Source: Georgenia sp. TF02-10
GTDB lineage: Bacteria; Actinomycetota; Actinomycetes; Actinomycetales; Actinomycetaceae
Assembly: GCF_022759505.1 (NCBI RefSeq)
Contig: NZ_CP094289.1
Coordinates: 3,782,001-3,846,000 of the forward strand
DNA: 64,000 nucleotides
Direction: 5' to 3'
Shown here piece after piece: positions 1-64,000 of this stretch (its first letter is position 1; each line of letters begins with the position of its first letter). Made by a program: the position numbers and the translations under genes. Below the pieces are notes generated by a model. The model saw nothing but the letters and a program-made list of their open reading frames with translations, ran no database searches and had not been told where the DNA came from.

Positions 1-57
1 GAGCACGACCACCACCGCGACGCCGACGACCAGGAGGACCAGTGCTAGCTCGTCCAT
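1..57 (-). CDS. N-terminus of a membrane protein, cut by the window edge
   Basis: Reading leftward from an ATG at 57 gives MDELALVLLVVGVAVVVVL before the window ends. This is almost entirely hydrophobic after the first four residues and looks like a first membrane segment or signal anchor. A purine-rich stretch (GAGAGGG) lies a short distance upstream of the ATG and could serve as a ribosome binding site. It lies downstream of pyrE on the same strand across about 130 bases. With 19 residues visible the family cannot be named. Confidence 0.4.
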   Translation of the reverse strand, partial: MDELALVLLVVGVAVVVVL

Positions 58-189
58 GAGGTCTCACCCTCTCGCTGCCGGTGCCGTGATTGAACCACGC
101 CCCCGCCCCGCGCACCCGGGATCTGCACCGTCGGGCCGAGAGCCGTCGCCGCCCAGCCGGCCCACGCCGTCGGGCGGCCGCGGCCCGGC

Positions 190-762
190 TCAGCCCAGGC
201 CCAGGTCCGCCAGACCCAGCGCCGCCAGGTAGGGCACCCCGGTGCCGGACTCGATCGCCTCCTTGGCCCCGGTCGCCCGGTCCACCACGACGGCCACCGC
301 GACCACCTCCGCACCGGCCTCACGCAGCGCGGCGACGGCGGTGAGCGGGCTGCCGCCGGTGGTCGAGGTGTCCTCCAGCACGACCACCCGCCGCCCGGCC
401 ACGTCCGGGCCCTCGATGCGGCGGCGCAGGCCGTGGGCCTTGGCCTCCTTGCGCACGACGAAGGCGTCGACGGCCAGCCCGCGAGAGGCGGCGGCGTGCA
501 GGACCGCGGCGGCGACCGGGTCCGCGCCCATGGTCAGCCCGCCGACGGCGTCCACCTCCCCCGGGCCGAAGCCGGCCTCCTCGAGCAGGTCGAGCATCAC
601 GTGCCCGACCAGCGGGGCGGCGGCGTGGTGGAGCGTGGCGCGACGCATGTCCACGTAGAAGTCGGAGGTGCGGCCCGAGGCGAGGGTCACCTCCCCCCGC
701 ACGACGGCGAGCTCGCGGACGAGCGCGGCGAGCTCGGCGCGCGGGGTGTCGTTCGTGATCAC
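190..762 (-). CDS. pyrE: Orotate phosphoribosyltransferase
   Basis: The enzyme joins orotate and PRPP to give OMP, the fifth step of de novo pyrimidine synthesis, in the cytoplasm. The 190-residue protein has the type I phosphoribosyltransferase fold signatures: the PRPP-binding loop VVVLEDTSTTGGS near residues 125-137 and the basic VVRKEAKAHG loop near residue 100, where family members carry catalytic lysines. Length is normal for the family. The start is a GTG at 762, nine bases after the stop of the upstream dehydrogenase gene on the same strand, so the two are probably cotranscribed. Actinobacterial pyrE is often apart from the other pyr genes, as here. Confidence 0.93.
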   Translation of the reverse strand: MITNDTPRAELAALVRELAVVRGEVTLASGRTSDFYVDMRRATLHHAAAPLVGHVMLDLLEEAGFGPGEVDAVGGLTMGADPVAAAVLHAAASRGLAVDAFVVRKEAKAHGLRRRIEGPDVAGRRVVVLEDTSTTGGSPLTAVAALREAGAEVVAVAVVVDRATGAKEAIESGTGVPYLAALGLADLGLG

Positions 763-771
763 CCGGGCAGC

Positions 772-1554
772 CTAGCGACGGCGCCGCAGCGCCCGGCCGG
801 ACGTCCGCGGCCCGAGGAGGGAGCGCACCAGCGGGCGCGGGGCGTGCCGCAGCACCAGGGCCGCGGCCCGGTACCGGGCCGAGGGGATGACGACGACCCG
901 GCCGCGGCGCACCCCGGCGAGGGCCTCGGCGGCCACCTGCTCGACGTCGGTCCAGCCCACCGCCGGCCAGGTGCTGGCGTCCAGGCCGGCACGGCGGTGG
1001 AACTCGGTGCGCACCAGGCCCGGGCACAGCGCCGTCGCCGTCACCCCGGTGCCCGCCAGCTCGGCCGCGAGCGCCTCGGTGAAGACGAGCACCCATGACT
1101 TCGCCGCCGCGTAGGTGCCCATCGCGGTGAAGGCGGACATGGAGGAGACGTTGAGGATCGCGCCCCGGCCGCGCCGGACCATCGCCGGGGCGGCCGCGTG
1201 CGAAAGCTCCAGCACGGCGCGCACCATGACCTCGAGGGCGTTCTCCTCCACGGCCAGGTCGCCGCCGACGAACAGCTGACCCGGGCTGAACCCGGCGTTG
1301 TTGACCAGCAGCCCCACCGGCCGGGTCGGCTGGCGCAGGCGGTCGGCGACGGCGGCCCGCCCGGCCGGGTCGCCGACGTCGGCGGGCAGCACCTCGACGT
1401 CCACCCCGGCCGCCGCGCGGACCTGGCGGGCGACGTCGTCCAGCCGGGCGGCGTCCCGGGCGACCAGGACGAGGTGGTGCCGGGCGGCCGCGAGCTGCCA
1501 GGCCAGCTCCAGCCCGATGCCCGACGTCGCGCCCGTGACCAGTGCCGTTCCCAT
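772..1554 (-). CDS. SDR family NAD(P)-dependent oxidoreductase
   Basis: This is a 260-residue classical short-chain dehydrogenase. It shows the Rossmann cofactor motif TGATSGIG at residues 8-15, NNAG near residue 88, a catalytic Ser in LNVSSMSAF and the catalytic pair in YAAAK. The fold binds NAD(P)H and reduces or oxidises an alcohol/ketone; the substrate cannot be read from sequence. The sequence after the TGATSGIG motif resembles the subgroup annotated as DltE-like or acyl-type reductases. The C-terminus is arginine-rich. It starts at ATG 1554, only 38 bases from the divergent exonuclease gene, so the two promoters must overlap. It runs into pyrE with a nine-base gap. Confidence 0.85.
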   Translation of the reverse strand: MGTALVTGATSGIGLELAWQLAAARHHLVLVARDAARLDDVARQVRAAAGVDVEVLPADVGDPAGRAAVADRLRQPTRPVGLLVNNAGFSPGQLFVGGDLAVEENALEVMVRAVLELSHAAAPAMVRRGRGAILNVSSMSAFTAMGTYAAAKSWVLVFTEALAAELAGTGVTATALCPGLVRTEFHRRAGLDASTWPAVGWTDVEQVAAEALAGVRRGRVVVIPSARYRAAALVLRHAPRPLVRSLLGPRTSGRALRRRR

Positions 1555-1592
1555 GCGGCCAGGGTACGGGCGGGCCGGTACCGTCAGCGCCC

Positions 1593-2378
1593 ATGAGGCT
1601 CGCCACCTGGAACGTCAACTCGATCCGGACGCGCGTGGACCGGGTGCTGGCCTTCCTCGAGCGGTCCGGCACCGACGTCCTGGCCATGCAGGAGACGAAG
1701 TGCCGGGACGAGCAGTTCCCGGACCTGGCGTTCGAGGCCGCCGGGTACGAGGTGGTCCACCACGGCCGCAACCAGTGGAACGGCGTCGCGATCGCCTCCC
1801 GGGTGGGGATCGCCGACGTCGCCGCGGGGTTCCCGGGCATGCCGACCTGGGGCGACCCGCCGGAGGCCGAGGCGCGGGCGCTCGGCGCCACCTGCGGCGG
1901 GGTGCGGGTGTGGAGCCTGTACGTGCCGAACGGGCGCGCGGTGGGCGACCCGCACTACCGGTACAAGCTGGACTGGCTCGCGGCGCTGCGGGCGGCCGGC
2001 GGGGCCTGGCTCGCCGCGGACCTGGCCGCGCGCATCGCGCTGGTCGGGGACTGGAACATCGCCCCCCGGGACGAGGACGTGTGGGACATGGCGGCCTTCG
2101 CCGGCGCCACGCACGTCTCCGAGCCGGAGCGGGCGGCGTTCCGGGCGCTGGAGGACGTCGGGTTCACCGAGGTGACCCGCCAGCACGTGCAGCAGTACAC
2201 GTACTGGGACTACAAGCAGCTGCGGTTCCCCCGCAACGAGGGCATGCGGATCGACTTCGTGCACGCCTCCCCCGAGCTCGCCGCGCACGTGGTCGGCGCG
2301 CAGATCTACCGGGACGAGCGCAAGGGCAAGGCGGCCAGCGACCACGTCCCCGTCCTGGTGGAGGTGGCGTCGCCATGA
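1593..2378 (+). CDS. xth: Exodeoxyribonuclease III (AP endonuclease family)
   Basis: A 261-residue exonuclease III/EEP-fold nuclease that cleaves DNA 5' of abasic sites and trims 3' ends in base excision repair. Metal and catalytic motifs are in order: LATWNVNSI at the N-terminus, MQETKC (metal-binding Glu), VPNGR, VGDWNIAPRDEDVWD (catalytic Asp and Asn) and the terminal SDHVPV (catalytic Asp-His). ATG 1593 is chosen because MRLATWNVNSI begins the fold directly; a longer in-frame start at 1542 would add 17 residues without family support and would invade the divergent dehydrogenase gene. Its TGA overlaps the ATG of the next gene (ATGA), so translation is probably coupled. Confidence 0.93.
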   Translation: MRLATWNVNSIRTRVDRVLAFLERSGTDVLAMQETKCRDEQFPDLAFEAAGYEVVHHGRNQWNGVAIASRVGIADVAAGFPGMPTWGDPPEAEARALGATCGGVRVWSLYVPNGRAVGDPHYRYKLDWLAALRAAGGAWLAADLAARIALVGDWNIAPRDEDVWDMAAFAGATHVSEPERAAFRALEDVGFTEVTRQHVQQYTYWDYKQLRFPRNEGMRIDFVHASPELAAHVVGAQIYRDERKGKAASDHVPVLVEVASP

Positions 2379-3088
2379 CCACCCCCTGGCCCGGCCAGGT
2401 CACCTCCGGGCGGCCCTTCGGCCAGTCCTTCGGCTCCGGGCAGCCGCTCAACACCCCGCCCGCCCCGCCGCCGACGACGACGGCGGGCCGCGGGCTCGGG
2501 CTGCTCGCCGTCCCGGTCGCGGTGCCGCTCGGGCCGCTGGGCTTCGTCCTCGGGCTCATCTCCTACACCCAGGCGCGGCGCGGCCGCGGACCCACCCGGT
2601 ACGGCATCATCGCCATGGTCGTCGGCGCGCTGAGCACCCTGCTGCTGGCGCTGGTGCTGCTGCTGGCCGTGGCCGGCGGCGTCTTCACCATGGTCGCCCA
2701 GCCCAGCGAGGGCCGCGGCAGCGAGGTGCCGGTGGGCGCGATGGCGGTGGGCGACTGCGCGCAGCAGGTCGGCGGGGACTCCCCGGTGGTGCACCTGGTG
2801 GACTGCGCCCAGCCGCACCAGGGCGAGGCCTACGCCGAGGTCCAGCTCGGCTCCGGGTCCTACCCCGGCGCCGACCCGCTGGCGCAGCAGGCCGGCGAGG
2901 CCTGCCAGGCCACCGCCGAGGAGATGCTCCCGGCCGGGGTGGACACCACCGACCTGTCGGTGGCGCCGATCGTCCCGGACCGCCGGAGCTGGGAGGAGGG
3001 CGCCACCTTCGCCCGCTGCCTGCTCCTCGACGTCACCGGCCCGAACCTCACCGGCAGCCTCGTCGACGGGACGCTGGAGGTGCACTGA
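2375..3088 (+). CDS. DUF4190-type membrane-anchored protein
   Basis: A 237-residue protein with a Pro/Thr-rich cytoplasmic N-terminus (about 40 residues), two hydrophobic segments (about residues 45-68 and 80-108, separated by YTQARRGRGPTRYG) and an extracytoplasmic C-terminal domain with four cysteines (GDCAQQ, VDCAQPH, EACQAT, ARCLLL). The two-helix part resembles DUF4190, and the outer part resembles the septum-formation-like domain seen in actinobacterial DUF4190 proteins; function is unknown. The cysteine pairs may form disulfides. It is translationally coupled to xth through an ATGA overlap. It converges on the serine hydrolase gene. Confidence 0.75.
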   Translation: MTTPWPGQVTSGRPFGQSFGSGQPLNTPPAPPPTTTAGRGLGLLAVPVAVPLGPLGFVLGLISYTQARRGRGPTRYGIIAMVVGALSTLLLALVLLLAVAGGVFTMVAQPSEGRGSEVPVGAMAVGDCAQQVGGDSPVVHLVDCAQPHQGEAYAEVQLGSGSYPGADPLAQQAGEACQATAEEMLPAGVDTTDLSVAPIVPDRRSWEEGATFARCLLLDVTGPNLTGSLVDGTLEVH

Positions 3089-3132
3089 CGCGAGCTGCGC
3101 CCGGGCGGTGGCAGGCTGAGCGAGCGCTAGGA

Positions 3133-3150
3133 AGCGCGGCGTCCCGCGCT
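3133..3150. terminator. Hairpin between convergent genes
   Basis: AGCGCGG and CCGCGCT pair perfectly across a four-base loop in the 81-base gap between two convergent genes. There is no U tract, which is usual for actinobacterial terminators. It could serve both strands. Confidence 0.4.
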
Positions 3151-3169
3151 GCCGGCGCGGAGCCGGAGC

Positions 3170-3982
3170 TCACCGCCCGGCGTGCGCGGCCAGGACGGCG
3201 TCGGTCAGCCGGGGCCAGACCTCGGCGGCCCAGCCGCCGAACGGCCGGGCCCCGAGGAACGCCGTCGCCAGCCGGGCGTCCGGGTCGACCCAGAGGAAGC
3301 TGCCGGACTGCCCGAAGTGCCCGAACGTGGCCGGCGACGAAGTGCTGCCGGTCCAGTGCGGGGACTTGTGGTCGCGGATCTCCAGGCCCAGCCCCCAGTC
3401 GTTGTGCTGCTGGCGGCCGTAGCCGGGCAGCACCCCGGACAGGCCGGGGAAGACGACGTGGGTGGCCTCGGCGAAGAGCTCCGGGCCGAGGAGCGTCGGG
3501 GCGAGGAGCTCCCGGCCCAGCCGGGCCAGGTCCTCGGCGGACCCGGTGGCGGCGTGCGCCGGGGAGCCCTCGATCAGCACGGTGGACATGCCGAGGGGCT
3601 CGAGCACGGTCTGCTCGGCCCAGGTGGTGAAGTCGGTGCCGACCCGCTCGGCCACGTGCTCGGCGAGCACCTCGATGCCGAGGTTGGAGTACACGCGCCG
3701 CCGGCCCGGCTCGCCGAGGACGGCGCCGGCGTCGAACGGGAGCCCGGAGGCGTGGGCGAGCAGGTGCCGCACGGTCGAGCCGGGCGGCCCGGCGGGCTCG
3801 TCCAGGCTCACCATCCGCCGCTGCACCGCCACCAGCGCGGCGACGGCGGAGACGAGCTTGGTGACCGAGGCCCACGGGAACACCGTGGCCGGCTCCCCGT
3901 AGGTGTCCACGACGGCGTCCGCCCGGGTGACGACGACGCCGACGGGGAAGTCCAGGTCCGACAGGTCTGCGAAGGCACTCAC
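3170..3982 (-). CDS. Beta-lactamase/class C-fold serine hydrolase
   Basis: A 270-residue member of the serine beta-lactamase-like superfamily (AmpC/EstB/DD-peptidase-like). The nucleophile motif SVTK (S-x-x-K) is near residue 39, the second motif is YSN within RVYSNLGIEVL, and HFGQSG near the C-terminus takes the place of the KTG/HxG box. There is no signal peptide, so it is probably cytoplasmic and more likely an esterase or amidase than a cell-wall enzyme. The start is GTG at 3982. It lies downstream of clpB on the same strand but behind a strong hairpin, so it may be expressed separately. The substrate is not predictable. Confidence 0.8.
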   Translation of the reverse strand: MSAFADLSDLDFPVGVVVTRADAVVDTYGEPATVFPWASVTKLVSAVAALVAVQRRMVSLDEPAGPPGSTVRHLLAHASGLPFDAGAVLGEPGRRRVYSNLGIEVLAEHVAERVGTDFTTWAEQTVLEPLGMSTVLIEGSPAHAATGSAEDLARLGRELLAPTLLGPELFAEATHVVFPGLSGVLPGYGRQQHNDWGLGLEIRDHKSPHWTGSTSSPATFGHFGQSGSFLWVDPDARLATAFLGARPFGGWAAEVWPRLTDAVLAAHAGR

Positions 3983-4016
3983 CGGCTCAGCCTGCCACGC
4001 CGGCCAGGACGACGGC

Positions 4017-4048
4017 GGGGCCGGCCCGGCTGCTGCCGGACCGGCCCC
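4017..4048 (-). terminator. Strong hairpin after clpB
   Basis: GGGGCCGG (4017-4024) pairs with CCGGCCCC (4041-4048), and the intervening bases continue the stem (CCGGC with GCCGG around a TGCT loop) with one mismatch. This gives about 13 pairs of almost pure G/C. It lies 45 bases past the clpB stop and lacks a U tract. Confidence 0.6.
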
Positions 4049-4092
4049 GTCTGTGGTCGCCTCGGGCGGCGCTGGCCGCCGTCGCCGTCGGC

Positions 4093-6771
4093 TCAGGCCG
4101 CGCTGGCCGCCGTCGGCGCGGACCGCTCGGCCGGCACCGGGACGAGCACGAGGCCGGGCCGCTCCCCCGCGGTGCCGGACTGCGCCAGCGCCACTGCCGG
4201 GTCGACGTCGGGCCGGTCCACCACGACCGTGTCGCCGTCGGCGACCGTCCCGGCGAGCAGCAGCTTGGCGAGCTGGTCACCGATCTCGCGCTGGACCAGC
4301 CGCCGCAGCGGCCGGGCCCCGAAGGCCGGGTCGTAGCCCTCCAGGGCGAGCCACTCGCGGGCGGAGTCGGTGACCTCCAGGCGCAGGCGACGGTCCGCCA
4401 GCCGGTCGGCGAGCCGCTGGATCTGCAGGTCCACGATCCGGCTCAGGTCCTCGATGCTGAGCGCGTCGAACACGACGACGTCGTCCAGCCGGTTGAGGAA
4501 CTCGGGCTTGAAGTGCGCCCGGACCGCCGACATCACCGCCTCGCGCTTGGCCTCGTCGCTGAGCGAGGTGTCCACGAGGAACTGCGAGCCCAGGTTCGAG
4601 GTGAGCACGAGGATGGTGTTGCGGAAGTCCACCGTCCGGCCCTGGCCGTCGGTGAGTCGGCCGTCGTCGAGGACCTGGAGCAGGAGGTCGAAGACCTCCG
4701 GGTGCGCCTTCTCCACCTCGTCCAGCAGCACCACCGAGTACGGCCGGCGCCGGACGGCCTCGGTGAGCTGGCCGCCCTCCTCGTACCCGACGTACCCGGG
4801 CGGGGCGCCGACCAGCCGGGCGACCGAGTGCTTCTCGGAGTACTCCGACATGTCGACGCGGACCATCGCCCGCTCGTCGTCGAAGAGGAAGTCCGCGAGG
4901 GACTTCGCCAGCTCGGTCTTGCCCACGCCGGTGGGGCCGAGGAAGAGGAAGGAGCCGGTGGGCCGGTCGGGGTCGGAGACCCCGGCGCGGGAGCGGCGCA
5001 CGGCGTCGGAGACGGCGCGCACGGCGGCCCGCTGGCCGACCAGCCGCTCGCCGAGCACGTCCTCCATCCGCAGGAGCTTCTCGGTCTCGCCCTGCAGCAG
5101 GCGGCCCACGGGCACCCCGGTCCAGGACGCGACCACCTCGGCGACCTCCTCGGCGGAGACCTTGTCGGCGATCATCGGCTCCTGCCGGCTGGTGTCCTTG
5201 GCGTTGGCGGCCTCGGCGGCCTCGGCGTCGGCGATCTCCCGCTCCACCGCGGGGATCTCCCCGTAGAGGAGGCGGGAGGCCCGCTCCAGGTCGCCCTCGC
5301 GCTGGGCGCGCTCGGCCTCGGTGCGCAGGGCGTCGAGGCGCTGCTTGAGATCACCGACCCGGTTGTGGCCGGCCTTCTCGGCCTCCCAGCGGGCGGTCAG
5401 CGCGGCGAGCTCCTCCTGCCGGTCGGCCAGGTCGGCGCGCAGCCGCTCCAGCCGCTCGGCGGAGGCCTCGTCGTCGGACTCGGAGAGGTAGGCCTCCTCC
5501 ATCTTCAGCCGGTCGACGGCGCGGCGGAGCGTGTCGATCTCCTCCGGGGAGGAGTCCAGCTCCATCCGCAGCCGGGAGGCGGCCTCGTCGACGAGGTCGA
5601 TGGCCTTGTCGGGCAGCTGCCGGCCGGTGATGTAGCGGTCGGAGAGGGCGGCGGCGGCCACCAGGGCGCCGTCGGAGATGGTCACCTGGTGGTGCGCCTC
5701 GTACTTCGGGGCGATCCCGCGCAGGATCGCCACGGTGTCCTCCACGGACGGCTCGCCGACGAAGACCTGCTGGAAGCGGCGCTCCAGGGCCGGGTCCTTC
5801 TCGATGCGCTCGCGGTACTCGTCCAGGGTGGTGGCGCCGACCAGGCGCAGCTCGCCGCGGGCGAGCATGGGCTTGAGCATGTTGCCCGCGTCCATGGAGC
5901 CCTCGGCGGCACCGGCGCCGACGACGGTGTGCAGCTCGTCGATGAAGGTGACGATCTCGCCGTCGGAGTCCTTGATCTCCTGCAGGACGGCCTTGAGCCG
6001 CTCCTCGAACTCGCCCCGGTACTTCGCCCCGGCCACCATGGCGGCCAGGTCCAGGGCGACGAGGCGCTTGTTGCGCAGGGACTCGGGCACGTCGCCGTCG
6101 ACGATCCGCTGGGCCAGGCCCTCGACGACGGCGGTCTTGCCGACGCCGGGCTCGCCGATGAGGACGGGGTTGTTCTTGGTGCGGCGGGAGAGGACCTGGA
6201 CGACGCGGCGGATCTCGGCGTCCCGGCCGATGACCGGGTCAAGCTTGCCCTCGCGGGCGGCGGCGGTCAGGTCGTTGCCGTACTTCTCCAGGGCCTGGAA
6301 GGTGCCCTCGGGGTCGGGGGAGGTGACCTTGGCGCTGCCCCGCACCCGCGGCAGGGCGGCGAGCAGGGCGTCCCGGTCGGCGCCGGCGCCGCGCAGGATC
6401 TCCCCGGCCGGGCTGGTGGAGGCGGCCAGGGCCAGGAGGAGGTGCTCGGTGGAGACGTACTCGTCGCCGAGGTTGTTGGCCTCGGTGCCGGCGTCGGTGA
6501 TCATCGTCATCGTCGCCCGGGAGGTCTGCGGCTGGGCCACGGAGGACCCGCGGGCGCCGGGCAGGGCGGCCACGGCGGCGGTGACGCGCTGGGTCAGGGC
6601 GGCGCGGTCGGCGCCGACGGCGTCGAGCAGGGCGACGGCGACCCCGCCCGGCTGCTGCAGGAGCGCGGCGAGCACGTGCACCGGCTCGAGCTGGGGGTTG
6701 CCGGCCGCAGACGCGGCCTGGATCGCGGCGGCGACGGCCTCCTGCGACTTGGTCGTGAGCTTGGTGTCCAT
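4093..6771 (-). CDS. clpB: ClpB disaggregase chaperone
   Basis: ClpB threads aggregated proteins through its ring and cooperates with DnaK/DnaJ/GrpE, all encoded in this window. The 892-residue protein has the Clp N-terminal repeat domain (to about residue 150), a first AAA+ domain with Walker A GEPGVGKT near residue 206, a coiled-coil middle domain (about 410-530, rich in Glu/Arg/Leu) and a second AAA+ domain with GPTGVGKT near residue 610 and [10 protein letters not shown]. There is no ClpP-binding IGF loop, as expected for ClpB. It is about 25 residues longer than typical because of a low-complexity C-terminal tail ([15 protein letters not shown]). ATG 6771 follows a GGAGGT-like site. A HAIR repeat upstream predicts HspR repression. 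Confidence 0.97.
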
Positions 6772-6819
6772 GGGACCTCCGGGGTCGGGTGTACGTCTGC
6801 TCGGATCAACTCCGCTGAA

Positions 6820-6840
6820 GTTGAGTCTATTCCACTCAAG
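6820..6840 (-). promoter_or_regulatory. HAIR operator (HspR binding site) of clpB
   Basis: GTTGAGT (6820-6826), seven spacer bases, ACTCAAG (6834-6840) matches the HspR-associated inverted repeat CTTGAGT-N7-ACTCAAG in 13 of 14 arm positions. It sits about 50 bases upstream of the clpB ATG. A further half-site (GTTGAG) follows at 6840-6845. The same element occurs twice before dnaK, and hspR is in this window. Confidence 0.88.
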
Positions 6841-6996
6841 TTGAGGGTGCAGGGAGTATGCCGACTGCCAGGGCGAGTACCGGGGGTCTCGTTCACGAGC
6901 CGTGGGCGGTCATTCGGCACCGCCGCCACGCGCAGGTTCGGCCTGCTGGGGACGGGGTCGTGGTCGATGTCGGTGGGTGCCGGTACCGTGATACAC

Positions 6997-8919
6997 ATGT
7001 TCGAGGAGGAGCGCGAGGTCGGTGCCGACGGGAGTGCCGACGGCACTGGGCCGGGCAACGTCTCCGGTACCACGGCCGCCACCGAGGTCGGCGTCACAGC
7101 CGCCACCGCCCAGGAAACCGGCGCGGAGACCGACACCGGCACCGAGACCGGCGCTGACGCGGACGCGGACGTCGCCGCGGTCTACTCCTCGGTTGGCGCT
7201 GACGGCGGAACCGCTGCCGAGACCGCCGCCGAGACCGCTGCCGACGCTGCCGCCGGGGCGGTGGGTGGGGTGCTGTCGCGGGCGCAGGATCTGATGGGGC
7301 TGGACCTGGCCGGCGTCCTGGACGGGGTGGACCCGGCCGGGCAGGGAGCCGCGGACCTGGTGGAGATGGCCTGGAACTGGTCCCGGGTGCTGTCCTGGGC
7401 CTACGCCCGCCGCGGGGAGGCCCTCGCCGAGCTGGCCGCGCTGGCCTCCCGGGAGTCCCCCGGGATGGCCCCGGGCGGGCACTGGGCCGGCGGGTACGTG
7501 CCGGTGGCCACCGAGGTCGGGATGCGGCTGGGCATCACCCGCCAGGCAGCGACGAGGCTGGTGCGCACCGGGGTGCTGCTCAACGGGATGCTGACCGGGA
7601 CCGGGCTGGCCCTGGAGGGCGGGGCGCTGGACCCGGCCAAGGCCGAGCTGATCGCCACCACCCTGGCCGAGGTGCCCGGCCCGATAGCGCACGACGTGGA
7701 GGACATCGTGCTGCCGGGGGCGCTGGGCCGGACCCCGACCCAGCTCAAGGGCGACCTGGCCCGGGCGCTGATCACCGTGGACCCCGTCGACGCCGAGCGG
7801 CGGGCCAAGGCCGCCCGCGCGAGGCGGCGGGTGTGCCACCCCAAGGCGCTGGCCGACGGGATGGCCTCGATCTACGCGGTGCTCCCCGCGGGGGACGCGA
7901 TAGCGGTGGACCTGGCCCTGGACGGCGCAGCCCGGGCGGCCAAGGCCGCCGGCGACAAGCGAACCATGGACCAACTCCGCGCCGACACCCTCACCGCCGT
8001 CGGCGTCAACGCCCTGATCACCGGCCAGATCGCCATCACCACCCCCAGCAGCAGCAGCGCCGAGGGTACCGGCGGGCCTGCGCCCGGCCCCGGCACGCCT
8101 GACCGGACCACGAGCGACCCGCCCACCGCAGCCATCGGTGGACGCGGCGGGACGGGCGCCAGCGCCGGCGAGACCGGCCCTGACCCCTCCGGACGGACCG
8201 GAGCAGGCCCCGAACCCGCTGGGGGTGACGCCGGCCCGCCCGGCAGCGGCCCGCCCGGCGCCCCGGCGCCCCCGAGGTCAGACCCGATACCGCCGCCCGG
8301 GACAGCCCCGCCGCAGCAGGGCACGTCACCGCCAGACCCTGACGCGGTCGAGCGGGCGGTGGAGCCGTTGCCGGCGATGCCGGTGGCCCCGGTGCGGGTC
8401 AACGTCACCGTCCCGCTGACCACCCTCATGGGCGGGCCGGAGCCGGGGCACCTGCACGGCTACGGCCCCATCGACGCCGCCACCGCCCGCGCCCTCGCCC
8501 TGGGCGGGACCTGGCGCCGCCTGGTCACCGACCCCCTCACCGGCACCGTCCTGGACCTCGGCCGCACCCGCTACCGGCCCCCCGCCGACCTCGCCGACCT
8601 CGTCCGTGCCTGGGATGGCACCTGCGTGCGCGGTGGCTGCGCCACCCCCGCCACCCGCTGCGAGCTCGACCACGACCTCCCCTGGGCCGCCGGCGGCACC
8701 ACCTCCTTCCGGACCCTGTCCGCCAAGTGCAAGGTCGACCACCAGCTCAAGACCTGTGGGGACTTCATCGTCCAGCCCCACGGCCCGGGCACCTACGACT
8801 GGACCTCCCGCCTGACCGGCCTGACCTACCGCCGCCACCCCGACGGCGCCACCACCTACCAGCCCCTCAACCCCAACGACGACCCCCGCGGCACCCAGGA
8901 CGACTCACCCCCGTTCTAG
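6997..8919 (+). CDS. DUF222/HNH endonuclease-domain protein (13E12-type)
   Basis: A 640-residue member of the actinobacterial DUF222 plus HNH family, related to the multi-copy 13E12 repeat proteins of mycobacteria. Residues about 1-80 are low complexity (Ala/Gly/Thr/Glu). DUF222 spans about residues 85-350 and a Pro/Gly-rich linker about 350-450. The C-terminal HNH site contains a Cys pair (CVRGGC), the ELDHDLPWAAGG core and KCKVDH. HNH folds cut nucleic acid, but the cellular role of this family is unproven. ATG 6997 is preferred; an in-frame ATG at 6967 would add 10 residues. It is divergent from clpB. Families of this type are common targets of recombination because several near-copies often exist per genome. 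Confidence 0.85.
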   Translation: MFEEEREVGADGSADGTGPGNVSGTTAATEVGVTAATAQETGAETDTGTETGADADADVAAVYSSVGADGGTAAETAAETAADAAAGAVGGVLSRAQDLMGLDLAGVLDGVDPAGQGAADLVEMAWNWSRVLSWAYARRGEALAELAALASRESPGMAPGGHWAGGYVPVATEVGMRLGITRQAATRLVRTGVLLNGMLTGTGLALEGGALDPAKAELIATTLAEVPGPIAHDVEDIVLPGALGRTPTQLKGDLARALITVDPVDAERRAKAARARRRVCHPKALADGMASIYAVLPAGDAIAVDLALDGAARAAKAAGDKRTMDQLRADTLTAVGVNALITGQIAITTPSSSSAEGTGGPAPGPGTPDRTTSDPPTAAIGGRGGTGASAGETGPDPSGRTGAGPEPAGGDAGPPGSGPPGAPAPPRSDPIPPPGTAPPQQGTSPPDPDAVERAVEPLPAMPVAPVRVNVTVPLTTLMGGPEPGHLHGYGPIDAATARALALGGTWRRLVTDPLTGTVLDLGRTRYRPPADLADLVRAWDGTCVRGGCATPATRCELDHDLPWAAGGTTSFRTLSAKCKVDHQLKTCGDFIVQPHGPGTYDWTSRLTGLTYRRHPDGATTYQPLNPNDDPRGTQDDSPPF

Positions 8920-9102
8920 CGGCACGGTCGGCACCCGAGGGGCAGGCACCACGGCACAGGCCCAAGTGCCCGTCGGTCGCCTCTAGTCCGGTCGGTCGGC
9001 TCAGCCCTAGCACCCCGGCGGCCAGACCGGCGGCGTCCCAGCCGACGCAGCGGACGCCGTCGGCCCATCGCCCCCGCAGCCCGGGCCTGACCGCCGCGGC
9101 GC

Positions 9103-10551
9103 TCAGGCCGGCAGGTCCGGGGCGAACGCCGGCCACGGGTCGGCCGCCTCGAGCTGGGCCGCGAGGGCCAGCAGCGTCCCCTCCTGCCCGACCCGCGCCC
9201 CGAGCATCACCCCGAACGGCAGGACCGTGCCGTCGACCTCGGCCCGGTGCAGCGGCACCGAGATCGCCGGGCCGCCCAGGATGTTCCACATCGAGGTCCA
9301 CGGCGTGTACGCCTTCTGCGCCGCAAAGTCCCCGGCCGGGTCGTCGTCGTCGCGCATCGCGCCGATGGGTGCCGGCGGCTGGGCCAGCGTCGGGGTGAGG
9401 ACGACGTCGACGCCGGCCCAGACCAAGGCCGCCTGCCGGGCCAGGCGCTGGACGCCGGCGACCGCCTCGGCGTACTGCACGCCGCTGACCGACCGGCCGA
9501 TCTCGCGCATCCACCGGCTCAGCGGCACGAGCAGCTCCTCGCGCTCCGGCGGGACCGGCGCCTGCAGCGCGCCCACCGCCCACAGCGGCATGAAGGCGTC
9601 CCACTGCTCGGGGGAGAACGGAACCGCGACGGGCTCGAGGTGGTGGCCCAGGTCCTGCAGCACCCGCCCGGCCCGCTCGACGGCGGCGAGCGTCTCGGGG
9701 TGGACGGGGGCGGCGGCGTCGTTGACCGGGTCGGTCAGCACGCCCACCCGCAACGGCGCCGGGTCGGCGTCGTCGGCCTGGCCGAACGGCTGGGCCGGCG
9801 CCGGCAGCAGGTAGTGGTCGCCCGGCCAGGGCTGGGCGAGGACGTCGAGGAAGGCGGCGGAGTCGCGGACCGTGCGGGTGAGGACGCCGTTGGCGGCCAG
9901 CGCGGCGCCGTCGACCTGGTGCGGCCCCGGGGAGACCCGGCCGCGGCTGGGCTTGAGTGCGACCAGCCCGCAGGCGGCGGCCGGGATCCGCAGCGAGCCG
10001 CCGCCGTCGCTGCCGTGGGCGGCGGGCACGATCCCGGCCGCCACCGCGGCCGCGGCACCGCCGCTGGAGCCGCCGGCGGAGCGGGTGCGGTCCCAGGGAG
10101 TGCGGGCCGGCGGGGCGACGTCGGGCTCGGTGTAGGGCGGCAGCCCCAGCTCGGGGGTGGTGGTCTTGCCCACCATGACGGTGCCCGCGCCGCGGAGCAG
10201 GCTGACGACGCCGTCGTCGACCGGCGCCACGAACCCGGCCAGGGCCGCTGAGCCGGCGCCCATCGGCAGCCCGGCGACCATGGTGAGGTCCTTGATGGGC
10301 ACCGGCACGCCGAGGAAGGGGGGCAGGGTGCCCGGCTCCTCGGCCACGGCGCCGACGGCGGCGAGCTGCTCCTCGGCCTCGGCGGCCTGGGCGAGGGCGC
10401 GCTCCTCGGCGAGGTGGACGAAGGCGCCCACCTCCGGGCCGAGGCGACGGGCCCGGTCCAGGGTGTGCCGGGTGACCTCGGTCGGGCTGACCTCGCCGGC
10501 GCGGATCGCCGCGGCGAGGCCCAGGGCGTCGAGCTCGTGGATCTGGACCAT
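9103..10551 (-). CDS. Amidase (amidase signature family)
   Basis: A 482-residue amidase-signature hydrolase that cleaves carboxamides. The Ser-cisSer-Lys triad is visible: Lys in VPIKDL (about residue 84), the bridging Ser in SAGGSSGGAAAA and the nucleophile in GSDGGGSLRIPA. No signal peptide or Gat operon partners are present, so it is more likely a catabolic or detoxifying amidase (aryl-amide, nylon-dimer hydrolase-like) than GatA. ATG 10551 fits the family N-terminus (IHELDALGLAAAIRAGEVS). It is divergent from the VOC gene with a 48-base shared promoter region and converges on the DUF222/HNH gene. Confidence 0.88.
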   Translation of the reverse strand: MVQIHELDALGLAAAIRAGEVSPTEVTRHTLDRARRLGPEVGAFVHLAEERALAQAAEAEEQLAAVGAVAEEPGTLPPFLGVPVPIKDLTMVAGLPMGAGSAALAGFVAPVDDGVVSLLRGAGTVMVGKTTTPELGLPPYTEPDVAPPARTPWDRTRSAGGSSGGAAAAVAAGIVPAAHGSDGGGSLRIPAAACGLVALKPSRGRVSPGPHQVDGAALAANGVLTRTVRDSAAFLDVLAQPWPGDHYLLPAPAQPFGQADDADPAPLRVGVLTDPVNDAAAPVHPETLAAVERAGRVLQDLGHHLEPVAVPFSPEQWDAFMPLWAVGALQAPVPPEREELLVPLSRWMREIGRSVSGVQYAEAVAGVQRLARQAALVWAGVDVVLTPTLAQPPAPIGAMRDDDDPAGDFAAQKAYTPWTSMWNILGGPAISVPLHRAEVDGTVLPFGVMLGARVGQEGTLLALAAQLEAADPWPAFAPDLPA

Positions 10552-10599
10552 GATCCCGAGGCTAGCCGCGAGGGGTGGCGCCGGGGCACACTCGCCGGC

Positions 10600-11040
10600 A
10601 TGGCCAGACCCGTGCAGATCGTCATCGACGCCGCCTCCCCGGCCCGGCTCGCCGAGTTCTGGCTGGCGGCCCTGGAGAACCGTGGCTACGTGATCCCGGG
10701 CCCGCCCGGGAACTTCCCGGACTGGCCGGCGTTCCTCGCCGCCCAGGGGGTGCCGGAGGACCGGTGGGACTCGGCCTCCGCCATCGAGGACCCGGCTGGC
10801 GCGCAGCCGCGGATCTACTTCCAGCGGGTGCCGGAGCCGAAGACCGTCAAGAACCGGGTCCACCTCGACCTCCAGGCCGGCGGCGGCCCGACCGTGCCGC
10901 TGGCCGAGCAGCGCGAGCGGGTGGCCGCCGAGGTGGCCCGGCTGGTCGGGCTCGGGGCGACCCGGCTCGCCGAGCACACCGAGCTGGGCACTCACTGGGT
11001 CGTCATGCAGGACCCGGAGGGCAACGAGTTCTGCGTGTGA
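10600..11040 (+). CDS. VOC/glyoxalase-fold protein
   Basis: A 146-residue protein of the vicinal oxygen chelate fold (glyoxalase-like domain type common in actinobacteria). It starts with PVQIVIDAASPARLAEFW and ends with HWVVMQDPEGNEFCV, the typical first and last beta strands of such modules. The family binds a divalent metal and acts in isomerisation, dioxygenation or antibiotic sequestration; the substrate is unknown. ATG 10600 starts directly at the first strand. A related but distinct VOC gene is at 51951-52355. Confidence 0.82.
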   Translation: MARPVQIVIDAASPARLAEFWLAALENRGYVIPGPPGNFPDWPAFLAAQGVPEDRWDSASAIEDPAGAQPRIYFQRVPEPKTVKNRVHLDLQAGGGPTVPLAEQRERVAAEVARLVGLGATRLAEHTELGTHWVVMQDPEGNEFCV

Positions 11041-11201
11041 CGCCGCGAGCCCGGCCACCGATGAGCCCGGCCGGCGACGACCTCGGCCACCGAGGAGCCC
11101 GGCCACCGACGCTCCACCGGTTGCGGGTCCCGGCCGGCGGGGTGAGTCTGGCAGCGCCGCACCGACCGGTGCGGCGATGTCTAGCCAGGAGGAGCGCAGC
11201 C

Positions 11202-11384
11202 ATGTCGATGGGCGACCTCGGCAAGAAGGCGGGAGACCTCGCCAACAGCGAGCAGGGCGAGCAGAAGAGCGACGATGCCCTTCAGAAGGGCGGAGACGCG
11301 CTGAGCGAGAAGACCGGCGGGAAGCACGCCGACAAGATCGACAAGGGCGTCGACGCCGCGGACAAGAAGATCGGCAACGAGTAG
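11202..11384 (+). CDS. Small MT0933/Rv0909-type protein (antitoxin-like)
   Basis: A 60-residue, Lys/Asp/Gly-rich hydrophilic protein with the pattern GDLGKKAGDL, SEQGEQKSDDAL, GGKHADKIDK and ADKKIGNE. This resembles the actinobacterial MT0933-like family (Rv0909 type), annotated as antitoxin in mycobacteria; it also resembles CsbD-like stress proteins. A strong AGGAGG site lies about 10 bases before the ATG at 11202; a second ATG at 11208 is possible. No toxin-like partner is adjacent, so a toxin-antitoxin role is not supported here. A perfect hairpin follows the stop, so it is a single-gene transcript and probably highly expressed. Confidence 0.7.
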   Translation: MSMGDLGKKAGDLANSEQGEQKSDDALQKGGDALSEKTGGKHADKIDKGVDAADKKIGNE

Positions 11385-11399
11385 GCCGACCAGCTCCGC

Positions 11400-11427
11400 G
11401 CGGCCGGGCCCCCGCGGGCCCGGCCGC
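11400..11427 (+). terminator. Perfect 12-bp stem hairpin
   Basis: GCGGCCGGGCCC (11400-11411) pairs with GGGCCCGGCCGC (11416-11427) around a four-base loop, 15 bases after the stop of the small 11202-11384 gene. All pairs are G/C and no U tract follows. Confidence 0.7.
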
Positions 11428-11521
11428 CTGCTCTACCCACACGGTTCCGGCCGCCTGCTGTGCCCATTCGCGGGCGGTCGCGCCGGAACGCGGCGGGGGC
11501 ACGGCGTGATGGGATGACGCC

Positions 11522-13852
11522 ATGACATCGCGTCCCGGCCTGACCGGCTCCCCCGTCAGCACCCCGACCGAGACCGCGGACCCCCACGCCTGGCTGGAGG
11601 ACGTCGAGGGCGCCGACCAGCTCGCCTGGGTCCGCGAGCGGAACGCCAAGGCGGAGGCCGCGCTCGCCCGGACGGAACGGTTCGCCGAGATCCGCGAGGG
11701 GATCCTGGAGGTCCTGGACTCCACCGCGAAGATCCCGGTGGTCACCCAGCGCGGGCCGCACCTGTACAACTTCTGGACCGACGCCGAGCACGAGCGCGGC
11801 CTGTGGCGACGCACCACCTGGGACTCCTACCGCACCGCCGAGCCGGAGTGGGAGGTGCTCCTCGACCTCGACGCCCTCAGCGCCGCCGAGGGCGAGAGCT
11901 GGGTATGGCACGGGGCCACGGTGCTGCGCCCGTCCTACCACCGGGCGCTGGTGCACCTCTCCCGCGGCGGCTCCGACGCCGACGTCACCCGCGAGCTCGA
12001 CCTGACCACCCGCACCTGGGTCGAGGACGGGTTCACCCGCCCCGAGTCCAAGGGCGGCATGGGCTGGGAGGACAGCACGGGCGACGTCGTCTACGTGTTC
12101 ACCGACGTCGGCCCCGGCTCGATGACGACGTCGGGCTACCCCCGCACCGTGCGCCGCTGGCGGCGCGGCACCCCGCTCGCCGAGGCGCCGGAGATCTTCG
12201 CAGGGCAGGCGGATGACCTCACCGTCTCCGCCGGGCACGACTTCACCCCGGGGTACGAGCGCGACGTCGTCGTGCGCGCGCTCGCCTTCTACGAGAGCGA
12301 GGTCTACCTCGCCGGCCCGGACGGGACCCTCACCCTCCTGGACCTGCCCCGCTCCAGCGAGCCGGACTTGTACCGGGAGTGGCTGACGGTCGAGCTGCGC
12401 GAGGAGTGGACGGTCGACGGGCGGCGCTACCCCGCCGGGGCGCTGCTGGCGATCCGGTTCGTGGATTTCCTCGCCGGGAACCGGGACTTCACCGTCCTCT
12501 TCGCCCCCTCGTCCACGACGTCGCTGGTCGGCGCGTCCTGGACCCGGCACCACCTGGTGCTCACCGTCCTGGACGACGTGCGGCACCGCCTGGAGGTCCT
12601 CACCCCGCCGAGGTCGGGCGGTCCCGGTGGGTCGGCCGACGGCGCCGCTGACGTGGCCGCCGACGGCGCCCCCGACCTGGGTGCCGATCGTGCCGCTGAC
12701 CTGGCCGTCGCGGGCCATGCCGACGACGGCGCCACTCACGCTGGTTCCGATCGTGCCGCTGACCTGGCCGTCGCTGACGATTCCGGCGACGGCGCCGCCC
12801 ATCCGGGTGCCGACGGCGCCTCCGCTGCCGGGTGGCGCCGCCGCCCCCTCGTCCTCGGCGGGCCGGACACCGAGCTGGCCACGGTGGCCGTGGCCGCCGT
12901 CGACCGGGACACCGAGGACGCCCTCTGGGTGACCACTACCGGCTTCCTCTCCCCCACCGCGCTCGCCCGCGTCGACCTCGACGCCGACGGCGCCCCGGCC
13001 GCCGTCGAGCCGCTGAAGTCCCTGCCGGCGTTCTTCGGCCCGACCGGACTGACGGTCTCCCAGCACTTCGCCGTCTCGGCCGACGGCACCCGGGTGCCGT
13101 ACTTCCAGGTGTCCCGGGAGCGGGCCGACGGGGAAGGCCGCGCCGGGCCCGCCCCGACCCTGCTCACCGGCTACGGCGGGTTCGAGATCCCGCGGCTGCC
13201 GACCTACTCCGGCGCGGTGGGCCGGTCGTGGCTGGCGCGGGGCGGGACGTACGTGGTGGCGAACATCCGCGGCGGCGGGGAGTACGGGCCGCGGTGGCAC
13301 CAGGCGGCCCTGAAGGAGAACCGGCACCGGGCCTACGAGGACTTCGCCGCCGTCGCGCAGGACCTGATCGCCCGCGGCGTCACGGACGCCGCGCACCTCG
13401 GCACCCAGGGCGGGTCGAACGGCGGGCTGCTCGTGGGCAACATGCTCACCGGCTACCCCGAGCTGTTCGGCGCCATCGTGTGCCAGGTGCCGCTGCTCGA
13501 CATGAAGCGGTACTCCCACCTGCTCGCCGGCGCCTCGTGGATGGCGGAGTACGGCGACCCGGACGACCCCGAGCAGTGGGAGTTCATCCGGGGCTTCTCG
13601 CCGTACCACAACCTCGACCCGGCGCGGGACTACCCGCCGGTGCTGTTCACGACGTCGACCAAGGACGACCGGGTGCACCCCGGGCACGCCCGCAAGATGG
13701 CCGCGCTGATGCTCGCCACCGGCAAGGACGTCACCTACTACGAGAACATCGAGGGCGGCCACGGCGGCGCCGCGACCAACGCCCAGGCGGCGCACATGCA
13801 GGCCCTGGCCTACGAGTTCCTGTGGCAGCGGCTCGGTGGGCCGGCCGGGTGA
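11522..13852 (+). CDS. S9 family prolyl oligopeptidase-type serine peptidase
   Basis: A 776-residue peptidase with an N-terminal beta-propeller gate (starts DPHAWLEDVEG, typical of prolyl oligopeptidases) and a C-terminal alpha/beta hydrolase. The nucleophile is Ser at about residue 632 in GTQGGSNGGLL, the acid lies in TKDDRVHPGHA and the His in EGGHGGAA. No signal peptide, so it acts on short peptides in the cytoplasm. The protein is longer than usual because about 75 residues of Ala/Gly/Asp-rich repeat (about residues 366-440) interrupt the propeller. Upstream of the ATG is a G/C-rich stretch without a clear ribosome site. It stands between a terminator and the HIT gene. Confidence 0.9.
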   Translation: MTSRPGLTGSPVSTPTETADPHAWLEDVEGADQLAWVRERNAKAEAALARTERFAEIREGILEVLDSTAKIPVVTQRGPHLYNFWTDAEHERGLWRRTTWDSYRTAEPEWEVLLDLDALSAAEGESWVWHGATVLRPSYHRALVHLSRGGSDADVTRELDLTTRTWVEDGFTRPESKGGMGWEDSTGDVVYVFTDVGPGSMTTSGYPRTVRRWRRGTPLAEAPEIFAGQADDLTVSAGHDFTPGYERDVVVRALAFYESEVYLAGPDGTLTLLDLPRSSEPDLYREWLTVELREEWTVDGRRYPAGALLAIRFVDFLAGNRDFTVLFAPSSTTSLVGASWTRHHLVLTVLDDVRHRLEVLTPPRSGGPGGSADGAADVAADGAPDLGADRAADLAVAGHADDGATHAGSDRAADLAVADDSGDGAAHPGADGASAAGWRRRPLVLGGPDTELATVAVAAVDRDTEDALWVTTTGFLSPTALARVDLDADGAPAAVEPLKSLPAFFGPTGLTVSQHFAVSADGTRVPYFQVSRERADGEGRAGPAPTLLTGYGGFEIPRLPTYSGAVGRSWLARGGTYVVANIRGGGEYGPRWHQAALKENRHRAYEDFAAVAQDLIARGVTDAAHLGTQGGSNGGLLVGNMLTGYPELFGAIVCQVPLLDMKRYSHLLAGASWMAEYGDPDDPEQWEFIRGFSPYHNLDPARDYPPVLFTTSTKDDRVHPGHARKMAALMLATGKDVTYYENIEGGHGGAATNAQAAHMQALAYEFLWQRLGGPAG
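12684..12773 (+). repeat. 63-bp in-frame tandem repeat inside the S9 peptidase gene
   Basis: A 27-base block beginning CCGATCGTGCCGCTGACCTG recurs exactly 63 bases later (12684 and 12747), giving two 21-residue units (GADRAADLAVAGHADDGATH-type) plus degenerate partial units on both sides. The length is a multiple of three, so the reading frame is preserved. Confidence 0.85.
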
Positions 13853-13860
13853 GCGGGCTC

Positions 13861-13937
13861 GGCGCGTGACCGGTCGCGTAGGACTGCCCGGGCGCGTGAC
13901 CGGTCGTGCGGGCCGGCCCGGGGGCGTGACCGGTCCG
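13861..13937 (+). repeat. Three 30-bp direct repeats before the HIT gene
   Basis: GCGTGACCGGTC recurs at exact 30-base spacing (units starting at 13861, 13891 and 13921; the third has G for C at its third base). Each unit contains the 8-base palindrome GACCGGTC. The array fills the gap between the S9 peptidase stop and the HIT gene start. Confidence 0.8.
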
Positions 13938-13942
13938 GCCAC

Positions 13943-14386
13943 GTGAGCGGAGGTAGGCCGGACGACGGCGGCTGCCTGTTCTGCCGGATCGTCGCCGGTG
14001 AGGAGCCGGCCAGCGTCGTGCACGCCGAGGCCCGGATGATCGCCTTCCTCGACGCGTTCCCGGTCAACCCCGGGCACGTCCTCCTCGTGCCGCGCCGGCA
14101 CGCCGTCGGGCTGGCCGACCTCGACCCCGCCGACGGGGTGGCGCTGTGGCGGGTGGCGCACCGGCTGGCCCCGCTGCTCCGGGCCGAGCCGTGGGGCGAG
14201 GGCGTCAACCTCCACCTGTCCGACGGCGCGGCCGCACACCAGGAGGTCATGCACGTCCACCTGCACGTCATCCCGCGCCGGCGCGGGGACGGGCTGCGGA
14301 TCGTGCAGGACAACCCGGCGTCCCGGCCGCGCCGGGCCGAGCTGGACGAGGTGGCTGGGCGGCTGCGCGGGGCGCTCGGCGCGTAG
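13943..14386 (+). CDS. HIT family hydrolase
   Basis: A 147-residue histidine-triad protein. The zinc-like CLFC near the N-terminus and the active site HVHLHVIPR (H-x-H-x-H) near residues 110-118 are both present, as in the Hint/HIT branch that hydrolyses nucleotide phosphoramidates or dinucleoside polyphosphates. The GTG at 13943 is the start that places GCLFCRIV at the usual distance from the N-terminus. It has no clear ribosome binding site and is preceded by a 30-bp repeat array. It converges on the creatininase-family gene. Confidence 0.9.
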   Translation: MSGGRPDDGGCLFCRIVAGEEPASVVHAEARMIAFLDAFPVNPGHVLLVPRRHAVGLADLDPADGVALWRVAHRLAPLLRAEPWGEGVNLHLSDGAAAHQEVMHVHLHVIPRRRGDGLRIVQDNPASRPRRAELDEVAGRLRGALGA

Positions 14387-14420
14387 GCCGGGATCCCCTC
14401 CGTCGTTGGTCGTGTTCTTG

Positions 14421-15143
14421 TCAGCGGGCTCTGGCCTTCTGAATGATGCGTACTGACTCCTCGACGAGGGCGTCGAACATCGCCCGGCCCTTGGCCGCCG
14501 TCGCGAGCGTGGGGTCGCCGAAGACCCCGCTCTCGCTGACGTTGCCCAACTGCTCGGCCCCGTAGGCGTACTCCTCCGAGAACGGGGGGTACTCGCGGAC
14601 GGCCTTGGCCATGTCGACGAGATCCGGCCGCGCGTCGAGCAGCAGCGACGTCTCGAACTCGCAGGCGTGGATCATCCCGTGCCACGTCTCCGACTCGAGG
14701 TGCTCAGCGAGGATCTCACTCAACTTCGGGTAGAAGAGGCGCAGCACCGGGAAGGACGAGCGGGCGGCGTGGTCGCGGACGACATACTTCATGGTGGTCA
14801 CGTTCGACTCGTGACCGTCGGCGATCACGAGCATGCCGAAGCCGCTCCGCTCGGCGCTCTCCACGACGTCCCCGAGGTAGGCCTCGAGTGTTCGGTGCCC
14901 CACCGTCACAGTTCCGGGGGTGTCCTTCCACACCCAGGAGTAGCCGAAAGGCACCGTCGGGAGCACAATCCCGTCCACCCGGTCCCCGATCCGACGCGCG
15001 TACTCCTCAGCGAGGAAACTGTCGGTCCCGAGCGGCAGGTGGTGACCGTGCTGCTCGGTGGCCCCGATCGGGAGGATCGCGATGGGCCGCTCGGCCATCC
15101 GGGCCGCGAGCTCGTCCCGGGTCATCTCTGCCAGCAGAGTCAT
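14421..15143 (-). CDS. Creatininase-family amidohydrolase
   Basis: A 240-residue protein of the creatininase superfamily (creatininase, FAPy deformylase ArfB, MftE peptidase). Metal-binding motifs are ATEQHGHHLPLGTD (Glu-x-x-His ... Asp), ADGHESN and ACEFETS. Length is normal. The family hydrolyses cyclic or linear amide bonds with two divalent metals. As the last gene of the GntR-PTS-phosphotriesterase operon (nine bases after the previous stop), it probably acts on the same imported substrate, perhaps a ring opened by the upstream hydrolase; the substrate is unknown. ATG 15143 has GGGAGAT just upstream. Confidence 0.83.
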   Translation of the reverse strand: MTLLAEMTRDELAARMAERPIAILPIGATEQHGHHLPLGTDSFLAEEYARRIGDRVDGIVLPTVPFGYSWVWKDTPGTVTVGHRTLEAYLGDVVESAERSGFGMLVIADGHESNVTTMKYVVRDHAARSSFPVLRLFYPKLSEILAEHLESETWHGMIHACEFETSLLLDARPDLVDMAKAVREYPPFSEEYAYGAEQLGNVSESGVFGDPTLATAAKGRAMFDALVEESVRIIQKARAR

Positions 15144-15152
15144 TCAATCTCC

Positions 15153-16067
15153 CTAGAAGGCACCGAGCCAGGTGGCCGGGTTGTCGTGGAAGAACTTGTC
15201 CACCACATCTGCCGGTATTCCCTCGTCCACCAGCCGCGGCGCGAACACCGTCTTGATGAATCGAAGCCCAGGCCCGCCGCCGTAGCCCTCGAGGTAGCTC
15301 TGCCGACCCATGTCCCCGGAGATGAGGAGCTTGTCGGCGAAGCCGTGGTCGACCACGCTGCGGATGAGTTCGACGCGCACACTGTCCGGGTAGTACTTCA
15401 CCTTCCCGGGGCCGTCAAACTCGACGTACGCCCCCCGATCCAGGAGACGGAGGTGGTAGTACGGGTCGGCGTTGCGGTCGGAGTGGCCGACGCAGACCCG
15501 TTCGAGCGGCAAGCCCTCGGACTCGAGGATGTCGAGCATCTCCATCCCCATCGTCCCGGCCTCTGTGTGCAGCCACACGGGCGCTCCGGTCTCCAACGAT
15601 GCGCGAGCGGCGGCGACCGTCGTCTTGCGCTCCAGGGGGTGGATGACGTTGTACCAAGACCCGCCCTTGATCAGGCCGGCTCTCGCATCGCTGCCGTCCA
15701 TCCCCTCGGTGAGGTCCTTCACCATGCGCTCGACCAAGAACTCGACCGAGACGATCTCCACCCACCTCGGGTAGTAGACGTGCTTGTTGAATCCAGTGAG
15801 CCCAAGGACGTGGACGCCAGAGTCCTGCGCCAGGCGCTTGAGGACGGCGCCGTTGCGTCCGTAGTCCAGCGGCGAACCGTCTACCACGGTCCCCCCGCCC
15901 ACCGACCGGAACAGCTGCAGCTCGTACAGCGAGGACTCGTAGGTGGTGAGTTCAAGGTCCCGATCTGGTTGGGACGCTGGGGGGCTGCACCACAGGTGCT
16001 CGTGCGGATACGTGAAGCCAAGGTCGTTCGCGTCGATGTCGCCGAGGACTGTGCGTACCTTTGCCAT
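15153..16067 (-). CDS. Phosphotriesterase-family hydrolase (lactonase-like)
   Basis: A 304-residue metal-dependent TIM-barrel hydrolase of the PTE/PHP family. Binuclear metal ligands are visible: PHEHL (His-x-His) near residue 21, the bridging Lys in GLIKGGSW, His in LHTEAG, His in VGHSDRN and Asp in SGDMGR. Family members encoded beside ascorbate-type PTS genes have been shown to act as phosphorylated sugar lactonases, so a lactone or related ester imported by the PTS is a reasonable guess rather than an organophosphate. ATG 16067 has GGGAGATCTC upstream. The gap to the IIC gene is 16 bases, so it belongs to the same operon. Confidence 0.87.
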   Translation of the reverse strand: MAKVRTVLGDIDANDLGFTYPHEHLWCSPPASQPDRDLELTTYESSLYELQLFRSVGGGTVVDGSPLDYGRNGAVLKRLAQDSGVHVLGLTGFNKHVYYPRWVEIVSVEFLVERMVKDLTEGMDGSDARAGLIKGGSWYNVIHPLERKTTVAAARASLETGAPVWLHTEAGTMGMEMLDILESEGLPLERVCVGHSDRNADPYYHLRLLDRGAYVEFDGPGKVKYYPDSVRVELIRSVVDHGFADKLLISGDMGRQSYLEGYGGGPGLRFIKTVFAPRLVDEGIPADVVDKFFHDNPATWLGAF

Positions 16068-16083
16068 GAGATCTCCCTCTTGT

Positions 16084-17346
16084 CTAGACGCCGAACAGCA
16101 GGCCCACCGCGCGCATGAGCGCGACCACGAGGATCGCGTCCGGCGAGGCGAACCACAGGCCGGTGATGCCGTAATCGTCGAGGCCTACGAGTGGGTAGGC
16201 GACGGCAACGATGAACTGGAACAGGAAGCCGAGCAGGAACCCTGCGATGACCGCACCACGACGTCCGCCCATCGCGTTGCCGAATACACCGGCCGCTGCG
16301 CCCATGAAGAACAGGCCGATCACGGACGGCAGCACGACGACGGTTGTGAAGGTCGACAGCACGGTGGCGACCAGCCCGCCGACGACGGCCATGATAAAAC
16401 CGATCGTCGTCGCGGTGGGGGCGAAGGCGTAGAAGATGGGCACGTCGAGGGCGGGCTTGGCGCCGGGGACGAGCTTCTCGCTGATGCCCTTGAAGGCGGG
16501 GATGAGCTCGCCGAGGAACATCCGCACCCCCTGGAGAAGGATGAGGATGCCGACGACGAACGTCAGCGCGTTGAGGACCACCATGAGGGGGGCCGGCTGT
16601 TCGCCGCTGAGCTCCGCCACCAGCTCCGGGCTGGCGAAGGCGGCAGCGACACCGTACACGAGGACCATGACGATGCTCATGAGCACCGACATCTCCTTGA
16701 GGAAGTCCAGCTTGGGGCTGATCTTCACGTCCTCGGTGGTCCTCTCCTTGTTGCCGAGCTTCCCGCCGATCCAGCCGGTGGCCCAGACGAGCGAGGAGCC
16801 GTAGAACCCGAAGGCCACGTTGTCGTTGCCGGTGACCTTGCGGACGAAGGGCTGGGCCAGGGCGGGGAACACGACCGAGGTGACGCCCTGGATGACACTG
16901 CCCACCCCCACGGCGGCCCAACCGCTCACACCCATCTGGTCGAGCACGATCGCGATGGTGGCTGCCATCGAGAACATCATGTGGCCGGTCAAGAAGATGT
17001 ACTTCAGCGGTGTCAGCCGCGCGAACACGAGGTTGAGGAGGAAGCCGAAGACCAGGATGAAACTGGTCTCCATGCTCAGGACGGCCTGGACAGCGGCAGC
17101 AATTGCATTGTCCTCGGCAATCACACCTTCGAGGCCGAAGGCGTCCTCGAACATCTGGCTGAAGGGCACCAGGCTGTCGACGATGATCCCAGAACCGGCC
17201 TGGAGGATCATGAAGCCGAGAATCGTCTTCAGGGTTCCCTTGATGACGTCCGACGCCGCCCGCCGCATGGCGATCAGCCCGACCAGCGCGACGAAGCCGA
17301 TGATGAAGGCAGGAGTCGAGAGGAAGCTCGTGATGAAGCCGAGCAT
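16084..17346 (-). CDS. PTS ascorbate-type transporter subunit IIC
   Basis: A 420-residue integral membrane permease of the UlaA/SgaT (PTS-AG) superfamily with about 10-11 hydrophobic segments. Family-like stretches are VIKGTLKTILGFMILQAGSG near residues 34-53 and the GKLGNKERTTEDVK loop. IIC binds the sugar outside and releases its phosphorylated form inside after phosphoryl transfer from IIB. Substrates of this family go beyond ascorbate, and neighbouring hydrolases suggest something else here. Starts at ATG 17346, two bases after the IIB stop. Confidence 0.9.
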   Translation of the reverse strand: MLGFITSFLSTPAFIIGFVALVGLIAMRRAASDVIKGTLKTILGFMILQAGSGIIVDSLVPFSQMFEDAFGLEGVIAEDNAIAAAVQAVLSMETSFILVFGFLLNLVFARLTPLKYIFLTGHMMFSMAATIAIVLDQMGVSGWAAVGVGSVIQGVTSVVFPALAQPFVRKVTGNDNVAFGFYGSSLVWATGWIGGKLGNKERTTEDVKISPKLDFLKEMSVLMSIVMVLVYGVAAAFASPELVAELSGEQPAPLMVVLNALTFVVGILILLQGVRMFLGELIPAFKGISEKLVPGAKPALDVPIFYAFAPTATTIGFIMAVVGGLVATVLSTFTTVVVLPSVIGLFFMGAAAGVFGNAMGGRRGAVIAGFLLGFLFQFIVAVAYPLVGLDDYGITGLWFASPDAILVVALMRAVGLLFGV

Positions 17347-17348
17347 GG

Positions 17349-17630
17349 CTACTTCACGTCACTCTGCTTGATGAAGTCAAGGAACTTGGCCTCGATCTCG
17401 GCCTTGTCGAGGATGTTGCTGATGCCGATGACAGGGACGTCGATGTCACTGAGCTCCTTGACGATCTCGCTGGACCCGAAGATCGCGTCGCAGTCGCGTC
17501 CTTTTACACTCGACATGTCGAGGGCCTCGCCCTGGACGTCGACGCCGTGCTTGCGTCCGATCTCCTGGATGTCCATGAGGAGCATGAGGCTCGTGCCGAA
17601 GCCCATGCCGCAGGTGGTGATGATCTTCAT
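17349..17630 (-). CDS. PTS ascorbate-type subunit IIB
   Basis: A 93-residue cytoplasmic phosphocarrier of the lactose/ascorbate IIB fold. The phosphorylated cysteine is Cys7 in TTCGMGFGTS at the N-terminus, followed by a short alpha/beta domain. It passes phosphate from IIA histidine to the sugar on IIC. ATG 17630 places the Cys loop at residues 6-13, as in the family; longer in-frame starts upstream would read through the IIA gene. It lies four bases from the IIA stop and two bases from the IIC start. Confidence 0.9.
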   Translation of the reverse strand: MKIITTCGMGFGTSLMLLMDIQEIGRKHGVDVQGEALDMSSVKGRDCDAIFGSSEIVKELSDIDVPVIGISNILDKAEIEAKFLDFIKQSDVK

Positions 17631-17634
17631 TGGT

Positions 17635-18078
17635 TCAGCCTTCCTGGAGGGGGTTGAACAGTTTGACGACCGTCTTAGGGTCGTCGGCCTGAAGGATCGT
17701 GGTGACCGCAGCGTCGTCCATGAGCACAGCGGAGAGCCTTCGCAGGACCGCGATGTGCGCATTGGCGTCCACACCGACGAGCGGGATCACCACGCTGACC
17801 GGGTCGTTGTGGGGGTGCCCGAAGGGCACCGGCTCGACGAGTCGCACCACGGCAATGCCCTCGCGCAGTGCACCGTTCTCGGGACGTGCGTGCGGCATGG
17901 CGATGTGCGGGGCGAGCACGATGTAAGGCCCGAGCTCGTGGTAGGCACGGACCATGGCATCGAGGTAGTCGGCTGTGGCCCGCCCGGCCTGGACGAGCAG
18001 CTGGCCGGCAAGCGTGATGGCGTGCTCGGCGTCGTCGGCGTGGGCATCGAGCAGGACGAGGGACTCGTCAATCTCCAC
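17635..18078 (-). CDS. PTS fructose/ascorbate-type subunit IIA
   Basis: A 147-residue IIA of the mannitol/fructose/ascorbate class. The active-site His is in APHIAMPHARPENGA near residues 57-71 (PHARPE box). It accepts phosphate from HPr and hands it to IIB. The GTG at 18078 overlaps the end of the GntR gene by 11 bases, with AGGGGAG just upstream, so the regulator and the transport genes are translated from one message. The C-terminal half (VVIPLVGVDANAHIAVLRRL) is typical of the family. Confidence 0.9.
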   Translation of the reverse strand: MEIDESLVLLDAHADDAEHAITLAGQLLVQAGRATADYLDAMVRAYHELGPYIVLAPHIAMPHARPENGALREGIAVVRLVEPVPFGHPHNDPVSVVIPLVGVDANAHIAVLRRLSAVLMDDAAVTTILQADDPKTVVKLFNPLQEG

Positions 18079-18832
18079 GGGAACTCCCCTGTCGGCGTGG
18101 TGCGGGTTGGGCGAGACGGTTTCGTCCGCCCGTGAGCTGCGCGTGGTACTGGTACCGGTCGCCGCGGGCCACCATGTCCACGACCTCTACCGGGACGTCA
18201 TGACTGTCGAGCGTGCGGCGGCGGACGTTCAGGACGGATGCGCCCTCTTCGATGTCCAGCAGAGCGGCCTCGACGGCCGTCGCTTCGCGGGCTCGGATCG
18301 TCTCCTCGCCCGAGACGAGCTCGAGTCCATAGGTGGCCGCCAACTCGTCGTAGAGCGAGTCCCCCTGCAGCCCGCGCTCGACGAGGCCGGGCACGGCACG
18401 CTCGTCGAGGAAGTTGACCATGATGGCGATGGGTGCGTCGCTGACGTGTCGGACGCGGGAGATGACGACGACGCTGTCGTCACGCTTGATCCCGAGCTCA
18501 GAGGCGATGCGGCGGCCAGCCTTCTCCCGTCGCAAGACCACATGGCTGCTCGAGGTGGGGACTCCTCGTTGGCGCATCTCGTCGGTCCAGCTGTAGACCC
18601 GACCGACATCCTGTGTCTCTGAGCGGGCGCGGACCTGCGTGCCACGGCCTTGACGCTTCTCCAGGTAGCCATCGCTGACGAGCGTCTCCACCGCCCGGCG
18701 CACGGTGGCGCGACTGACCCCGAACTCCTGCTCGAGCTCGGGCTCGGTCGGGATCATCTCGCCCACGCGCATCTGCGCGATGCGCGCGAGGAGCTTCTCC
18801 CGGACCTGCCGGTAGAGCGGCAGTCGCGCCAT
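18068..18832 (-). CDS. GntR family (HutC subfamily) transcriptional regulator
   Basis: A 254-residue regulator with an N-terminal winged helix (PLYRQVREKLLARI, IPTEPELEQEFGVSRATVRR, YLEKRQGRGTQV) and a C-terminal UTRA effector domain (about residues 85-235; SDAPIAIMVNFLDE, EEGASVLNVRRRT, PVEVVDMVARGDRYQYH). HutC-type regulators sense a sugar phosphate or related metabolite. ATG 18832 begins MARLPLYRQV; longer starts at 18856 and 18943 are possible but add non-family residues. It is the first gene of the PTS-hydrolase operon, which suggests autoregulation by the substrate. Confidence 0.9.
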   Translation of the reverse strand: MARLPLYRQVREKLLARIAQMRVGEMIPTEPELEQEFGVSRATVRRAVETLVSDGYLEKRQGRGTQVRARSETQDVGRVYSWTDEMRQRGVPTSSSHVVLRREKAGRRIASELGIKRDDSVVVISRVRHVSDAPIAIMVNFLDERAVPGLVERGLQGDSLYDELAATYGLELVSGEETIRAREATAVEAALLDIEEGASVLNVRRRTLDSHDVPVEVVDMVARGDRYQYHAQLTGGRNRLAQPAPRRQGSSRGD

Positions 18833-19150
18833 GGATGCTCCCACCCTAAACAACATGATGTGTGTCACCGGCGACACTAGGTCATGCGTATGTTTGAGGT
18901 CAACAGGCAAGGCGATCGACAGCACGGGCAGTGCCGGAACCACGTGGGCGTGCAGGCGTCGTCGGACAGCCCGGCAGGAGACAGCTGAGCTCTCCTGCGG
19001 GGTTCAGCTGGGTCCGCGGGCAGCGACGGGAGGTACGAGTGACCTCGTTGCTGGACTGGTTCCTTGACCGGTCTCCGCTCGACCCGACGTCTCTGTTGGG
19101 TCGTCCACGGTCCTGGCCGAGTCAGCGCGCCGACCAGGACGGTTGAGGGC
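18833..19150. other. Intergenic region before the GntR operon
   Basis: This 318-base gap holds the candidate GntR operator and promoter at its left side. A weak stem (CGACCC/GGGTCG, 19080-19103), which could terminate the GMC oxidoreductase transcript, lies at its right side. No convincing reading frame was found. Confidence 0.4.
18862..18877. promoter_or_regulatory. Candidate GntR operator
   Basis: GTGTC and GACAC form an inverted repeat with a six-base centre, 30 bases upstream of the regulator start. The surrounding DNA (CCTAAACAACATGATG on one side, TCATGCGTATGTTTG on the other) also has a weaker outer dyad and is AT-rich against its surroundings. Assignment to this regulator is inference. 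Confidence 0.4.
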
Positions 19151-20743
19151 TCAGCGCTCGGCCAGGATCCGCTCGGCGGCGAGCCACGCGAGCGCCATCG
19201 TCGGCGCCGCGGTGTTCCCGGCCACCTGGACCGGCAGGACCGAGGCGTCGACGACCCGCAGGCCGTCCACGCCGCGCACCCGCAGCTCGGGGTCCACCAC
19301 GTCGTCGTCCGCCGGGCCCATCGCCGCCGACCCGACCGCGTGATAGATCCCGCCGCCGGTGTCCAGGGCGTAGTCGACGACCTGCTCGGGCGTCGAGACC
19401 GCGGGCCCCGGGTACTCCTCGTCGAGGACGTAGTCGGCCAGGGGCCCGGCGGCGAAGACCTCGCGCGCCACGCCCAGGATGGTGCTGGTGGCCCGCCGGT
19501 CGCCGTCGTCCTGGAGGAACCGCGCGTCGATGAGGGGGGCGTTCTCCGGAAGGCGGCCGGACAGGTGGATCGAGCCCTGCGTGGTCGGGCGGATCTGGTA
19601 GCCCAGGAACATCACGCCGGAGTGGCCCGCGAGCTTCATCGCCTCGCTGGTCGTGTCCAGGGCCATCGGGACGAAGATGCCGTGGATGTCGGGCCGGTCC
19701 AGGTCGGGGGAGGACTTGAACTGGCAGACCAGGTCGTACCCGCCGGTGGCGATCGGCCCGCTGCGGGTGAGGAGGTACTTGAACCCTTCCCAAGCTTGCT
19801 TAGGCACCGTGTTCAGCTGCTGGGTCGGGCCGATCTGCCGCTTCAGCCGCACCTGGACGGTGACGCCACGCTGCTCGATGACCCGCTCGCCGACGTTCGG
19901 GCTCTCCACCACGACGTCGACCCCGGCGCCGTGCAGCACGTCCGCCCGCCCGATGCCGGAGCGCTCCAGCAGCAGCGGTGTCTCGACGGTGCCGGCCGAG
20001 AGGATGACCTCCTTGCGGGCCCGCAGGTCCAGGGTCTGCCCGCCCTGGCGGGCGCGGACGCCCACGACCCGCGTGCCGTCGAGGATCAGGTAGCCGGCCC
20101 GGGTGCGGGTGAGCACGGTGAGGTTGCGGCGCCGGCGGACGGGCCGGACGAAGGCGCGGTAGGAGCTGGTGCGCAGGCCGTTTTTGATCGTGGACGGGGT
20201 GAAGCCGATGCGCTCGGTGTCGTGGGCGTTGGCGTCCGCCACCCGGTCCCAGCCGTAGCTCTGCGCGGCCGCCAGGATGGCGCCGACCACCTCGTCGTCG
20301 TTCTCGGTCACCGACACCCCGAGCGGGCCGCCCGCGCCGCGTAGCGGCGAGGCTCCGAGGTTGTGGTCCTCGATAGTCCGGTAGGCGGCGAGGAAGTGCT
20401 GCCAGTCCCACCCGGGGTTGCCCCGCGCCGCCAGGCCGTCGAAGTCCGCCTGGGCGCCGCGGGTCCACATCATCCCGTTGACGGCGGTGGAGCCGCCGAG
20501 CACCTTGCCGCGCGTCCAGGTCTCGACCTGCCCGCGCGGCCCGATGGGCCGGGTGGGGTAGTGGTAGGTGTAGCGGTCCCCGCGCAGGGTGAAGAAGAAC
20601 CCCTTGGGGATGTGGAGCAGGGGGTTGGCGTCGCCGCCCCCGTACTCCAGGAGCAGGACGGAGCTCGTCGGGTCCGCCGAGAGCCGGTTGGCGAGCACCG
20701 ACCCGGCGGCACCCGAGCCCACGACGATGTAGTCGACCTCCAT
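19151..20743 (-). CDS. GMC family FAD-dependent oxidoreductase (choline dehydrogenase-like)
   Basis: A 530-residue glucose-methanol-choline oxidoreductase. It has the FAD dinucleotide motif VVGSGAAGSVLANRLS at residues 6-21, the GMC signature region (VLGGSTAVNGMMWTRG near residue 80), the second signature (SAGTVETPLLLERSGIG) and the active-site His in GGIYHAVGSAAMG, with GNTAAPTMAL at the C-terminus. It oxidises an alcohol group using FAD. There is no betaine aldehyde dehydrogenase next door, so a choline role is not supported. ATG 20743 starts directly on the FAD strand (MEVDYIVVGSG). Monocistronic by context. Confidence 0.9.
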   Translation of the reverse strand: MEVDYIVVGSGAAGSVLANRLSADPTSSVLLLEYGGGDANPLLHIPKGFFFTLRGDRYTYHYPTRPIGPRGQVETWTRGKVLGGSTAVNGMMWTRGAQADFDGLAARGNPGWDWQHFLAAYRTIEDHNLGASPLRGAGGPLGVSVTENDDEVVGAILAAAQSYGWDRVADANAHDTERIGFTPSTIKNGLRTSSYRAFVRPVRRRRNLTVLTRTRAGYLILDGTRVVGVRARQGGQTLDLRARKEVILSAGTVETPLLLERSGIGRADVLHGAGVDVVVESPNVGERVIEQRGVTVQVRLKRQIGPTQQLNTVPKQAWEGFKYLLTRSGPIATGGYDLVCQFKSSPDLDRPDIHGIFVPMALDTTSEAMKLAGHSGVMFLGYQIRPTTQGSIHLSGRLPENAPLIDARFLQDDGDRRATSTILGVAREVFAAGPLADYVLDEEYPGPAVSTPEQVVDYALDTGGGIYHAVGSAAMGPADDDVVDPELRVRGVDGLRVVDASVLPVQVAGNTAAPTMALAWLAAERILAER

Positions 20744-21070
20744 GGCGATTCCGCACACCCCTCTGTCTGCTGGGACCGTCGTCCTGCACCCTTCGTCGAG
20801 AGCCGCCGACTGCTCCACGCTACTTGTGTCTAGCTTCCCTGGGTTCGTACGGAGAGGAGGCGTGGCCCTCGATGATCGACGAGATCACCGGGCCATCCCG
20901 ACCCGGTGGTCTCGTGCCCGGCTGATGCCGTGCGGCGGGCGCCCTGACCGTGTGGGAGCTTCCCGACGGCGCCCAGCACCCTAGAGGGTCGCCCCGCACC
21001 CTGGAGAGAGGGCTGCCGCCGGCTACGGGCGCCCGGGTCGGGCTGTCGCCACCGGGTCCGGCGCTGACGA
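20744..21070. other. Intergenic region upstream of the GMC oxidoreductase
   Basis: The 327 bases between two leftward genes should hold the GMC promoter. Repeated short motifs (ACCCTAGAGAGGG-like at about 20980-21012) are present. No gene or clear operator was recognised. Confidence 0.3.
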
Positions 21071-22987
21071 TCACGAGCGTCCCGCCGTGGCCAAGGATCG
21101 TCCGGCACCGGCTCGGTCGCTGGCCTCGACGGCGGCAACCTGCTCCTGGACCGCGCGGATGCGCGCCACGTCGAGCTTCTCGGTGCGGTCGAACCGGTAG
21201 ACGCCGTTCTGCTCCTGGAACACGTCGGTCAGCTGGGTGTAGCAGTAGCCGAACATGAGCGAGTCGCCGAGCAGGGCGTTCGTCAGGCCCGCGAAGCGCG
21301 CGTGGAACTCATCCTCGTCGGCAACGCGACGCCCGTAGCCCCACGACTCGCCGCGCACGTTCCCGGCGGCCGTGGCCGCCTCCTCGGGGTTCCACCAGAT
21401 ACCGCCGTACTCGCTCACGAAGTACGGCTGCCCGCGGTACGGCAGCGACCAGACCGAGCCGTCCTCGCGCCGGTTCTCCCACGGCTTGCCGTCCGCGAGA
21501 CCGCCGACGAGCTCGGCGAACCGCTCGACGTCCTGCTCGTACAGGTGGGAGTCCCACACGTCCGTCTCGAGGACGCGATGGGAGTAGCCGCTCGCGTCGA
21601 TCACCGGCCGCGACGGGTCCGCGAGCTTCGTCGCCAGGAACATCGCGCGCGTGACGTCGTCGAGCACGGTCATGCGGTCGTGCAGGTCCTGGAACGTCTC
21701 GTTGAGCGGGCACCACCCGACGATCGACGGGTGCGAGTGGTCGCGCTCGAGCGCCTCGAGCCACTGCGTGACGAACGACGCCGTGGGCTTCTGGTAGTCG
21801 CCCCTCGTGCCCTGGCCCGACGCGCCCCAGTCACCGAACTCGCCCCACACCAGGTAGCCGAGGCGGTCGGCGTGGAAGAGGTACCGCTCCTCGAACACCT
21901 TCTGGTGCAGGCGCGCGCCGTTGAAGCCGGCGGCGAGCCCGAGCTCGATGTCGCGCACGAGCGCCTCGTCGGCCGGGGCAGTCATGAGTGACTCGGGCCA
22001 GTAGCCCTGGTCCAGGACGAGGCGCTGGAACACCGCCTCACCGTTGATCCGCAACGCCTGGCCGTCGATCGACACCGACCGCAGGCCCGCGTACGAGCGC
22101 ACGCGGTCCACGACCTCGCCCGCCGCGTCATGGACCTCGACGAGCACCCCGTAGAGATGGGGCTGGCCCGGACCCCACAGGTGCACCCGCTCGTCCGGCA
22201 CGACGACGCGCAGCGCCGGTGCGAGGTCGAGGTCGGCGCGGGCGACCGCGCGCCCGACCTCACCGTCGGCGTCCGACACGCTCACGGTCAGGGTGTGGCC
22301 GCGGCGGTTGGCGGACAGCGGCACGACGACGTCGAAGGCCGAGCTCGCGACGTCGGGCGTGATCCGCGGGCGGCGCGCGTGCACGGCCGGGACGGGCTCC
22401 ATCCAGACGGTCTGCCAGATGCCCGTCGTGCGGGTGTAGTTGCAGTGCGTGTTCGCGTACCAGGTCGCCTGCTTCCCGCGCGCCTGGACCGCGTCGCGCG
22501 GGTCGCGCGCGCGGACGACGACGGTCACCGTGTCCCCGGCGCTGGCGACGCCGTGCAGGTCGGCCGTGAACGGCGTGAACCCGCCGCGGTGGCGCGCGAC
22601 CTCGACGCCGTCGACCCACACCGTGGTGTCGTGGTCCACGGCACCGAAGTGCAGCAGGACGTGGTGGTCGTCGCCGACCTCGGTCCACTCGGCCGGGATC
22701 GTGACCTCACGGCGGTACCAGACCGCCTCGAGGAAGTCCGTGTTCTCGACACCGGACAGCGCGGACTCCGGGGCGAACGGGACGAGGATGCTCCCGGCGA
22801 GCGGACGCTCGCGCAGACCGCGCTCGAGCCCGGAGTCGCCCTGGTCGATCTCGAACTCCCACAGCCCGTTGAGGTTGAGCCACCGCTCGCGGACCGCCTG
22901 CGGGCGCGGGTACTCCGGTCGCGGCACCTCTCCTGCCGTCGGTGCGCTCGGCGGGTCGAGCAGGTCGAGGGGCAGCGGCTGGGTCAT
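21071..22987 (-). CDS. Glycoside hydrolase family 2 enzyme
   Basis: A 638-residue intracellular GH2 glycosidase (beta-galactosidase/beta-glucuronidase fold). It has an N-terminal sugar-binding jelly roll (about 30-210; LNLNGLWEFEID, FGAVDHDTTVWVDG, TRTTGIWQTVWMEP), an immunoglobulin-like domain and a TIM barrel. Catalytic acid/base Glu is in WCPLNETFQD and the nucleophile Glu in FVSEYGGIWW. No signal peptide. It lies beside a LacI repressor and an ABC sugar importer and probably splits the imported oligosaccharide or glycoside. An AACGTT-centred operator lies 67 bases upstream. The sugar specificity cannot be fixed from sequence. Confidence 0.88.
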   Translation of the reverse strand: MTQPLPLDLLDPPSAPTAGEVPRPEYPRPQAVRERWLNLNGLWEFEIDQGDSGLERGLRERPLAGSILVPFAPESALSGVENTDFLEAVWYRREVTIPAEWTEVGDDHHVLLHFGAVDHDTTVWVDGVEVARHRGGFTPFTADLHGVASAGDTVTVVVRARDPRDAVQARGKQATWYANTHCNYTRTTGIWQTVWMEPVPAVHARRPRITPDVASSAFDVVVPLSANRRGHTLTVSVSDADGEVGRAVARADLDLAPALRVVVPDERVHLWGPGQPHLYGVLVEVHDAAGEVVDRVRSYAGLRSVSIDGQALRINGEAVFQRLVLDQGYWPESLMTAPADEALVRDIELGLAAGFNGARLHQKVFEERYLFHADRLGYLVWGEFGDWGASGQGTRGDYQKPTASFVTQWLEALERDHSHPSIVGWCPLNETFQDLHDRMTVLDDVTRAMFLATKLADPSRPVIDASGYSHRVLETDVWDSHLYEQDVERFAELVGGLADGKPWENRREDGSVWSLPYRGQPYFVSEYGGIWWNPEEAATAAGNVRGESWGYGRRVADEDEFHARFAGLTNALLGDSLMFGYCYTQLTDVFQEQNGVYRFDRTEKLDVARIRAVQEQVAAVEASDRAGAGRSLATAGRS

Positions 22988-23053
22988 GACGTCTCCATCG
23001 CGGTCGCCGATGATCGGGTGTCAGCGAGATCCGAACCTCGCACCCCCCGAAGT

Positions 23054-23065
23054 TACAACGTTGTA
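23054..23065. promoter_or_regulatory. LacI-family operator upstream of GH2
   Basis: TACAACGTTGTA is a perfect 12-base palindrome with the CG centre typical of LacI/GalR operators, 67 bases upstream of the GH2 start. Near-copies lie in the LacI/binding-protein intergenic region. Confidence 0.8.
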
Positions 23066-23215
23066 CCAGGACAGTGCCAACACCACGCCTCCGCGGGCCG
23101 CGCGCCGCCCGCCCATGCAGCTGTGCCTGCGCTCCCCCAGGACCGTCGACGGCGCGCGAGCACAGGCACCAGCCGCCGACAACCCATTGCCTGAGCAGCG
23201 TGGACCACCCGTGCC

Positions 23216-24286
23216 TCAGCCACCCGGGCGCGAGCTCTCCCGCACCAGCAGCCGGTGCGGCACGACGGCGTCCATCGGCTCGCCAGGCCTGCCCTCCACC
23301 TGCGCGACGAGCCGCTCGACGGCGTGCTCGGCGATAGCCCGCACATCGGGCGCGACGGTCGTCAGTGTCGGGTTGGCGAACCGCCCGTCCTCGGTGTTGT
23401 CCCAGCCGACAACGGCGACGTCCTGCGGGACGCGCACACCGTTGGTCCGCAGCGCGTGCAGCGCACCGAGCGCGAGCAGGTCGTTCCCGCACAGGATCCC
23501 GTCGACCTCACCGATGCGCGCCAGAACGTCCTCGACGACGCGCGCGCCCGCGGCCCGGGTGTACAACGGCGCGGGGAGCACCCACTCGTCGCGCACCGGC
23601 AGGCCCGCCTCGCGGAGCGCCTCGGTGAACCCCCGCAGCCGGGGCGCCCCGGACCGCTCGGGCAGGCCGGGCTCGGCACCGAGGAACGCGAGCCGCCGGC
23701 GCCCACTCTCGAGCAGGTGACACGTCGCCTCGCGCGCCGCACGGACGTTGTCAATGCTGACGTGGTCCGTGTGCACGACGCCGGCGCGCGGGTCCGCGGG
23801 CCGCTCGCCCAGCAGCACCATCGGCGTGGTGCCGCGCAGGCCGTCGACGTCGGAGAGGCTGAGCTCGAGCGGGGAGAAGACGATCCCGTCGATGAGGCGG
23901 ACGTCGAACCCGCGCGCCACGGCCTCCTCCGCCTCTCGGTGGCCGCGCGTCTCCTCGATGAACACGCGGTAGTCCCTCGCCGCCGCGGCCTCGATCACCG
24001 CATGCGCGAGCGTCGAGAAGTACGACGAGTCGATCTCCGGCACGGCGAGCGCGAGGATCTTGGTCCGGCCCTGTCGCAGCTGGCGCCCGGCGAGGCTCGG
24101 CCGGTAGCCGAGCTCGGTGATCACCCGCTCGACACGCTCGCGCGTCGCCGGGCCCACGCGCCCGGTGCCGTTGACGACGTTGGACACGGTCTTCCACGAC
24201 ACGCCCGCGGCCGCCGCGACGTCCTTGATCCCGGGCGGGCGCCGCGCCCGCCCGGCCAGCGCATCCGCAGGACCGCCCGTGGTCAC
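23216..24286 (-). CDS. LacI family transcriptional repressor
   Basis: A 356-residue LacI/GalR regulator. The N-terminal helix-turn-helix and hinge read GIKDVAAAAGVSWKTVSNVV and YRPSLAGRQLRQGR, followed by a periplasmic-binding-protein-like sensor domain (ILALAVPEIDSSYFSTL, LIDGIVFSPLE, DGILCGNDLLALGAL, VVGWDNTEDGRFANP). It should repress the GH2 gene and the divergent ABC importer in the absence of sugar. GTG 24286 gives the usual HTH position; ATG 24373 would add 29 residues but lies next to the operator. Operators with AACGTT cores flank both target transcripts. Confidence 0.9.
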   Translation of the reverse strand: MTTGGPADALAGRARRPPGIKDVAAAAGVSWKTVSNVVNGTGRVGPATRERVERVITELGYRPSLAGRQLRQGRTKILALAVPEIDSSYFSTLAHAVIEAAAARDYRVFIEETRGHREAEEAVARGFDVRLIDGIVFSPLELSLSDVDGLRGTTPMVLLGERPADPRAGVVHTDHVSIDNVRAAREATCHLLESGRRRLAFLGAEPGLPERSGAPRLRGFTEALREAGLPVRDEWVLPAPLYTRAAGARVVEDVLARIGEVDGILCGNDLLALGALHALRTNGVRVPQDVAVVGWDNTEDGRFANPTLTTVAPDVRAIAEHAVERLVAQVEGRPGEPMDAVVPHRLLVRESSRPGG

Positions 24287-24378
24287 GCCCTCGTCCTGTC
24301 GTTCTCCCACGGAGGCCCCCTCGTCTCGTCGCCCGACGTCGGCCACTTGACGACGGGGTGTGAGGTAGTACATGTTGA

Positions 24379-24402
24379 TACAACGTTGGAACGCAACGTT
24401 GC
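24379..24402. promoter_or_regulatory. Paired LacI-type operators before the ABC genes
   Basis: Two AACGTT-centred sites lie 14 bases apart: TACAACGTTGGA (24379-24390) and the perfect palindrome GCAACGTTGC (24393-24402). They sit 21-44 bases before the binding-protein start and also upstream of lacI, so both divergent transcripts can be controlled. Confidence 0.78.
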
Positions 24403-24422
24403 ACCGGAGCGAGGAGTCGAAG

Positions 24423-25784
24423 ATGACCGCGCCACGAAGGGCGGGGCGGGCCCCGCTCGGCACCGCACCACCGGGCGTGTCCCGCCGAGGGTTCCTGCAG
24501 GCGGCGCTCGTCGGCGCCGGGGCGGTCGCCCTCGGCGGCACGCTCTCGGGCTGCGCGCCGGGCGCGAGCGCCGGCGACCGCACGACCGTCCGCATCTGGG
24601 ACCTGTTCTCGGGCGCCGACGGCGAGCGGATGCAGTCCATGCAGGCCGAGGCGATGCGCGCGAACCCCGACGTCTCGGTCGAGTCGGTGACCCTCGCGTG
24701 GGGCTCTGCCTACTACACCAAGCTCGCCATGGCCTCCTCGGGCGGCCGCCCGCCGGAGGCCGCGGTCATGCACATGTCGCGCCTCGCGGGCTACGCGCCC
24801 GGCGGGCTGCTCGAGCCGTTCGACCTCGACGCGCTCGCCGACCTCGGGATCCGCGAGGAGAACTTCGCGCCCGCGGTGTGGAAGCGCGCCTCGTACGACG
24901 GCGAGCTCTACGCGCTCCCGCTCGACACGCACCCGTTCCTCACCTTCTACAACCGGGACATCGCGGGCCAGGCGGGGCTCATAGGTGCAGACGGTCTCCT
25001 GACGGAGCTCTCGTCGACCCAGGCGTTCCTCGACGCGGGCCGCGCGATGGCCGAGGTCACCGGCGACACCGGCATGGCGTTCGGGTACCTGCTCGACACC
25101 GCGCAGTCGTGGCGGCTCTTCTGGGGCCTGTACGCCCAGACCGGCGCCGGCTACGAGCTCAGGCCCGGTCGTCCGGCCGAGCTCGACGAGGGCGCCGCGA
25201 CCGAGGTCGTGGAGTTCATGCAGGCGATGCTCGACGGCACGGTCGCCCCGCCGAACCAGGACTACCCCGGCGCGATCGCGAGCTTCGTCACCGGTCGCTC
25301 GGGTCTCATCGTCTCCGGCGAGTGGGAGCTGCCCGCGTTCCAGGCGGCCATCCCCGACGTCGGCGGCGCCCCATTCCCCACCCTGTTCGGCACGCCGGCG
25401 AACTACGCCGACTCGCACGCGTTCGTCCTCCCCCGCCAGGGCACGCCCGACCCCGCCCGGCGCGACGCCACCTACCGGATCCTCGCGAACCTGCTCGCCG
25501 AGGGCAGCCTGACGTGAGCCGGCGCCGGGCACATCCCCGCGTACCAGCCGGTGCTCTCCGACCCCGAGTACGCGGGGCTCACGCCCCAGCGCGACTACGC
25601 CCCGGCGGGCGACATCGTGGTGCTCGACCCGCCCGTGTGGTTCGCGGGCGCCGGGAGCGACTTTCAGGCACGCATGTGCGACGCCATGTCCAACGCGCTC
25701 CAGGGCCGGGCGACGGCCTCGAGCGCGGTGGAGCGGATGCTCCGCGAGATGAACCGCTTCCTCGAGACCCCGAACCCGGCCTGA
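24423..25784 (+). pseudogene. Sugar ABC transporter substrate-binding lipoprotein, interrupted by in-frame TGA
   Basis: The gene encodes a family 1-type extracellular solute-binding protein of 453 codons plus stop. It has a twin-arginine-like start (SRRGFLQAALVGAG), a lipobox ending LSGC near residue 40, then the mature domain (VRIWDLFSGADGERMQSM; DTHPFLTFYNRDIAG; SGEWELPAFQ). Codon 365 (25515-25517) is TGA in the setting SLT-stop-AGAGHIPAY, where relatives have Trp, so TGG to TGA is the simplest change. The frame continues intact for another 89 codons to 25784. The visible truncated product would lack the C-terminal lobe and probably not work. The downstream permease genes are intact. Sequencing error cannot be excluded. 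Confidence 0.85.
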
Positions 25785-25802
25785 GCCTGAGCCTGAGCCT
25801 GA
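25779..25802 (+). repeat. Four tandem GCCTGA units
   Basis: Four GCCTGA copies span the stop codon of the binding-protein gene and run toward the first permease. Each unit supplies a TGA in the reading frame, so the frame carries four consecutive stops spaced by one codon. Confidence 0.8.
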
Positions 25803-25817
25803 GACGAGAGGACGACG

Positions 25818-26798
25818 ATGACCGTCTCCAGCACCCCCGGCGTCGGGGCCACCACCCAGGGGACTGCGGCCGCCAGCAGCGCGTCCCCCACTCGCCGGCG
25901 GCCCGCCGCCGCCACGCCCGACCGTGCCAGGGGCACCCTCCGCTCCCGCGACCGCTCCGGCTACCTGTTCGTCGCGCCGTTCGTGCTCGCCGCCGCGCTC
26001 TTCCTCGGCTGGCCGATCGTGTCCGGCCTGTGGATGAGCCTGACGAACCGCAGCCTGACCGGCTCCGGCAACGAGTTCATCGGGCTCGCCAACTACGCCG
26101 AGGCGTTCGCCGACCCGCAGGTATGGCAGACGTTGTGGCACACCCTGCTCTTCACCGTCCTGACGACCGTGCCGCTCGTCGTGCTCGGCCTCGTCATGGC
26201 GCTGCTGGTGCACACCGGGCTGCCGGGCCAGTGGTTGTGGCGGACGTCGTTCTTCGCGTCCTACCTGCTGCCCGTCGCGGTCGTGACCGCGATCTTCGCG
26301 TGGGCGTTCCAGCCCGACATCGGCCTGTTCAACACCTGGCTCGGCAACCTCGGCATCCCACCCGTCGGCTGGCTCACCGAGGAGGGCGTCGCGATGCTGT
26401 CCGTCGCGCTCGTCACCGTGTGGTGGACGGTCGGGTTCAACTTCCTGCTCTACCTCGCCGCGCTCCAGGGCATCCCGGGGACGCTCTACGAGGCCGCGAC
26501 GATCGACGGCGCGGGCGGCTGGCGGCGGCTCTTCTCGATCACCCTGCCGCAGCTCAAGAGCGTCACGGGCGTCATCCTCGTGCTCCAGCTCCTCGCGTCG
26601 CTCAAGGTCTTCGACCAGGTCTACCTGCTCACCGCGGGTGGCCCCAACGGCAGCACCCGACCGATCCTCGAATACATCTACGACACCGGGTTCACCAACT
26701 ACCGCCTCGGCTACGCGTCGGCGATCTCCTACGTGTTCTTCGCGATCATCCTCGTCTTCACCCTCGTGCGGCTCCTGCCGAACCGGAAGGAGCGCTGA
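25818..26798 (+). CDS. Carbohydrate ABC transporter permease (MalF/UgpA-like)
   Basis: A 326-residue inner-membrane permease with a Ser/Ala/Arg-rich cytoplasmic N-terminus (about 45 residues) and six membrane segments starting at LFVAPFVLAAALFLGWP. The EAA loop that contacts the ATPase is EAATIDGAGGWRRLF near residue 230. It pairs with the next gene to form the import channel for the sugar bound by the upstream lipoprotein. ATG 25818 follows GAGAGGACGACG. No ATPase gene is in the locus; such importers commonly share an MsmK-type ATPase encoded elsewhere. Confidence 0.92.
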   Translation: MTVSSTPGVGATTQGTAAASSASPTRRRPAAATPDRARGTLRSRDRSGYLFVAPFVLAAALFLGWPIVSGLWMSLTNRSLTGSGNEFIGLANYAEAFADPQVWQTLWHTLLFTVLTTVPLVVLGLVMALLVHTGLPGQWLWRTSFFASYLLPVAVVTAIFAWAFQPDIGLFNTWLGNLGIPPVGWLTEEGVAMLSVALVTVWWTVGFNFLLYLAALQGIPGTLYEAATIDGAGGWRRLFSITLPQLKSVTGVILVLQLLASLKVFDQVYLLTAGGPNGSTRPILEYIYDTGFTNYRLGYASAISYVFFAIILVFTLVRLLPNRKER

Positions 26799-26799
26799 C

Positions 26800-27765
26800 A
26801 TGGCCAGCCTGACGGTCACCGAGCTCACCCGTCCTCACTCTCCCGCCGAGGCCGGCCCGGCCGGCGACGGCCGCATGACGTGGCGCGACCGCCGTCGCGC
26901 CCGGGCCGCCGAGAACCGGGCGATGACCCGCCTGACGCTCGGCACGAGCCGGTGGGCCCGCGGCCTGGCGCTCGCGGTGCTCCTCGTGCTCGCCGCCGCG
27001 TGGCTGGTCCCGTTCCTCTGGGGCGTGGACACCTCGTTCAAGTCCGAGACCGACGCGGCGACGAGCGCGACCTGGCTCCCGCCGTCGGGCTTCACGCTCG
27101 ACGCCTACCGCGAGGTCCTCTCGCGCGGCGACGTCCTGCGGTGGACGTGGAACACGACACTCGTCGCGGCGGCCGTCACGGCGATCACGGTGCTCATCTC
27201 GGCGATGGCCGCGTACGCGTTCTCGCGGACCCTGTTCCGCGGCCGCAAGGCCCTCCTCGCGGTCACGGTCGCGGCGATCCTCGTCCCGCCGCAGATCCTC
27301 ATCGTGCCGCTGTTCCAGCAGATGCAGGCCTTCGGCCTGGTGGACACGCTCGCCGCGGTGGTCCTGCCGCAGGTCGTCGCGCCCGTCATGGTGTTCATCC
27401 TCAAGGGCTTCTTCGACGCCATCCCCGAGGAGCTGCTCGACGCCGCACGCATCGATGGCGCGGGGCCGTGGCGCCTGTTCTGGACGATCGTGGTCCCGCT
27501 GTCGCGCTCGATCCTCATGGCCGTCGCGATCTTCGTGTTCATCGGCGCGTGGAACAACTTCCTGTGGCCGTTCATCGTCACCAACGACCCCGCGCTCATG
27601 ACGCTCCCCGTCGGCCTGGCGACCGTGAAGAGCGCCTACGGCGTCCAGTACGCACAGACCATGGCCGCGGCCGTCGTCGCCGCGCTCCCCCTGCTCGTCG
27701 TGTTCATGCTGTTCCAGCGCCGCATCGTGCAGAGCGTCGCGACGACCGGGATGGGCGGGCAGTAG
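26800..27765 (+). CDS. Carbohydrate ABC transporter permease (MalG/UgpE-like)
   Basis: A 321-residue second permease with six membrane segments and the EAA-type loop LDAARIDGAGPWRLFW near residue 215. The N-terminus (about 55 residues) is charged and cytoplasmic. ATG 26800 lies one base after the TGA of the first permease, preceded by AAGGAG inside that gene, so they are translationally coupled. It converges on hspR across a 76-base gap that contains a weak long-range stem (CGTGGCT/AGCCACG). Confidence 0.92.
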   Translation: MASLTVTELTRPHSPAEAGPAGDGRMTWRDRRRARAAENRAMTRLTLGTSRWARGLALAVLLVLAAAWLVPFLWGVDTSFKSETDAATSATWLPPSGFTLDAYREVLSRGDVLRWTWNTTLVAAAVTAITVLISAMAAYAFSRTLFRGRKALLAVTVAAILVPPQILIVPLFQQMQAFGLVDTLAAVVLPQVVAPVMVFILKGFFDAIPEELLDAARIDGAGPWRLFWTIVVPLSRSILMAVAIFVFIGAWNNFLWPFIVTNDPALMTLPVGLATVKSAYGVQYAQTMAAAVVAALPLLVVFMLFQRRIVQSVATTGMGGQ

Positions 27766-27841
27766 CCGTCCCGTCGGCACCGCTGCCGATCCCGTCGTGG
27801 CTCACGCACGCTCCCGGCTGCTCGCCGGCCAGCCACGGCGG

Positions 27842-28291
27842 TCAGCGGCGCGGCGGGCGCCACAGCACCAGCGCGCCGCCGCTGGCGGTCTCGACCCGGC
27901 GCACCCGGGTGCCGCGCGGCACGGCGACGACGTCGCCGGTGGGGTCGGCGGCGAAGATGCGGTGCCCGGGCTCGGCGGCCGCGCGGAGCCGGTCGTTCTC
28001 GGCGCGGACCCGGGCGAGCTCGCGCTCCAGGTCCGCGAGCTCGCGCTCCAGGTCCATGATCCGCTTGATGCCGGCGAGGTTGATGCCCTCGTCCTGGCTG
28101 AGCCGCTGCACCTGCCGGAGCAGCGCGACGTCGCCGAGGGAGTAGCGCCGTCCCCGGCCGGCGGTGCGGCGGGGCTCGACGAGCCCCAGCCGGTCGTACT
28201 GCCGCAGCGTCTGCGGATGCATGCCGGCCAGCTCGGCGGCCACGGAGATCGTCAGGATCGTCGCATCGTCGTGCGCGTCGGTGCTCGCCAC
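27842..28291 (-). CDS. hspR: HspR heat-shock repressor (MerR family)
   Basis: A 149-residue MerR-fold regulator. HTH and wing are ILTISVAAELAGMHPQTLR, YDRLGLVEPRRT and RRYSLGDVALLRQVQRL; a coiled coil follows (LERELADLERELARVR). HspR binds HAIR sites and, with DnaK as co-repressor, silences dnaK and clpB until misfolded protein titrates DnaK away. It is the last gene of dnaK-grpE-dnaJ-hspR, the classical actinobacterial order, and HAIR sites precede both dnaK and clpB here. The start is a GTG at 28291 preceded by a strong AGGAGGAG site. Confidence 0.95.
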   Translation of the reverse strand: MASTDAHDDATILTISVAAELAGMHPQTLRQYDRLGLVEPRRTAGRGRRYSLGDVALLRQVQRLSQDEGINLAGIKRIMDLERELADLERELARVRAENDRLRAAAEPGHRIFAADPTGDVVAVPRGTRVRRVETASGGALVLWRPPRR

Positions 28292-28380
28292 CTGGCTCCT
28301 CCTCTCTCGCTACCGGTGCGCTGCCACCAGCGTGGTCCCTGCCGGCGGCGGTCGCGCTCCCACCAAGCTGTGCGCTGCCG

Positions 28381-29361
28381 TCAGCGGGCGGCCAGCGCCG
28401 CCAGGCCCTCCCGGGGGTTCGCCCCGTCGTTGGCCCGGGCGAACTCCTGCACCGCGGCCTTGGCCTTGGCCGACAGCCGCGACGGGACCACCACGTTGAC
28501 GGTGACCAGCAGGTCCCCGCTGGCGGCGCCGCGGCGGCGCACGCGCAGCGTCCGGCCCGACGGCGTGCCGGCCGCGACCTTGACCTTCACCGTCTCGCCC
28601 TCGGGGGTGGGCACCTCGATGGTGGCGCCCAGCGCCGCCTCGTCGAAGGTGATCGGGACGGTCAGACGGACGTTCTTGCCGTCCAGGGAGAACAGCGGGT
28701 GCGGCTCGACGGCGACCGTGACGATGAGGTCGCCGGGCTCGCCGCCGTTGGTCCCGGGCTGGCCCTTGCCCCGGATCCGGATCTTCTGCCCGTCGTGCAC
28801 GCCGGCCGGGATGCGGGTGGTGACCACCCGGCCGTCCACGGTCAGCTGCACGGTGGCGCCGGTCAGCGCCTGCCGGAAGGGCAGGGTGGCCGAGGCGACG
28901 ACGTCGGCCCCGCGCTGGGGCCGCCGTCGGGAGCCGAAGCCGCCGGCGCTGCCGCCGAACATCCCGGACAGGATGTCCTCGAAGCCGCCGGTGGGCATGC
29001 CCTGCCCCTGGGTGGTGTAGCGGACCCGCGTGCCGCCCGGCGCGCCGGCGCCGAACATCCCGCCGAACAGGTCCTCGAAGCCGGCGCCGCCGCCGCCGGT
29101 CCCGGCGGAGAACCGGGGCCCGCCGCCGGCCATCGCGCGCAGCGCGTCGTACTGCTTGCGCTGCTCGGGGTCGGAGAGCACGGCGTAGGCCTCGCCGATC
29201 GCCTTGAACCGGTCCTCGGCCTTGGCGTCCCCCGGGTTCTGGTCCGGGTGGTACTTCCGGGCGAGCTTGCGGTAGGCCTTCTTGATGGCGTCGGCATCGG
29301 CGTCCTTGGCGACCCCGAGCGTGGCGTAGAAGTCCTTCTCCAGCCAGTCCTGTCCGGTCAT
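28381..29361 (-). CDS. dnaJ: DnaJ co-chaperone lacking the zinc-finger domain
   Basis: A 326-residue J-domain protein: [19 protein letters not shown], the HPD motif in [10 protein letters not shown], a Gly-rich/G-F region (about 85-155) and two C-terminal peptide-binding beta domains. The four CxxCxGxG zinc repeats of classical DnaJ are absent, so it is a type II (CbpA-like) J protein, as usual for the operon copy in many actinobacteria. It stimulates DnaK ATPase and delivers substrates. ATG 29361 follows GGAGGTGAGG. The 99-base gap to grpE holds a perfect hairpin. Confidence 0.93.
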
Positions 29362-29386
29362 CGCCCCTCACCTCCTCCATCGCGGC

Positions 29387-29415
29387 GTGCCGCGGCGGGA
29401 GACCCGCCGCGGCAC
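29387..29415 (-). promoter_or_regulatory. Perfect 13-bp stem hairpin between grpE and dnaJ
   Basis: GTGCCGCGGCGGG (29387-29399) and CCCGCCGCGGCAC (29403-29415) pair fully around an AGA/TCT loop, 26-54 bases upstream of the dnaJ start. It could be an attenuator, RNA processing or stability element separating dnaK-grpE from dnaJ-hspR. Confidence 0.6.
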
Positions 29416-29460
29416 CTGGCCTGCATCATGCCCGGTCCCCCGGGCCGGCTGCCCGCCACA

Positions 29461-30206
29461 TCATGCCGGGCCGGTCACCGCCACCCGGGCGGCGCGCAGC
29501 ACGCGCTCGCCCACGCGGTAGCCCGGCTGCAGCACCTGGCTGACCGTGGTGGCCGTGGCCTCCGGGTCGGTGCTGTGCATGAGCGCCTCGTGCACCTCGG
29601 GGTCGAACTCCTCCCCGACCGCGGCGAAGCGAACCACGCCGAAGCGCTGCTCCAGCGTGCCCTCCAGCTTCTCCGCGATCGCGGCGAACGGCCCGGTCAG
29701 GTCCCCGTGCTGGCGGGCGAGCTCGATCTCGTCGAGCACCCCGAGGAGCGCCTCGACGACGTCCTGCACGCCCTCCTGCCGGTGCACGGCGGCCTCTGCC
29801 TTGGCCCGGCGGACGTAGGCGTTGTACTCCTGCTGGACGTTGTAGACGTCGGCGTTGCGGCGGGCCAGCTGGTCGGCCAGGTCGAGCGCCTCGGCCTGGG
29901 CCTTGGCCAGCTCCCCGCTCGGGTCGGCCGCGGCCGGGGCACTGGTGGCGGGCGCCGCGCCGGCGGCGGCCGGGGCGCTGGTGCCCGCGGCGCCGCCGGC
30001 CGCCGTCGTCCCGTCCGGGCCGGCGGCCCCGGCCGGCGCCGTGGCACCGGTCTGGGCCGGGCCGGCCTGGGCCCCGCCGGTGGCCGCGCCCGCGGCCGCA
30101 CCGGTACCGGCCGCCGTCGTGCGGGCCTTGCCGGTCTCCGGGTCGATCCGGCGCTTGTCGGTCACCACGGGCCTGTCGTAGCCCGCCTCCTCCGGGGTCT
30201 GTGCGG

Positions 30207-30210
<4 letters not shown>
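29461..30210 (-). CDS. grpE: GrpE nucleotide exchange factor
   Basis: A 249-residue GrpE. The long helix/coiled coil covers about residues 100-170 ([20 protein letters not shown]) and the beta-wing follows ([38 protein letters not shown]). The N-terminal 95 residues are an Ala/Gly/Pro/Thr-rich expansion not part of the fold, longer than in most relatives. It releases ADP from DnaK. The start is GTG 30210, overlapping the dnaK stop as GTGA, so translation is coupled. Confidence 0.95.
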
Positions 30211-32069
<1,859 letters not shown>

Positions 32070-32113
32070 GTGCGTGCTCCTTCGTCTCGGTGCCTGGCAC
32101 GTCCGCGCCAGGT

Positions 32114-32134
32114 CTTGAGCCTGATGCACTCAAG
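32114..32134 (-). promoter_or_regulatory. HAIR operator 1 of the dnaK operon
   Basis: CTTGAGC (32114-32120), seven bases, ACTCAAG (32128-32134). It matches the CTTGAGT-N7-ACTCAAG consensus in 13 of 14 arm positions, 45-65 bases upstream of the dnaK start. Confidence 0.9.
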
Positions 32135-32176
32135 TCTGACGCCCGGCGGTGAGATGTCCAAATCGAGCGTCGCAGA

Positions 32177-32197
32177 CTTGAGTCTGCCTGGCTCAAC
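32177..32197 (-). promoter_or_regulatory. HAIR operator 2 of the dnaK operon
   Basis: CTTGAGT (32177-32183), seven bases, GCTCAAC (32191-32197). It is a slightly weaker second site, starting exactly 63 bases (six helical turns) from HAIR 1, which suits cooperative HspR binding. Confidence 0.85.
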
Positions 32198-32457
32198 TAC
32201 CGAGGGTCCCCGATTGTTCCCGACGGCGGCCGGGCGGGTGGGGCGGCGCCCGGTCCGTGGGGTCGCTGGCTCCCGCGCTGCGGACGTCGAGCGCCGGCAG
32301 CTCGGCAGGCACAGGGCCGCGTCGAGATGCGACGACCACCGCCTGGCGCGGTGCGACCTTGGCACCGGTCAGCCGGGAGCTCGGGCAGGGTGCATGATGA
32401 TCACCCCCGAGGGAGCAGCGGTCAGCCAGGGACATCTCGTCTCTGGCCAGGGCCCTC

Positions 32458-32546
32458 GGTGACAACTCCAGCAACGGCTCTGGCTAGAGCCCTTGGTGAC
32501 GACGCCAGCAACGGCTCTGGCTAGAGACCTTGCTGGAATTGTCACC
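32458..32546. promoter_or_regulatory. Repeat operator of the AbiEi/AbiEii operon
   Basis: Two direct copies of a 32-base unit (32458-32489 and 32495-32526, period 37) begin GGTGAC and share CCAGCAACGGCTCTGGCTAG. A third, inverted element TTGCTGGAATTGTCACC (32530-32546) is the complement of the first 17 bases of copy 1 with one mismatch. AbiEi antitoxins repress by binding inverted repeats in their promoter, which fits. A TAnnnT -10-like TACATT (32556-32561) lies seven bases from the ATG. Confidence 0.65.
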
Positions 32547-32567
32547 AGTTGGTGTTACATTTACAGC

Positions 32568-33689
32568 ATGCGCATGTCCGGCCTTGCGACGCTCACCGAG
32601 CTCGCCGCCGGTCAGTGGGGGCTGGTGACCACGGCCCAGGCGCACCAGGCCGGGATCTCGCGCATGCAGCTAAGCCGCCTGGTCGAGGCCGGCATCCTCG
32701 ATCGCGTCGCGCACGGCGTCTATGCCACGCCCGCAGTCCTGGGTGATGAGCTGCTCGGGCTGCGCGCCGCGTGGATCGCGCTGCAACCGCGGCGGGCCGT
32801 GGTCGAGCGCCTGGCGGATCCGGTCCGCGCCGGCGTCGTCTCGCACGCGTCCGCCGCGCAGCTGCACGGCCTGGGCGACCTGCTCGCCGACGAGCACGAG
32901 CTCACCCTGCCGACGCGCTACCAGTCCACCCGCCCGGGCGTACGGGTGCACCGCGGCACCCTGACGCCGGCCGACGTCACCCTGGTCGCGGGCCTGCCGG
33001 TCACCACCGCCGCGCGCACGGTCCGCGACCTGCTGGCCGCCGGGCACGACCTCGAGCACGTCGGCCAGGTAGCGGCCGACGCCGTTCGCCATGGCGCGGC
33101 CGACACCCGTGCGCTCGTGCGCGCGCTCGAGCCGGTCGTCCGCCGCTACGACGCGGCCGACGCGGCTGCGCTGACCGCCCAGCTGCTGCAGGCCGGCGGC
33201 CTGGCCCCGCGCGCGCTCGGTGACCGGCTGGTCGGGTCGGACGCCGGCGCCGACCTGGTCGCCCGCTCCCTCGGCGATCGCGTGGCCCGGTCCCCCGAGA
33301 CTGCCAAGCTCGTCGAGGACCTCATCACCCTCGTGGGAACCGCAGCGAGCAGCCCCGGGCTGCGCGCCGGCCTGGGGAAGAGGGCCGAGCGCATCCGTGA
33401 GACGGTCGCGCCGGTCAACGAGACGCTCGCCGGCAAGCACACCTCCACCCGCGCCGCAGCGCGCGCCCGCCTCGCCGCCGCGATGCCGAGCCCCGAGACC
33501 CGCCAGAGAATCTCCGCCTGGCTCGAGGACCCGGACAACCAGACAGTTCTGCAGCAGCTTCTCCTTGCGCTGCAGGCCGCCGCCCGAGCCACCGCCGCCC
33601 CCAGCGCGCCCGACGCCGACGACGAGGACGACGACGTTGTGGAGGGTGAGGATCGGCCGCGAACGCGACCGGGTACCGCGATGGCGTGA
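32568..33689 (+). CDS. AbiEi family type IV antitoxin and repressor
   Basis: A 373-residue antitoxin of the AbiE type. The N-terminal winged helix reads LTELAAGQWGLVTTAQAHQAG, ISRMQLSRLVEAGIL and RVAHGVYATP, followed by the AbiEi antitoxin region (VVSHASAAQLHGLGDLL, VHRGTLTPADVTLVAG, TTAARTVRDLL). A charged C-terminal extension (about 230-373) ends in an acidic stretch DADDEDDDVVEGE and exceeds the usual length. ATG 32568 has no ribosome site and sits seven bases after a -10-like box, suggesting a leaderless message. The stop overlaps the toxin GTG (GTGA). Confidence 0.85.
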   Translation: MRMSGLATLTELAAGQWGLVTTAQAHQAGISRMQLSRLVEAGILDRVAHGVYATPAVLGDELLGLRAAWIALQPRRAVVERLADPVRAGVVSHASAAQLHGLGDLLADEHELTLPTRYQSTRPGVRVHRGTLTPADVTLVAGLPVTTAARTVRDLLAAGHDLEHVGQVAADAVRHGAADTRALVRALEPVVRRYDAADAAALTAQLLQAGGLAPRALGDRLVGSDAGADLVARSLGDRVARSPETAKLVEDLITLVGTAASSPGLRAGLGKRAERIRETVAPVNETLAGKHTSTRAAARARLAAAMPSPETRQRISAWLEDPDNQTVLQQLLLALQAAARATAAPSAPDADDEDDDVVEGEDRPRTRPGTAMA

Positions 33690-34625
33690 CGCTGGGGCGT
33701 GCGATCAGGGACCGTGCCCGCGCGGCCTCCAAGGCGACGGGGCGCCCGGCGAACGAGATCGTGCGCAGGTTCGTCTATGACCGGTTCCTCGCCCGCGTGT
33801 TCGCCGACCCCAGCGCCCCCCTGGGTGCTCAAGGGCCGCACAGCCGTGCTGGCGCGGGTCAATGACGCCCGGCACAGCAAGGACGTCGACCTCCTGAGCA
33901 GCCTCGGGGACATCGACGCCGCGCTCGAGGTGCTGCGCGCGGCCGCGGCCGTCGACCTCGCCGACCACTTCCGGTTCGTGATCCGCACCGTGCGCCCTTC
34001 CGGCGGTGCCGCCAAGCAGCCAGACGTCGCGGGCTACCGGGTGCAGGTCGACGCCTACTGCGGCACCCGACGGTGCGAGGCCTTCGGCGTCGACCTGGTC
34101 ACCGGCTCGCTGATGACCACCGAGCCGGAGGTCGTGCGCTCGAGCCTGCCGCTGGAGGTGCCGGGCCTGCCGCCGCCGACCGTGCGTGTCTACCCCGTCG
34201 TCGACCACATCGCCGACAAGCTCGCCGCCACCCAGACCGTCTACACCGACGGCACCCGCTCCAGCCGCCCGCGAGACCTCGTCGACCTCGTCGTGCTCGC
34301 CCGCACCCAGCCCGTCGACGGCGAGAAGCTGCACAATGCGATCGTCGCCGAGCGCCTGCATCGCCGCCTGCCGGCCACCGAGACCTTCACCGTCCCGCCG
34401 GCCTGGGCCACGACCTACCCACCGCTGGCCGCCAGGACACCGCACTGCGACGGCCTGAACGACCTCGGAGCAGCGGTCCGCCTCGTCGCGGCGTCCTTGG
34501 AGCCAGCGATGAGCGGTGCCGCCGCCGGGCAGCGATGGGCACCGGCCGAGATGCGATGGTCACTCTGGCGCCCGGAGGGCCACATCGGCCGTTGCGGCAC
34601 CTCCCCGCACGGACACGTCAGGTGA
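33686..34625 (+). pseudogene. AbiEii/AbiGii-type nucleotidyltransferase toxin, frameshifted
   Basis: AbiEii toxins are nucleotidyltransferase-fold proteins neutralised by AbiEi. Reading from GTG 33686 gives a family-like N-terminus (VTLGRAIRDRARAASKATGR, NEIVRRFVYDRFLARVF) up to FADPSAP. The frame is then lost at a run of six C (33816-33821). The conserved core resumes one frame over: WVLKGRTAVLARV, ARHSKDVDLLSS, YRVQVDAYCG, VYPVVDHIADKLAA and RPRDLVDLVVLA. With five C the two halves join perfectly. The usual KGG of the nucleotide site reads KGR. Either the toxin is dead, expressed by slippage, or this is a sequencing error. Confidence 0.82.
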
Positions 34626-34686
34626 GACTGACACCTATCCGGGCAGCAGACCCGCTCTACCGCGACACGCGGGGCCGCCGCTAGCC

Positions 34687-34726
34687 ATGTGACATCCGAT
34701 GGAATACGCTCACGGTCATGTCACAT
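34687..34726. promoter_or_regulatory. Twin operator around the promoter of the 34718 gene
   Basis: ATGTGACAT (34687-34695) and ATGTCACAT (34718-34726) are inverted copies, each itself of ATGTNACAT symmetry, with starts 31 bases apart (three helical turns). Between them is a TAnnnT box TACGCT (34705-34710) seven bases before the ATG, and the second copy covers the start codon. The XRE protein of the downstream gene is the likely ligand (inference). Confidence 0.6.
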
Positions 34727-35326
34727 CTTCGGGCGGTGTACGTTGCGGACCTCCACACGATCGCGGACGAGGTCCGCGAGGTTCTCTCCGAGCGCGGCCA
34801 CCAGGTCGACACCGCACTCGAGCTGGATGAGGCCTTCCGTGCCACCGGGCGCGTTGAGTCCGAACTGCTGCGATCGCTCATCGCCGACGGGGTACGCCGC
34901 GGCGCCAGTTTGGTAGGTCACCACATCGACCGATCACGGGGCGCGGTCGAGATCACCATCTCCACCGGCACCACGCTCTGCGTCTTCCGGCTGCGCCGTG
35001 CTGAACGCCGCGCCGACGGCTCCTACAGCATTCCGACCAACAGCGCGGCCGCCTGGGGCACGCTCGACGAAGCGACGCTCGACATCCTCGAGCACTGGGT
35101 ACTCGGCTTCACCGTCAACGACGGCGGATCCCTAGACGAGCTGTTCGCAGCCGAGGTGCTCGGTGTCGAGGGTGGAACACCGGGACACCTCAAGCTCGGC
35201 ACGCCGATCCTGCTCGGCACCGGCACGCACGGCGGCCCGACGCGCAAGTTCGAGCCGCGCGCCGAAGGCCTCCCGGGCTTCGACGAGGACGACAACGAGT
35301 TCGGCGTTGGGCACGACGCCGGCTGA
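34718..35326 (+). CDS. Uncharacterised 202-residue protein paired with XRE-ImmA
   Basis: I do not recognise this family. The protein is soluble, with no membrane segment. It has an N-terminal helical part (VADLHTIADEVREVLSERGH, LDEAFRATGRVESELLRSLI), a beta-rich centre (GAVEITISTGTTLCVFRLRR) and a C-terminal helix-turn part (LDEATLDILEHWVLGF), ending with an acidic tail (FDEDDNEFGVGHDAG). The start codon lies inside one of two ATGTNACAT sites and seven bases after a -10-like box, so it is probably leaderless. The XRE-ImmA gene follows after 31 bases, suggesting a two-gene regulated module in which the protease-regulator controls or cleaves a partner. Toxin, defence effector or phage remnant are all open. 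Confidence 0.65.
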   Translation: MSHLRAVYVADLHTIADEVREVLSERGHQVDTALELDEAFRATGRVESELLRSLIADGVRRGASLVGHHIDRSRGAVEITISTGTTLCVFRLRRAERRADGSYSIPTNSAAAWGTLDEATLDILEHWVLGFTVNDGGSLDELFAAEVLGVEGGTPGHLKLGTPILLGTGTHGGPTRKFEPRAEGLPGFDEDDNEFGVGHDAG

Positions 35327-35357
35327 CGAGAACGAAGATCAGGGAAAGACGACCACC

Positions 35358-36500
35358 ATGAACCAAGCCACCGTTGGCGAGCGAGTCCGGCGCCTGCGTC
35401 TTGCCTCAGGGCTGTCACAGGCGGACCTCGCGATGGCAAGCGGACAGGCGTCCGGCTCGATCTCCATGCTGGAGAACGGCAGACTTCCGCTGACAGACGA
35501 GTTGTTGGGGGCCATCACACGCTCGCTGGACTGCGACCCGGCATACTTGGTGGCGGAATCACGCGAGCCCCTCACGACCAAGCCGTGGCTACGCGCCTAC
35601 GCAGACGCGTCGAAGCGGGCTGTCGACCGGGCAGTGGCCGACAGCACGACCGCTGTCGACGTGATCCGCCGCCTCGGACTAGAGCAGCTCCCAGACACGC
35701 TCCCGCTGTTCGGCGGCGACGCCAACGACGACGACGCGATCGAGCAGTTCGCTCTGGAGGTCCGTGAAGCCGCCGGGCTCGACCGCGACGACGTTGTTCC
35801 CAACGCGATCCGAGCCACTGAACGACTGGGATGCGTCGTGCTGCCGATGGATGCCGAACTCGGTCGCCACCTTGGACTCTCGCTGCGGGTCGACTCGACT
35901 GCAGTCATCCGAGTCGCAAGACCGTCGGCTTCGCCAGAGCACCACATCCCAGGCGACAGGCAGCGCTTCACGCTCGCGCACGAACTCGGCCACCTCACAC
36001 TCCACCACGCGAGCCCACCTCCCGACACTCCTGCGCAGGCAACCCGAATCGAGAAGCAGGCACACCGCTTCGCCGGAGCCTTCCTCGCTCCCGGGGACGC
36101 ACTCCTCGCAGACCTGGACCGTTCAGGAGGGCGCGTCACCCTTTCGACCCTGTCGACCCTGAAGGCGACGTGGGGCATCGCGATCAAGGCGCTCGTAGTG
36201 AGACTCCAGCAACTGGGAGTGATCGACGCGGAGCACGCCAGGAGCCTCTACAAGCAGATCTCGGCCCGTGGCTGGAACAAGGGCGAACCCGTCGAGGTCG
36301 GCAACGAGGACGCGATCTGGATGGAACGAGCGCTGGCAAAGCGCGCTCGCTCGTCGAACGGCTTGGCGCTCGACATGCCTCACACCGTCGGACTCGGCCG
36401 CCGGTACTTCGACGCATGGACGAACTGGTCCCCAACTCCCGCTTCCGGACCAGCCGCAACGGTACTTGAATTCCGACGCCCCCGTACTCAACACCGGTGA
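35358..36500 (+). CDS. XRE-HTH and ImmA/IrrE metallopeptidase fusion regulator
   Basis: A 380-residue protein. Its N-terminal lambda-repressor HTH is at about residues 3-60 (VGERVRRLRLASGLSQADLA, GSISMLENGRLPLTDELL) and the ImmA/IrrE (COG2856) zinc peptidase follows at about 130-290, with HELGH at residues 208-212 and the third ligand region RIEKQAHRFAGAFLAP. Such fusions control mobile elements, toxin-antitoxin genes or stress responses, cleaving a partner or themselves. The C-terminal 80 residues are unassigned. Base usage is less G/C-rich than in neighbouring genes, a sign of transfer. ATG 35358 follows AGGGAAAGACGACC. A perfect hairpin overlaps the stop. Confidence 0.85.
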   Translation: MNQATVGERVRRLRLASGLSQADLAMASGQASGSISMLENGRLPLTDELLGAITRSLDCDPAYLVAESREPLTTKPWLRAYADASKRAVDRAVADSTTAVDVIRRLGLEQLPDTLPLFGGDANDDDAIEQFALEVREAAGLDRDDVVPNAIRATERLGCVVLPMDAELGRHLGLSLRVDSTAVIRVARPSASPEHHIPGDRQRFTLAHELGHLTLHHASPPPDTPAQATRIEKQAHRFAGAFLAPGDALLADLDRSGGRVTLSTLSTLKATWGIAIKALVVRLQQLGVIDAEHARSLYKQISARGWNKGEPVEVGNEDAIWMERALAKRARSSNGLALDMPHTVGLGRRYFDAWTNWSPTPASGPAATVLEFRRPRTQHR

Positions 36501-36519
36501 CGCCCTGGGCGTCACCGGT
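36493..36519 (+). terminator. Perfect hairpin overlapping the stop of the XRE-ImmA gene
   Basis: ACCGGTGACGCC (36493-36504) pairs with GGCGTCACCGGT (36508-36519) around CTG. The TGA stop is inside the left arm. No U tract follows. Confidence 0.7.
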
Positions 36520-37020
36520 CCCACCTGCGCTCCGAGTCAGCACAGTCGCAAGCTCCGTGGGTGCCACGGCGCGTACGTCGCTGCTGAGCGGACGGAGCGC
36601 CGGGCTGGACTGATCCTGGACAACAACTCCCTCGACGAGCTTGGTGCAGCAGCCCTGTGCGACAGCAGCCGACCGCCGCGTCTGCCATCGGGCAGGTCAG
36701 CGCGACGGTCGGTGGAGCAGCCGGGTGATTCCCTACAGCCGTCGGGACGACGACGCCTCCGAGTTGCGCAGCTCCGGGCGCAATGCGCGCCATACCCCGC
36801 GGCACGACGCGTCCGATGGCCAGCCGACCGGCTACAGGTCGGGATCCCGCCTGGCACGGGATGGGGTCTGCCGGTACCTCTCTTCACGCGGACTGGTTGC
36901 CCTGGTGCGGCACTGGTGTTCTGGCTGAGCCCCCTTCCTCTGCTGTGGGCTTCCACGCGGCTTCTTGGGCCCCGCACTGCTCGACCCGCCGTGACACCGC
37001 GCGGCCGGAAAGGAAACTCC
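36520..37020. other. Non-coding or decayed stretch
   Basis: About 500 bases with no gene-like reading frame on either strand. Codon-position bias is weak and several short frames break often. It may be decayed DNA between the accessory block and the MFS remnant. Confidence 0.35.
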
Positions 37021-37290
37021 ATGACCACCACGCAGACCTCCCCTGCGTCACCGACCATCGCGGGCGCGCCTGCTGCCTCCAGTCCGCCGGCGCGCCTGCC
37101 GCTGACGGTGTGGCTCCTGGGTGCCGTCGCGTTCGTGATGGGCACCACTGAGCTCGTCCTCGCGGGCCTGCTGCCCCAGTTGGCCTCGTCGTTCGACGTG
37201 ACGCTCGCGCAGGCGGGCCTGCTCATCACGGTCTTCGCCGTCGGCATGATGATCGGGGCGCCGCTGATGGCGCTGGCCACCCTCAGCCTC
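37021..37290 (+). pseudogene. MFS transporter (DHA1 type), N-terminal fragment
   Basis: About 90 residues from ATG 37021, preceded by GGAAAGGAAAC, encode the first two membrane segments of a drug:H+ antiporter-type MFS protein (LTVWLLGAVAFVMGTTELV, LLPQLASSFDVTLAQAGLL, TVFAVGMMIGAPLMALATL). After ATLSL the family similarity stops and the frame runs into unrelated Arg/Pro-rich sequence and then into the NmrA gene. Ten membrane segments are missing, so the gene is a deletion remnant. Confidence 0.75.
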
Positions 37291-37551
37291 AGGGCACCTC
37301 GAGCGCGCCCCACCGAACCTCGAGGCCGCCACCGCGATGGTCGACAAGCGGGTCGGTGTACGGGACGCCTCGGCGAGACAGCGGGCGTCTCATGCTGGTG
37401 TCAACGCCGAGCTGATCGCGTCGTTCGGTCGGGCCCGCCGGCGTCCACCGCCCGCTCGCCGTCGCACGGCCGACCCGCCGACCCGCCGCCCCGGTCGCCG
37501 TCGTGCGCACCATCCGCGACCATGGGCAGACGCCACCTTGCCGGAGGTCCC

Positions 37552-38400
37552 ATGAGCACCCTCGTCGCCGTCACCGGGGCGACCGGCTACGTCGGCGGGC
37601 TCGTCGCCCGCCACCTCGACGCCGCCGGCACCGCCCAGCGCCTGCTCGTGCGCAACCCGTCCAGCCCTCGCCTGCCCGTCCTGCCGACGGCGGTCGGGGT
37701 CGCCGCCGCCGACTACGCCGACCTCGGCGCCGCCCGCGACGCCCTGCGCGGCGTCGACGTGCTGCTCATGGTGTCCGGGCACGAGAGCCCCACCCGGGTG
37801 CGGGACCACGCCACGTTCGTCGACGCCGCCGCCGAGGCCGGCGTGCGGCACGTCGTCTACACGTCCTTCGCCGCGGCGGCTCCCGACGCCACCTTCACCT
37901 TCGCCCGGGACCACTTCGCGACCGAGGAGCACATCAAGGCGTCCGGGATGGCGTGGACCTTCCTGCGCGACACGTTCTACCTCAACCTGCTGGAGCAGTT
38001 CGTCGGTGACGACGGCGTCATCCGCGGACCCGCCGACGACGGGCGGTGCGCGTTCGTCGCCCGGGACGACGTCGCGCGCGCCGCAGCCGCGGTGCTGCGC
38101 GACCCCGACCCCCACGCCCGGCGCACCTACGACCTCACCGGCCCCGAGGGCCTGAGCCTGACCGACGTCGCGCGCACCATCAGCGACGTGCGCCGGACGC
38201 CGGTCACCTTCCACGACGAGACCGTCGAGGAGGCCTACGCCTCCCGGGCGTCCTACGGCGCCCCCGACTGGCAGGTCGACGCCTGGGTCTCCACCTACAC
38301 GGCAATCGCGAGCGACGTGATGGCCCGCCCGAGCGACGCCGTCGAACGGCTCACCGGCACGCCGCCCATGAGCCTCGAGCAGTTCCTCCGGACGCACTGA
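37552..38400 (+). CDS. NmrA-like/atypical SDR NAD(P)-binding oxidoreductase
   Basis: A 282-residue NmrA/QOR2-type protein. The nucleotide motif is VTGATGYVGGLVARHL at residues 6-21, then LLVRNPSSPRLP, VLLMVSGHE, VRHVVYTSFAAAA (strand-4 region), RDTFYLNLLEQF and FVARDDVARAAAAVL. The family reduces quinones or senses NADP(H) state. ATG 37552 follows CCGGAGGTCC, a good ribosome site. It lies behind the MFS fragment, which may have been replaced by recombination at its left side. It converges on whiB7. Confidence 0.88.
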   Translation: MSTLVAVTGATGYVGGLVARHLDAAGTAQRLLVRNPSSPRLPVLPTAVGVAAADYADLGAARDALRGVDVLLMVSGHESPTRVRDHATFVDAAAEAGVRHVVYTSFAAAAPDATFTFARDHFATEEHIKASGMAWTFLRDTFYLNLLEQFVGDDGVIRGPADDGRCAFVARDDVARAAAAVLRDPDPHARRTYDLTGPEGLSLTDVARTISDVRRTPVTFHDETVEEAYASRASYGAPDWQVDAWVSTYTAIASDVMARPSDAVERLTGTPPMSLEQFLRTH

Positions 38401-38426
38401 GCCTGCCTCGCCTCCGGCCGGCGGCC

Positions 38427-38726
38427 CTACCGAGGACCGTCCTTCCTGGGGCGGCCGCGGCCGCGCTTGTGCGCCACCACGACCCCGTTGACGAAGACCT
38501 CACCACCCCAGACACCCCACGGCTCGTGCCGCTCGAGCGCGCCGGCGAGGCAGGCACGGCGGACCGGGCACCTGCGGCAGAGCGCCTTCGCCAGCTCCAC
38601 GTCAACGCTGCGCTCGGCGAACCACAGGTCGCCGGCGCCTGACGCCTGGCACGGGGTCGCCGGGGCGGGTGCGGTCCTCATCGTTCGTCTGGCGGCAGGA
38701 CGCGACGGGAGGGTGAGCTGTTGCAT
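38427..38726 (-). CDS. whiB7: WhiB7-type iron-sulfur transcription factor
   Basis: A 99-residue WhiB protein. Four [4Fe-4S] ligands are Cys26, Cys50, Cys53 and Cys59 (C-x2-C-x5-C cluster), the turn is EPWGVWGGE at residues 68-76 and an AT-hook RGRGRPRK lies at 88-95. The AT-hook and the AKALCRRCPVR/CLAGALE sequence are the hallmarks of WhiB7/WblC. That protein partners the housekeeping sigma factor and induces intrinsic antibiotic resistance genes on ribosome stress. ATG 38726 has GAAGGAG nine to ten bases upstream. A leader of over 300 bases precedes it. Confidence 0.9.
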   Translation of the reverse strand: MQQLTLPSRPAARRTMRTAPAPATPCQASGAGDLWFAERSVDVELAKALCRRCPVRRACLAGALERHEPWGVWGGEVFVNGVVVAHKRGRGRPRKDGPR

Positions 38727-39060
38727 GCCAGCTCCTTCGGGCAGGCTCGGGGCGGGTCGACCGGCTGGTGAGCCGGAGATCGAGGTCGTCGCCACTCTCG
38801 GCCCCCGCCATCCAGCGCGGGTGCGGTAGCGTTCAGCACGGCCGGAAACCTGGGCACTCTGTCGCATCCCTTGGCACGCTCTGCCGGGCCGAGGACGCGC
38901 CCTCCCAGCACCGGCGAGCCCACACGCGCACGTCATGCGATGGCGGTCATGCCATACATGTCATCCGCGAACTCGTCGTCGAACAAGCACGTCATAACTG
39001 CCGGGCTCTCCGCTGTTCGGAGCGGCGTCGTCGTGCGGTGGTGCGTCCGCGGAGAACTGG
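38727..39060 (-). promoter_or_regulatory. Long whiB7 leader region
   Basis: The 334 bases between whiB7 and the APC permease stop are non-coding in the whiB7 direction except for a short frame starting at ATG 38811 that overlaps whiB7. WhiB7 genes elsewhere have long leaders with an upstream reading frame and attenuator. No clear terminator/antiterminator pair could be resolved by eye here. Confidence 0.4.
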
Positions 39061-40329
39061 TCAGGAGCCCCTCGGCCGGTGCGGTCCGGTCCGCCAGCGG
39101 CGGAGCGCGACGCCGACGGCCAGCACGGCGATGCCCACGACGACGGCGGCCGGGGGCAGGGTCACGACGAGCGTGGCGCAGCCCAGGGCGCCGATCGCCT
39201 GGAGCGCCCGGGGGAAGCGGCGGTGCTCAGGGGCCTGGGTCCACGCGGCGAGGTTCGCGACGAGGTAGTACAGCAGCACCCCGAAGGAGGAGAACCCGAT
39301 AGCACCGCGGAGGTCCACGGTGAGCACCAGCAGGCAGACGACGACGGCGAGGGCGACCTCGGCGCGGTGCGGCACCCGGTGCCGGGGATGGACGGCCGCC
39401 AGCCAGCGCGGCAGGTCGCCCTCGCGTGCCATGGCCAGGCTCGTCCGGCCGACGCCGGCGACGAGGGCGAGGAGCGCGCCGAGGGACGCGGCGGCGGCGC
39501 CGACCCGCACCACCGGCCCGGCCCACCCGGCCCCGCTCTGCCCGACCGCGGCGGCCAGGGGCGCCGTCGTCCTCGCGATGCCGTCGGCGCCCAGCGTGGT
39601 CAGGAGCGTGACGGCGACGACGGCGTAGACGAGAACGGTGATGCCGAGGGCGAGCTGGATCGCCCGGGGGATGGTCCGGGCCGGGTCCCGCACCTCCTCA
39701 CCCATGGTGGCGATCCGCGCGTAACCGGCGAAGGCGAAGAACAGCAGGCCGGCGGACTGCAGGACGCCGTACCAGCCGCCGCGGGCACCGGCCCAGACGT
39801 CGACGCCCGACCACTGCGGGTCGCCGCCGGTCAGGCTCGCGGCGACGGCGGTGGTCAGGGCGAGCAGCACGAGCGTGACGAGGACCCGGGTCAGGCGGGC
39901 GGTGCGGGTGACGCCGCGGTAGTTGACCGCGGCGAGGACCGCGACCGCCCCGGCCGCGACCGGCCGCTCCCACCCCTCGGGTGCGGCGTAGGCGGCGAAG
40001 GTCAGTGCCATCGCCGCGCACGAGGCGGTCTTGCCGATGACGAAGCTCCAGCCGGCGAGGAAGCCCCACCACGGGCCGAGCCGCTCGCGCCCGTAGACGT
40101 AGGTGCCGCCGGATGTCGGGTACTGGGCGGCGAGCTGGGCGGAGGACGTGGCGTTGGCGTAGGCGACGACGGCGGCCACCACGAGCCCGACCAGCAGCGC
40201 CGCCCCCGCGGCCTGGGCCGCGGGCGCGAAGGCCACGAACACCCCGGCGCCGATCATCGAGCCCAGGCCGATGACCACGGCGTCGGCGGTGCCCAGGCGC
40301 CGCGCCAGGCGGTCGTGCTGCTGGCTCAC
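39061..40329 (-). CDS. APC family amino acid permease
   Basis: A 422-residue membrane permease with about 12 hydrophobic segments. The APC signature lies at the start (LGTADAVVIGLGSMIGAGVF) and segment 3 region (YVYGRERLGPWWGFLAGWSF). The FAFAGYARIATMGEEVRDPA loop in segment 6 matches the cationic/neutral amino acid transporter branch. The start is GTG 40329, which overlaps the TGA of arsC as GTGA, so translation is coupled to an arsenate reductase. The substrate is unknown. No dedicated arsenite efflux gene (ArsB/Acr3) is present nearby. Confidence 0.87.
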   Translation of the reverse strand: MSQQHDRLARRLGTADAVVIGLGSMIGAGVFVAFAPAAQAAGAALLVGLVVAAVVAYANATSSAQLAAQYPTSGGTYVYGRERLGPWWGFLAGWSFVIGKTASCAAMALTFAAYAAPEGWERPVAAGAVAVLAAVNYRGVTRTARLTRVLVTLVLLALTTAVAASLTGGDPQWSGVDVWAGARGGWYGVLQSAGLLFFAFAGYARIATMGEEVRDPARTIPRAIQLALGITVLVYAVVAVTLLTTLGADGIARTTAPLAAAVGQSGAGWAGPVVRVGAAAASLGALLALVAGVGRTSLAMAREGDLPRWLAAVHPRHRVPHRAEVALAVVVCLLVLTVDLRGAIGFSSFGVLLYYLVANLAAWTQAPEHRRFPRALQAIGALGCATLVVTLPPAAVVVGIAVLAVGVALRRWRTGPHRPRGS

Positions 40330-40796
40330 GGACGGTCCCGCTCGCGGGGAACCCGTGCGGCCTCGGCCGGGACGGGCGGAATGCCCAGGCCGTCGAGGAG
40401 CCCGAGGACGCGAGCGCGGATCTCCTCGCGGATCGGGCGCACGGCATCGATGCCCTGCCCGGCCGGGTCGTCGAGCTCCCAGTCCTCGTACCGTGTGCCG
40501 GGGAAGACCGGGCACGCGTCTCCGCATCCCATGGTGACGACGACGTCGGAGGCCTGGACCGCGTCGGTGGTCAGCACCTTGGGGCGTTCAGCCCGGATGT
40601 CGATGCCGACCTCGAGCATGGCCTCGACGGCGACGGGGTTGATCTGGTCGGCGGGCATCGACCCGGCCGACCGGACCTCGACGGCCCCGCCCGACAGGTG
40701 CCGCAGGAAGCCCGCGGCCATCTGGGACCGGCCGGCGTTGTGGACGCAGACGAACAGGACGGAGGGGCGAGCGGCCGTCCGATGGGCGCTGGTCAC
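40326..40796 (-). CDS. arsC: Arsenate reductase, LMW phosphatase type
   Basis: A 156-residue ArsC of the low-molecular-weight tyrosine phosphatase fold. The catalytic loop CVHNAGRS (Cys17-x5-Arg23), the redox cysteines in MGCGDACP near residues 90-96 and the acid DPAGQG are present, as in thioredoxin- or mycothiol-coupled enzymes. It reduces arsenate to arsenite. GTG 40796 gives the usual N-terminus just before VLFVCVHN. It is 40 bases downstream of the ABC permease gene and coupled to the APC permease. Confidence 0.92.
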   Translation of the reverse strand: MTSAHRTAARPSVLFVCVHNAGRSQMAAGFLRHLSGGAVEVRSAGSMPADQINPVAVEAMLEVGIDIRAERPKVLTTDAVQASDVVVTMGCGDACPVFPGTRYEDWELDDPAGQGIDAVRPIREEIRARVLGLLDGLGIPPVPAEAARVPRERDRP

Positions 40797-40836
40797 GGGT
40801 GCTCCTTGGGCGCGGCGCCGTCGTGACTCGCAACCG

Positions 40837-41691
40837 TCACAGGTCCTTGCGCACGAAGGACACGGCGGCCAGCCCCCAGATCATCGCCACCCAGATCGCC
40901 GCCCACACCAGGTAGGCGGGCGTCAGCGGTGCCTCGCCCAGGAACGGGTTGCCCTCGAGCCCGCCGCCGAGCCGGGTCAGCGCCGGGTCCTGGAGCGCGT
41001 ACATGGCTCCGCGCCACAGGCCGTCGGTGGGCAGGAGCATCCGCGAGACGGCACCCACGCGCGCGACGCCGTCGTTGCCGAGCGCCGCCCCGATGCCGCC
41101 GACGACGCCGGCGACCCAGGTAGCGCCGAAGAGGCCGACCGCGACCACGCCCGAGGCCATCGGCGAGATGACCGTCGAGAGCAGCAGGGCGAGGGTGAGC
41201 AGGACGACCGTCTGCGCGGCGAGCAGCGCGAGGGCGGCCGCGGGCTGCGGGGGCCAATAGCCCACCGTCCACCGGACGACGAGGCACTGGGCCAGCCCGG
41301 CGAGGACGACGAAGCCGCTGCCGGCCACGACCAGCCCGAGCCACTTGCCGAGCAGCAGCGCGGTGCGCCGGACCGGCCGGGCGAGCACCGCGAGCGCGAC
41401 GCCGGACTCGATCTCGCCGGCCAGCGTCGGGCCGGCGAGGAAGGCGGTGCCCAGCGCGGCGATCAGGCTGAAACCGAACATCACCAGGTTGAGCAGCACG
41501 GAGGCGGCCAGGCGGGACTCGCCGGTGGTGAGCGCGGCGGTCCCGGTCTCGGCCGCCAGCCGGGAGAAGCCCCAGCCGCTCAGCGCCAGCAGCACGACGG
41601 TGAGCCCGGCGAGGGCCAGCAGCACGCGCCGGCGGGACGCCTCGCGCAGGGTGAGCGCGGCCATCGTCAAGGCGGTGCGGACGGTGGTCAT
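40837..41691 (-). CDS. ABC-2 type transporter permease
   Basis: A 284-residue membrane subunit with about six hydrophobic segments: AALTLREASRRRVLLALAGL opens the first, GTAFLAGPTLAGEIESGVA is the typical ABC-2/NosY-like loop, and VWAAIWVAMIWGLAAVSF is the last. It exports or inserts an unknown substrate with the ATPase of the adjacent gene, whose stop it overlaps by four bases (ATGA). Confidence 0.88.
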   Translation of the reverse strand: MTTVRTALTMAALTLREASRRRVLLALAGLTVVLLALSGWGFSRLAAETGTAALTTGESRLAASVLLNLVMFGFSLIAALGTAFLAGPTLAGEIESGVALAVLARPVRRTALLLGKWLGLVVAGSGFVVLAGLAQCLVVRWTVGYWPPQPAAALALLAAQTVVLLTLALLLSTVISPMASGVVAVGLFGATWVAGVVGGIGAALGNDGVARVGAVSRMLLPTDGLWRGAMYALQDPALTRLGGGLEGNPFLGEAPLTPAYLVWAAIWVAMIWGLAAVSFVRKDL

Positions 41692-42830
41692 CGCTCGCCG
41701 CCGTGGCCAGCCCGCAGGATGCCGAGCAGGCGCTCCTCCAGGCTGATCCGGGCGGGCTCGACGGCGTGCACCCGCACCCCGGCGGCGGCCAGGTCCCGGA
41801 CGAGGTCGGGGACGGCGTCGTGGTCGTCGTCGGCGGGCAGCGTCACGGTGAACCAGTCGCCGGCGCGCTCGACTCCCCCGGTCCGGGCCAGCCGCGCCTC
41901 GGCGGCCGGGGAGAAGCCGGTCAGCCGCAGCCGGACCTCGCGCTGGCCGAGCAGCTCGGCCAGCGTCCCGGCCGCGGCGACCCGGCCCCGGTCGAGGATG
42001 ACGACCCGGTCGCAGACCCGCTCCACCTCGCCGATCAGGTGGGAGTTGAGGAGCACCGCGACGCCCCGGGACCGCAGCCCGAGCACGACGTCGCGTACGT
42101 CGGCGCGGCCGAGCGGGTCCAGGGCGCTGGTCGGCTCGTCGAGGACCACGAGCTCCGGCCGGGCGACCAGGGCGACCGCCAGGCCGAGGCGCTGCTGCAT
42201 GCCCTTGGAGAAGCCGCCCACGCGGTCCCCGGCGCGGTCGCCCAGGCCGACGAGGGCCAGGCTGTCGCGCTGCTCCGCGGGCGGGATCGCGGTGCCCGAG
42301 AGCCGGACGTGCAGCCTCAGCACCTCGGCGGCGGTGAGCCACTGCTGGTAGCGGAAGAGCTCGGGCAGGTACCCGACCCGGGCCCGGGACTGTGGGTCGC
42401 GCGCCGCCCGCCCGAGGAGCAGCACCTCGCCCGCGTCGGGCCGGACCAGGCCGAGCAGCATCTTGATGACGGTGGTCTTGCCGGCGCCGTTGGGCCCGAG
42501 CAGCCCGACCACCTCGCCGCGGCCCACGGTGAAGGACACATCGTCGACGGCGGTCTGCCGCCCGTAGCGCTTGCGCAGGCCGGAGCACCACACGGCGGGG
42601 CCGGCGGGCAGGCCGGTGACCAGGTCCGCGGCCGCGCCGACGTCCGCGGCGGCGTCGCGGTGGCCGGTGCCGACGGCGACGCCGGCACCGTCCGTGGCGG
42701 CGCGACCGACGGCGACGCCCGCACCGTCCGCGGCCGCGGCACCGGCGCCGTCGGTGGCCGCCGCACCGGCCTCGGCGGCCGCGGCACCGGCGCCGTCGGC
42801 GGGACCGGCGCCGGCCCGCTCGGCGGCCAT
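41688..42830 (-). CDS. ABC transporter ATP-binding protein
   Basis: A 380-residue ATPase: Walker A GPNGAGKTT near residue 115, Q-loop in GYLPE, signature FSKGMQQRLGLA, Walker B LVVLDEPTSALDP and switch His in LLNSHLIGEVE. The first 75 residues are a repetitive Ala/Gly/Asp tract (units like ATDGAGVAVG) absent from relatives, and a C-terminal 80-residue regulatory part follows the nucleotide domain. It drives the permease encoded next. ATG 42830 lies two bases after the anti-sigma-like gene; a later start near residue 75 is possible if the Ala-rich part is not translated. Confidence 0.92.
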   Translation of the reverse strand: MAAERAGAGPADGAGAAAAEAGAAATDGAGAAAADGAGVAVGRAATDGAGVAVGTGHRDAAADVGAAADLVTGLPAGPAVWCSGLRKRYGRQTAVDDVSFTVGRGEVVGLLGPNGAGKTTVIKMLLGLVRPDAGEVLLLGRAARDPQSRARVGYLPELFRYQQWLTAAEVLRLHVRLSGTAIPPAEQRDSLALVGLGDRAGDRVGGFSKGMQQRLGLAVALVARPELVVLDEPTSALDPLGRADVRDVVLGLRSRGVAVLLNSHLIGEVERVCDRVVILDRGRVAAAGTLAELLGQREVRLRLTGFSPAAEARLARTGGVERAGDWFTVTLPADDDHDAVPDLVRDLAAAGVRVHAVEPARISLEERLLGILRAGHGGER

Positions 42831-42832
42831 GG

Positions 42833-43909
42833 TCAGCGCAGGTCCTCGGCGACCGACAGCACCTCGTCGGCGCCCAGCGCGCCGCCCACGGCGGTCACCA
42901 CGCCGTCGTCCACCCAGACGACGGCGGCCACCGTCTGGTCCCGCGCGACCAGCACCGTGGCCGGGACGCCGTCGACCTGCGCCTGGGAGGTGGTGACCTC
43001 GTCGGCCGGCACCGGCAGCGGGAGGGTGGAGCCGTCCGGGTCGAGGGCCCGCAGCTGTGCGGCGAGGTCCTCGGGCAGCCCGGGCAGGGACAGCAGGTAG
43101 TCGCGGGCCGCCGCGAACGGCACGCCGGAGGAGTCCACGGTCGGGGCGACAGCGCGGGCCACGACCAGGGCCGGGACGTCCTGGTTGGACGACCAGACTG
43201 CGGCGACCCCGGGGCCGCCCTCCAGCCGGAACCGGCTGCCGTCGAGGCCGGCGGGGGGCGGCGGCAGCGTCTCTCCGGTCTCCGCGGTGGCCTGCGCGGC
43301 CTCCGCCGCCGAGAAGGTGAACTCTGCGCTCGCCGGCCCGCCGACCTTGAGCTCCGGCTCGCCGGTCACGCCCTGGGGTAGCTCGCCGACCTGCGGGACG
43401 TCGAGACCGGTCGCCTCCTCCGCGGCAGCGACGTCAGTGACCTCGGCCATGTCGGCCTCATCGACCACCTCGACGTCGCCGTAGGCCGACAGGTCGGGCA
43501 GCTCGACGAGGTCGGCCAGGTCGGCGTCGGTGACCGTGACCGGGGCGACCTGCTCGGTCCGGAAGATCGGCAGCCAGCCGTTGGCGGCCGCAGCACCGGC
43601 GCCGGCCAGCACGACGGCGACGGCCAGGCCGGCGGCGGCGGGGCCTCGCCGGGCCGCGCGCGAGCGACGGGCGCCGGGCGAGCGGCGGGCACCGGTAGAG
43701 CCGACGGCGCCGGACGCCGTCGCCGGCAGGCCCTCGGCCGACGTCGTCCCGCCCGGGGCAGCCGTCGCCTCGCCCGGGTCGGCCCGCCGCAGAGCGGCGA
43801 GGTCACCGAGGCACTGCCCGCAGCCGGCCACGTGGTCACGGTCGGCGTCGGTCACGCCGGCCGGCTCGTCCAGCAGCCGGCGGAGGACTCCTTCGGATGG
43901 GTGACGCAT
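42833..43909 (-). CDS. Anti-sigma-factor-like membrane protein (zf-HC2-like)
   Basis: A 358-residue protein. The N-terminal zinc-binding segment H-x3-C-x2-C (DHVAGCGQC, residues about 25-33) resembles zf-HC2 anti-sigma domains. Then come an Arg-rich loop, one membrane segment (AAGLAVAVVLAGAGAAAANG, about 91-110) and a large extracytoplasmic domain with repeated ELPDLS/DVPQVGELPQG motifs. Such proteins hold an ECF sigma factor inactive in the cytoplasm; the gene for a sigma factor normally sits just upstream but none is found here. It is cotranscribed with the ABC exporter (two-base gap). Confidence 0.7.
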   Translation of the reverse strand: MRHPSEGVLRRLLDEPAGVTDADRDHVAGCGQCLGDLAALRRADPGEATAAPGGTTSAEGLPATASGAVGSTGARRSPGARRSRAARRGPAAAGLAVAVVLAGAGAAAANGWLPIFRTEQVAPVTVTDADLADLVELPDLSAYGDVEVVDEADMAEVTDVAAAEEATGLDVPQVGELPQGVTGEPELKVGGPASAEFTFSAAEAAQATAETGETLPPPPAGLDGSRFRLEGGPGVAAVWSSNQDVPALVVARAVAPTVDSSGVPFAAARDYLLSLPGLPEDLAAQLRALDPDGSTLPLPVPADEVTTSQAQVDGVPATVLVARDQTVAAVVWVDDGVVTAVGGALGADEVLSVAEDLR

Positions 43910-44237
43910 GGCGGTTCAGCTCCTCCGGTGAGTGGTGGTCGCGAGTCGCGGCGCACGTCGGTGCCACCAGTGTGCGCGCCGCCACGCCGTCACGTCAGCC
44001 GACGTCGCGAACAACCACGTCGACGCTGGTCATGCCTGGACCGTAGCGACGCCGGGCCGGCCCCGGGGCCGGCCGAGGAACACCGCGTCAACACCTGCAC
44101 AGCATCTGCACGATCTGCACGACCTCCCCGCACGCGGGACGCCCGGCGTCGCCGGTCAAGGCCGCGAGCGGGCGGGAGCTGGCGACGACGGTCGCTGAGT
44201 GCGCGGCCCGTCCGGCTGCACCCGGCCCGCCCGAACG
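43910..44237. other. Intergenic region without a recognised gene
   Basis: The 328 bases between the anti-sigma-like gene start and the SDR stop show no sigma factor or other gene. Repeated CTGCAC words (44096-44124) are present. The promoter of the leftward anti-sigma/ABC operon should lie at its left end. Confidence 0.3.
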
Positions 44238-45002
44238 TCAGACGGCGGTGTACCCGCCGTCGATGAGGTAGTACGCGCCGGTGACGAAGGACGCCTCCTC
44301 CGAGAGCAGGAAGCACACCACGTGCGCGACCTCCTCGGGTCGGCCGAGCCGGCCGAGCGGATGCCTGGTCACGAGCTGCTGACGGATCTCCGGGCTGAGG
44401 TTGCCCTCGACCATCGGGGTCATGATGTAGCCGGGCCCGACGGAGTTGATGCGCAGGCCCTGCGGGCCGTACTCGGCCGCAGCGTTCTTGGTGATGCCGA
44501 CGACGCCGTGCTTGGCGGCCGTGTACGCACCGTTCCCGATGGCGGCGACCGTGCCGTGGATGGACGCCATGTTGACGATCGCACACCGCTCCGCCCCAGC
44601 GCTGAGCATCTCGGGGATTTGGTAGCGCATGCCGTACAGCACGCCGTTGAGGTTGATGTCGATGACCTTGTCCCACGCCTCGAGGTCCGTCTCGCCGGCG
44701 GGGGCCGCCGGCCCACTGATGCCGGCGTTGTTGACCGACAGGTGCAGGCCGCCGTAGGTCTCGACGGCGTACCTGACGACCTTCTCGGCGTCCTCCTTCG
44801 TGCCGGCGTCCTGCTCGATGGCCGACGCGGTCCCGCCCGCGTCGCTGATCTCGCGCGCCACCCGCTGAGCACCGTCGAGGTTGATGTCGCTGAGCACCAC
44901 CGCGGCACCCTTGGCCGCCAGCTCCTTGCCGATCGCCTCCCCGAGCCCGGATCCGCCGCCGGTCACGATGGCCACCTTGTCGTCGAACTGCATGCTGCTC
45001 AT
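44238..45002 (-). CDS. SDR family oxidoreductase (FabG-like)
   Basis: A 254-residue classical short-chain dehydrogenase: VTGGGSGLGEAIG cofactor loop, SVNNAGISG, active-site Ser in VNMASIHGT, YTAAK catalytic pair and the C-terminal SFVTGAYYLIDGGYTAV of FabG-like enzymes. It is likely a secondary alcohol or sugar dehydrogenase with NAD(P). ATG 45002 is used; a second ATG three codons later (44993) has better spacing from GAGAGG. It is divergent from the antitoxin gene. Confidence 0.88.
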   Translation of the reverse strand: MSSMQFDDKVAIVTGGGSGLGEAIGKELAAKGAAVVLSDINLDGAQRVAREISDAGGTASAIEQDAGTKEDAEKVVRYAVETYGGLHLSVNNAGISGPAAPAGETDLEAWDKVIDINLNGVLYGMRYQIPEMLSAGAERCAIVNMASIHGTVAAIGNGAYTAAKHGVVGITKNAAAEYGPQGLRINSVGPGYIMTPMVEGNLSPEIRQQLVTRHPLGRLGRPEEVAHVVCFLLSEEASFVTGAYYLIDGGYTAV

Positions 45003-45232
45003 TCCCTCTCGTCGTCGTTTTTCCGCCAGGCCAGACTCGCCTGGAGGACCAGGTTTGAGTCTCTCGCCGCCAGGACCGGGCAGCACGCCGGCGCGCTGCC
45101 CGCGCCGCGCCGTCAGGACGACGCATCTCCGCGCTCGCGCTCTGCTCGCACCGTTCCGCAAAGCTGCAGGAGCCGAGTGGGCAGCTCAGCTGGAGCCCGC
45201 ATACCGCGACCGGCCTGCGTACCTTGTATGAC

Positions 45233-45454
45233 ATGGTTCGGCTGACCATCGACCTACCAGACGAGCTCGCCGCCCGAGCGAAGGAGGCGGGCCTCGACCT
45301 GTCGGCCGTCACGCGCGAGGCGGTCCGGCGGAGCCTGGCAGCGCAGTCGACCGGCGCCTGGTTGTCGACTCTCCCATCAGCACCCGCGCAGCCGGTGAGC
45401 CACAAACGGGCACTCGCGGCGCTCGACGCCGTGCGCAACGAGGCCGCCGGGTGA
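45233..45454 (+). CDS. CcdA-like/ribbon-helix-helix antitoxin
   Basis: A 73-residue protein with a ribbon-helix-helix-type DNA-binding N-terminus (MVRLTIDLPDELAARAKEAG, LDLSAVTREAVRRSLA) and a C-terminal toxin-binding tail (SHKRALAALDAVRNEAAG). This matches CcdA-family type II antitoxins. ATG 45233 is taken as start. The stop overlaps a GTG that begins a degenerate PIN-like frame, the arrangement of an antitoxin-toxin operon whose toxin has decayed. Confidence 0.78.
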   Translation: MVRLTIDLPDELAARAKEAGLDLSAVTREAVRRSLAAQSTGAWLSTLPSAPAQPVSHKRALAALDAVRNEAAG

Positions 45455-45557
45455 CAGCTGACCCGTCGTCGACGCCTCGACGTTGATCGACTGCTCGACG
45501 CCATCCACGCCCGCCAGAGCAGCGATGACGAGGTACCCCGCTGGCGTTCAGGGCTGA
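45451..45557 (+). pseudogene. Remnant of a PIN-domain toxin
   Basis: Behind the antitoxin, GTG 45451 overlaps its stop but hits TGA after 11 codons. One frame over, VVDASTLIDC (from 45465) is the typical first strand of PIN ribonucleases with its catalytic Asp. The reading then runs into unrelated residues and stops at 45557. A single missing base would join VTADP to VVDASTLID. Only about 30 residues survive. This reading is inference from a short match. Confidence 0.45.
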
Positions 45558-45621
45558 GTGCCGTGGGGAAGGGTTTAGTCTCCGAACCAGCCACGTCACG
45601 CCCCAGATGAGGTAGTCGCCA

Positions 45622-48600
45622 ATGCTGACCAGCACCACTTCCCCGCCGAGCCGGAGACGGAGGCGGGAGGCGTCGTCGTCGACGCTGGAGGGCCTGCTCG
45701 ACAAGTTCCTCCGCGAGTCCACCAGCCTGCGCGACCAAGGGGACAGGTTCGAGCGCCTCGTCCGCTCCTTCCTGCTCACCGACTACCAGTGGGCGGGCCG
45801 GTTCGACGAGGTGTGGATGTGGCAGGACTGGCCGGGCCGCGACCACCGACCGGACACCGGCATCGACCTCGTCGCCCGGGAGCGGGACACCGGCGACCTG
45901 GTCGCCGTCCAGTGCAAGTTCTACGACCCCCAGGCCGTGCTCCAGAAGCAGGACATCGACTCGTTCCTGTCCGAGTCGGGCAAGGAGCCGTTCCGGCAGC
46001 GGCTGATCGTCACCACCACACTGCGCTGGGGACGGCACGCCGAGGAGGCGATCCACGGCCAACAGATCCCGGTCCAGCGGCTCGACCTGACGGACCTCCT
46101 TGACTCCTCGATCGACTGGTCCCAGTTCGACTTCGCCAAGCCGGAGGACCTCGAGCTCAAGGAGCGCAAGGAGCTCCGCACGCACCAGCGCGACGCACTC
46201 GAGGCGGTCCGCGCCGGTCTCCAGGAGCACGACCGCGGCAAGCTCATCATGGCGTGCGGGACGGGCAAGACCTTCACCTCGCTGCGGATCGCCGAAGAGC
46301 TCGTGCCGCTCGGCGGGTCCGTGCTCTTCCTCGTCCCGTCCATCGCGCTGCTGTCGCAATCGCTCAGGGAGTGGTCGCTCGAGGCGGTCGAGGGCCTGCG
46401 CACGTTCGCCGTGTGCTCCGACGTCAAGGTCGGGAAGAAGTCCGACGCCGAGGACATCTCGGTCGTCGACCTAGCCATCCCCGCCACGACGAACCCGGCG
46501 ACCCTGCACGCCAGGATGGCCGACCGCAGCCCGGCGGAGGGCCGCATCACCGTCGTGTTCTCCACCTACCAGTCGATCGACGTCGTCGCCCAGGCACAGG
46601 CGATGGGCCTGCCGGACTTCGACCTGGTGGTCTGCGACGAGGCGCACCGCACGACCGGCGCCACCCTCGCCGGGGCCGAGGAGTCGGCGTGGACCCGGGT
46701 GCACAACCCGGAGTACATCCGGGCCGGCAAGCGCCTCTACATGACGGCCACCCCCCGGATCTACGACGACGCCTCCAAGGCGAAGGCCGGCCAGGCGAAC
46801 GCCGTGCTCGCGTCGATGGACGACGAGGCGCTCTTCGGTCCTGAGCTGCACCGCCTCGGCTTTGGCGAGGCGGTCGGCAGGGACCTGCTGTCGGACTACA
46901 AGGTGCTCGTGCTCGCCGTGGACGAGGGGTACGTCAGCCGCACCTTCCAGGAGGCCTTCACCGACCCGGACAACTCCGAGCTGGGGCTGGACGACGTCGC
47001 CAAGATCGTCGGCTGCTGGAACGGCCTGGCGAAGCGCGGCAGTACCGAGCACGACTTCGCCACCGACCCCGAACCGATGCGCCGCGCCGTCGCGTTCTCC
47101 CGCTCGATCAAGGACTCGAAGTCGTTCGCGGAGCGGTTCGAGGCGATCGTCGCCGAGGTCATGATTAGGTCCGGCCTGCAGGAGGACGACCCGTCGGTGC
47201 TGCCGGCCACCGCGCAGCACGTCGATGGCACCTACAATGTCCTCCAGCGCAACGAACGTCTCGCGTGGCTCGAGGCGGAGACGCCGGAGCCCGAGTGCCG
47301 CGTCCTGTCGAACGCGAAGTGCCTCTCCGAGGGCGTGGACGTGCCAGCGCTCGACGCCGTTCTATTCCTCAACCCGCGCAAGTCGATCGTGGACGTCGTC
47401 CAGTCCGTCGGCCGGGTGATGCGCAAGGCGCCGGGCAAGAAGTACGGCTACATCATCCTGCCGATCGGGATCCCGGCCGGGACGACGCCGGAAGATGCGT
47501 TGCGCGACAACGAGAAGTACCGCGTCGTGTGGGAGGTGCTCCAGGCGCTCCGGGCGCACGACGAACGCTTCGACGCGATGGTCAACAAGATCGAGCTGAA
47601 CTCCCGCCGTGACGACCGCATCCAGATCATCGGTGTCGGCGGCGGCCCGGAGGGTGACGAGTACGGGGACGGCGCAGGGAGGGCGGACGACGGCGGCACG
47701 CAGGCGGCCTTCGATCTCGCCTCCCTCGGGGAGTGGCGCGACGCGATCTACGCCAAGATCGTGCAGAAGGTCGGCTCGCGCCGGTACTGGGAGCAGTGGG
47801 CGCAGGACGTCGCCGACATTGCCGAGAAGCACCGCCTCCGGCTGCTCGCGCTGATCGACCAGGGGCACGCCGCCGAGGAGTTCGAGGCCTTCCTCACCGC
47901 GCTGCGGGCGAACCTCAACCCGTCGATCAGCCGCAACGACGCCATCGACATGCTCTCGCAGCACCTCATCACCGCGCCGATCTTCGAGGCGCTGTTCGCC
48001 GGCTACGACTTCACCACCCACAACCCCGTGTCCCAGGTGATGCAGGGCATGCTCGAGGCACTGGAGGGCAGCAACCTCGAGGCCGAGGTCGAGCCGCTCG
48101 AGAAGTTCTACGCCTCCGTGCGCCAGCGCGCGGCCGGGCTCGACAACGCCGAGGCCCGCCAGAAGGTCGTCACCGAGCTGTACGAGAAGTTCTTCCGGTT
48201 CGCCTTCCCGCGCGTCGCCGATTCTCTCGGTATCGTGTACACGCCGGTCGAGATCGTGGACTTCATCCTGCGCTCGGTCGACCACCTCCTGCGCACGGAG
48301 TTCGGCACGTCGATCAGCGCCGAGGGCGTCCACGTGCTCGACCCGTTCACCGGCACCGGCACGTTCCTCGTGCGGCTGCTGCAGTCCGGGCTCATTCAGC
48401 CGCACGACCTGGCCCGCAAGTACGCCTCCGAGCTGCACGCGAACGAGATCATGCTCCTCGCGTACTACATCGCGGCGATCAACATCGAGTCCACCTACCA
48501 CCAGCTCATGAGCGACCGCGACAACTCCATGCGTTCGCAGACCTCCGACGGCGTTCCCTCCACCGATCAGGAGTATGTCCCGTTCGACGGTATCGTGCTG

Positions 48601-50550
48601 ACGGACACGTTCCAGATGACGGAGAAGGACGACCTCGACGACCTCGAGGTCTTCACGAGCAACAACGCCCGCGTGGACGCCCAGCGGCGGCTCGACATCC
48701 GGGTGATCGTCGGGAACCCGCCGTACTCCGTCGGTCAGACGAGCGGCAACGACAACAACCAGAACGTCAAGTACCCGACGCTGGATGCCGTGATCGAGCG
48801 GACGTACGCCGCGCGGTCGACTTCCGCCCTCAAGAAGTCGCTGTACGACTCCTACGTCCGGGCGATCCGCTGGGCCTCTGATCGGATCGGCGACCAGGGT
48901 GTCATCGGGTTCGTCACCAACGGTGGCTTCATCGACGCGAACACCGCCGACGGGCTCCGCAAGACGCTCGCCGACGAGTTCGCCACGATCTACGTGTACA
49001 ACCTCCGGGGCAACCAGCGGACCGCCGGTGAGCAGGCACGCAAAGAGGGCGGCAAGATCTTCGGGTCCGGCTCCCGGAACACCGTCGCCGTGACCTTCCT
49101 CGTCAAGCACCCCAGCCGGACCGGTCGCGCGACCCTTCGCTACCGCGACATCGGCGACTACCTGTCGCGCGAGCAGAAGCTCGCCATCGTCGACGGCAGC
49201 ACAGTCGACTCCATCGAGTGGACCAACGTCGCGCCGAACGACGCCGGGGACTGGACCAACCAGCGATCCGAGGGGTTCGACTCACACCAACCCATCGGTA
49301 GTCGCGACGGCAACGGCACCGTCTTCGCCGTCTCGACGCGCGGACTCATCACGGCACGAGACGCATGGGTCTACAACTTCTCGCCCGCCGAGCTCACTCG
49401 GAACGTCGAACGCATGATCCGGTTCTACAACGGTCAGGTCGACGAGTTCGCCGACCTCGTCGCAAAGCGAAGCCTACGCGACACCCGGTCGTACGTGAAC
49501 GACTTCATTGACACCGATCCCAGGAAGTTCAGTTGGGATCACGCCGACCGTCAACGCCTCCCGCGGGGGCGGCACTATGAAATGCACCAGGAGGCACTTC
49601 GGATCGCTGCCTACCGACCCTTTACTAAGCAGGCAGCATGGTTTGACCGCGAGCTCAACAACAGGGTATACCAGTTGCCGTTGATGTTCCCAACTCCGCA
49701 GCACCCGAACCACGGGTTCACGGTTTCAGCGCCCGGTGCCAACGCGCAATTTACTTGCCTCGCTGTTGACAAGATTCCGGACCTCGTTTCCGTCGCAGGT
49801 GCCGGCAATCCCAGCCTGTTCTTCGCGCGCTACACCTACGAGAACATCGAAGAAGGCGAGCTCGACCTAATCGGCGGTGGCGACGTCGTCGCCGACTACC
49901 GCCGGATCGACAACATTACAGACGCCACCCTCACCACTTACCGCAACTGGTATGGTCCGCACGTGACGAAAGACGACGTCTTCGCCTTCGTCTACGGTCT
50001 GCTGCACTCGCCGGACTACCGGGAGCGTTTCGCCGCGGACCTCAAGCGGACGCTCCCCCGCATCCCGCGGATCCAGTCGGACGACTTCGCCGCGTTCCGC
50101 GACGCCGGCCAGGCGCTGCTGGACCTGCACATCGGCTACGAGTCGGTCGAGCCGTATCCGCTGACGATTGGCGGCAGCCAGCCCTCGGGTCCCGGCAGCG
50201 CAGATGTCTACGAGTGGTTCCGCGTGGAGAAGATGCGCTACGTCAAGCGCGGCCGCGAGACCGACCGCTCGACGATCTCCTACAACCCGCGCATTACCGT
50301 GTCGGGCGTCCCGGACGAGGCGCACCGGTACATGCTCGGATCGCGCAGCGCGGTCGACTGGATCCTCGACCGATACCAGGTCCGCACGGACAAGGCGTCG
50401 GGGATCGTCAACGACCCGAACGACTGGTCGCGCGAGGTCGGCAACCCGCGCTACATCCTCGACCTCCTCGCCCGCGTGGTCACGGTGAGCGTGGAGACGA
50501 TGCGCCTCGTGGACGCGCTGCCGCCCCTGCGAATCGTGGAGCAGGCGTGA
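45622..50550 (+). CDS. Type ISP-like single-chain restriction-modification enzyme
   Basis: A 1642-residue protein uniting all restriction functions. In order: an Mrr-like PD-(D/E)xK nuclease (TGIDLVARE near 80, VAVQCKFYD near 97), an SF2 helicase/translocase (Walker A ACGTGKTF near 212, DEAH in VCDEAHRTT near 338, motif VI QSVGRVMRK near 594), a helical coupler, a gamma-class N6-adenine methyltransferase (DPFTGTGTF near 907 and NPPYSVGQ near 1032) and a C-terminal target recognition domain. This order and length match Type ISP enzymes such as LlaBIII and LlaGI. They methylate one strand of an asymmetric site and cut after head-to-head translocation. No separate M or S gene is needed. The IS630 element lies 178 bases downstream. 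Confidence 0.93.
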   Translation: MLTSTTSPPSRRRRREASSSTLEGLLDKFLRESTSLRDQGDRFERLVRSFLLTDYQWAGRFDEVWMWQDWPGRDHRPDTGIDLVARERDTGDLVAVQCKFYDPQAVLQKQDIDSFLSESGKEPFRQRLIVTTTLRWGRHAEEAIHGQQIPVQRLDLTDLLDSSIDWSQFDFAKPEDLELKERKELRTHQRDALEAVRAGLQEHDRGKLIMACGTGKTFTSLRIAEELVPLGGSVLFLVPSIALLSQSLREWSLEAVEGLRTFAVCSDVKVGKKSDAEDISVVDLAIPATTNPATLHARMADRSPAEGRITVVFSTYQSIDVVAQAQAMGLPDFDLVVCDEAHRTTGATLAGAEESAWTRVHNPEYIRAGKRLYMTATPRIYDDASKAKAGQANAVLASMDDEALFGPELHRLGFGEAVGRDLLSDYKVLVLAVDEGYVSRTFQEAFTDPDNSELGLDDVAKIVGCWNGLAKRGSTEHDFATDPEPMRRAVAFSRSIKDSKSFAERFEAIVAEVMIRSGLQEDDPSVLPATAQHVDGTYNVLQRNERLAWLEAETPEPECRVLSNAKCLSEGVDVPALDAVLFLNPRKSIVDVVQSVGRVMRKAPGKKYGYIILPIGIPAGTTPEDALRDNEKYRVVWEVLQALRAHDERFDAMVNKIELNSRRDDRIQIIGVGGGPEGDEYGDGAGRADDGGTQAAFDLASLGEWRDAIYAKIVQKVGSRRYWEQWAQDVADIAEKHRLRLLALIDQGHAAEEFEAFLTALRANLNPSISRNDAIDMLSQHLITAPIFEALFAGYDFTTHNPVSQVMQGMLEALEGSNLEAEVEPLEKFYASVRQRAAGLDNAEARQKVVTELYEKFFRFAFPRVADSLGIVYTPVEIVDFILRSVDHLLRTEFGTSISAEGVHVLDPFTGTGTFLVRLLQSGLIQPHDLARKYASELHANEIMLLAYYIAAINIESTYHQLMSDRDNSMRSQTSDGVPSTDQEYVPFDGIVLTDTFQMTEKDDLDDLEVFTSNNARVDAQRRLDIRVIVGNPPYSVGQTSGNDNNQNVKYPTLDAVIERTYAARSTSALKKSLYDSYVRAIRWASDRIGDQGVIGFVTNGGFIDANTADGLRKTLADEFATIYVYNLRGNQRTAGEQARKEGGKIFGSGSRNTVAVTFLVKHPSRTGRATLRYRDIGDYLSREQKLAIVDGSTVDSIEWTNVAPNDAGDWTNQRSEGFDSHQPIGSRDGNGTVFAVSTRGLITARDAWVYNFSPAELTRNVERMIRFYNGQVDEFADLVAKRSLRDTRSYVNDFIDTDPRKFSWDHADRQRLPRGRHYEMHQEALRIAAYRPFTKQAAWFDRELNNRVYQLPLMFPTPQHPNHGFTVSAPGANAQFTCLAVDKIPDLVSVAGAGNPSLFFARYTYENIEEGELDLIGGGDVVADYRRIDNITDATLTTYRNWYGPHVTKDDVFAFVYGLLHSPDYRERFAADLKRTLPRIPRIQSDDFAAFRDAGQALLDLHIGYESVEPYPLTIGGSQPSGPGSADVYEWFRVEKMRYVKRGRETDRSTISYNPRITVSGVPDEAHRYMLGSRSAVDWILDRYQVRTDKASGIVNDPNDWSREVGNPRYILDLLARVVTVSVETMRLVDALPPLRIVEQA

Positions 50551-50729
50551 ACGGGGCGACCGGTCACGGGCGGAGATGGGACTTGGTCCAGCAGGAATGC
50601 CGCGCCTTGCCCAACTCGTCCTCCGCCGGGCTGGAACCTCGTCGGTCGTCGCGTCCGGTCATTCGGAAGCCGTCACGGGGCGGGGGGAATCCTGGGCGCT
50701 GGTTGTGGGCATCGCGCTCGTGGCGCATA

Positions 50730-50759
50730 CTAAGGCGGTCGTAAGTAGGTCGACTCCGG
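50730..50759 (+). repeat. IS630 left inverted repeat
   Basis: The sequence CTAAGG-x4-CGTAAGTA-x-GTCGACTCCGG matches the right end in reverse complement with five mismatches over 30 bases. Confidence 0.9.
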
Positions 50760-50784
50760 CGGCCTTTTCTGCCATAATGGTTCT

Positions 50785-51825
50785 ATGCGCGACAACGACG
50801 GCCGGAAGCTGGACCACGCCACCTTGGAGCAGATGCGGTTCCGCGCGGTGGACGCGGTAGAGGCCGGGGCCCACCCGGAAGATGTCGCGAAGATGCTGGG
50901 GATGCACGCGAAAACGGTGTACGGGTGGTTGGCCAGAGCGCGTGAGGGTGGCCGGGATGCGTTGAAGGCCAAACCGGTCCCGGGTCGGCCACCAAAGCTG
51001 GACGGAAGCCAGCTGCGCCGGCTTTACACACTGATCGTCGGGACCAACCCGCGCCAGCTCCAGTTCGACTTCGAGCTGTGGACCCGGGCGATGGTGCGTG
51101 AGGTGATCCGGCGCGAGTTCGGGGTGCACCTGTCGGAGGTGTCCGTGGGCCGGTTGCTCAGGAAGCTCGGCCTGTCGCCCCAGCGCCCGCTGTGGCGGGC
51201 CTGGCAGGCCGACCCCGAGGCGGTGGAGCGGTGGAAGGCGGAGGAGTTCCCCGCGATCCGGGCGGCGGCCAAGGCCGAGGGCGCGACGGTGTACTTCGCG
51301 GACGAGGCCGGCATCCGCTCGGACTACCACGCCGGGACCACCTGGGCCCCGGTCGGGCGCACCCCGGTGGTCAAGGCCACCGGGGCCCGGCACTCCCTGA
51401 ACATGATCTCCGCGCTCACCCCCGCCGGAAAGCTGCGGTTCGCCACCTACACCGGCTCCTTCACCGCCGACCAGTTCATCAGCTTCTGCAAGAAGCTGCT
51501 CGCCGACACCGGCCGCGACGGCGGCGGCGGGGTGTACCTGGTCGTCGACGGTCACTCCACCCACAAGGCCAAGAAGGTCAAGGAGTTCATCGCCTCCACC
51601 GACGGCCGGCTGAAGGTGTTCATCCTGCCCGCCTACTCACCACAGCTCAACCCCGACGAGTGGGTCTGGAAGAACGTCAAGCACGACCGCGTCGGGCGCA
51701 CCGCCCCACGCACCGCCGAGGAGTTCAAGAGCAACGTCATCGCCGCGCTCCACCGCCTCCAGAAACTACCGCACCTGGTACGCGGGTTCTTCGCCGATCC
51801 AGATCTCCGCTACATCACCGCATAA
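50785..51825 (+). CDS. IS630 family transposase
   Basis: A 346-residue DDE transposase. Two N-terminal helix-turn-helix units (EDVAKMLGMHAKTVYGWLAR; EVIRREFGVHLSEVSVGRLL) precede the catalytic core: first Asp in YFADEAGIR (about residue 173), second in LVVDGHSTHKAKK (about 255) and the acid in YSPQLNPDEWVWKNVK (about 292). All three residues are present and the frame is intact, so the element may still be active. ATG 50785 lies 26 bases inside the left repeat. Confidence 0.95.
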   Translation: MRDNDGRKLDHATLEQMRFRAVDAVEAGAHPEDVAKMLGMHAKTVYGWLARAREGGRDALKAKPVPGRPPKLDGSQLRRLYTLIVGTNPRQLQFDFELWTRAMVREVIRREFGVHLSEVSVGRLLRKLGLSPQRPLWRAWQADPEAVERWKAEEFPAIRAAAKAEGATVYFADEAGIRSDYHAGTTWAPVGRTPVVKATGARHSLNMISALTPAGKLRFATYTGSFTADQFISFCKKLLADTGRDGGGGVYLVVDGHSTHKAKKVKEFIASTDGRLKVFILPAYSPQLNPDEWVWKNVKHDRVGRTAPRTAEEFKSNVIAALHRLQKLPHLVRGFFADPDLRYITA

Positions 51826-51829
51826 CGGA

Positions 51830-51859
51830 CCGGAGTCGACTTACTTACGTTCTCCTTAG
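51830..51859 (-). repeat. IS630 right inverted repeat
   Basis: CCGGAGTCGACTTACTTACG followed by TTCTCCTTAG, the complement of the left end. Confidence 0.9.
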
Positions 51860-51950
51860 TACGAGACCGGGGCCATGAGCCACCACGAGCCTCCGCGCTC
51901 GTGTCAGGCAGGCGCATATCGCCCCGCCCGCAGGTGCAGATCGCCCCACC

Positions 51951-52355
51951 TCACAGGAACAGGCAGAACGGGTGCCCGGACGGGTCGAGCATCACGCGCA
52001 CGTCCTCCTGCGGCTGGACCCCGGCAAGGCGTGCGCCACGGGAGACTGCCCAGGCGACGGCCGCCTCGAGGTCCTCCACCCAGACGTCGAGGTGCTGCGA
52101 CGCCGTCTGGTGCCCCTCCTGGGCCGGCCACACCGGTGCGACGAAGTACCGCTCGTGCTCGAAGTTGAGCGTCGGCCCCGGCTCGCCGTCGGGCGGACGG
52201 GTCTGCGCCCACCCGCCGCGCACCGGGTCGCCCGGGACGGGCGGCTCGTCGGCCGAGACCGGCCACCCGAGCAGCTCGGAGTAGAAGTGCGCCAGCTCGC
52301 TCGGCCGGTCGGTGCCGATCGTCACGGACGTCACACGCAGGAACGGTCGCGCCAT
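51951..52355 (-). CDS. VOC family protein (glyoxalase-like)
   Basis: A 134-residue vicinal oxygen chelate protein: RVTSVTIGTDRPSELAHFY at the start, HLDVWVEDLEAAVAWAVSRG in the middle and RVMLDPSGHPFCLFL at the end, the standard two-module fold. The His and Glu-like metal positions are only partly recognisable. Function is unknown; relatives include lyases and resistance proteins. ATG 52355 begins at the first strand. It is divergent from clpP. Confidence 0.85.
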   Translation of the reverse strand: MARPFLRVTSVTIGTDRPSELAHFYSELLGWPVSADEPPVPGDPVRGGWAQTRPPDGEPGPTLNFEHERYFVAPVWPAQEGHQTASQHLDVWVEDLEAAVAWAVSRGARLAGVQPQEDVRVMLDPSGHPFCLFL

Positions 52356-52530
52356 CGCTGAGCTCCTCAGTCCGGATGCCGGCAAGACTGGCCACAGCGT
52401 AGGCCGGACCCGACCATCGACGAGGGGCACGCCCCGGCACGAGCGACCAAGCCGGCCGCTCCGTCCCCAGCAGATCTGCCCGGAGCAGCATCGTCCCCCG
52501 GCGGGCGCCCCAGCCCGGTGAGATGGAGGC

Positions 52531-53142
52531 ATGACCACCCAGCAGACCGCCCCCGCCCCCCTCGACCTGGACGTCCAGCAGCGCCTGATGGTGCAGCGCA
52601 TCATCGTGCTCGGCACCGAGCTCGACCAGGAGTCCGGCAACCGCCTCTGCGCGCAGCTGCTGCTCCTCTCCGCCGAGGACTCCCGACGCGACATCAGCCT
52701 GTGGATCAACTCCCCCGGCGGCTCGGTCCCGGCGATGCTCGCCATCCGGGACGTCATGCGCCTCATCCCCAACGACGTCGCGACCCTCAACCTGGGCATG
52801 GCCTACAGCGCCGGGCAGTTCCTGCTCAGCGCCGGCACCCGGGGCAAGCGGTACGTGCTGCCGCAGGCGAAGGTGCTGCTCCATCAGGGCTCGGCCGGCA
52901 TCGGCGGCAACGCTGCCGACATCGCCATCCAGGCGGACGACCTGCGGCACACCCGCGACACCGTCCTGGCCCTCATCGCGCAGGACACCGGGCAGGACGT
53001 GGCCACCATCGAGCGGGACTCGCGGCGGGACCGCTGGTTCACCGCTACTGAGGCGGTGGCCTACGGGTTCGCCGACCGGGTCCTGGACCGGGTCGAGGAC
53101 ATCCGTCCGGCCCCGGCCCGCCGTGCCGGACTGGGGGCCTGA
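52531..53142 (+). CDS. clpP: ClpP protease subunit (first copy)
   Basis: A 203-residue ClpP. Catalytic Ser is in GMAYSAGQFLLSAG, His in KVLLHQGSAG and Asp in the DTGQDVATIERDSRRDRW region; the oligomerisation strand [16 protein letters not shown] is conserved. ClpP rings degrade proteins fed by ClpX or ClpC. It is the first of two adjacent clpP genes three bases apart, and mixed rings of two ClpP types are the rule in actinobacteria. The standard clpP-clpP-clpX arrangement lacks clpX here, so this may be an additional clpP pair, as streptomycetes also have. Confidence 0.95.
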   Translation: MTTQQTAPAPLDLDVQQRLMVQRIIVLGTELDQESGNRLCAQLLLLSAEDSRRDISLWINSPGGSVPAMLAIRDVMRLIPNDVATLNLGMAYSAGQFLLSAGTRGKRYVLPQAKVLLHQGSAGIGGNAADIAIQADDLRHTRDTVLALIAQDTGQDVATIERDSRRDRWFTATEAVAYGFADRVLDRVEDIRPAPARRAGLGA

Positions 53143-53145
53143 CCG

Positions 53146-53766
53146 ATGGCCAGCTACCCGATCCCCTACGTCACCACCCAGACCCCGCGCGGGGAGCGCA
53201 CCGTCGACATCTACAGCCGGCTGCTGGCCGAGCGGATCGTCTACCTCGGCACCGAGATCGACGACGGCGTGGCCAACGCCCTCATCGCCCAGCTCATCCA
53301 CCTCGAGTCGGAGAGCACCGACCAGCCGATCAGCTTCTACATCAACTCCCCGGGCGGCTCGGTGACCGCCATGCTCGCCGTCTACGACACGATGCAGTAC
53401 GTCCGCGCCCCGATCGCCACCACCTGCGTCGGCCAGGCGGCGTCGTCGGCAGCGGTACTGCTGGCCGGGGGCGAGCCGGGCCAGCGTGCGATGCTCACCC
53501 GCGCCCGGGTCATCCTGCACCAGCCCGCCACCGAGGGTCGCGGCGCCGTCCCCGACCTCATCCTGGAGGCGGAGGAGGTCGCCCGGGTCCGCGCGATGCT
53601 GGAGGAGCTCATCGCCAAGGACACCGGCCGCACCGTGGCGCAGGTCCGCGAGGACACCGAGCGCGACCTCGTCCTCACGGCTCCCCAGGCGCTGGACTAC
53701 GGGCTGGTGGACCATGTCCTCGACCGCCGGCCGGCTCCCGCCGGCGCGGCCCTGCTCGCCGGGTGA
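53146..53766 (+). CDS. clpP: ClpP protease subunit (second copy)
   Basis: A 206-residue ClpP with Ser in [16 protein letters not shown], His in [11 protein letters not shown] and Asp near [20 protein letters not shown], and the [12 protein letters not shown] strand. It differs from the first copy in the active-site surroundings, which suits a hetero-oligomeric ring. The ATG at 53146 is three bases after the first copy's TGA. It converges on the ClgR-like regulator gene, six bases away. Confidence 0.95.
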
Positions 53767-53771
53767 GGGGT

Positions 53772-54386
53772 TCAGGCGGCCAGGCGGTGGGCCGCCGACG
53801 GCGGTCGCACGGCCTGGGTGGGGACGGGCAGGCTCGCGGGGGCTGGCAGGCCCCTGGGGGCCGGCAGGCCCGCGAGGACAGGCAGGTTTATCCCGGCCGG
53901 CAGGCCCATCGCTGCCGACAGGTTCATGTGGGCCGGCCGGCTCATCCCGGCCGACAGGTTCGTGTGGGCCGGCCGGCTCGTCTGGGTCGGTCGTGCCGTC
54001 CGGACCGGCGCGACCGCCCGAGCCGACAGCGTCACCCTGGCCGGCCCGGCCATCCGTGCGCCGGCGCGCCGGACGACCTCGGCCGCGGGCAGGCCGAGCG
54101 CACCGCTCAGCGAGCGCAGCACCTCCGATGAGGGATCCTTCAGCCCGCGCTCGATCTCCGAGAGGTACTGAGGCGAGATCGACGCCGCCGCGGCCACGTC
54201 GACCAGCCGCTCCCGCCGCGCGACCCGCTCCGCCCGCAGCACCTGGCCGACCGCCTCGCGCAGCAGCGGGGCCGGCGCGGCCCGCCGGTCCGGCGCTCCG
54301 GGCCGCCGAGCCGGGACACTCCGAGCCGGGACACCCCCAGTCGGCGCAGTCGGGCCGGTACGGGGAACCACGCTCAGGGTCGCCAT
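53772..54386 (-). CDS. clgR: ClgR-like XRE transcriptional regulator
   Basis: A 204-residue XRE-family regulator. The HTH covers about residues 45-100 (LLREAVGQVLRAERVARRER; DVAAAASISPQYLSEIERG; KDPSSEVLRSLSGALGLP), matching ClgR, the activator of clp genes in actinobacteria, and it sits against a clpP pair. The C-terminal half (about 120-204) is a Pro/Ala/Leu-rich run of 12-residue repeats not found in typical ClgR. The protein ends RLAA, and ClgR of other species is turned over by ClpP through a C-terminal AA motif. Assignment as ClgR rests on HTH and context. Confidence 0.72.
   Translation of the reverse strand: MATLSVVPRTGPTAPTGGVPARSVPARRPGAPDRRAAPAPLLREAVGQVLRAERVARRERLVDVAAAASISPQYLSEIERGLKDPSSEVLRSLSGALGLPAAEVVRRAGARMAGPARVTLSARAVAPVRTARPTQTSRPAHTNLSAGMSRPAHMNLSAAMGLPAGINLPVLAGLPAPRGLPAPASLPVPTQAVRPPSAAHRLAA
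53915..53979 (-). repeat. 36-bp in-frame repeat in the ClgR-like gene
   Basis: A 29-base block beginning CCGACAGGTTC recurs at 36-base spacing (53915 and 53951) with one change; weaker copies continue on the left (53846-53914). It encodes 12-residue RPAHTNLSAGMS-type units on the minus strand. Confidence 0.8.
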
Positions 54387-54549
54387 CGCCACACCGTATG
54401 GCCACCAGCCCGGCGAGCACCCAGCGATCTGCTGACAGCGGATCGACCCGCCCGGAACGCTGTACCGGAAGTCGAACCGGGAGCGGTGGGCGTGCCGGCA
54501 GCACCGGGCCACCGGACCCGGCAGTGTCTGGGACGCCGTCGGCGTGGTA

Positions 54550-54569
54550 TTTTTCATGACACTGAAAAA
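54550..54569. promoter_or_regulatory. 20-bp palindrome, probable TetR operator
   Basis: TTTTTCA (54550-54556) and TGAAAAA (54563-54569) are perfectly inverted around a six-base centre, AT-rich in an otherwise G/C-rich region, 85 bases upstream of the GH2 start. The TetR gene downstream of GH2 is the likely ligand (inference). Confidence 0.65.
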
Positions 54570-54653
54570 CCCTCTCGAACTTCGATGGAGAAGCCATGGC
54601 CGTGCCGCTCCCCGCGACCCGTGGGCCTCTCCGTCCCACCCGATTGGAGAGCA

Positions 54654-57194
54654 GTGCACCGCATCCGCTTCACCGACGACTGGTACGTCGCGACCGAGAC
54701 GCCGGGCCGCGAGCGGCCGGCCTCCGGGCCGGTCCGGCTGCCGCACGATGCCATGCTTCTCGAGCCGCGCGACCCCGACTGCGCGAACGGCGCCAACACG
54801 GGCTACTACCCCGGCGGCATCTACCGGTACACGAAGCGGTTCGACGCGCCCGGTGACTGGCGCGGCCAGGTCGTGCTCGCCGAGTTCGAGGGCGTGTACC
54901 AGCGCTCGCGCGTGACCCTCAACGGCGTACCGGTGGGCCGCCGACCCTCCGGATACGCGGAGTTCCGGGTGCCGCTCACCGAGGCCCTGCGCTTCGACGA
55001 GGAGAACGTGCTCGAGGTCCTGGTCGACAACTCCCAGGAGCCGAACAGCCGCTGGTACACCGGCAGCGGCATCTACCGCCCGGTGCACCTGCTCGTCGGG
55101 CCGCCGGTGCACGTCGCGCCGTCGTGGCCGCGGATCTCGACGGTGTCGGCCGACGCGTCCTCGGCGACCGTCGAGGTACGTACCGTGGTGGCGAACGACG
55201 GCGCCGTCGACCGTGACGTCGTCGTGTCGGCCGTGCTGACCGGCCCCGCCGGGAACCAGGTACCCGCTGAGGGAGTCGGCGTGACCGTGCCGGCCGGCGC
55301 ATCGGTGACCGTCATGCAGACCGTCACCATCCCGGATCCCGCCCGCTGGTCTCCCGAGACGCCCGCGCTGTACGACGCCGAGGTCACTGTCGCGGCGGGG
55401 GACGGATCGGCCGACACGGGGGACGGGACGGCCGACACCGGGGACGCCGGTACCGACGCGCGGGACGCCGCGGCCGACGCGGGGCACCCCGGGGCCGACG
55501 TGGCGACGGCGCGCTTCGGCATCCGCACCCTCGCCGTCGACGCTCGCCAGGGGCTGCGGGTCAACGGGCGCCCGGTGAAGCTGCGCGGCGCGGCGGTCCA
55601 CCACGACCACGGCGTCATCGGCGCTCATACGCTGCCGGCGGCGGAGCACCGGCGCGTGCGCCTGCTCAAGGAGGCGGGGTTCAACGCGATCCGCAGCGCC
55701 CACAACCCGGCCTCTCGCGCGCTCCTCGATGCGTGCGACGAGCTCGGCATGCTGGTGATGGACGAGCTGACCGACGTGTGGACTCGGCCGAAGACGAACT
55801 GGGACTACTCGCTCGACTTCCCGCAGTGGTGGGAGCGGGATCTCGAGTCGATGATCGAGAAGGACGCGCACCACCCGTGCGTCGTCATGTACTCGATCGG
55901 CAACGAGATCGGCGAGACCGCCACCGCGCAGGGCGTCGCGCTCGGCGGGCGGATGGCGGCCCGGACGCGGGAGCTGGATCCCACCCGTCCCGTGGTCAGC
56001 TGCATCAACGCGTTCCTCAACCTCGCCGCCGCCTCCGACGAGGCCAAGGTGCAGCGGAAGGCGGCGAAGGCCCGGGCTGCCGGCCGCCAGGAGGCGAACA
56101 AGAACCTCGTCCTGCTGCTGAACCTGTTCATGGCCGTCATGTCCAAGGCCATGAAGCTCGTGCTCACCAAGCCCATCGTCGACAAGAAGACCCGGGACGC
56201 CTACGCCGCCGTCGACATCGCCGGCTACAACTACATGGCCGCCCGGTTCCGGACGGACCACCGGCTGCACCCCGACCGGGTCATGGTCGGCAGCGAGGAC
56301 CCGGCCACGCAGACGGTCGCGATCTGGCACGACATCGCCGACCAGCCGCACGTCATCGGCGACTTCGTGTGGACCGGGTGGGACTACCTCGGCGAGGGCG
56401 CGCTCGCCGCCGCCCGGTACAACGACCGGCCCCGGCTCTACCTGCCCTACCCGGCGCTGGCCGCCGGCACGCCGAACATCGACATCACCGGCGTGCGGCA
56501 GACGCAGTCCTTCCTCAACGAGATCGCGTGGGGGCTGCGGACCGACCCGTACCTCGCCGTCCGTCCGGTGAACCACGCCGGCGACACGCTGGTCGCGTCG
56601 AGCTGGCGGTCGACGGACTCGATCCGCAGCTGGAGCTGGGAGGGGCACGAGGGCCGCACCGCCGTCGTGGAGGTGTACGGGCCCCGGGGAGAGGTTGAGC
56701 TGCGCCTCGACGGCGCGACCGTCGGCCGCGCCGCGGTCGGCCCCGAGACGGGTCACCTGGCGACGTTCGAGGTGCCGTACGCACCGGGCGAGCTCACGGC
56801 GGTCCTGTCCTCCGACGGCGCCGAGATCGGCCGCGACACGCTCCGCAGCGCCGGCACGACGTCGCTGCGGCTCACTCTGCTCGCCGAGGAGCACGCGCTC
56901 CGGGCCGACGGCGACGACCTCGCCCACGTGCACATCGAGCTGACCGACGCCGACGGCGTCCTCCGCCCGCTCGCCGACCGCCCCGTTACGCTCCGGGTCG
57001 ACGGCGCGGCGCAGCTCCTCGGCTTCGGCACCGGCGAGCCGATCACGACCGAGGGCTTCGACTCGCCGACCCGCACCACCTACTACGGCCGGGCGCTCGC
57101 CGTGCTGCGCGCCGGGCGGGAGCCGGGCCGGGTCACCGTGACTGCGACGGCGGACGGGTGCGACCCGGGCCGGGTCGAGCTGGCGGTGGAATGA
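54654..57194 (+). CDS. Glycoside hydrolase family 2 enzyme (beta-galactosidase type)
   Basis: An 846-residue GH2 enzyme: sugar-binding domain (GANTGYYPGGIYRYTKRF, WYTGSGIYRPVHLLV), immunoglobulin-like domain, TIM barrel (LRGAAVHHDHGVIGAHTL, IRSAHNPASRALLDACDELG) and extra C-terminal beta domains. The acid/base Glu is in MYSIGNEIGE; the nucleophile Glu is probably in MVGSEDPA. No signal peptide. The start GTG 54654 follows TTGGAGAGCA; an ATG at 54585 would add 23 atypical residues. A 7-residue GDGSADT-like repeat interrupts the second domain. A palindrome upstream and a TetR gene downstream suggest local regulation. Confidence 0.87.
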   Translation: MHRIRFTDDWYVATETPGRERPASGPVRLPHDAMLLEPRDPDCANGANTGYYPGGIYRYTKRFDAPGDWRGQVVLAEFEGVYQRSRVTLNGVPVGRRPSGYAEFRVPLTEALRFDEENVLEVLVDNSQEPNSRWYTGSGIYRPVHLLVGPPVHVAPSWPRISTVSADASSATVEVRTVVANDGAVDRDVVVSAVLTGPAGNQVPAEGVGVTVPAGASVTVMQTVTIPDPARWSPETPALYDAEVTVAAGDGSADTGDGTADTGDAGTDARDAAADAGHPGADVATARFGIRTLAVDARQGLRVNGRPVKLRGAAVHHDHGVIGAHTLPAAEHRRVRLLKEAGFNAIRSAHNPASRALLDACDELGMLVMDELTDVWTRPKTNWDYSLDFPQWWERDLESMIEKDAHHPCVVMYSIGNEIGETATAQGVALGGRMAARTRELDPTRPVVSCINAFLNLAAASDEAKVQRKAAKARAAGRQEANKNLVLLLNLFMAVMSKAMKLVLTKPIVDKKTRDAYAAVDIAGYNYMAARFRTDHRLHPDRVMVGSEDPATQTVAIWHDIADQPHVIGDFVWTGWDYLGEGALAAARYNDRPRLYLPYPALAAGTPNIDITGVRQTQSFLNEIAWGLRTDPYLAVRPVNHAGDTLVASSWRSTDSIRSWSWEGHEGRTAVVEVYGPRGEVELRLDGATVGRAAVGPETGHLATFEVPYAPGELTAVLSSDGAEIGRDTLRSAGTTSLRLTLLAEEHALRADGDDLAHVHIELTDADGVLRPLADRPVTLRVDGAAQLLGFGTGEPITTEGFDSPTRTTYYGRALAVLRAGREPGRVTVTATADGCDPGRVELAVE
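55397..55459 (+). repeat. 21-bp in-frame repeat in the second GH2 gene
   Basis: Two near-identical 21-base units (55397-55417 and 55418-55438, two differences) and a degenerate third encode GDGSADT, GDGTADT and GDAGTDA, lengthening a loop of the GH2 protein. Confidence 0.8.
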
Positions 57195-57273
57195 CCGGGG
57201 CGCGGCGTCGCTCGCGCCGGGAGCAGGAGTGCGGGCATCGCCGTGACCGGAGGTCCGCGCGGCGGCGGTCGTC

Positions 57274-57978
57274 CTACCGCTTGGCGGGGCGACCGCCGCC
57301 CGCCAACCGCGTCTCGACGCCGGCGACGATGAGGTCGAGCGCGTACTCGAACTGCTCGACCGTCTCGGGGGCCCAGTGCTCGATCGCGGCTCGGGCGTTC
57401 GCCAGCTTCCCCGGCGCCGTCTCGGTCAGCGCGCGCAGCAGCTCCGTCTTCTGCGGGTGCACGCGGCCGTCCGCCGTCACGACGGCCTCACGGGCGGAGG
57501 AGAAGGCGATCATGTTGGCGGCCGTGATGGTGCGCGTCGCCTCCGCGGCGGACAGGCCGGCCTCGACCAGACGGGCCTGGACGTCGTCGACCAGGGCGAG
57601 CGCCCGCGTCGCAGTGCCGGTCGGGAGGCGGAAGTACGCGCTCTGCGACCCGCCGAGCACCAGGGCCTCGCGCAGGCGGCGGACGACGGTCCGCAGCGCT
57701 TCGCGCCAGTCGGCGTCGGCGGGAACTGCGGTGCTGGCGAGGTGCGCGTCGACGACCTCGGCGGCGACGAGCTCGCGCAGGGTCTCGCGGTCGGAGACGT
57801 GGTAGTTCACCGCCGACGGGTCGACCCCGAGCTCGGCCGCGACGGCCTTCATGGTCAGCGCGGACGGGTCCATGGTCTTCGCCACGTCGACGATCCGCTC
57901 GCGGGTGATGCGCGGGGGCCGGCCGCGGCGCGTGCGGCGCGGCGCCGGCTGGGCGACCGGGTCCTCCGCCTCGAACAC
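57274..57978 (-). CDS. TetR/AcrR family transcriptional regulator
   Basis: A 234-residue TetR-type repressor. The HTH is RRGRPPRITRERIVDVAKTM, MKAVAAELGVDPSAVNYHVS and DRETLRELVAAEVVDAH, followed by a helical ligand-binding domain (FRLPTGTATRALALVDDVQA, TITAANMIAFSSAREAV). TetR proteins release DNA on binding a small ligand. Start GTG 57978 is preferred, with GGTGGAGG immediately upstream; ATG 57873 would cut the HTH. It converges on the GH2 gene and probably controls it through the palindrome at 54550. Confidence 0.85.
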   Translation of the reverse strand: MFEAEDPVAQPAPRRTRRGRPPRITRERIVDVAKTMDPSALTMKAVAAELGVDPSAVNYHVSDRETLRELVAAEVVDAHLASTAVPADADWREALRTVVRRLREALVLGGSQSAYFRLPTGTATRALALVDDVQARLVEAGLSAAEATRTITAANMIAFSSAREAVVTADGRVHPQKTELLRALTETAPGKLANARAAIEHWAPETVEQFEYALDLIVAGVETRLAGGGRPAKR

Positions 57979-58043
57979 CCCTCCACCGTAATCGTTCGGG
58001 TCGATGGTGCTGGTGCCCGGTCCAGCCTTCGTTTGCGTCCTGC

Positions 58044-58936
58044 CTACGCCTCCCCCACCCGGTGGCTGGGTGGCGGCGCACCTTCCGGGAAGAGCCAGCC
58101 GAGGGCCGCGAGGGTCTTGTCCGCGTAGACGTGCCGGCCGGTCCGAAGCCCGCAAGCGAGGTCCTCCAGCGCACGGCACCGGGCGTAGAGGGTGACCCGC
58201 TCGAGGAGCTGGGTCGTGGCCCGGTGCCGGCCGTAGGTGCTCAGGGCGGCGTCGAGGCCGCGTGGGCCGAGGTCGCGGTAGATCGGGGCGAGGTCGGCGG
58301 CCGGGTCGGCGAGCGCGGCGTCGGTCCAGTCGATGACGCCGGTGACTTGCCCGGTGGCCGGGTCGAGGAGGCGTGCTCAATCCCCAGGTCGTTGTGGCAC
58401 AGCGCCCGGTCCTGGGCGGGGGCCGGTGGGGCGGTGCTGAGGAACGCCCGAACGTGGTCTTGGGTGGGCCCGAGGTGGTCGGCGACGGCGCTGTAGGACT
58501 GCTGTGCCTCCGCCAGCCAGTCGGCTGGTGCGGTGTCGTCGGCGTCGACGAGCGCGGCCCATCGCTCGATCAGCTGGGTGTGGAGGGCGGCGAGCAGGGT
58601 GCCCAGCGCGACCCCGACCGACACCGCGTGGGCGGCCGGGTCGGGGTCCTCGAGCAGCGGGCGGCCGGGGAGCTTGCGGTAGGCGAGGCAGCCGGCATCG
58701 CCGTCGACGAGCACAGGCATCGGCACGGGGAGCGGCGCGACCGCGGCGACGGCGTGCAGGAGATCGGCCTCGCGCACCACCTGCGCCACGGGGCCCGTGC
58801 CGGTCAGGCGCACGACGAGGTCGCCGTCGACCTCGTAGGCGGCATGGCCCAGCCCGTCCCCAAGGAGCCGGACCGACCGGGCGGGGTACCCGTGCCTGGC
58901 GAGCAGCCGCCGGACCGCCGAAAGCTCAGCGCTCAC
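58044..58936 (-). pseudogene. Phosphotransferase (APH/macrolide kinase family), frameshifted
   Basis: The family phosphorylates aminoglycosides, macrolides or small metabolites. From GTG 58936 the frame gives VRRLLARHGYPARSVRLL, LVVRLTGTGPVAQVVREADL, LAYRKLPGRPLLEDPDPAA and the catalytic loop LCHNDLGIEH. It then loses frame near 58370 where one base is missing; the next frame continues LLDPATGQVTGVIDWTDAAL, ADPAADLAPIYRDLG and LACGLRTGRHVYADKTLAAL to TAG at 58044. The N-lobe, catalytic Asp and metal-binding Asp (IDWTDA) are all there, so one base would restore about 297 residues. It is therefore recently broken or a sequencing error. Confidence 0.83.
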
Positions 58937-59084
58937 GTGGTCCCCCTCGGGGCGATCAGCGCTCGCAGGTCCCTCGCCAGGGTGGTCAGCGCTCACGTCG
59001 TCCCTCGCCGGAGCGGCCGGACGTCGAGACGGCGGGGACCCGGTCGGACGCCGGGTGCCCAGGCGGCCGGCTCGGCCTCGTCCT

Positions 59085-59138
59085 GGTCATGGTCATGGTC
59101 ATGGTCATGGTCATGGTCATGGTCATGGTCATGGTCAT
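59085..59138. repeat. Hexanucleotide microsatellite (GGTCAT)9
   Basis: Nine perfect copies of GGTCAT. One minus-strand frame would read Asp-His nine times inside a short open frame. One plus-strand frame would read Met-Val. Such runs are slippage-prone. Confidence 0.95.
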
Positions 59139-59190
59139 CGGAAGGTTGGCTGGGCCGGGGACCATCCGGCAACGGTAGACGGCGTCCTGC

Positions 59191-59209
59191 GCCTCGTGCC
59201 CGCCGTCGG
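59191..59209 (+). repeat. 19-bp direct repeat, left copy
   Basis: GCCTCGTGCCCGCCGTCGG, identical to 59780-59798. The pair brackets the degenerate phosphotransferase copy. Confidence 0.85.
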
Positions 59210-59306
59210 TTGACCGCGTTGCGCTGCGCGGTTGCCACTCCTTATTAATCTTTGTAACTCGCCTCCCTTACGACTCTGGACGCTTGTGGATGTTGCAAGT
59301 GCCTGA

Positions 59307-59790
59307 GTGGGGCGGCGGGTGCCGAGGAACGGCCGAACCTGGTCTTGGGCGGGCCTGAGGTGGTCGGCGACGGCGCTGTAGGGCTGCTGTGCCTCGGACA
59401 ACCAGTCGGCTGGTGCGGTGTCGTCGACGTCCACGAGCGCGGCCCATCGCTCGATCGGCTGGGTGTGGAGGGCGGCGAGCAGGGTGCCAAGCGCGGCCCC
59501 GACCGATGCCGCGTGCGGCTGGGTCGGGGCCCTTGAGCAGCGGCCGGCCGGGGAGCTTGCGGTAGGCGAGGCAGCCGGCGTCGCCCTCGACCAGCACGGG
59601 CACCGGCACGGGGAGCGGCGCGACCGCGGCGACGGCGCCCAGGAGATCGGCCTCGCGCACCACCTGCCCCGCAGGGCCCGTGCCGCTCAGGCGCACGACG
59701 AGGTCGCCGTCGACCTCGTACGCGGCGTGGTCCAGCCCTTCCCCGAGCAGACGGACCGACCGGGCGGGGTACCCGTGCCGCCTCGTGCCC
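59307..59790 (-). pseudogene. Degenerate partial duplicate of the phosphotransferase gene
   Basis: The sequence is about 90 percent identical by eye to the N-lobe half of the gene at 58044-58936: RHGYPARSVRLL, AAYEVDGDLVVRLSGTGPAG, VVREADLLGAVAAVAPLPVP and CLAYRKLPGRPLL. A 2-base deletion shifts the frame after KGPDPAA; the homologous frame resumes with DDTAPADWLSEAQQPYSAVA and ends near FLGTRRP. The start and everything from the catalytic loop on are missing. It is flanked by 19-bp direct repeats. Confidence 0.8.
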
Positions 59791-59798
59791 GCCGTCGG
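59780..59798 (+). repeat. 19-bp direct repeat, right copy
   Basis: Identical to 59191-59209. It borders the degenerate phosphotransferase copy on the right and lies 31 bases before the larA-like start. Confidence 0.85.
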
Positions 59799-59828
59799 GC
59801 CACCGCGGATCCGGATACCGTCCAGCAC

Positions 59829-61142
59829 ATGTGGTTCCAGCACGAGTCCCGGTTCGTCGACCGCCCGCAGATCGAGGCCATGTGCCAGCGCCTCCTGGTG
59901 GAGGCTCGTGAGCGGCTGCAGATCGGGCGCTACCAGTGCGTGCTGCTGCTGCCGCCGGACCTCACCCGGGCGCACTCGGGGGCCGGCTGGATCACCGAGC
60001 ACCTGTACCGGCTCCTCGACGCCGAGGGCGCGGAGGTGCACGTGATCCCGACGCTGGGCCAGCACGTGCCGCACACGCCGGAGGAGAACCGCTGGATGTT
60101 CGGCTCCATCCCGGAGGAGCGGATCCATGCCCACCACTGGAAGACCGGGGTGACCAACGTCGGCACCGTGCCGGCCGACGTCGTGAGGGAGAAGACCGGC
60201 GGCGCCGTCGACTGGGAGATCCCGGTCGACCTGAACATCATGCTGGTCACCGAGCCGTGGGACCTCGTCATCAACATCGGTCACGTCGTGCCGCACGAGG
60301 TGCTGGGCTTCGCCAACCACAACAAGAACTACTTCATCGGCCTCGGCGGCAAGCGCACGCTGGGGGCGTCCCACATGGCCTCCGCCGTCTACGGCATCGA
60401 GAACAACCTCGGCAACCTGCTCACCCCGGTGCGGGCGTGCTTCAACTACGCCGAGGAGCACTTCCTCGCCGACCTGCCGGACGTCTACCTCCAGGTCGTC
60501 ATGGACTACGACGACGGCGGGCGGCTGCGGCACACCGGCGTCTACGTCGGCGACGACCTCGAGACGTACCTCGCCGCGGCGCGGGCGAGCCGGGAGCAGA
60601 ACATCACCGTGTTCGACGAGCCGGTGCGGAAGGTCGTCGCCGTCATGCAGGCGGACGAGTTCCGCGCCACCTGGGTGGCCAACAAGGCGGTGTACCGCAC
60701 CCGGATGGCCATCGCCGACGGTGGTGAGCTCCTCGTCATCGCGCCCGGCGTCGAGCGCTTCGGGGAGCAGCCGGAGGTGGACGCGCTCATCCGGAAGTAC
60801 GGGTACCTCTCCCAGGCGGAGGTCATCGACCTGTACCGGACCGAGGCGGACATGCAGGACATCCCGCACGGCACCGCGCACCTGGTGCACGGCTCCGCCG
60901 AGGGCCGGTTCACCATCACCTACGCACCGGGGATGCTCTCGCGCGCGGAGATCGAGTCCGTGGGCTACCGGTACCTGGACCTCGCGGAGGCCCAGCGCCG
61001 CTACGACCCCGAGGTCATGACGGACGGCTGGAACACCATGCCGGACGGGGAGGAGGTCTTCTACATCTCCACCCCGTCGGCCGGGCTGTGGGCAACCCGG
61101 GAGAAGCTCGAGCAGCGGGCGGGCCACGAGCTGCACCCCTGA
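59829..61142 (+). CDS. LarA-like nickel-pincer enzyme (lactate racemase family)
   Basis: A 437-residue member of the LarA family, whose nickel-pincer nucleotide cofactor drives hydride-based racemisation or epimerisation of 2-hydroxy acids. Recognisable parts are LLLPPDLTRAHSGAG (nucleotide-binding start), the His-rich segment VVPHEVLGFANHNKNYFIGL and GGKRTLGASH, where family members carry the metal-binding His and the Lys bound to the cofactor. Several LarA homologues act on acids other than lactate, so the substrate is open. ATG 59829 has no ribosome site; a GATACCGT box eight bases upstream suggests a short or absent leader. larE and larB follow. Confidence 0.85.
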   Translation: MWFQHESRFVDRPQIEAMCQRLLVEARERLQIGRYQCVLLLPPDLTRAHSGAGWITEHLYRLLDAEGAEVHVIPTLGQHVPHTPEENRWMFGSIPEERIHAHHWKTGVTNVGTVPADVVREKTGGAVDWEIPVDLNIMLVTEPWDLVINIGHVVPHEVLGFANHNKNYFIGLGGKRTLGASHMASAVYGIENNLGNLLTPVRACFNYAEEHFLADLPDVYLQVVMDYDDGGRLRHTGVYVGDDLETYLAAARASREQNITVFDEPVRKVVAVMQADEFRATWVANKAVYRTRMAIADGGELLVIAPGVERFGEQPEVDALIRKYGYLSQAEVIDLYRTEADMQDIPHGTAHLVHGSAEGRFTITYAPGMLSRAEIESVGYRYLDLAEAQRRYDPEVMTDGWNTMPDGEEVFYISTPSAGLWATREKLEQRAGHELHP

Positions 61143-61222
61143 CCGACGGATCGAGGCCCTGCTCGCGCACGACGAGGCGGGGAGACAATGACCGCACCCG
61201 CCGCCGACCGGAGGAAGCTGCC

Positions 61223-62065
61223 GTGACCGATGACCTCAGCGACGACGTCCGAGCGGCGGTGGCCGCCGTCGGCCGGCTCCTCGAGGGCCGCGCCCCGCTG
61301 GGGGTGGCCTACTCGGGCGGGGTGGACTCCGCCACCCTCCTCGCCCTGGCCGCCCGCACGCTCGGCGCGGACGCCGTCGTGGCGATCCTCGGCGTCTCCC
61401 CGTCCCTGGCGGCGGACGAGCGCCGCGCCGCCCACGCGTGCGCGGCCGGGATCGGGGTGCGGGTGGTGGAGGTGGAGACCAGGGAGGGCGAGGTGAGCGC
61501 CTACCGGGCCAACGGCCCGGACCGGTGCTTCCACTGCAAGGACGAGCTCTTCACGCGGATCTCGGCGGAGGTCGTCGCCGATCTGGGGCTCGCCGCCGTC
61601 GCCTACGGGGAGAACGCCGACGACGCCCGGCGGCCGGACCGCCCCGGGGCCCGCGCCGCCACGGACCACGACGTCCTCCGGCCGCTCGCCGACGCGGGGC
61701 TGACCAAGGCGGCGGTGCGGGCGGTCGCGCGCGAGCTCGGGCTGCCCGTCGCGGACAAGCCGGCCGCACCGTGCCTGGCCTCGCGCATCCCGCACTTCTC
61801 GGAGGTGACGCCGGAGAAGCTGCACCAGGTGGAGGTGGCCGAGGCCGGCCTGCGCCGGCTCGGGTTCACCGACTGCCGGGTCCGTCACCACGGCGAGGTG
61901 GCCCGGGTCGAGCTCCTCGCCGAGGACATCCTGCCGGCGGCCGAGCAGCGCCAGGCCGTCCACGCCGCCGTCACCGCCGCCGGCTTCCGGTTCGTCGCCC
62001 TGGACCTGCGGGGCATCCAGTCCGGGGCCTTCACGCTCCCGCTCGTCGGTGTCACGCATGGCTGA
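61223..62065 (+). CDS. larE: LarE sacrificial sulfur transferase
   Basis: A 280-residue ATP-pyrophosphatase-fold enzyme that adenylates and thiolates the nickel-pincer precursor, giving up a cysteine sulfur. The PP-loop VAYSGGVDSATLL lies at residues 28-40, a Cys pair in RCFHCKDELF near 102 and the conserved Cys in PCLASRIPHFSEVTPEKL near 183, equivalent to the donor cysteine of known LarE. The start is GTG 61223 after a strong GGAGGAAG site. It overlaps larB by eight bases. Confidence 0.93.
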   Translation: MTDDLSDDVRAAVAAVGRLLEGRAPLGVAYSGGVDSATLLALAARTLGADAVVAILGVSPSLAADERRAAHACAAGIGVRVVEVETREGEVSAYRANGPDRCFHCKDELFTRISAEVVADLGLAAVAYGENADDARRPDRPGARAATDHDVLRPLADAGLTKAAVRAVARELGLPVADKPAAPCLASRIPHFSEVTPEKLHQVEVAEAGLRRLGFTDCRVRHHGEVARVELLAEDILPAAEQRQAVHAAVTAAGFRFVALDLRGIQSGAFTLPLVGVTHG

Positions 62066-62771
62066 CGGGACGCGGGACGCGCCGGCGCACGCGGAGTGGC
62101 GGGTGGGTCCGGAGCTCGCCGCCGTCGCCCGCCTCGACCTGGACCGGGGTGCCCGGCGCGGATATCCCGAGGCGGTGCTGTGCGCGCCCAAGACGCCCGA
62201 GCAGGTCCGGCTCATCGCGGCCGAGGTCGCCCGTGCCGGGGTCCCCACGCTCTTCACCCGCGCCGCGCCCGAGCACGCCGCCGCGGTCCTGGCCGCGCTG
62301 CCGGACGCCCGCCACGACCCCGACGCCCGCCTGCTGGCCTGGCCGGCGGAGCCGCCGGAGCCCAGCGGCGGGCTGGTCGTGGTCCTCGCCGCGGGAACCT
62401 CCGACCTGCCGGTGGCCCGCGAGGCCGAGCTCACCGCCCGGCACCTCGGCCGGCCCACCGAGCTCGTCGTCGACGTCGGCGTCGCCGGCCTGCACCGGGT
62501 CCTCGGCCAGCTCGACCTGCTGCGCTCGGCTCGCGCGATCGTCGTCGCGGCCGGTATGGACGGTGCCCTGCCGAGCGTGGTGGCCGGCCTGGTGCCGGCG
62601 CCGGTCGTCGCGGTGCCCACCTCGGTGGGCTACGGCGCCGCCTTCGGCGGGCTCGCGCCGCTGCTCACCATGCTCAACGCCTGCGCGCCCGGGGTGGCGG
62701 TGGTCAACATCGACAACGGCTACGGGGCGGGCCACTACGCCGCCCAGGTCGCCGCGCCGTCGTCGGCGTAG
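62058..62771 (+). CDS. larB: LarB nickel-pincer cofactor biosynthesis protein
   Basis: A 237-residue LarB, which carboxylates nicotinic acid adenine dinucleotide in the first cofactor step. The C-terminal half resembles PurE: VVLAAGTSDLPVAREAELTA, VAAGMDGALPSVVAGLV, VAVPTSVGYGAAFGGLAPLL and VVNIDNGYGAGHYAAQVA. ATG 62058 overlaps the larE stop; GTG 62049 is an alternative. LarC, which inserts nickel, is not in the window. Confidence 0.93.
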   Translation: MADGTRDAPAHAEWRVGPELAAVARLDLDRGARRGYPEAVLCAPKTPEQVRLIAAEVARAGVPTLFTRAAPEHAAAVLAALPDARHDPDARLLAWPAEPPEPSGGLVVVLAAGTSDLPVAREAELTARHLGRPTELVVDVGVAGLHRVLGQLDLLRSARAIVVAAGMDGALPSVVAGLVPAPVVAVPTSVGYGAAFGGLAPLLTMLNACAPGVAVVNIDNGYGAGHYAAQVAAPSSA

Positions 62772-62965
62772 GGGTCGGCACTCCGGCGGGCCAGGGCTCC
62801 ACCGGGCGCGCATCTGCTGATGAAGCCGGGCCGGGGCCGATACCTTTGCCGGGAGTGACCGCCGCGGGGTTCGGTCCAGGGCCGCCGCCGCGGGTGGCGC
62901 TCCCGAGCGCGCTGCCGTGCGGGGCGCGACCGAGGCCAGCAGGACCGACCCGAAGGAGCGTTGAG

Positions 62966-64000
62966 ATGTCCTCGACCGACCGGACCCTGCAAGAGCCCGA
63001 GACCAGCGTGGTCCACGACGACCCGTACCACCTCCACCCCGACGGCGTCCGGGAACCGCCCACCACCTGGCGGGGGTCGTTGCGGTTCTTCGGCCCCGGG
63101 CTCATCGTCTCGGCGTCGGTCGTCGGCGCCGGCGAGCTCATCACCGCCACCGCTCTCGGCGCCGAGGCCGGGTTCGTCCTGCTCTGGCTGGTCATCTTCT
63201 CCACCCTCGTGAAGGTGGCCGTGCAGGTGGAGATGGCGCGCTACTCCATCGTCACCGGGCTCGGCGGCATGGAGGGCTACACACGCGTGCCGCCCCGGCT
63301 GGGACGCGTCGGCTGGGTGTTCGTCATGTGGGCGTTGATGGCGATCTCGAAGCTCATCCAGACCGGCGGCCTCATCGGCGGCATGGCGGCGGCGCTGTCC
63401 ATCCTCTTCCCGATCGGCTCCGCCCCGCTCGAGACGACGTCGCTGACCATCTGGGCCGTCGTCGTCACCGTCCTGGCCATCGTGACCCTCTACTCCAACA
63501 GGTACGGGCTCATCGAGAAGGTCGCCGTCTTCCTGACGATGACGTTCGTCGTCATCACGGTCGTCGTCGCGCTGGGGCTGCCGATGACCGAGTACGGGTA
63601 CTCGGGCGGGGACCTCGCCTCCGGGCTCTCGTTCTCCCTGCCCGCCGGTGCGATCGGCGTCGCCGTCGCCATGTTCGGGCTCACCGGCGTGGGGTCGGAG
63701 GAGATCACGGCCTACACGTACTGGTGCCTGGAGAAGGGCTACGCCCGCTGGTCCGGCCCGAACGACGGCTCCGCCGGGTACAAGCGCCGCGCCCGCGGCT
63801 GGATCAAGGTCATGCAGAAGGACGCCCTCGTCTCCTGGGTCATCTACACGGTGAGCACCATGGCCTTCTACGTCATGGGTGCCGCCGTGCTGCACCCGCA
63901 GGGGCTGGTCCCGCAGGGCAACGACATGATCCAGGTGCTCTCCGAGACCTACTCCAGCGTGCTCGGCGAGTGGGGACGGATCCTCTACCTGGTCGGCGCC
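62966..64000 (+). CDS. Nramp-like divalent metal transporter, truncated by the window end
   Basis: A membrane protein with at least eight hydrophobic segments seen in 345 residues. The first segment FFGPGLIVSASVVGAGELIT aligns with Nramp transporters, but the metal-coordinating DPGN is replaced by GAGE, as in the divergent Nramp-related branch whose substrates are less certain. The ATG at 62966 follows GAAGGAG. It lies 194 bases after larB, so a shared transcript is possible. Because larABE-type enzymes need nickel, metal supply is one idea; organic acid transport is another. The 3' end is outside the window. Confidence 0.85.
   Translation, partial: MSSTDRTLQEPETSVVHDDPYHLHPDGVREPPTTWRGSLRFFGPGLIVSASVVGAGELITATALGAEAGFVLLWLVIFSTLVKVAVQVEMARYSIVTGLGGMEGYTRVPPRLGRVGWVFVMWALMAISKLIQTGGLIGGMAAALSILFPIGSAPLETTSLTIWAVVVTVLAIVTLYSNRYGLIEKVAVFLTMTFVVITVVVALGLPMTEYGYSGGDLASGLSFSLPAGAIGVAVAMFGLTGVGSEEITAYTYWCLEKGYARWSGPNDGSAGYKRRARGWIKVMQKDALVSWVIYTVSTMAFYVMGAAVLHPQGLVPQGNDMIQVLSETYSSVLGEWGRILYLVGA

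Follow-up and report, generated by a model that had tools for sequence, protein, structure and literature searches.

A predicted complete Type ISP restriction-modification enzyme in Georgenia sp. TF02-10 and a partial reading of its likely DNA target

Type ISP restriction-modification enzymes are defined as single chains in which an Mrr-like nuclease is followed by a DNA-translocase ATPase, a gamma-class methyltransferase and a C-terminal target recognition domain, and their nuclease typically carries a PD-QxK motif and not PD-ExK (PMC3874165). Solved structures exist for LlaBIII (PDB 4xqk) and LlaGI (PDB 5ffj), and 552 Type ISP sequences have been analysed (PMC4872093); the recognition code published there is partial, its authors having obtained no simple one. 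In this article we compare with these systems a gene of Georgenia sp. TF02-10, found in a window of 64,000 nucleotides (the whole stretch of DNA that was analysed), which very probably encodes a complete enzyme of the same type.

Domain order and catalytic residues

The open reading frame at 45622-50550 on the plus strand starts with ATG and runs through 1642 codons with no internal stop. In 25 of the 29 full-length relatives the alignment starts at residues 17-25 of the Georgenia protein, which makes the first approximately 18 residues an extension of low conservation; inspection of the DNA revealed no in-frame ATG, GTG or TTG between residues 1 and 20. The genome holds one copy of the gene, near 3.83 Mb of contig C1, and since this contig is at least 3.92 Mb long in an assembly of 4.09 Mb (4 contigs), the gene is chromosomal. 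The gene and its domains are the following.

45622..50550, plus strand: gene of the putative Type ISP restriction-modification enzyme, one chain of 1642 aa
45778..46143, plus strand: Mrr-family PD-QxK nuclease (residues 53-174; D78, D82, Q97, K99); Mrr_cat_2, E 6.9e-46
46168..47427, plus strand: SF2 helicase-like ATPase/translocase (about residues 183-602; GTGKT, DEAH, TATP, QSVGRVMR); ResIII, Helicase_C and LlaBIII alignment
47785..48153, plus strand: ISP coupler domain (residues 722-844); PF22240, E 7.4e-47
48163..49005, plus strand: gamma-class N6-adenine methyltransferase (about residues 848-1128; LDPFTGTGT, N1032-PPY); weak N6_Mtase/Eco57I, LlaGI/LlaBIII alignment
49321..50466, plus strand: target recognition domain at the C terminus, including core, jaw and guide (residues 1234-1615); Type_ISP_C, E 8.3e-92, LlaGI/LlaBIII recognition-loop alignment

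The order of the Pfam matches (Mrr_cat_2, ResIII, Helicase_C, ISP_coupler, N6_Mtase/Eco57I, Type_ISP_C) is that of the Type ISP definition, and the alignment with LlaBIII (4xqk_A) is collinear from residue 20 to 1639, with 1248.3 bits in the PDB search; LlaGI without its nuclease domain (5ffj_A) matches residues 173-1639 with 1245.8 bits. The ATPase is covered by ResIII (183-379, 3e-24) and Helicase_C (529-602, 2.5e-07), and the methyltransferase matches are weak: N6_Mtase at 848-1014 (4.6e-05) and Eco57I at 1011-1128 (4e-05, under the curated cut-off). PF22240, which places the coupler between the ATPase and the methyltransferase, and PF18135 are Pfam families named after Type ISP enzymes. 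The best PADLOC model, PDLC03597, scored 2197 bits over residues 19-1640, and the second-best (1414 bits) was also nearly full length.

The catalytic residues were located by alignment with LlaBIII and LlaGI, and their conservation was counted in an alignment of 30 full-length sequences, i.e. the Georgenia protein and 29 relatives. The nuclease residues D78 and D82, followed by Q97-C-K99 of the PD-QxK motif, are invariant in all 30 (D78, D82, Q97 and K99), as are K216 of GTGKT, D339, E340 and H342 of DEAH (339-342) and the motif VI arginines R598 and R601 in the ATPase, and F909, N1032 and Y1035 in the methyltransferase; residue 907 is Asp in 29/30. F1147 and the intercalating R1133 are also found in 30/30, and the second intercalating residue, R1152, is variable among the relatives (R, M or Q). 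R1133 and R1152 correspond to R1119 and R1138 of LlaGI. NPPY and SAM motifs are present, and the enzyme would methylate adenine at N6 in a single strand of an asymmetric site.

The initial annotation had described a single-chain, 1642-residue Type ISP enzyme with fused domains in the order of that class and with all catalytic motifs present, and had asked for a comparison with LlaBIII and LlaGI. This description is upheld: the length and the fusion by the open frame, the Pfam matches and the LlaBIII match, the order by the collinear alignment, the motifs by 13 positions invariant in 30/30 together with D907 in 29/30, and the comparison itself returned the two scores given above. The ordered domains, the LlaBIII, LlaGI and PADLOC matches and the invariant catalytic residues together point with high confidence to a complete Type ISP restriction-modification enzyme at 45622-50550.

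Two other readings were weighed. A Type IIL/IIG (MmeI-like) enzyme would likewise unite nuclease, methyltransferase and recognition domain in one chain, cutting at a fixed short distance with no ATP-driven translocation; this is the least probable reading and hardly deserves belief, even if the best PADLOC model is labelled 'Type IIG' and 7lo5_A, a 1029-residue single-chain adenine methyltransferase which we take to be the Type IIL enzyme DrdV, matches residues 753-1634 with 433 bits. Such an enzyme has no helicase-like motor between nuclease and methyltransferase, whereas here an intact SF2 ATPase of about 420 residues and the ISP coupler are found at that place, and LlaBIII aligns almost end to end. 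It is precisely the ATPase insertion by which Type ISP differs from Type IIL (PMC4872093).

Scarcely more probable is a solitary methyltransferase that still methylates and has lost restriction through inactivation of its nuclease or motor. Two deviations from LlaBIII could be cited for it: motif V has K566 in place of R564, whose replacement by alanine slowed the translocation of LlaBIII (PMC7049714), and the hairpin residues K389 and D390 of LlaBIII are G390 and Q391 here. Since Lys stands at the motif V position in 4/30 sequences, including the Georgenia protein, it is probably tolerated, and the side chains of the hairpin pair were found unimportant (PMC7049714). Furthermore, the invariance of the ten nuclease and ATPase residues and a frame free of stops and frameshifts argue against inactivation and for the complete Type ISP enzyme.

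That the Georgenia enzyme is active, how it translocates and cleaves, its part in phage defence and its target are inferred by analogy from the work on LlaBIII and LlaGI (PMC4872093, PMC7049714). Its methyltransferase and recognition domain would close around a short asymmetric site, flipping out its adenine, and host sites would be protected by N6-adenine methylation of one strand. An unmethylated site would switch on the ATPase via the coupler, upon which the enzyme would move along the DNA upstream of the site with no looping of the DNA (PMC3874165 describes loops, which a later paper revises). Two enzymes that had started from head-to-head sites would collide, and repeated nicking of both strands by their Mrr nucleases would finally break the DNA.

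Residues of target recognition

The catalytic N1018 of LlaGI, which aligns with N1032 of the Georgenia protein, served to calibrate the numbering, and 15/15 LlaGI and 10/10 LlaBIII residues checked against PMC4872093 landed on the letters stated there. At -1 the Georgenia enzyme retains the pair Q1132/K1145, equivalent to Q1118/K1131 of LlaGI (C:G at -1), which also occurs in 20/44 relatives. At +6, R1348 corresponds to R1319 of LlaBIII, a reader of C:G (LlaGI position 1327), and the alternative reader of LlaGI, R1286, is H1307 here. The two arginines were never seen together in the 44 other sequences (17 have only the first, 23 only the second and 4 neither), which fits alternative readers of +6 and supports the published code, with the reservation that the sequences share descent and kinship confounds the pattern, so that a Fisher p-value calculated for it is no real probability. 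At +5 the signs diverge: N1347 (LlaGI position 1326) points to T by the published prediction and Y1350, equivalent to the LlaBIII tyrosine that reads C:G, points to C, so this base should be T or C. The Georgenia protein has none of the residues correlated in PMC4872093 with A or G at +4, and its residues at the +3 and +4 positions agree with neither the LlaGI nor the LlaBIII readers.

By the published partial code the target is most likely 5'-CTNNN(T/C)C-3', i.e. 5'-G(A/G)NNNAG-3' on the other strand, where the methylated adenine most likely sits opposite the first T. Positions +3 and +4 are probably specified by the enzyme as well, though unreadable from the code. The combination V1389, I1243, A1245, L1070 and K1072 at these positions was found in 0/44 other sequences and in neither solved structure.

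The R and Y of the +5/+6 loop of LlaBIII are kept (R1348, Y1350), whereas its N1360, K1024, K1231, N1056, N1058 and D1318 are replaced by V, G, I, L, K and N. The -1 pair and both intercalating arginines of LlaGI are shared, and so is G1372, whereas H1368, Q1373, K1023, N1228, S1056, N1327, R1329 and R1286 are not conserved, thus the target probably differs from that of LlaGI at some of the positions +3 to +6. No relative among the 44 shares more than 6 of the 13 recognition positions, and the closest two (L102, L103) share 6/13. Judged from these residues, a target other than those of LlaGI and LlaBIII is likely; that it is an uncatalogued one, 5'-CTNNN(T/C)C-3', in which two inner positions have yet to be read, we hold to be somewhat short of an even chance, and if true it would extend the published partial code.

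The closest full-length relatives, from Demequina flava, Demequina sp. B12 and D. globuliformis (L023, L024, L027), are 65-67% identical over the full length, with 52-56% in the recognition core and jaw as against 64-77% in the other domains. Their recognition residues differ from those of the Georgenia enzyme, so they probably have other targets.

Genomic setting and mobility

Two further features adjoin the gene.

45224-45621, plus strand: CcdA/VapB-like antitoxin gene with no toxin, 5' of the Type ISP gene (20.5 bits, under the Pfam cut-off of 22.4)
50728-51861, plus strand: IS630-like insertion sequence, 3' of the Type ISP gene (DDE_3 transposase at 50785-51825)

Just downstream of the antitoxin-like gene an out-of-frame stretch resembles, by eye, the start of a PIN-type toxin, which makes a decayed toxin-antitoxin pair likely; an antitoxin-like relative, 34% identical, occurs at G000:C1:493328. 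The IS630-like element has 32-nt terminal inverted repeats that are 88% complementary. Its transposase is present in 8 copies in the genome, this one included, with 100% identical protein, and a broken copy lies in pieces near C1:2713100-2714130; the 8 identical copies indicate recent activity of the element. Both the insertion and the toxinless antitoxin gene look unrelated to the restriction mechanism. Carriage of the gene by a mobile element was considered and rejected, as the inverted repeats of the IS630-like copy delimit the insertion alone and leave the gene outside; the element is a multi-copy insertion. Direct repeats flanking the gene did not stand out among 20 of 34 repeat families listed.

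The G+C content of the gene is 66.8%, compared with 73.7-73.9% in the two flanking 10-kb stretches. This is compatible with horizontal acquisition and no proof of it, because the third-position G+C of the gene (0.92) lies inside the range of the five neighbouring genes measured (0.89-0.96). Within the gene, the region of the recognition core and jaw (49222-50061, plus strand) has a third-position G+C of 0.79 versus 0.94-0.98 in the other domains, possibly a trace of domain exchange. A closer donor of the recognition domain was found neither in 394 genomes of the class (best 50% identity, this gene aside) nor on plasmids (best 49.8%), these values being set against the 52-56% of Demequina, which come from another alignment. 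Since faster divergence explains the drop in G+C and identity equally well, we do not propose a swap of the recognition domain.

An empty site was sought by way of the two flanking genes in 39 genomes including this one, the only Georgenia in the sample, and was not found; the two genes gave matches in 7 and 4 genomes. Partner genes were surveyed by blastp in the window and in the flanks of 32 of 52 related loci, several of these flanks being short, and families present in at least three loci were kept; in this set no gene recurred in three actinobacterial loci. The recurring families were an integrase, Toprim and repeat-protein ORFs (mainly of Bartonella), a DUF3987 ORF and an ABC-transporter ATPase. 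An integrase is common to the flanks of L032, L035 and L059, and two resolvases to those of L023, L030 and L053, of which L023 and L030 are actinobacterial.

Distribution and related loci

Of 200 genomes of the same family, 29 carry the ISP_coupler domain (the Georgenia genome among them), spread over 14/36 genera. Frames of at least 1490 residues were found in 19/29 carriers and shorter ones in 10/29 (split, truncated or cut genes; that of genome G175 has two stops); 10/29 carriers are single-contig assemblies, 5 of them with frames of at least 1490 residues. Genes related over the full length were found in Demequina, Kocuria, Actinomyces, Tessaracoccus and Microbacterium, the best after Demequina being those of Actinomyces provencensis (60%) and a Bifidobacteriaceae bacterium (58%). 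Six exact peptide patterns matched 52 loci in genome_contigs, the weakest being ATPase-only matches to other proteins. Plasmids gave 573 matching records, of which 144 cover 80% or more of the query, most thus being partial; among the plasmid matches listed 12/30 are annotated as 'type ISP restriction/modification enzyme'. The best plasmid match (58.8%) is on the conjugative pTC1 of Paenarthrobacter aurescens TC1, where the gene is named 'putative Helicase'.

Type ISP enzymes are therefore common in actinobacteria, on chromosomes and plasmids alike. Among the mycobacterial ones, Mtu18II presumably corresponds to MamB. MamB (Rv2024c) methylates CACGCAG (PMC7591249). Mycobacterial members whose targets are known, among them Mtu18II and MboBCG21III, had been published by 2016, and Mtu18II and the mycobacterial enzymes identical to it are described, as is proposed for the Georgenia enzyme, as Type ISP enzymes of actinobacteria (PMC4872093). 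The initial annotation had argued that, the best-known examples being plasmid enzymes of lactococci, a chromosomal actinobacterial member would have a new recognition sequence. The premise that such a member is unusual is contradicted by the counts, by the chromosomal and plasmid relatives and by the 2016 mycobacterial enzymes; the argument from location is not supported, while a different target stays likely on account of the recognition residues. Only the exact DNA word recognised is probably the Georgenia enzyme's own. If the assignment is true, little changes, as another member would join a well-characterised, widespread anti-phage family; it would offer a new single-chain DNA specificity and a means of testing the partial recognition code of Type ISP enzymes, and it might form a transformation barrier in a Georgenia actinomycete.

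Bartonella sp. B1099 carries at least five Type ISP genes in one genome (L037, L039, L040, L041, L051). Homologues of a single phage-type integrase and of a single Toprim-domain ORF are found in the flanks of each (PF00589 and Toprim_3 were identified on L037), and the recognition residues differ among the four aligned genes, i.e. all but L039. The set has the look of an integrative element in several copies by which Type ISP enzymes with differing specificities are spread, and our literature search found no paper joining 'type ISP' and 'Bartonella'.

Viral carriage was considered and rejected: viral_contigs gave 0 matches with the six exact peptide patterns, which detect close relatives only, and 2/50,697 phage records matched. 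These are OR846882.1 and OR848216.1, unannotated 11-kb records labelled Listeria phage, each carrying a Type ISP-like gene of almost full length (40% identity).

Two Ornithinimicrobium loci (L055, L060) are 66-68% identical and match only to about residue 1035, where L060 stops. L055 is in three frames, and on its plasmid a match to the recognition domain lies about 16 kb away on the same strand (NZ_CP091057.1 27664-28475), as if the gene had been interrupted.
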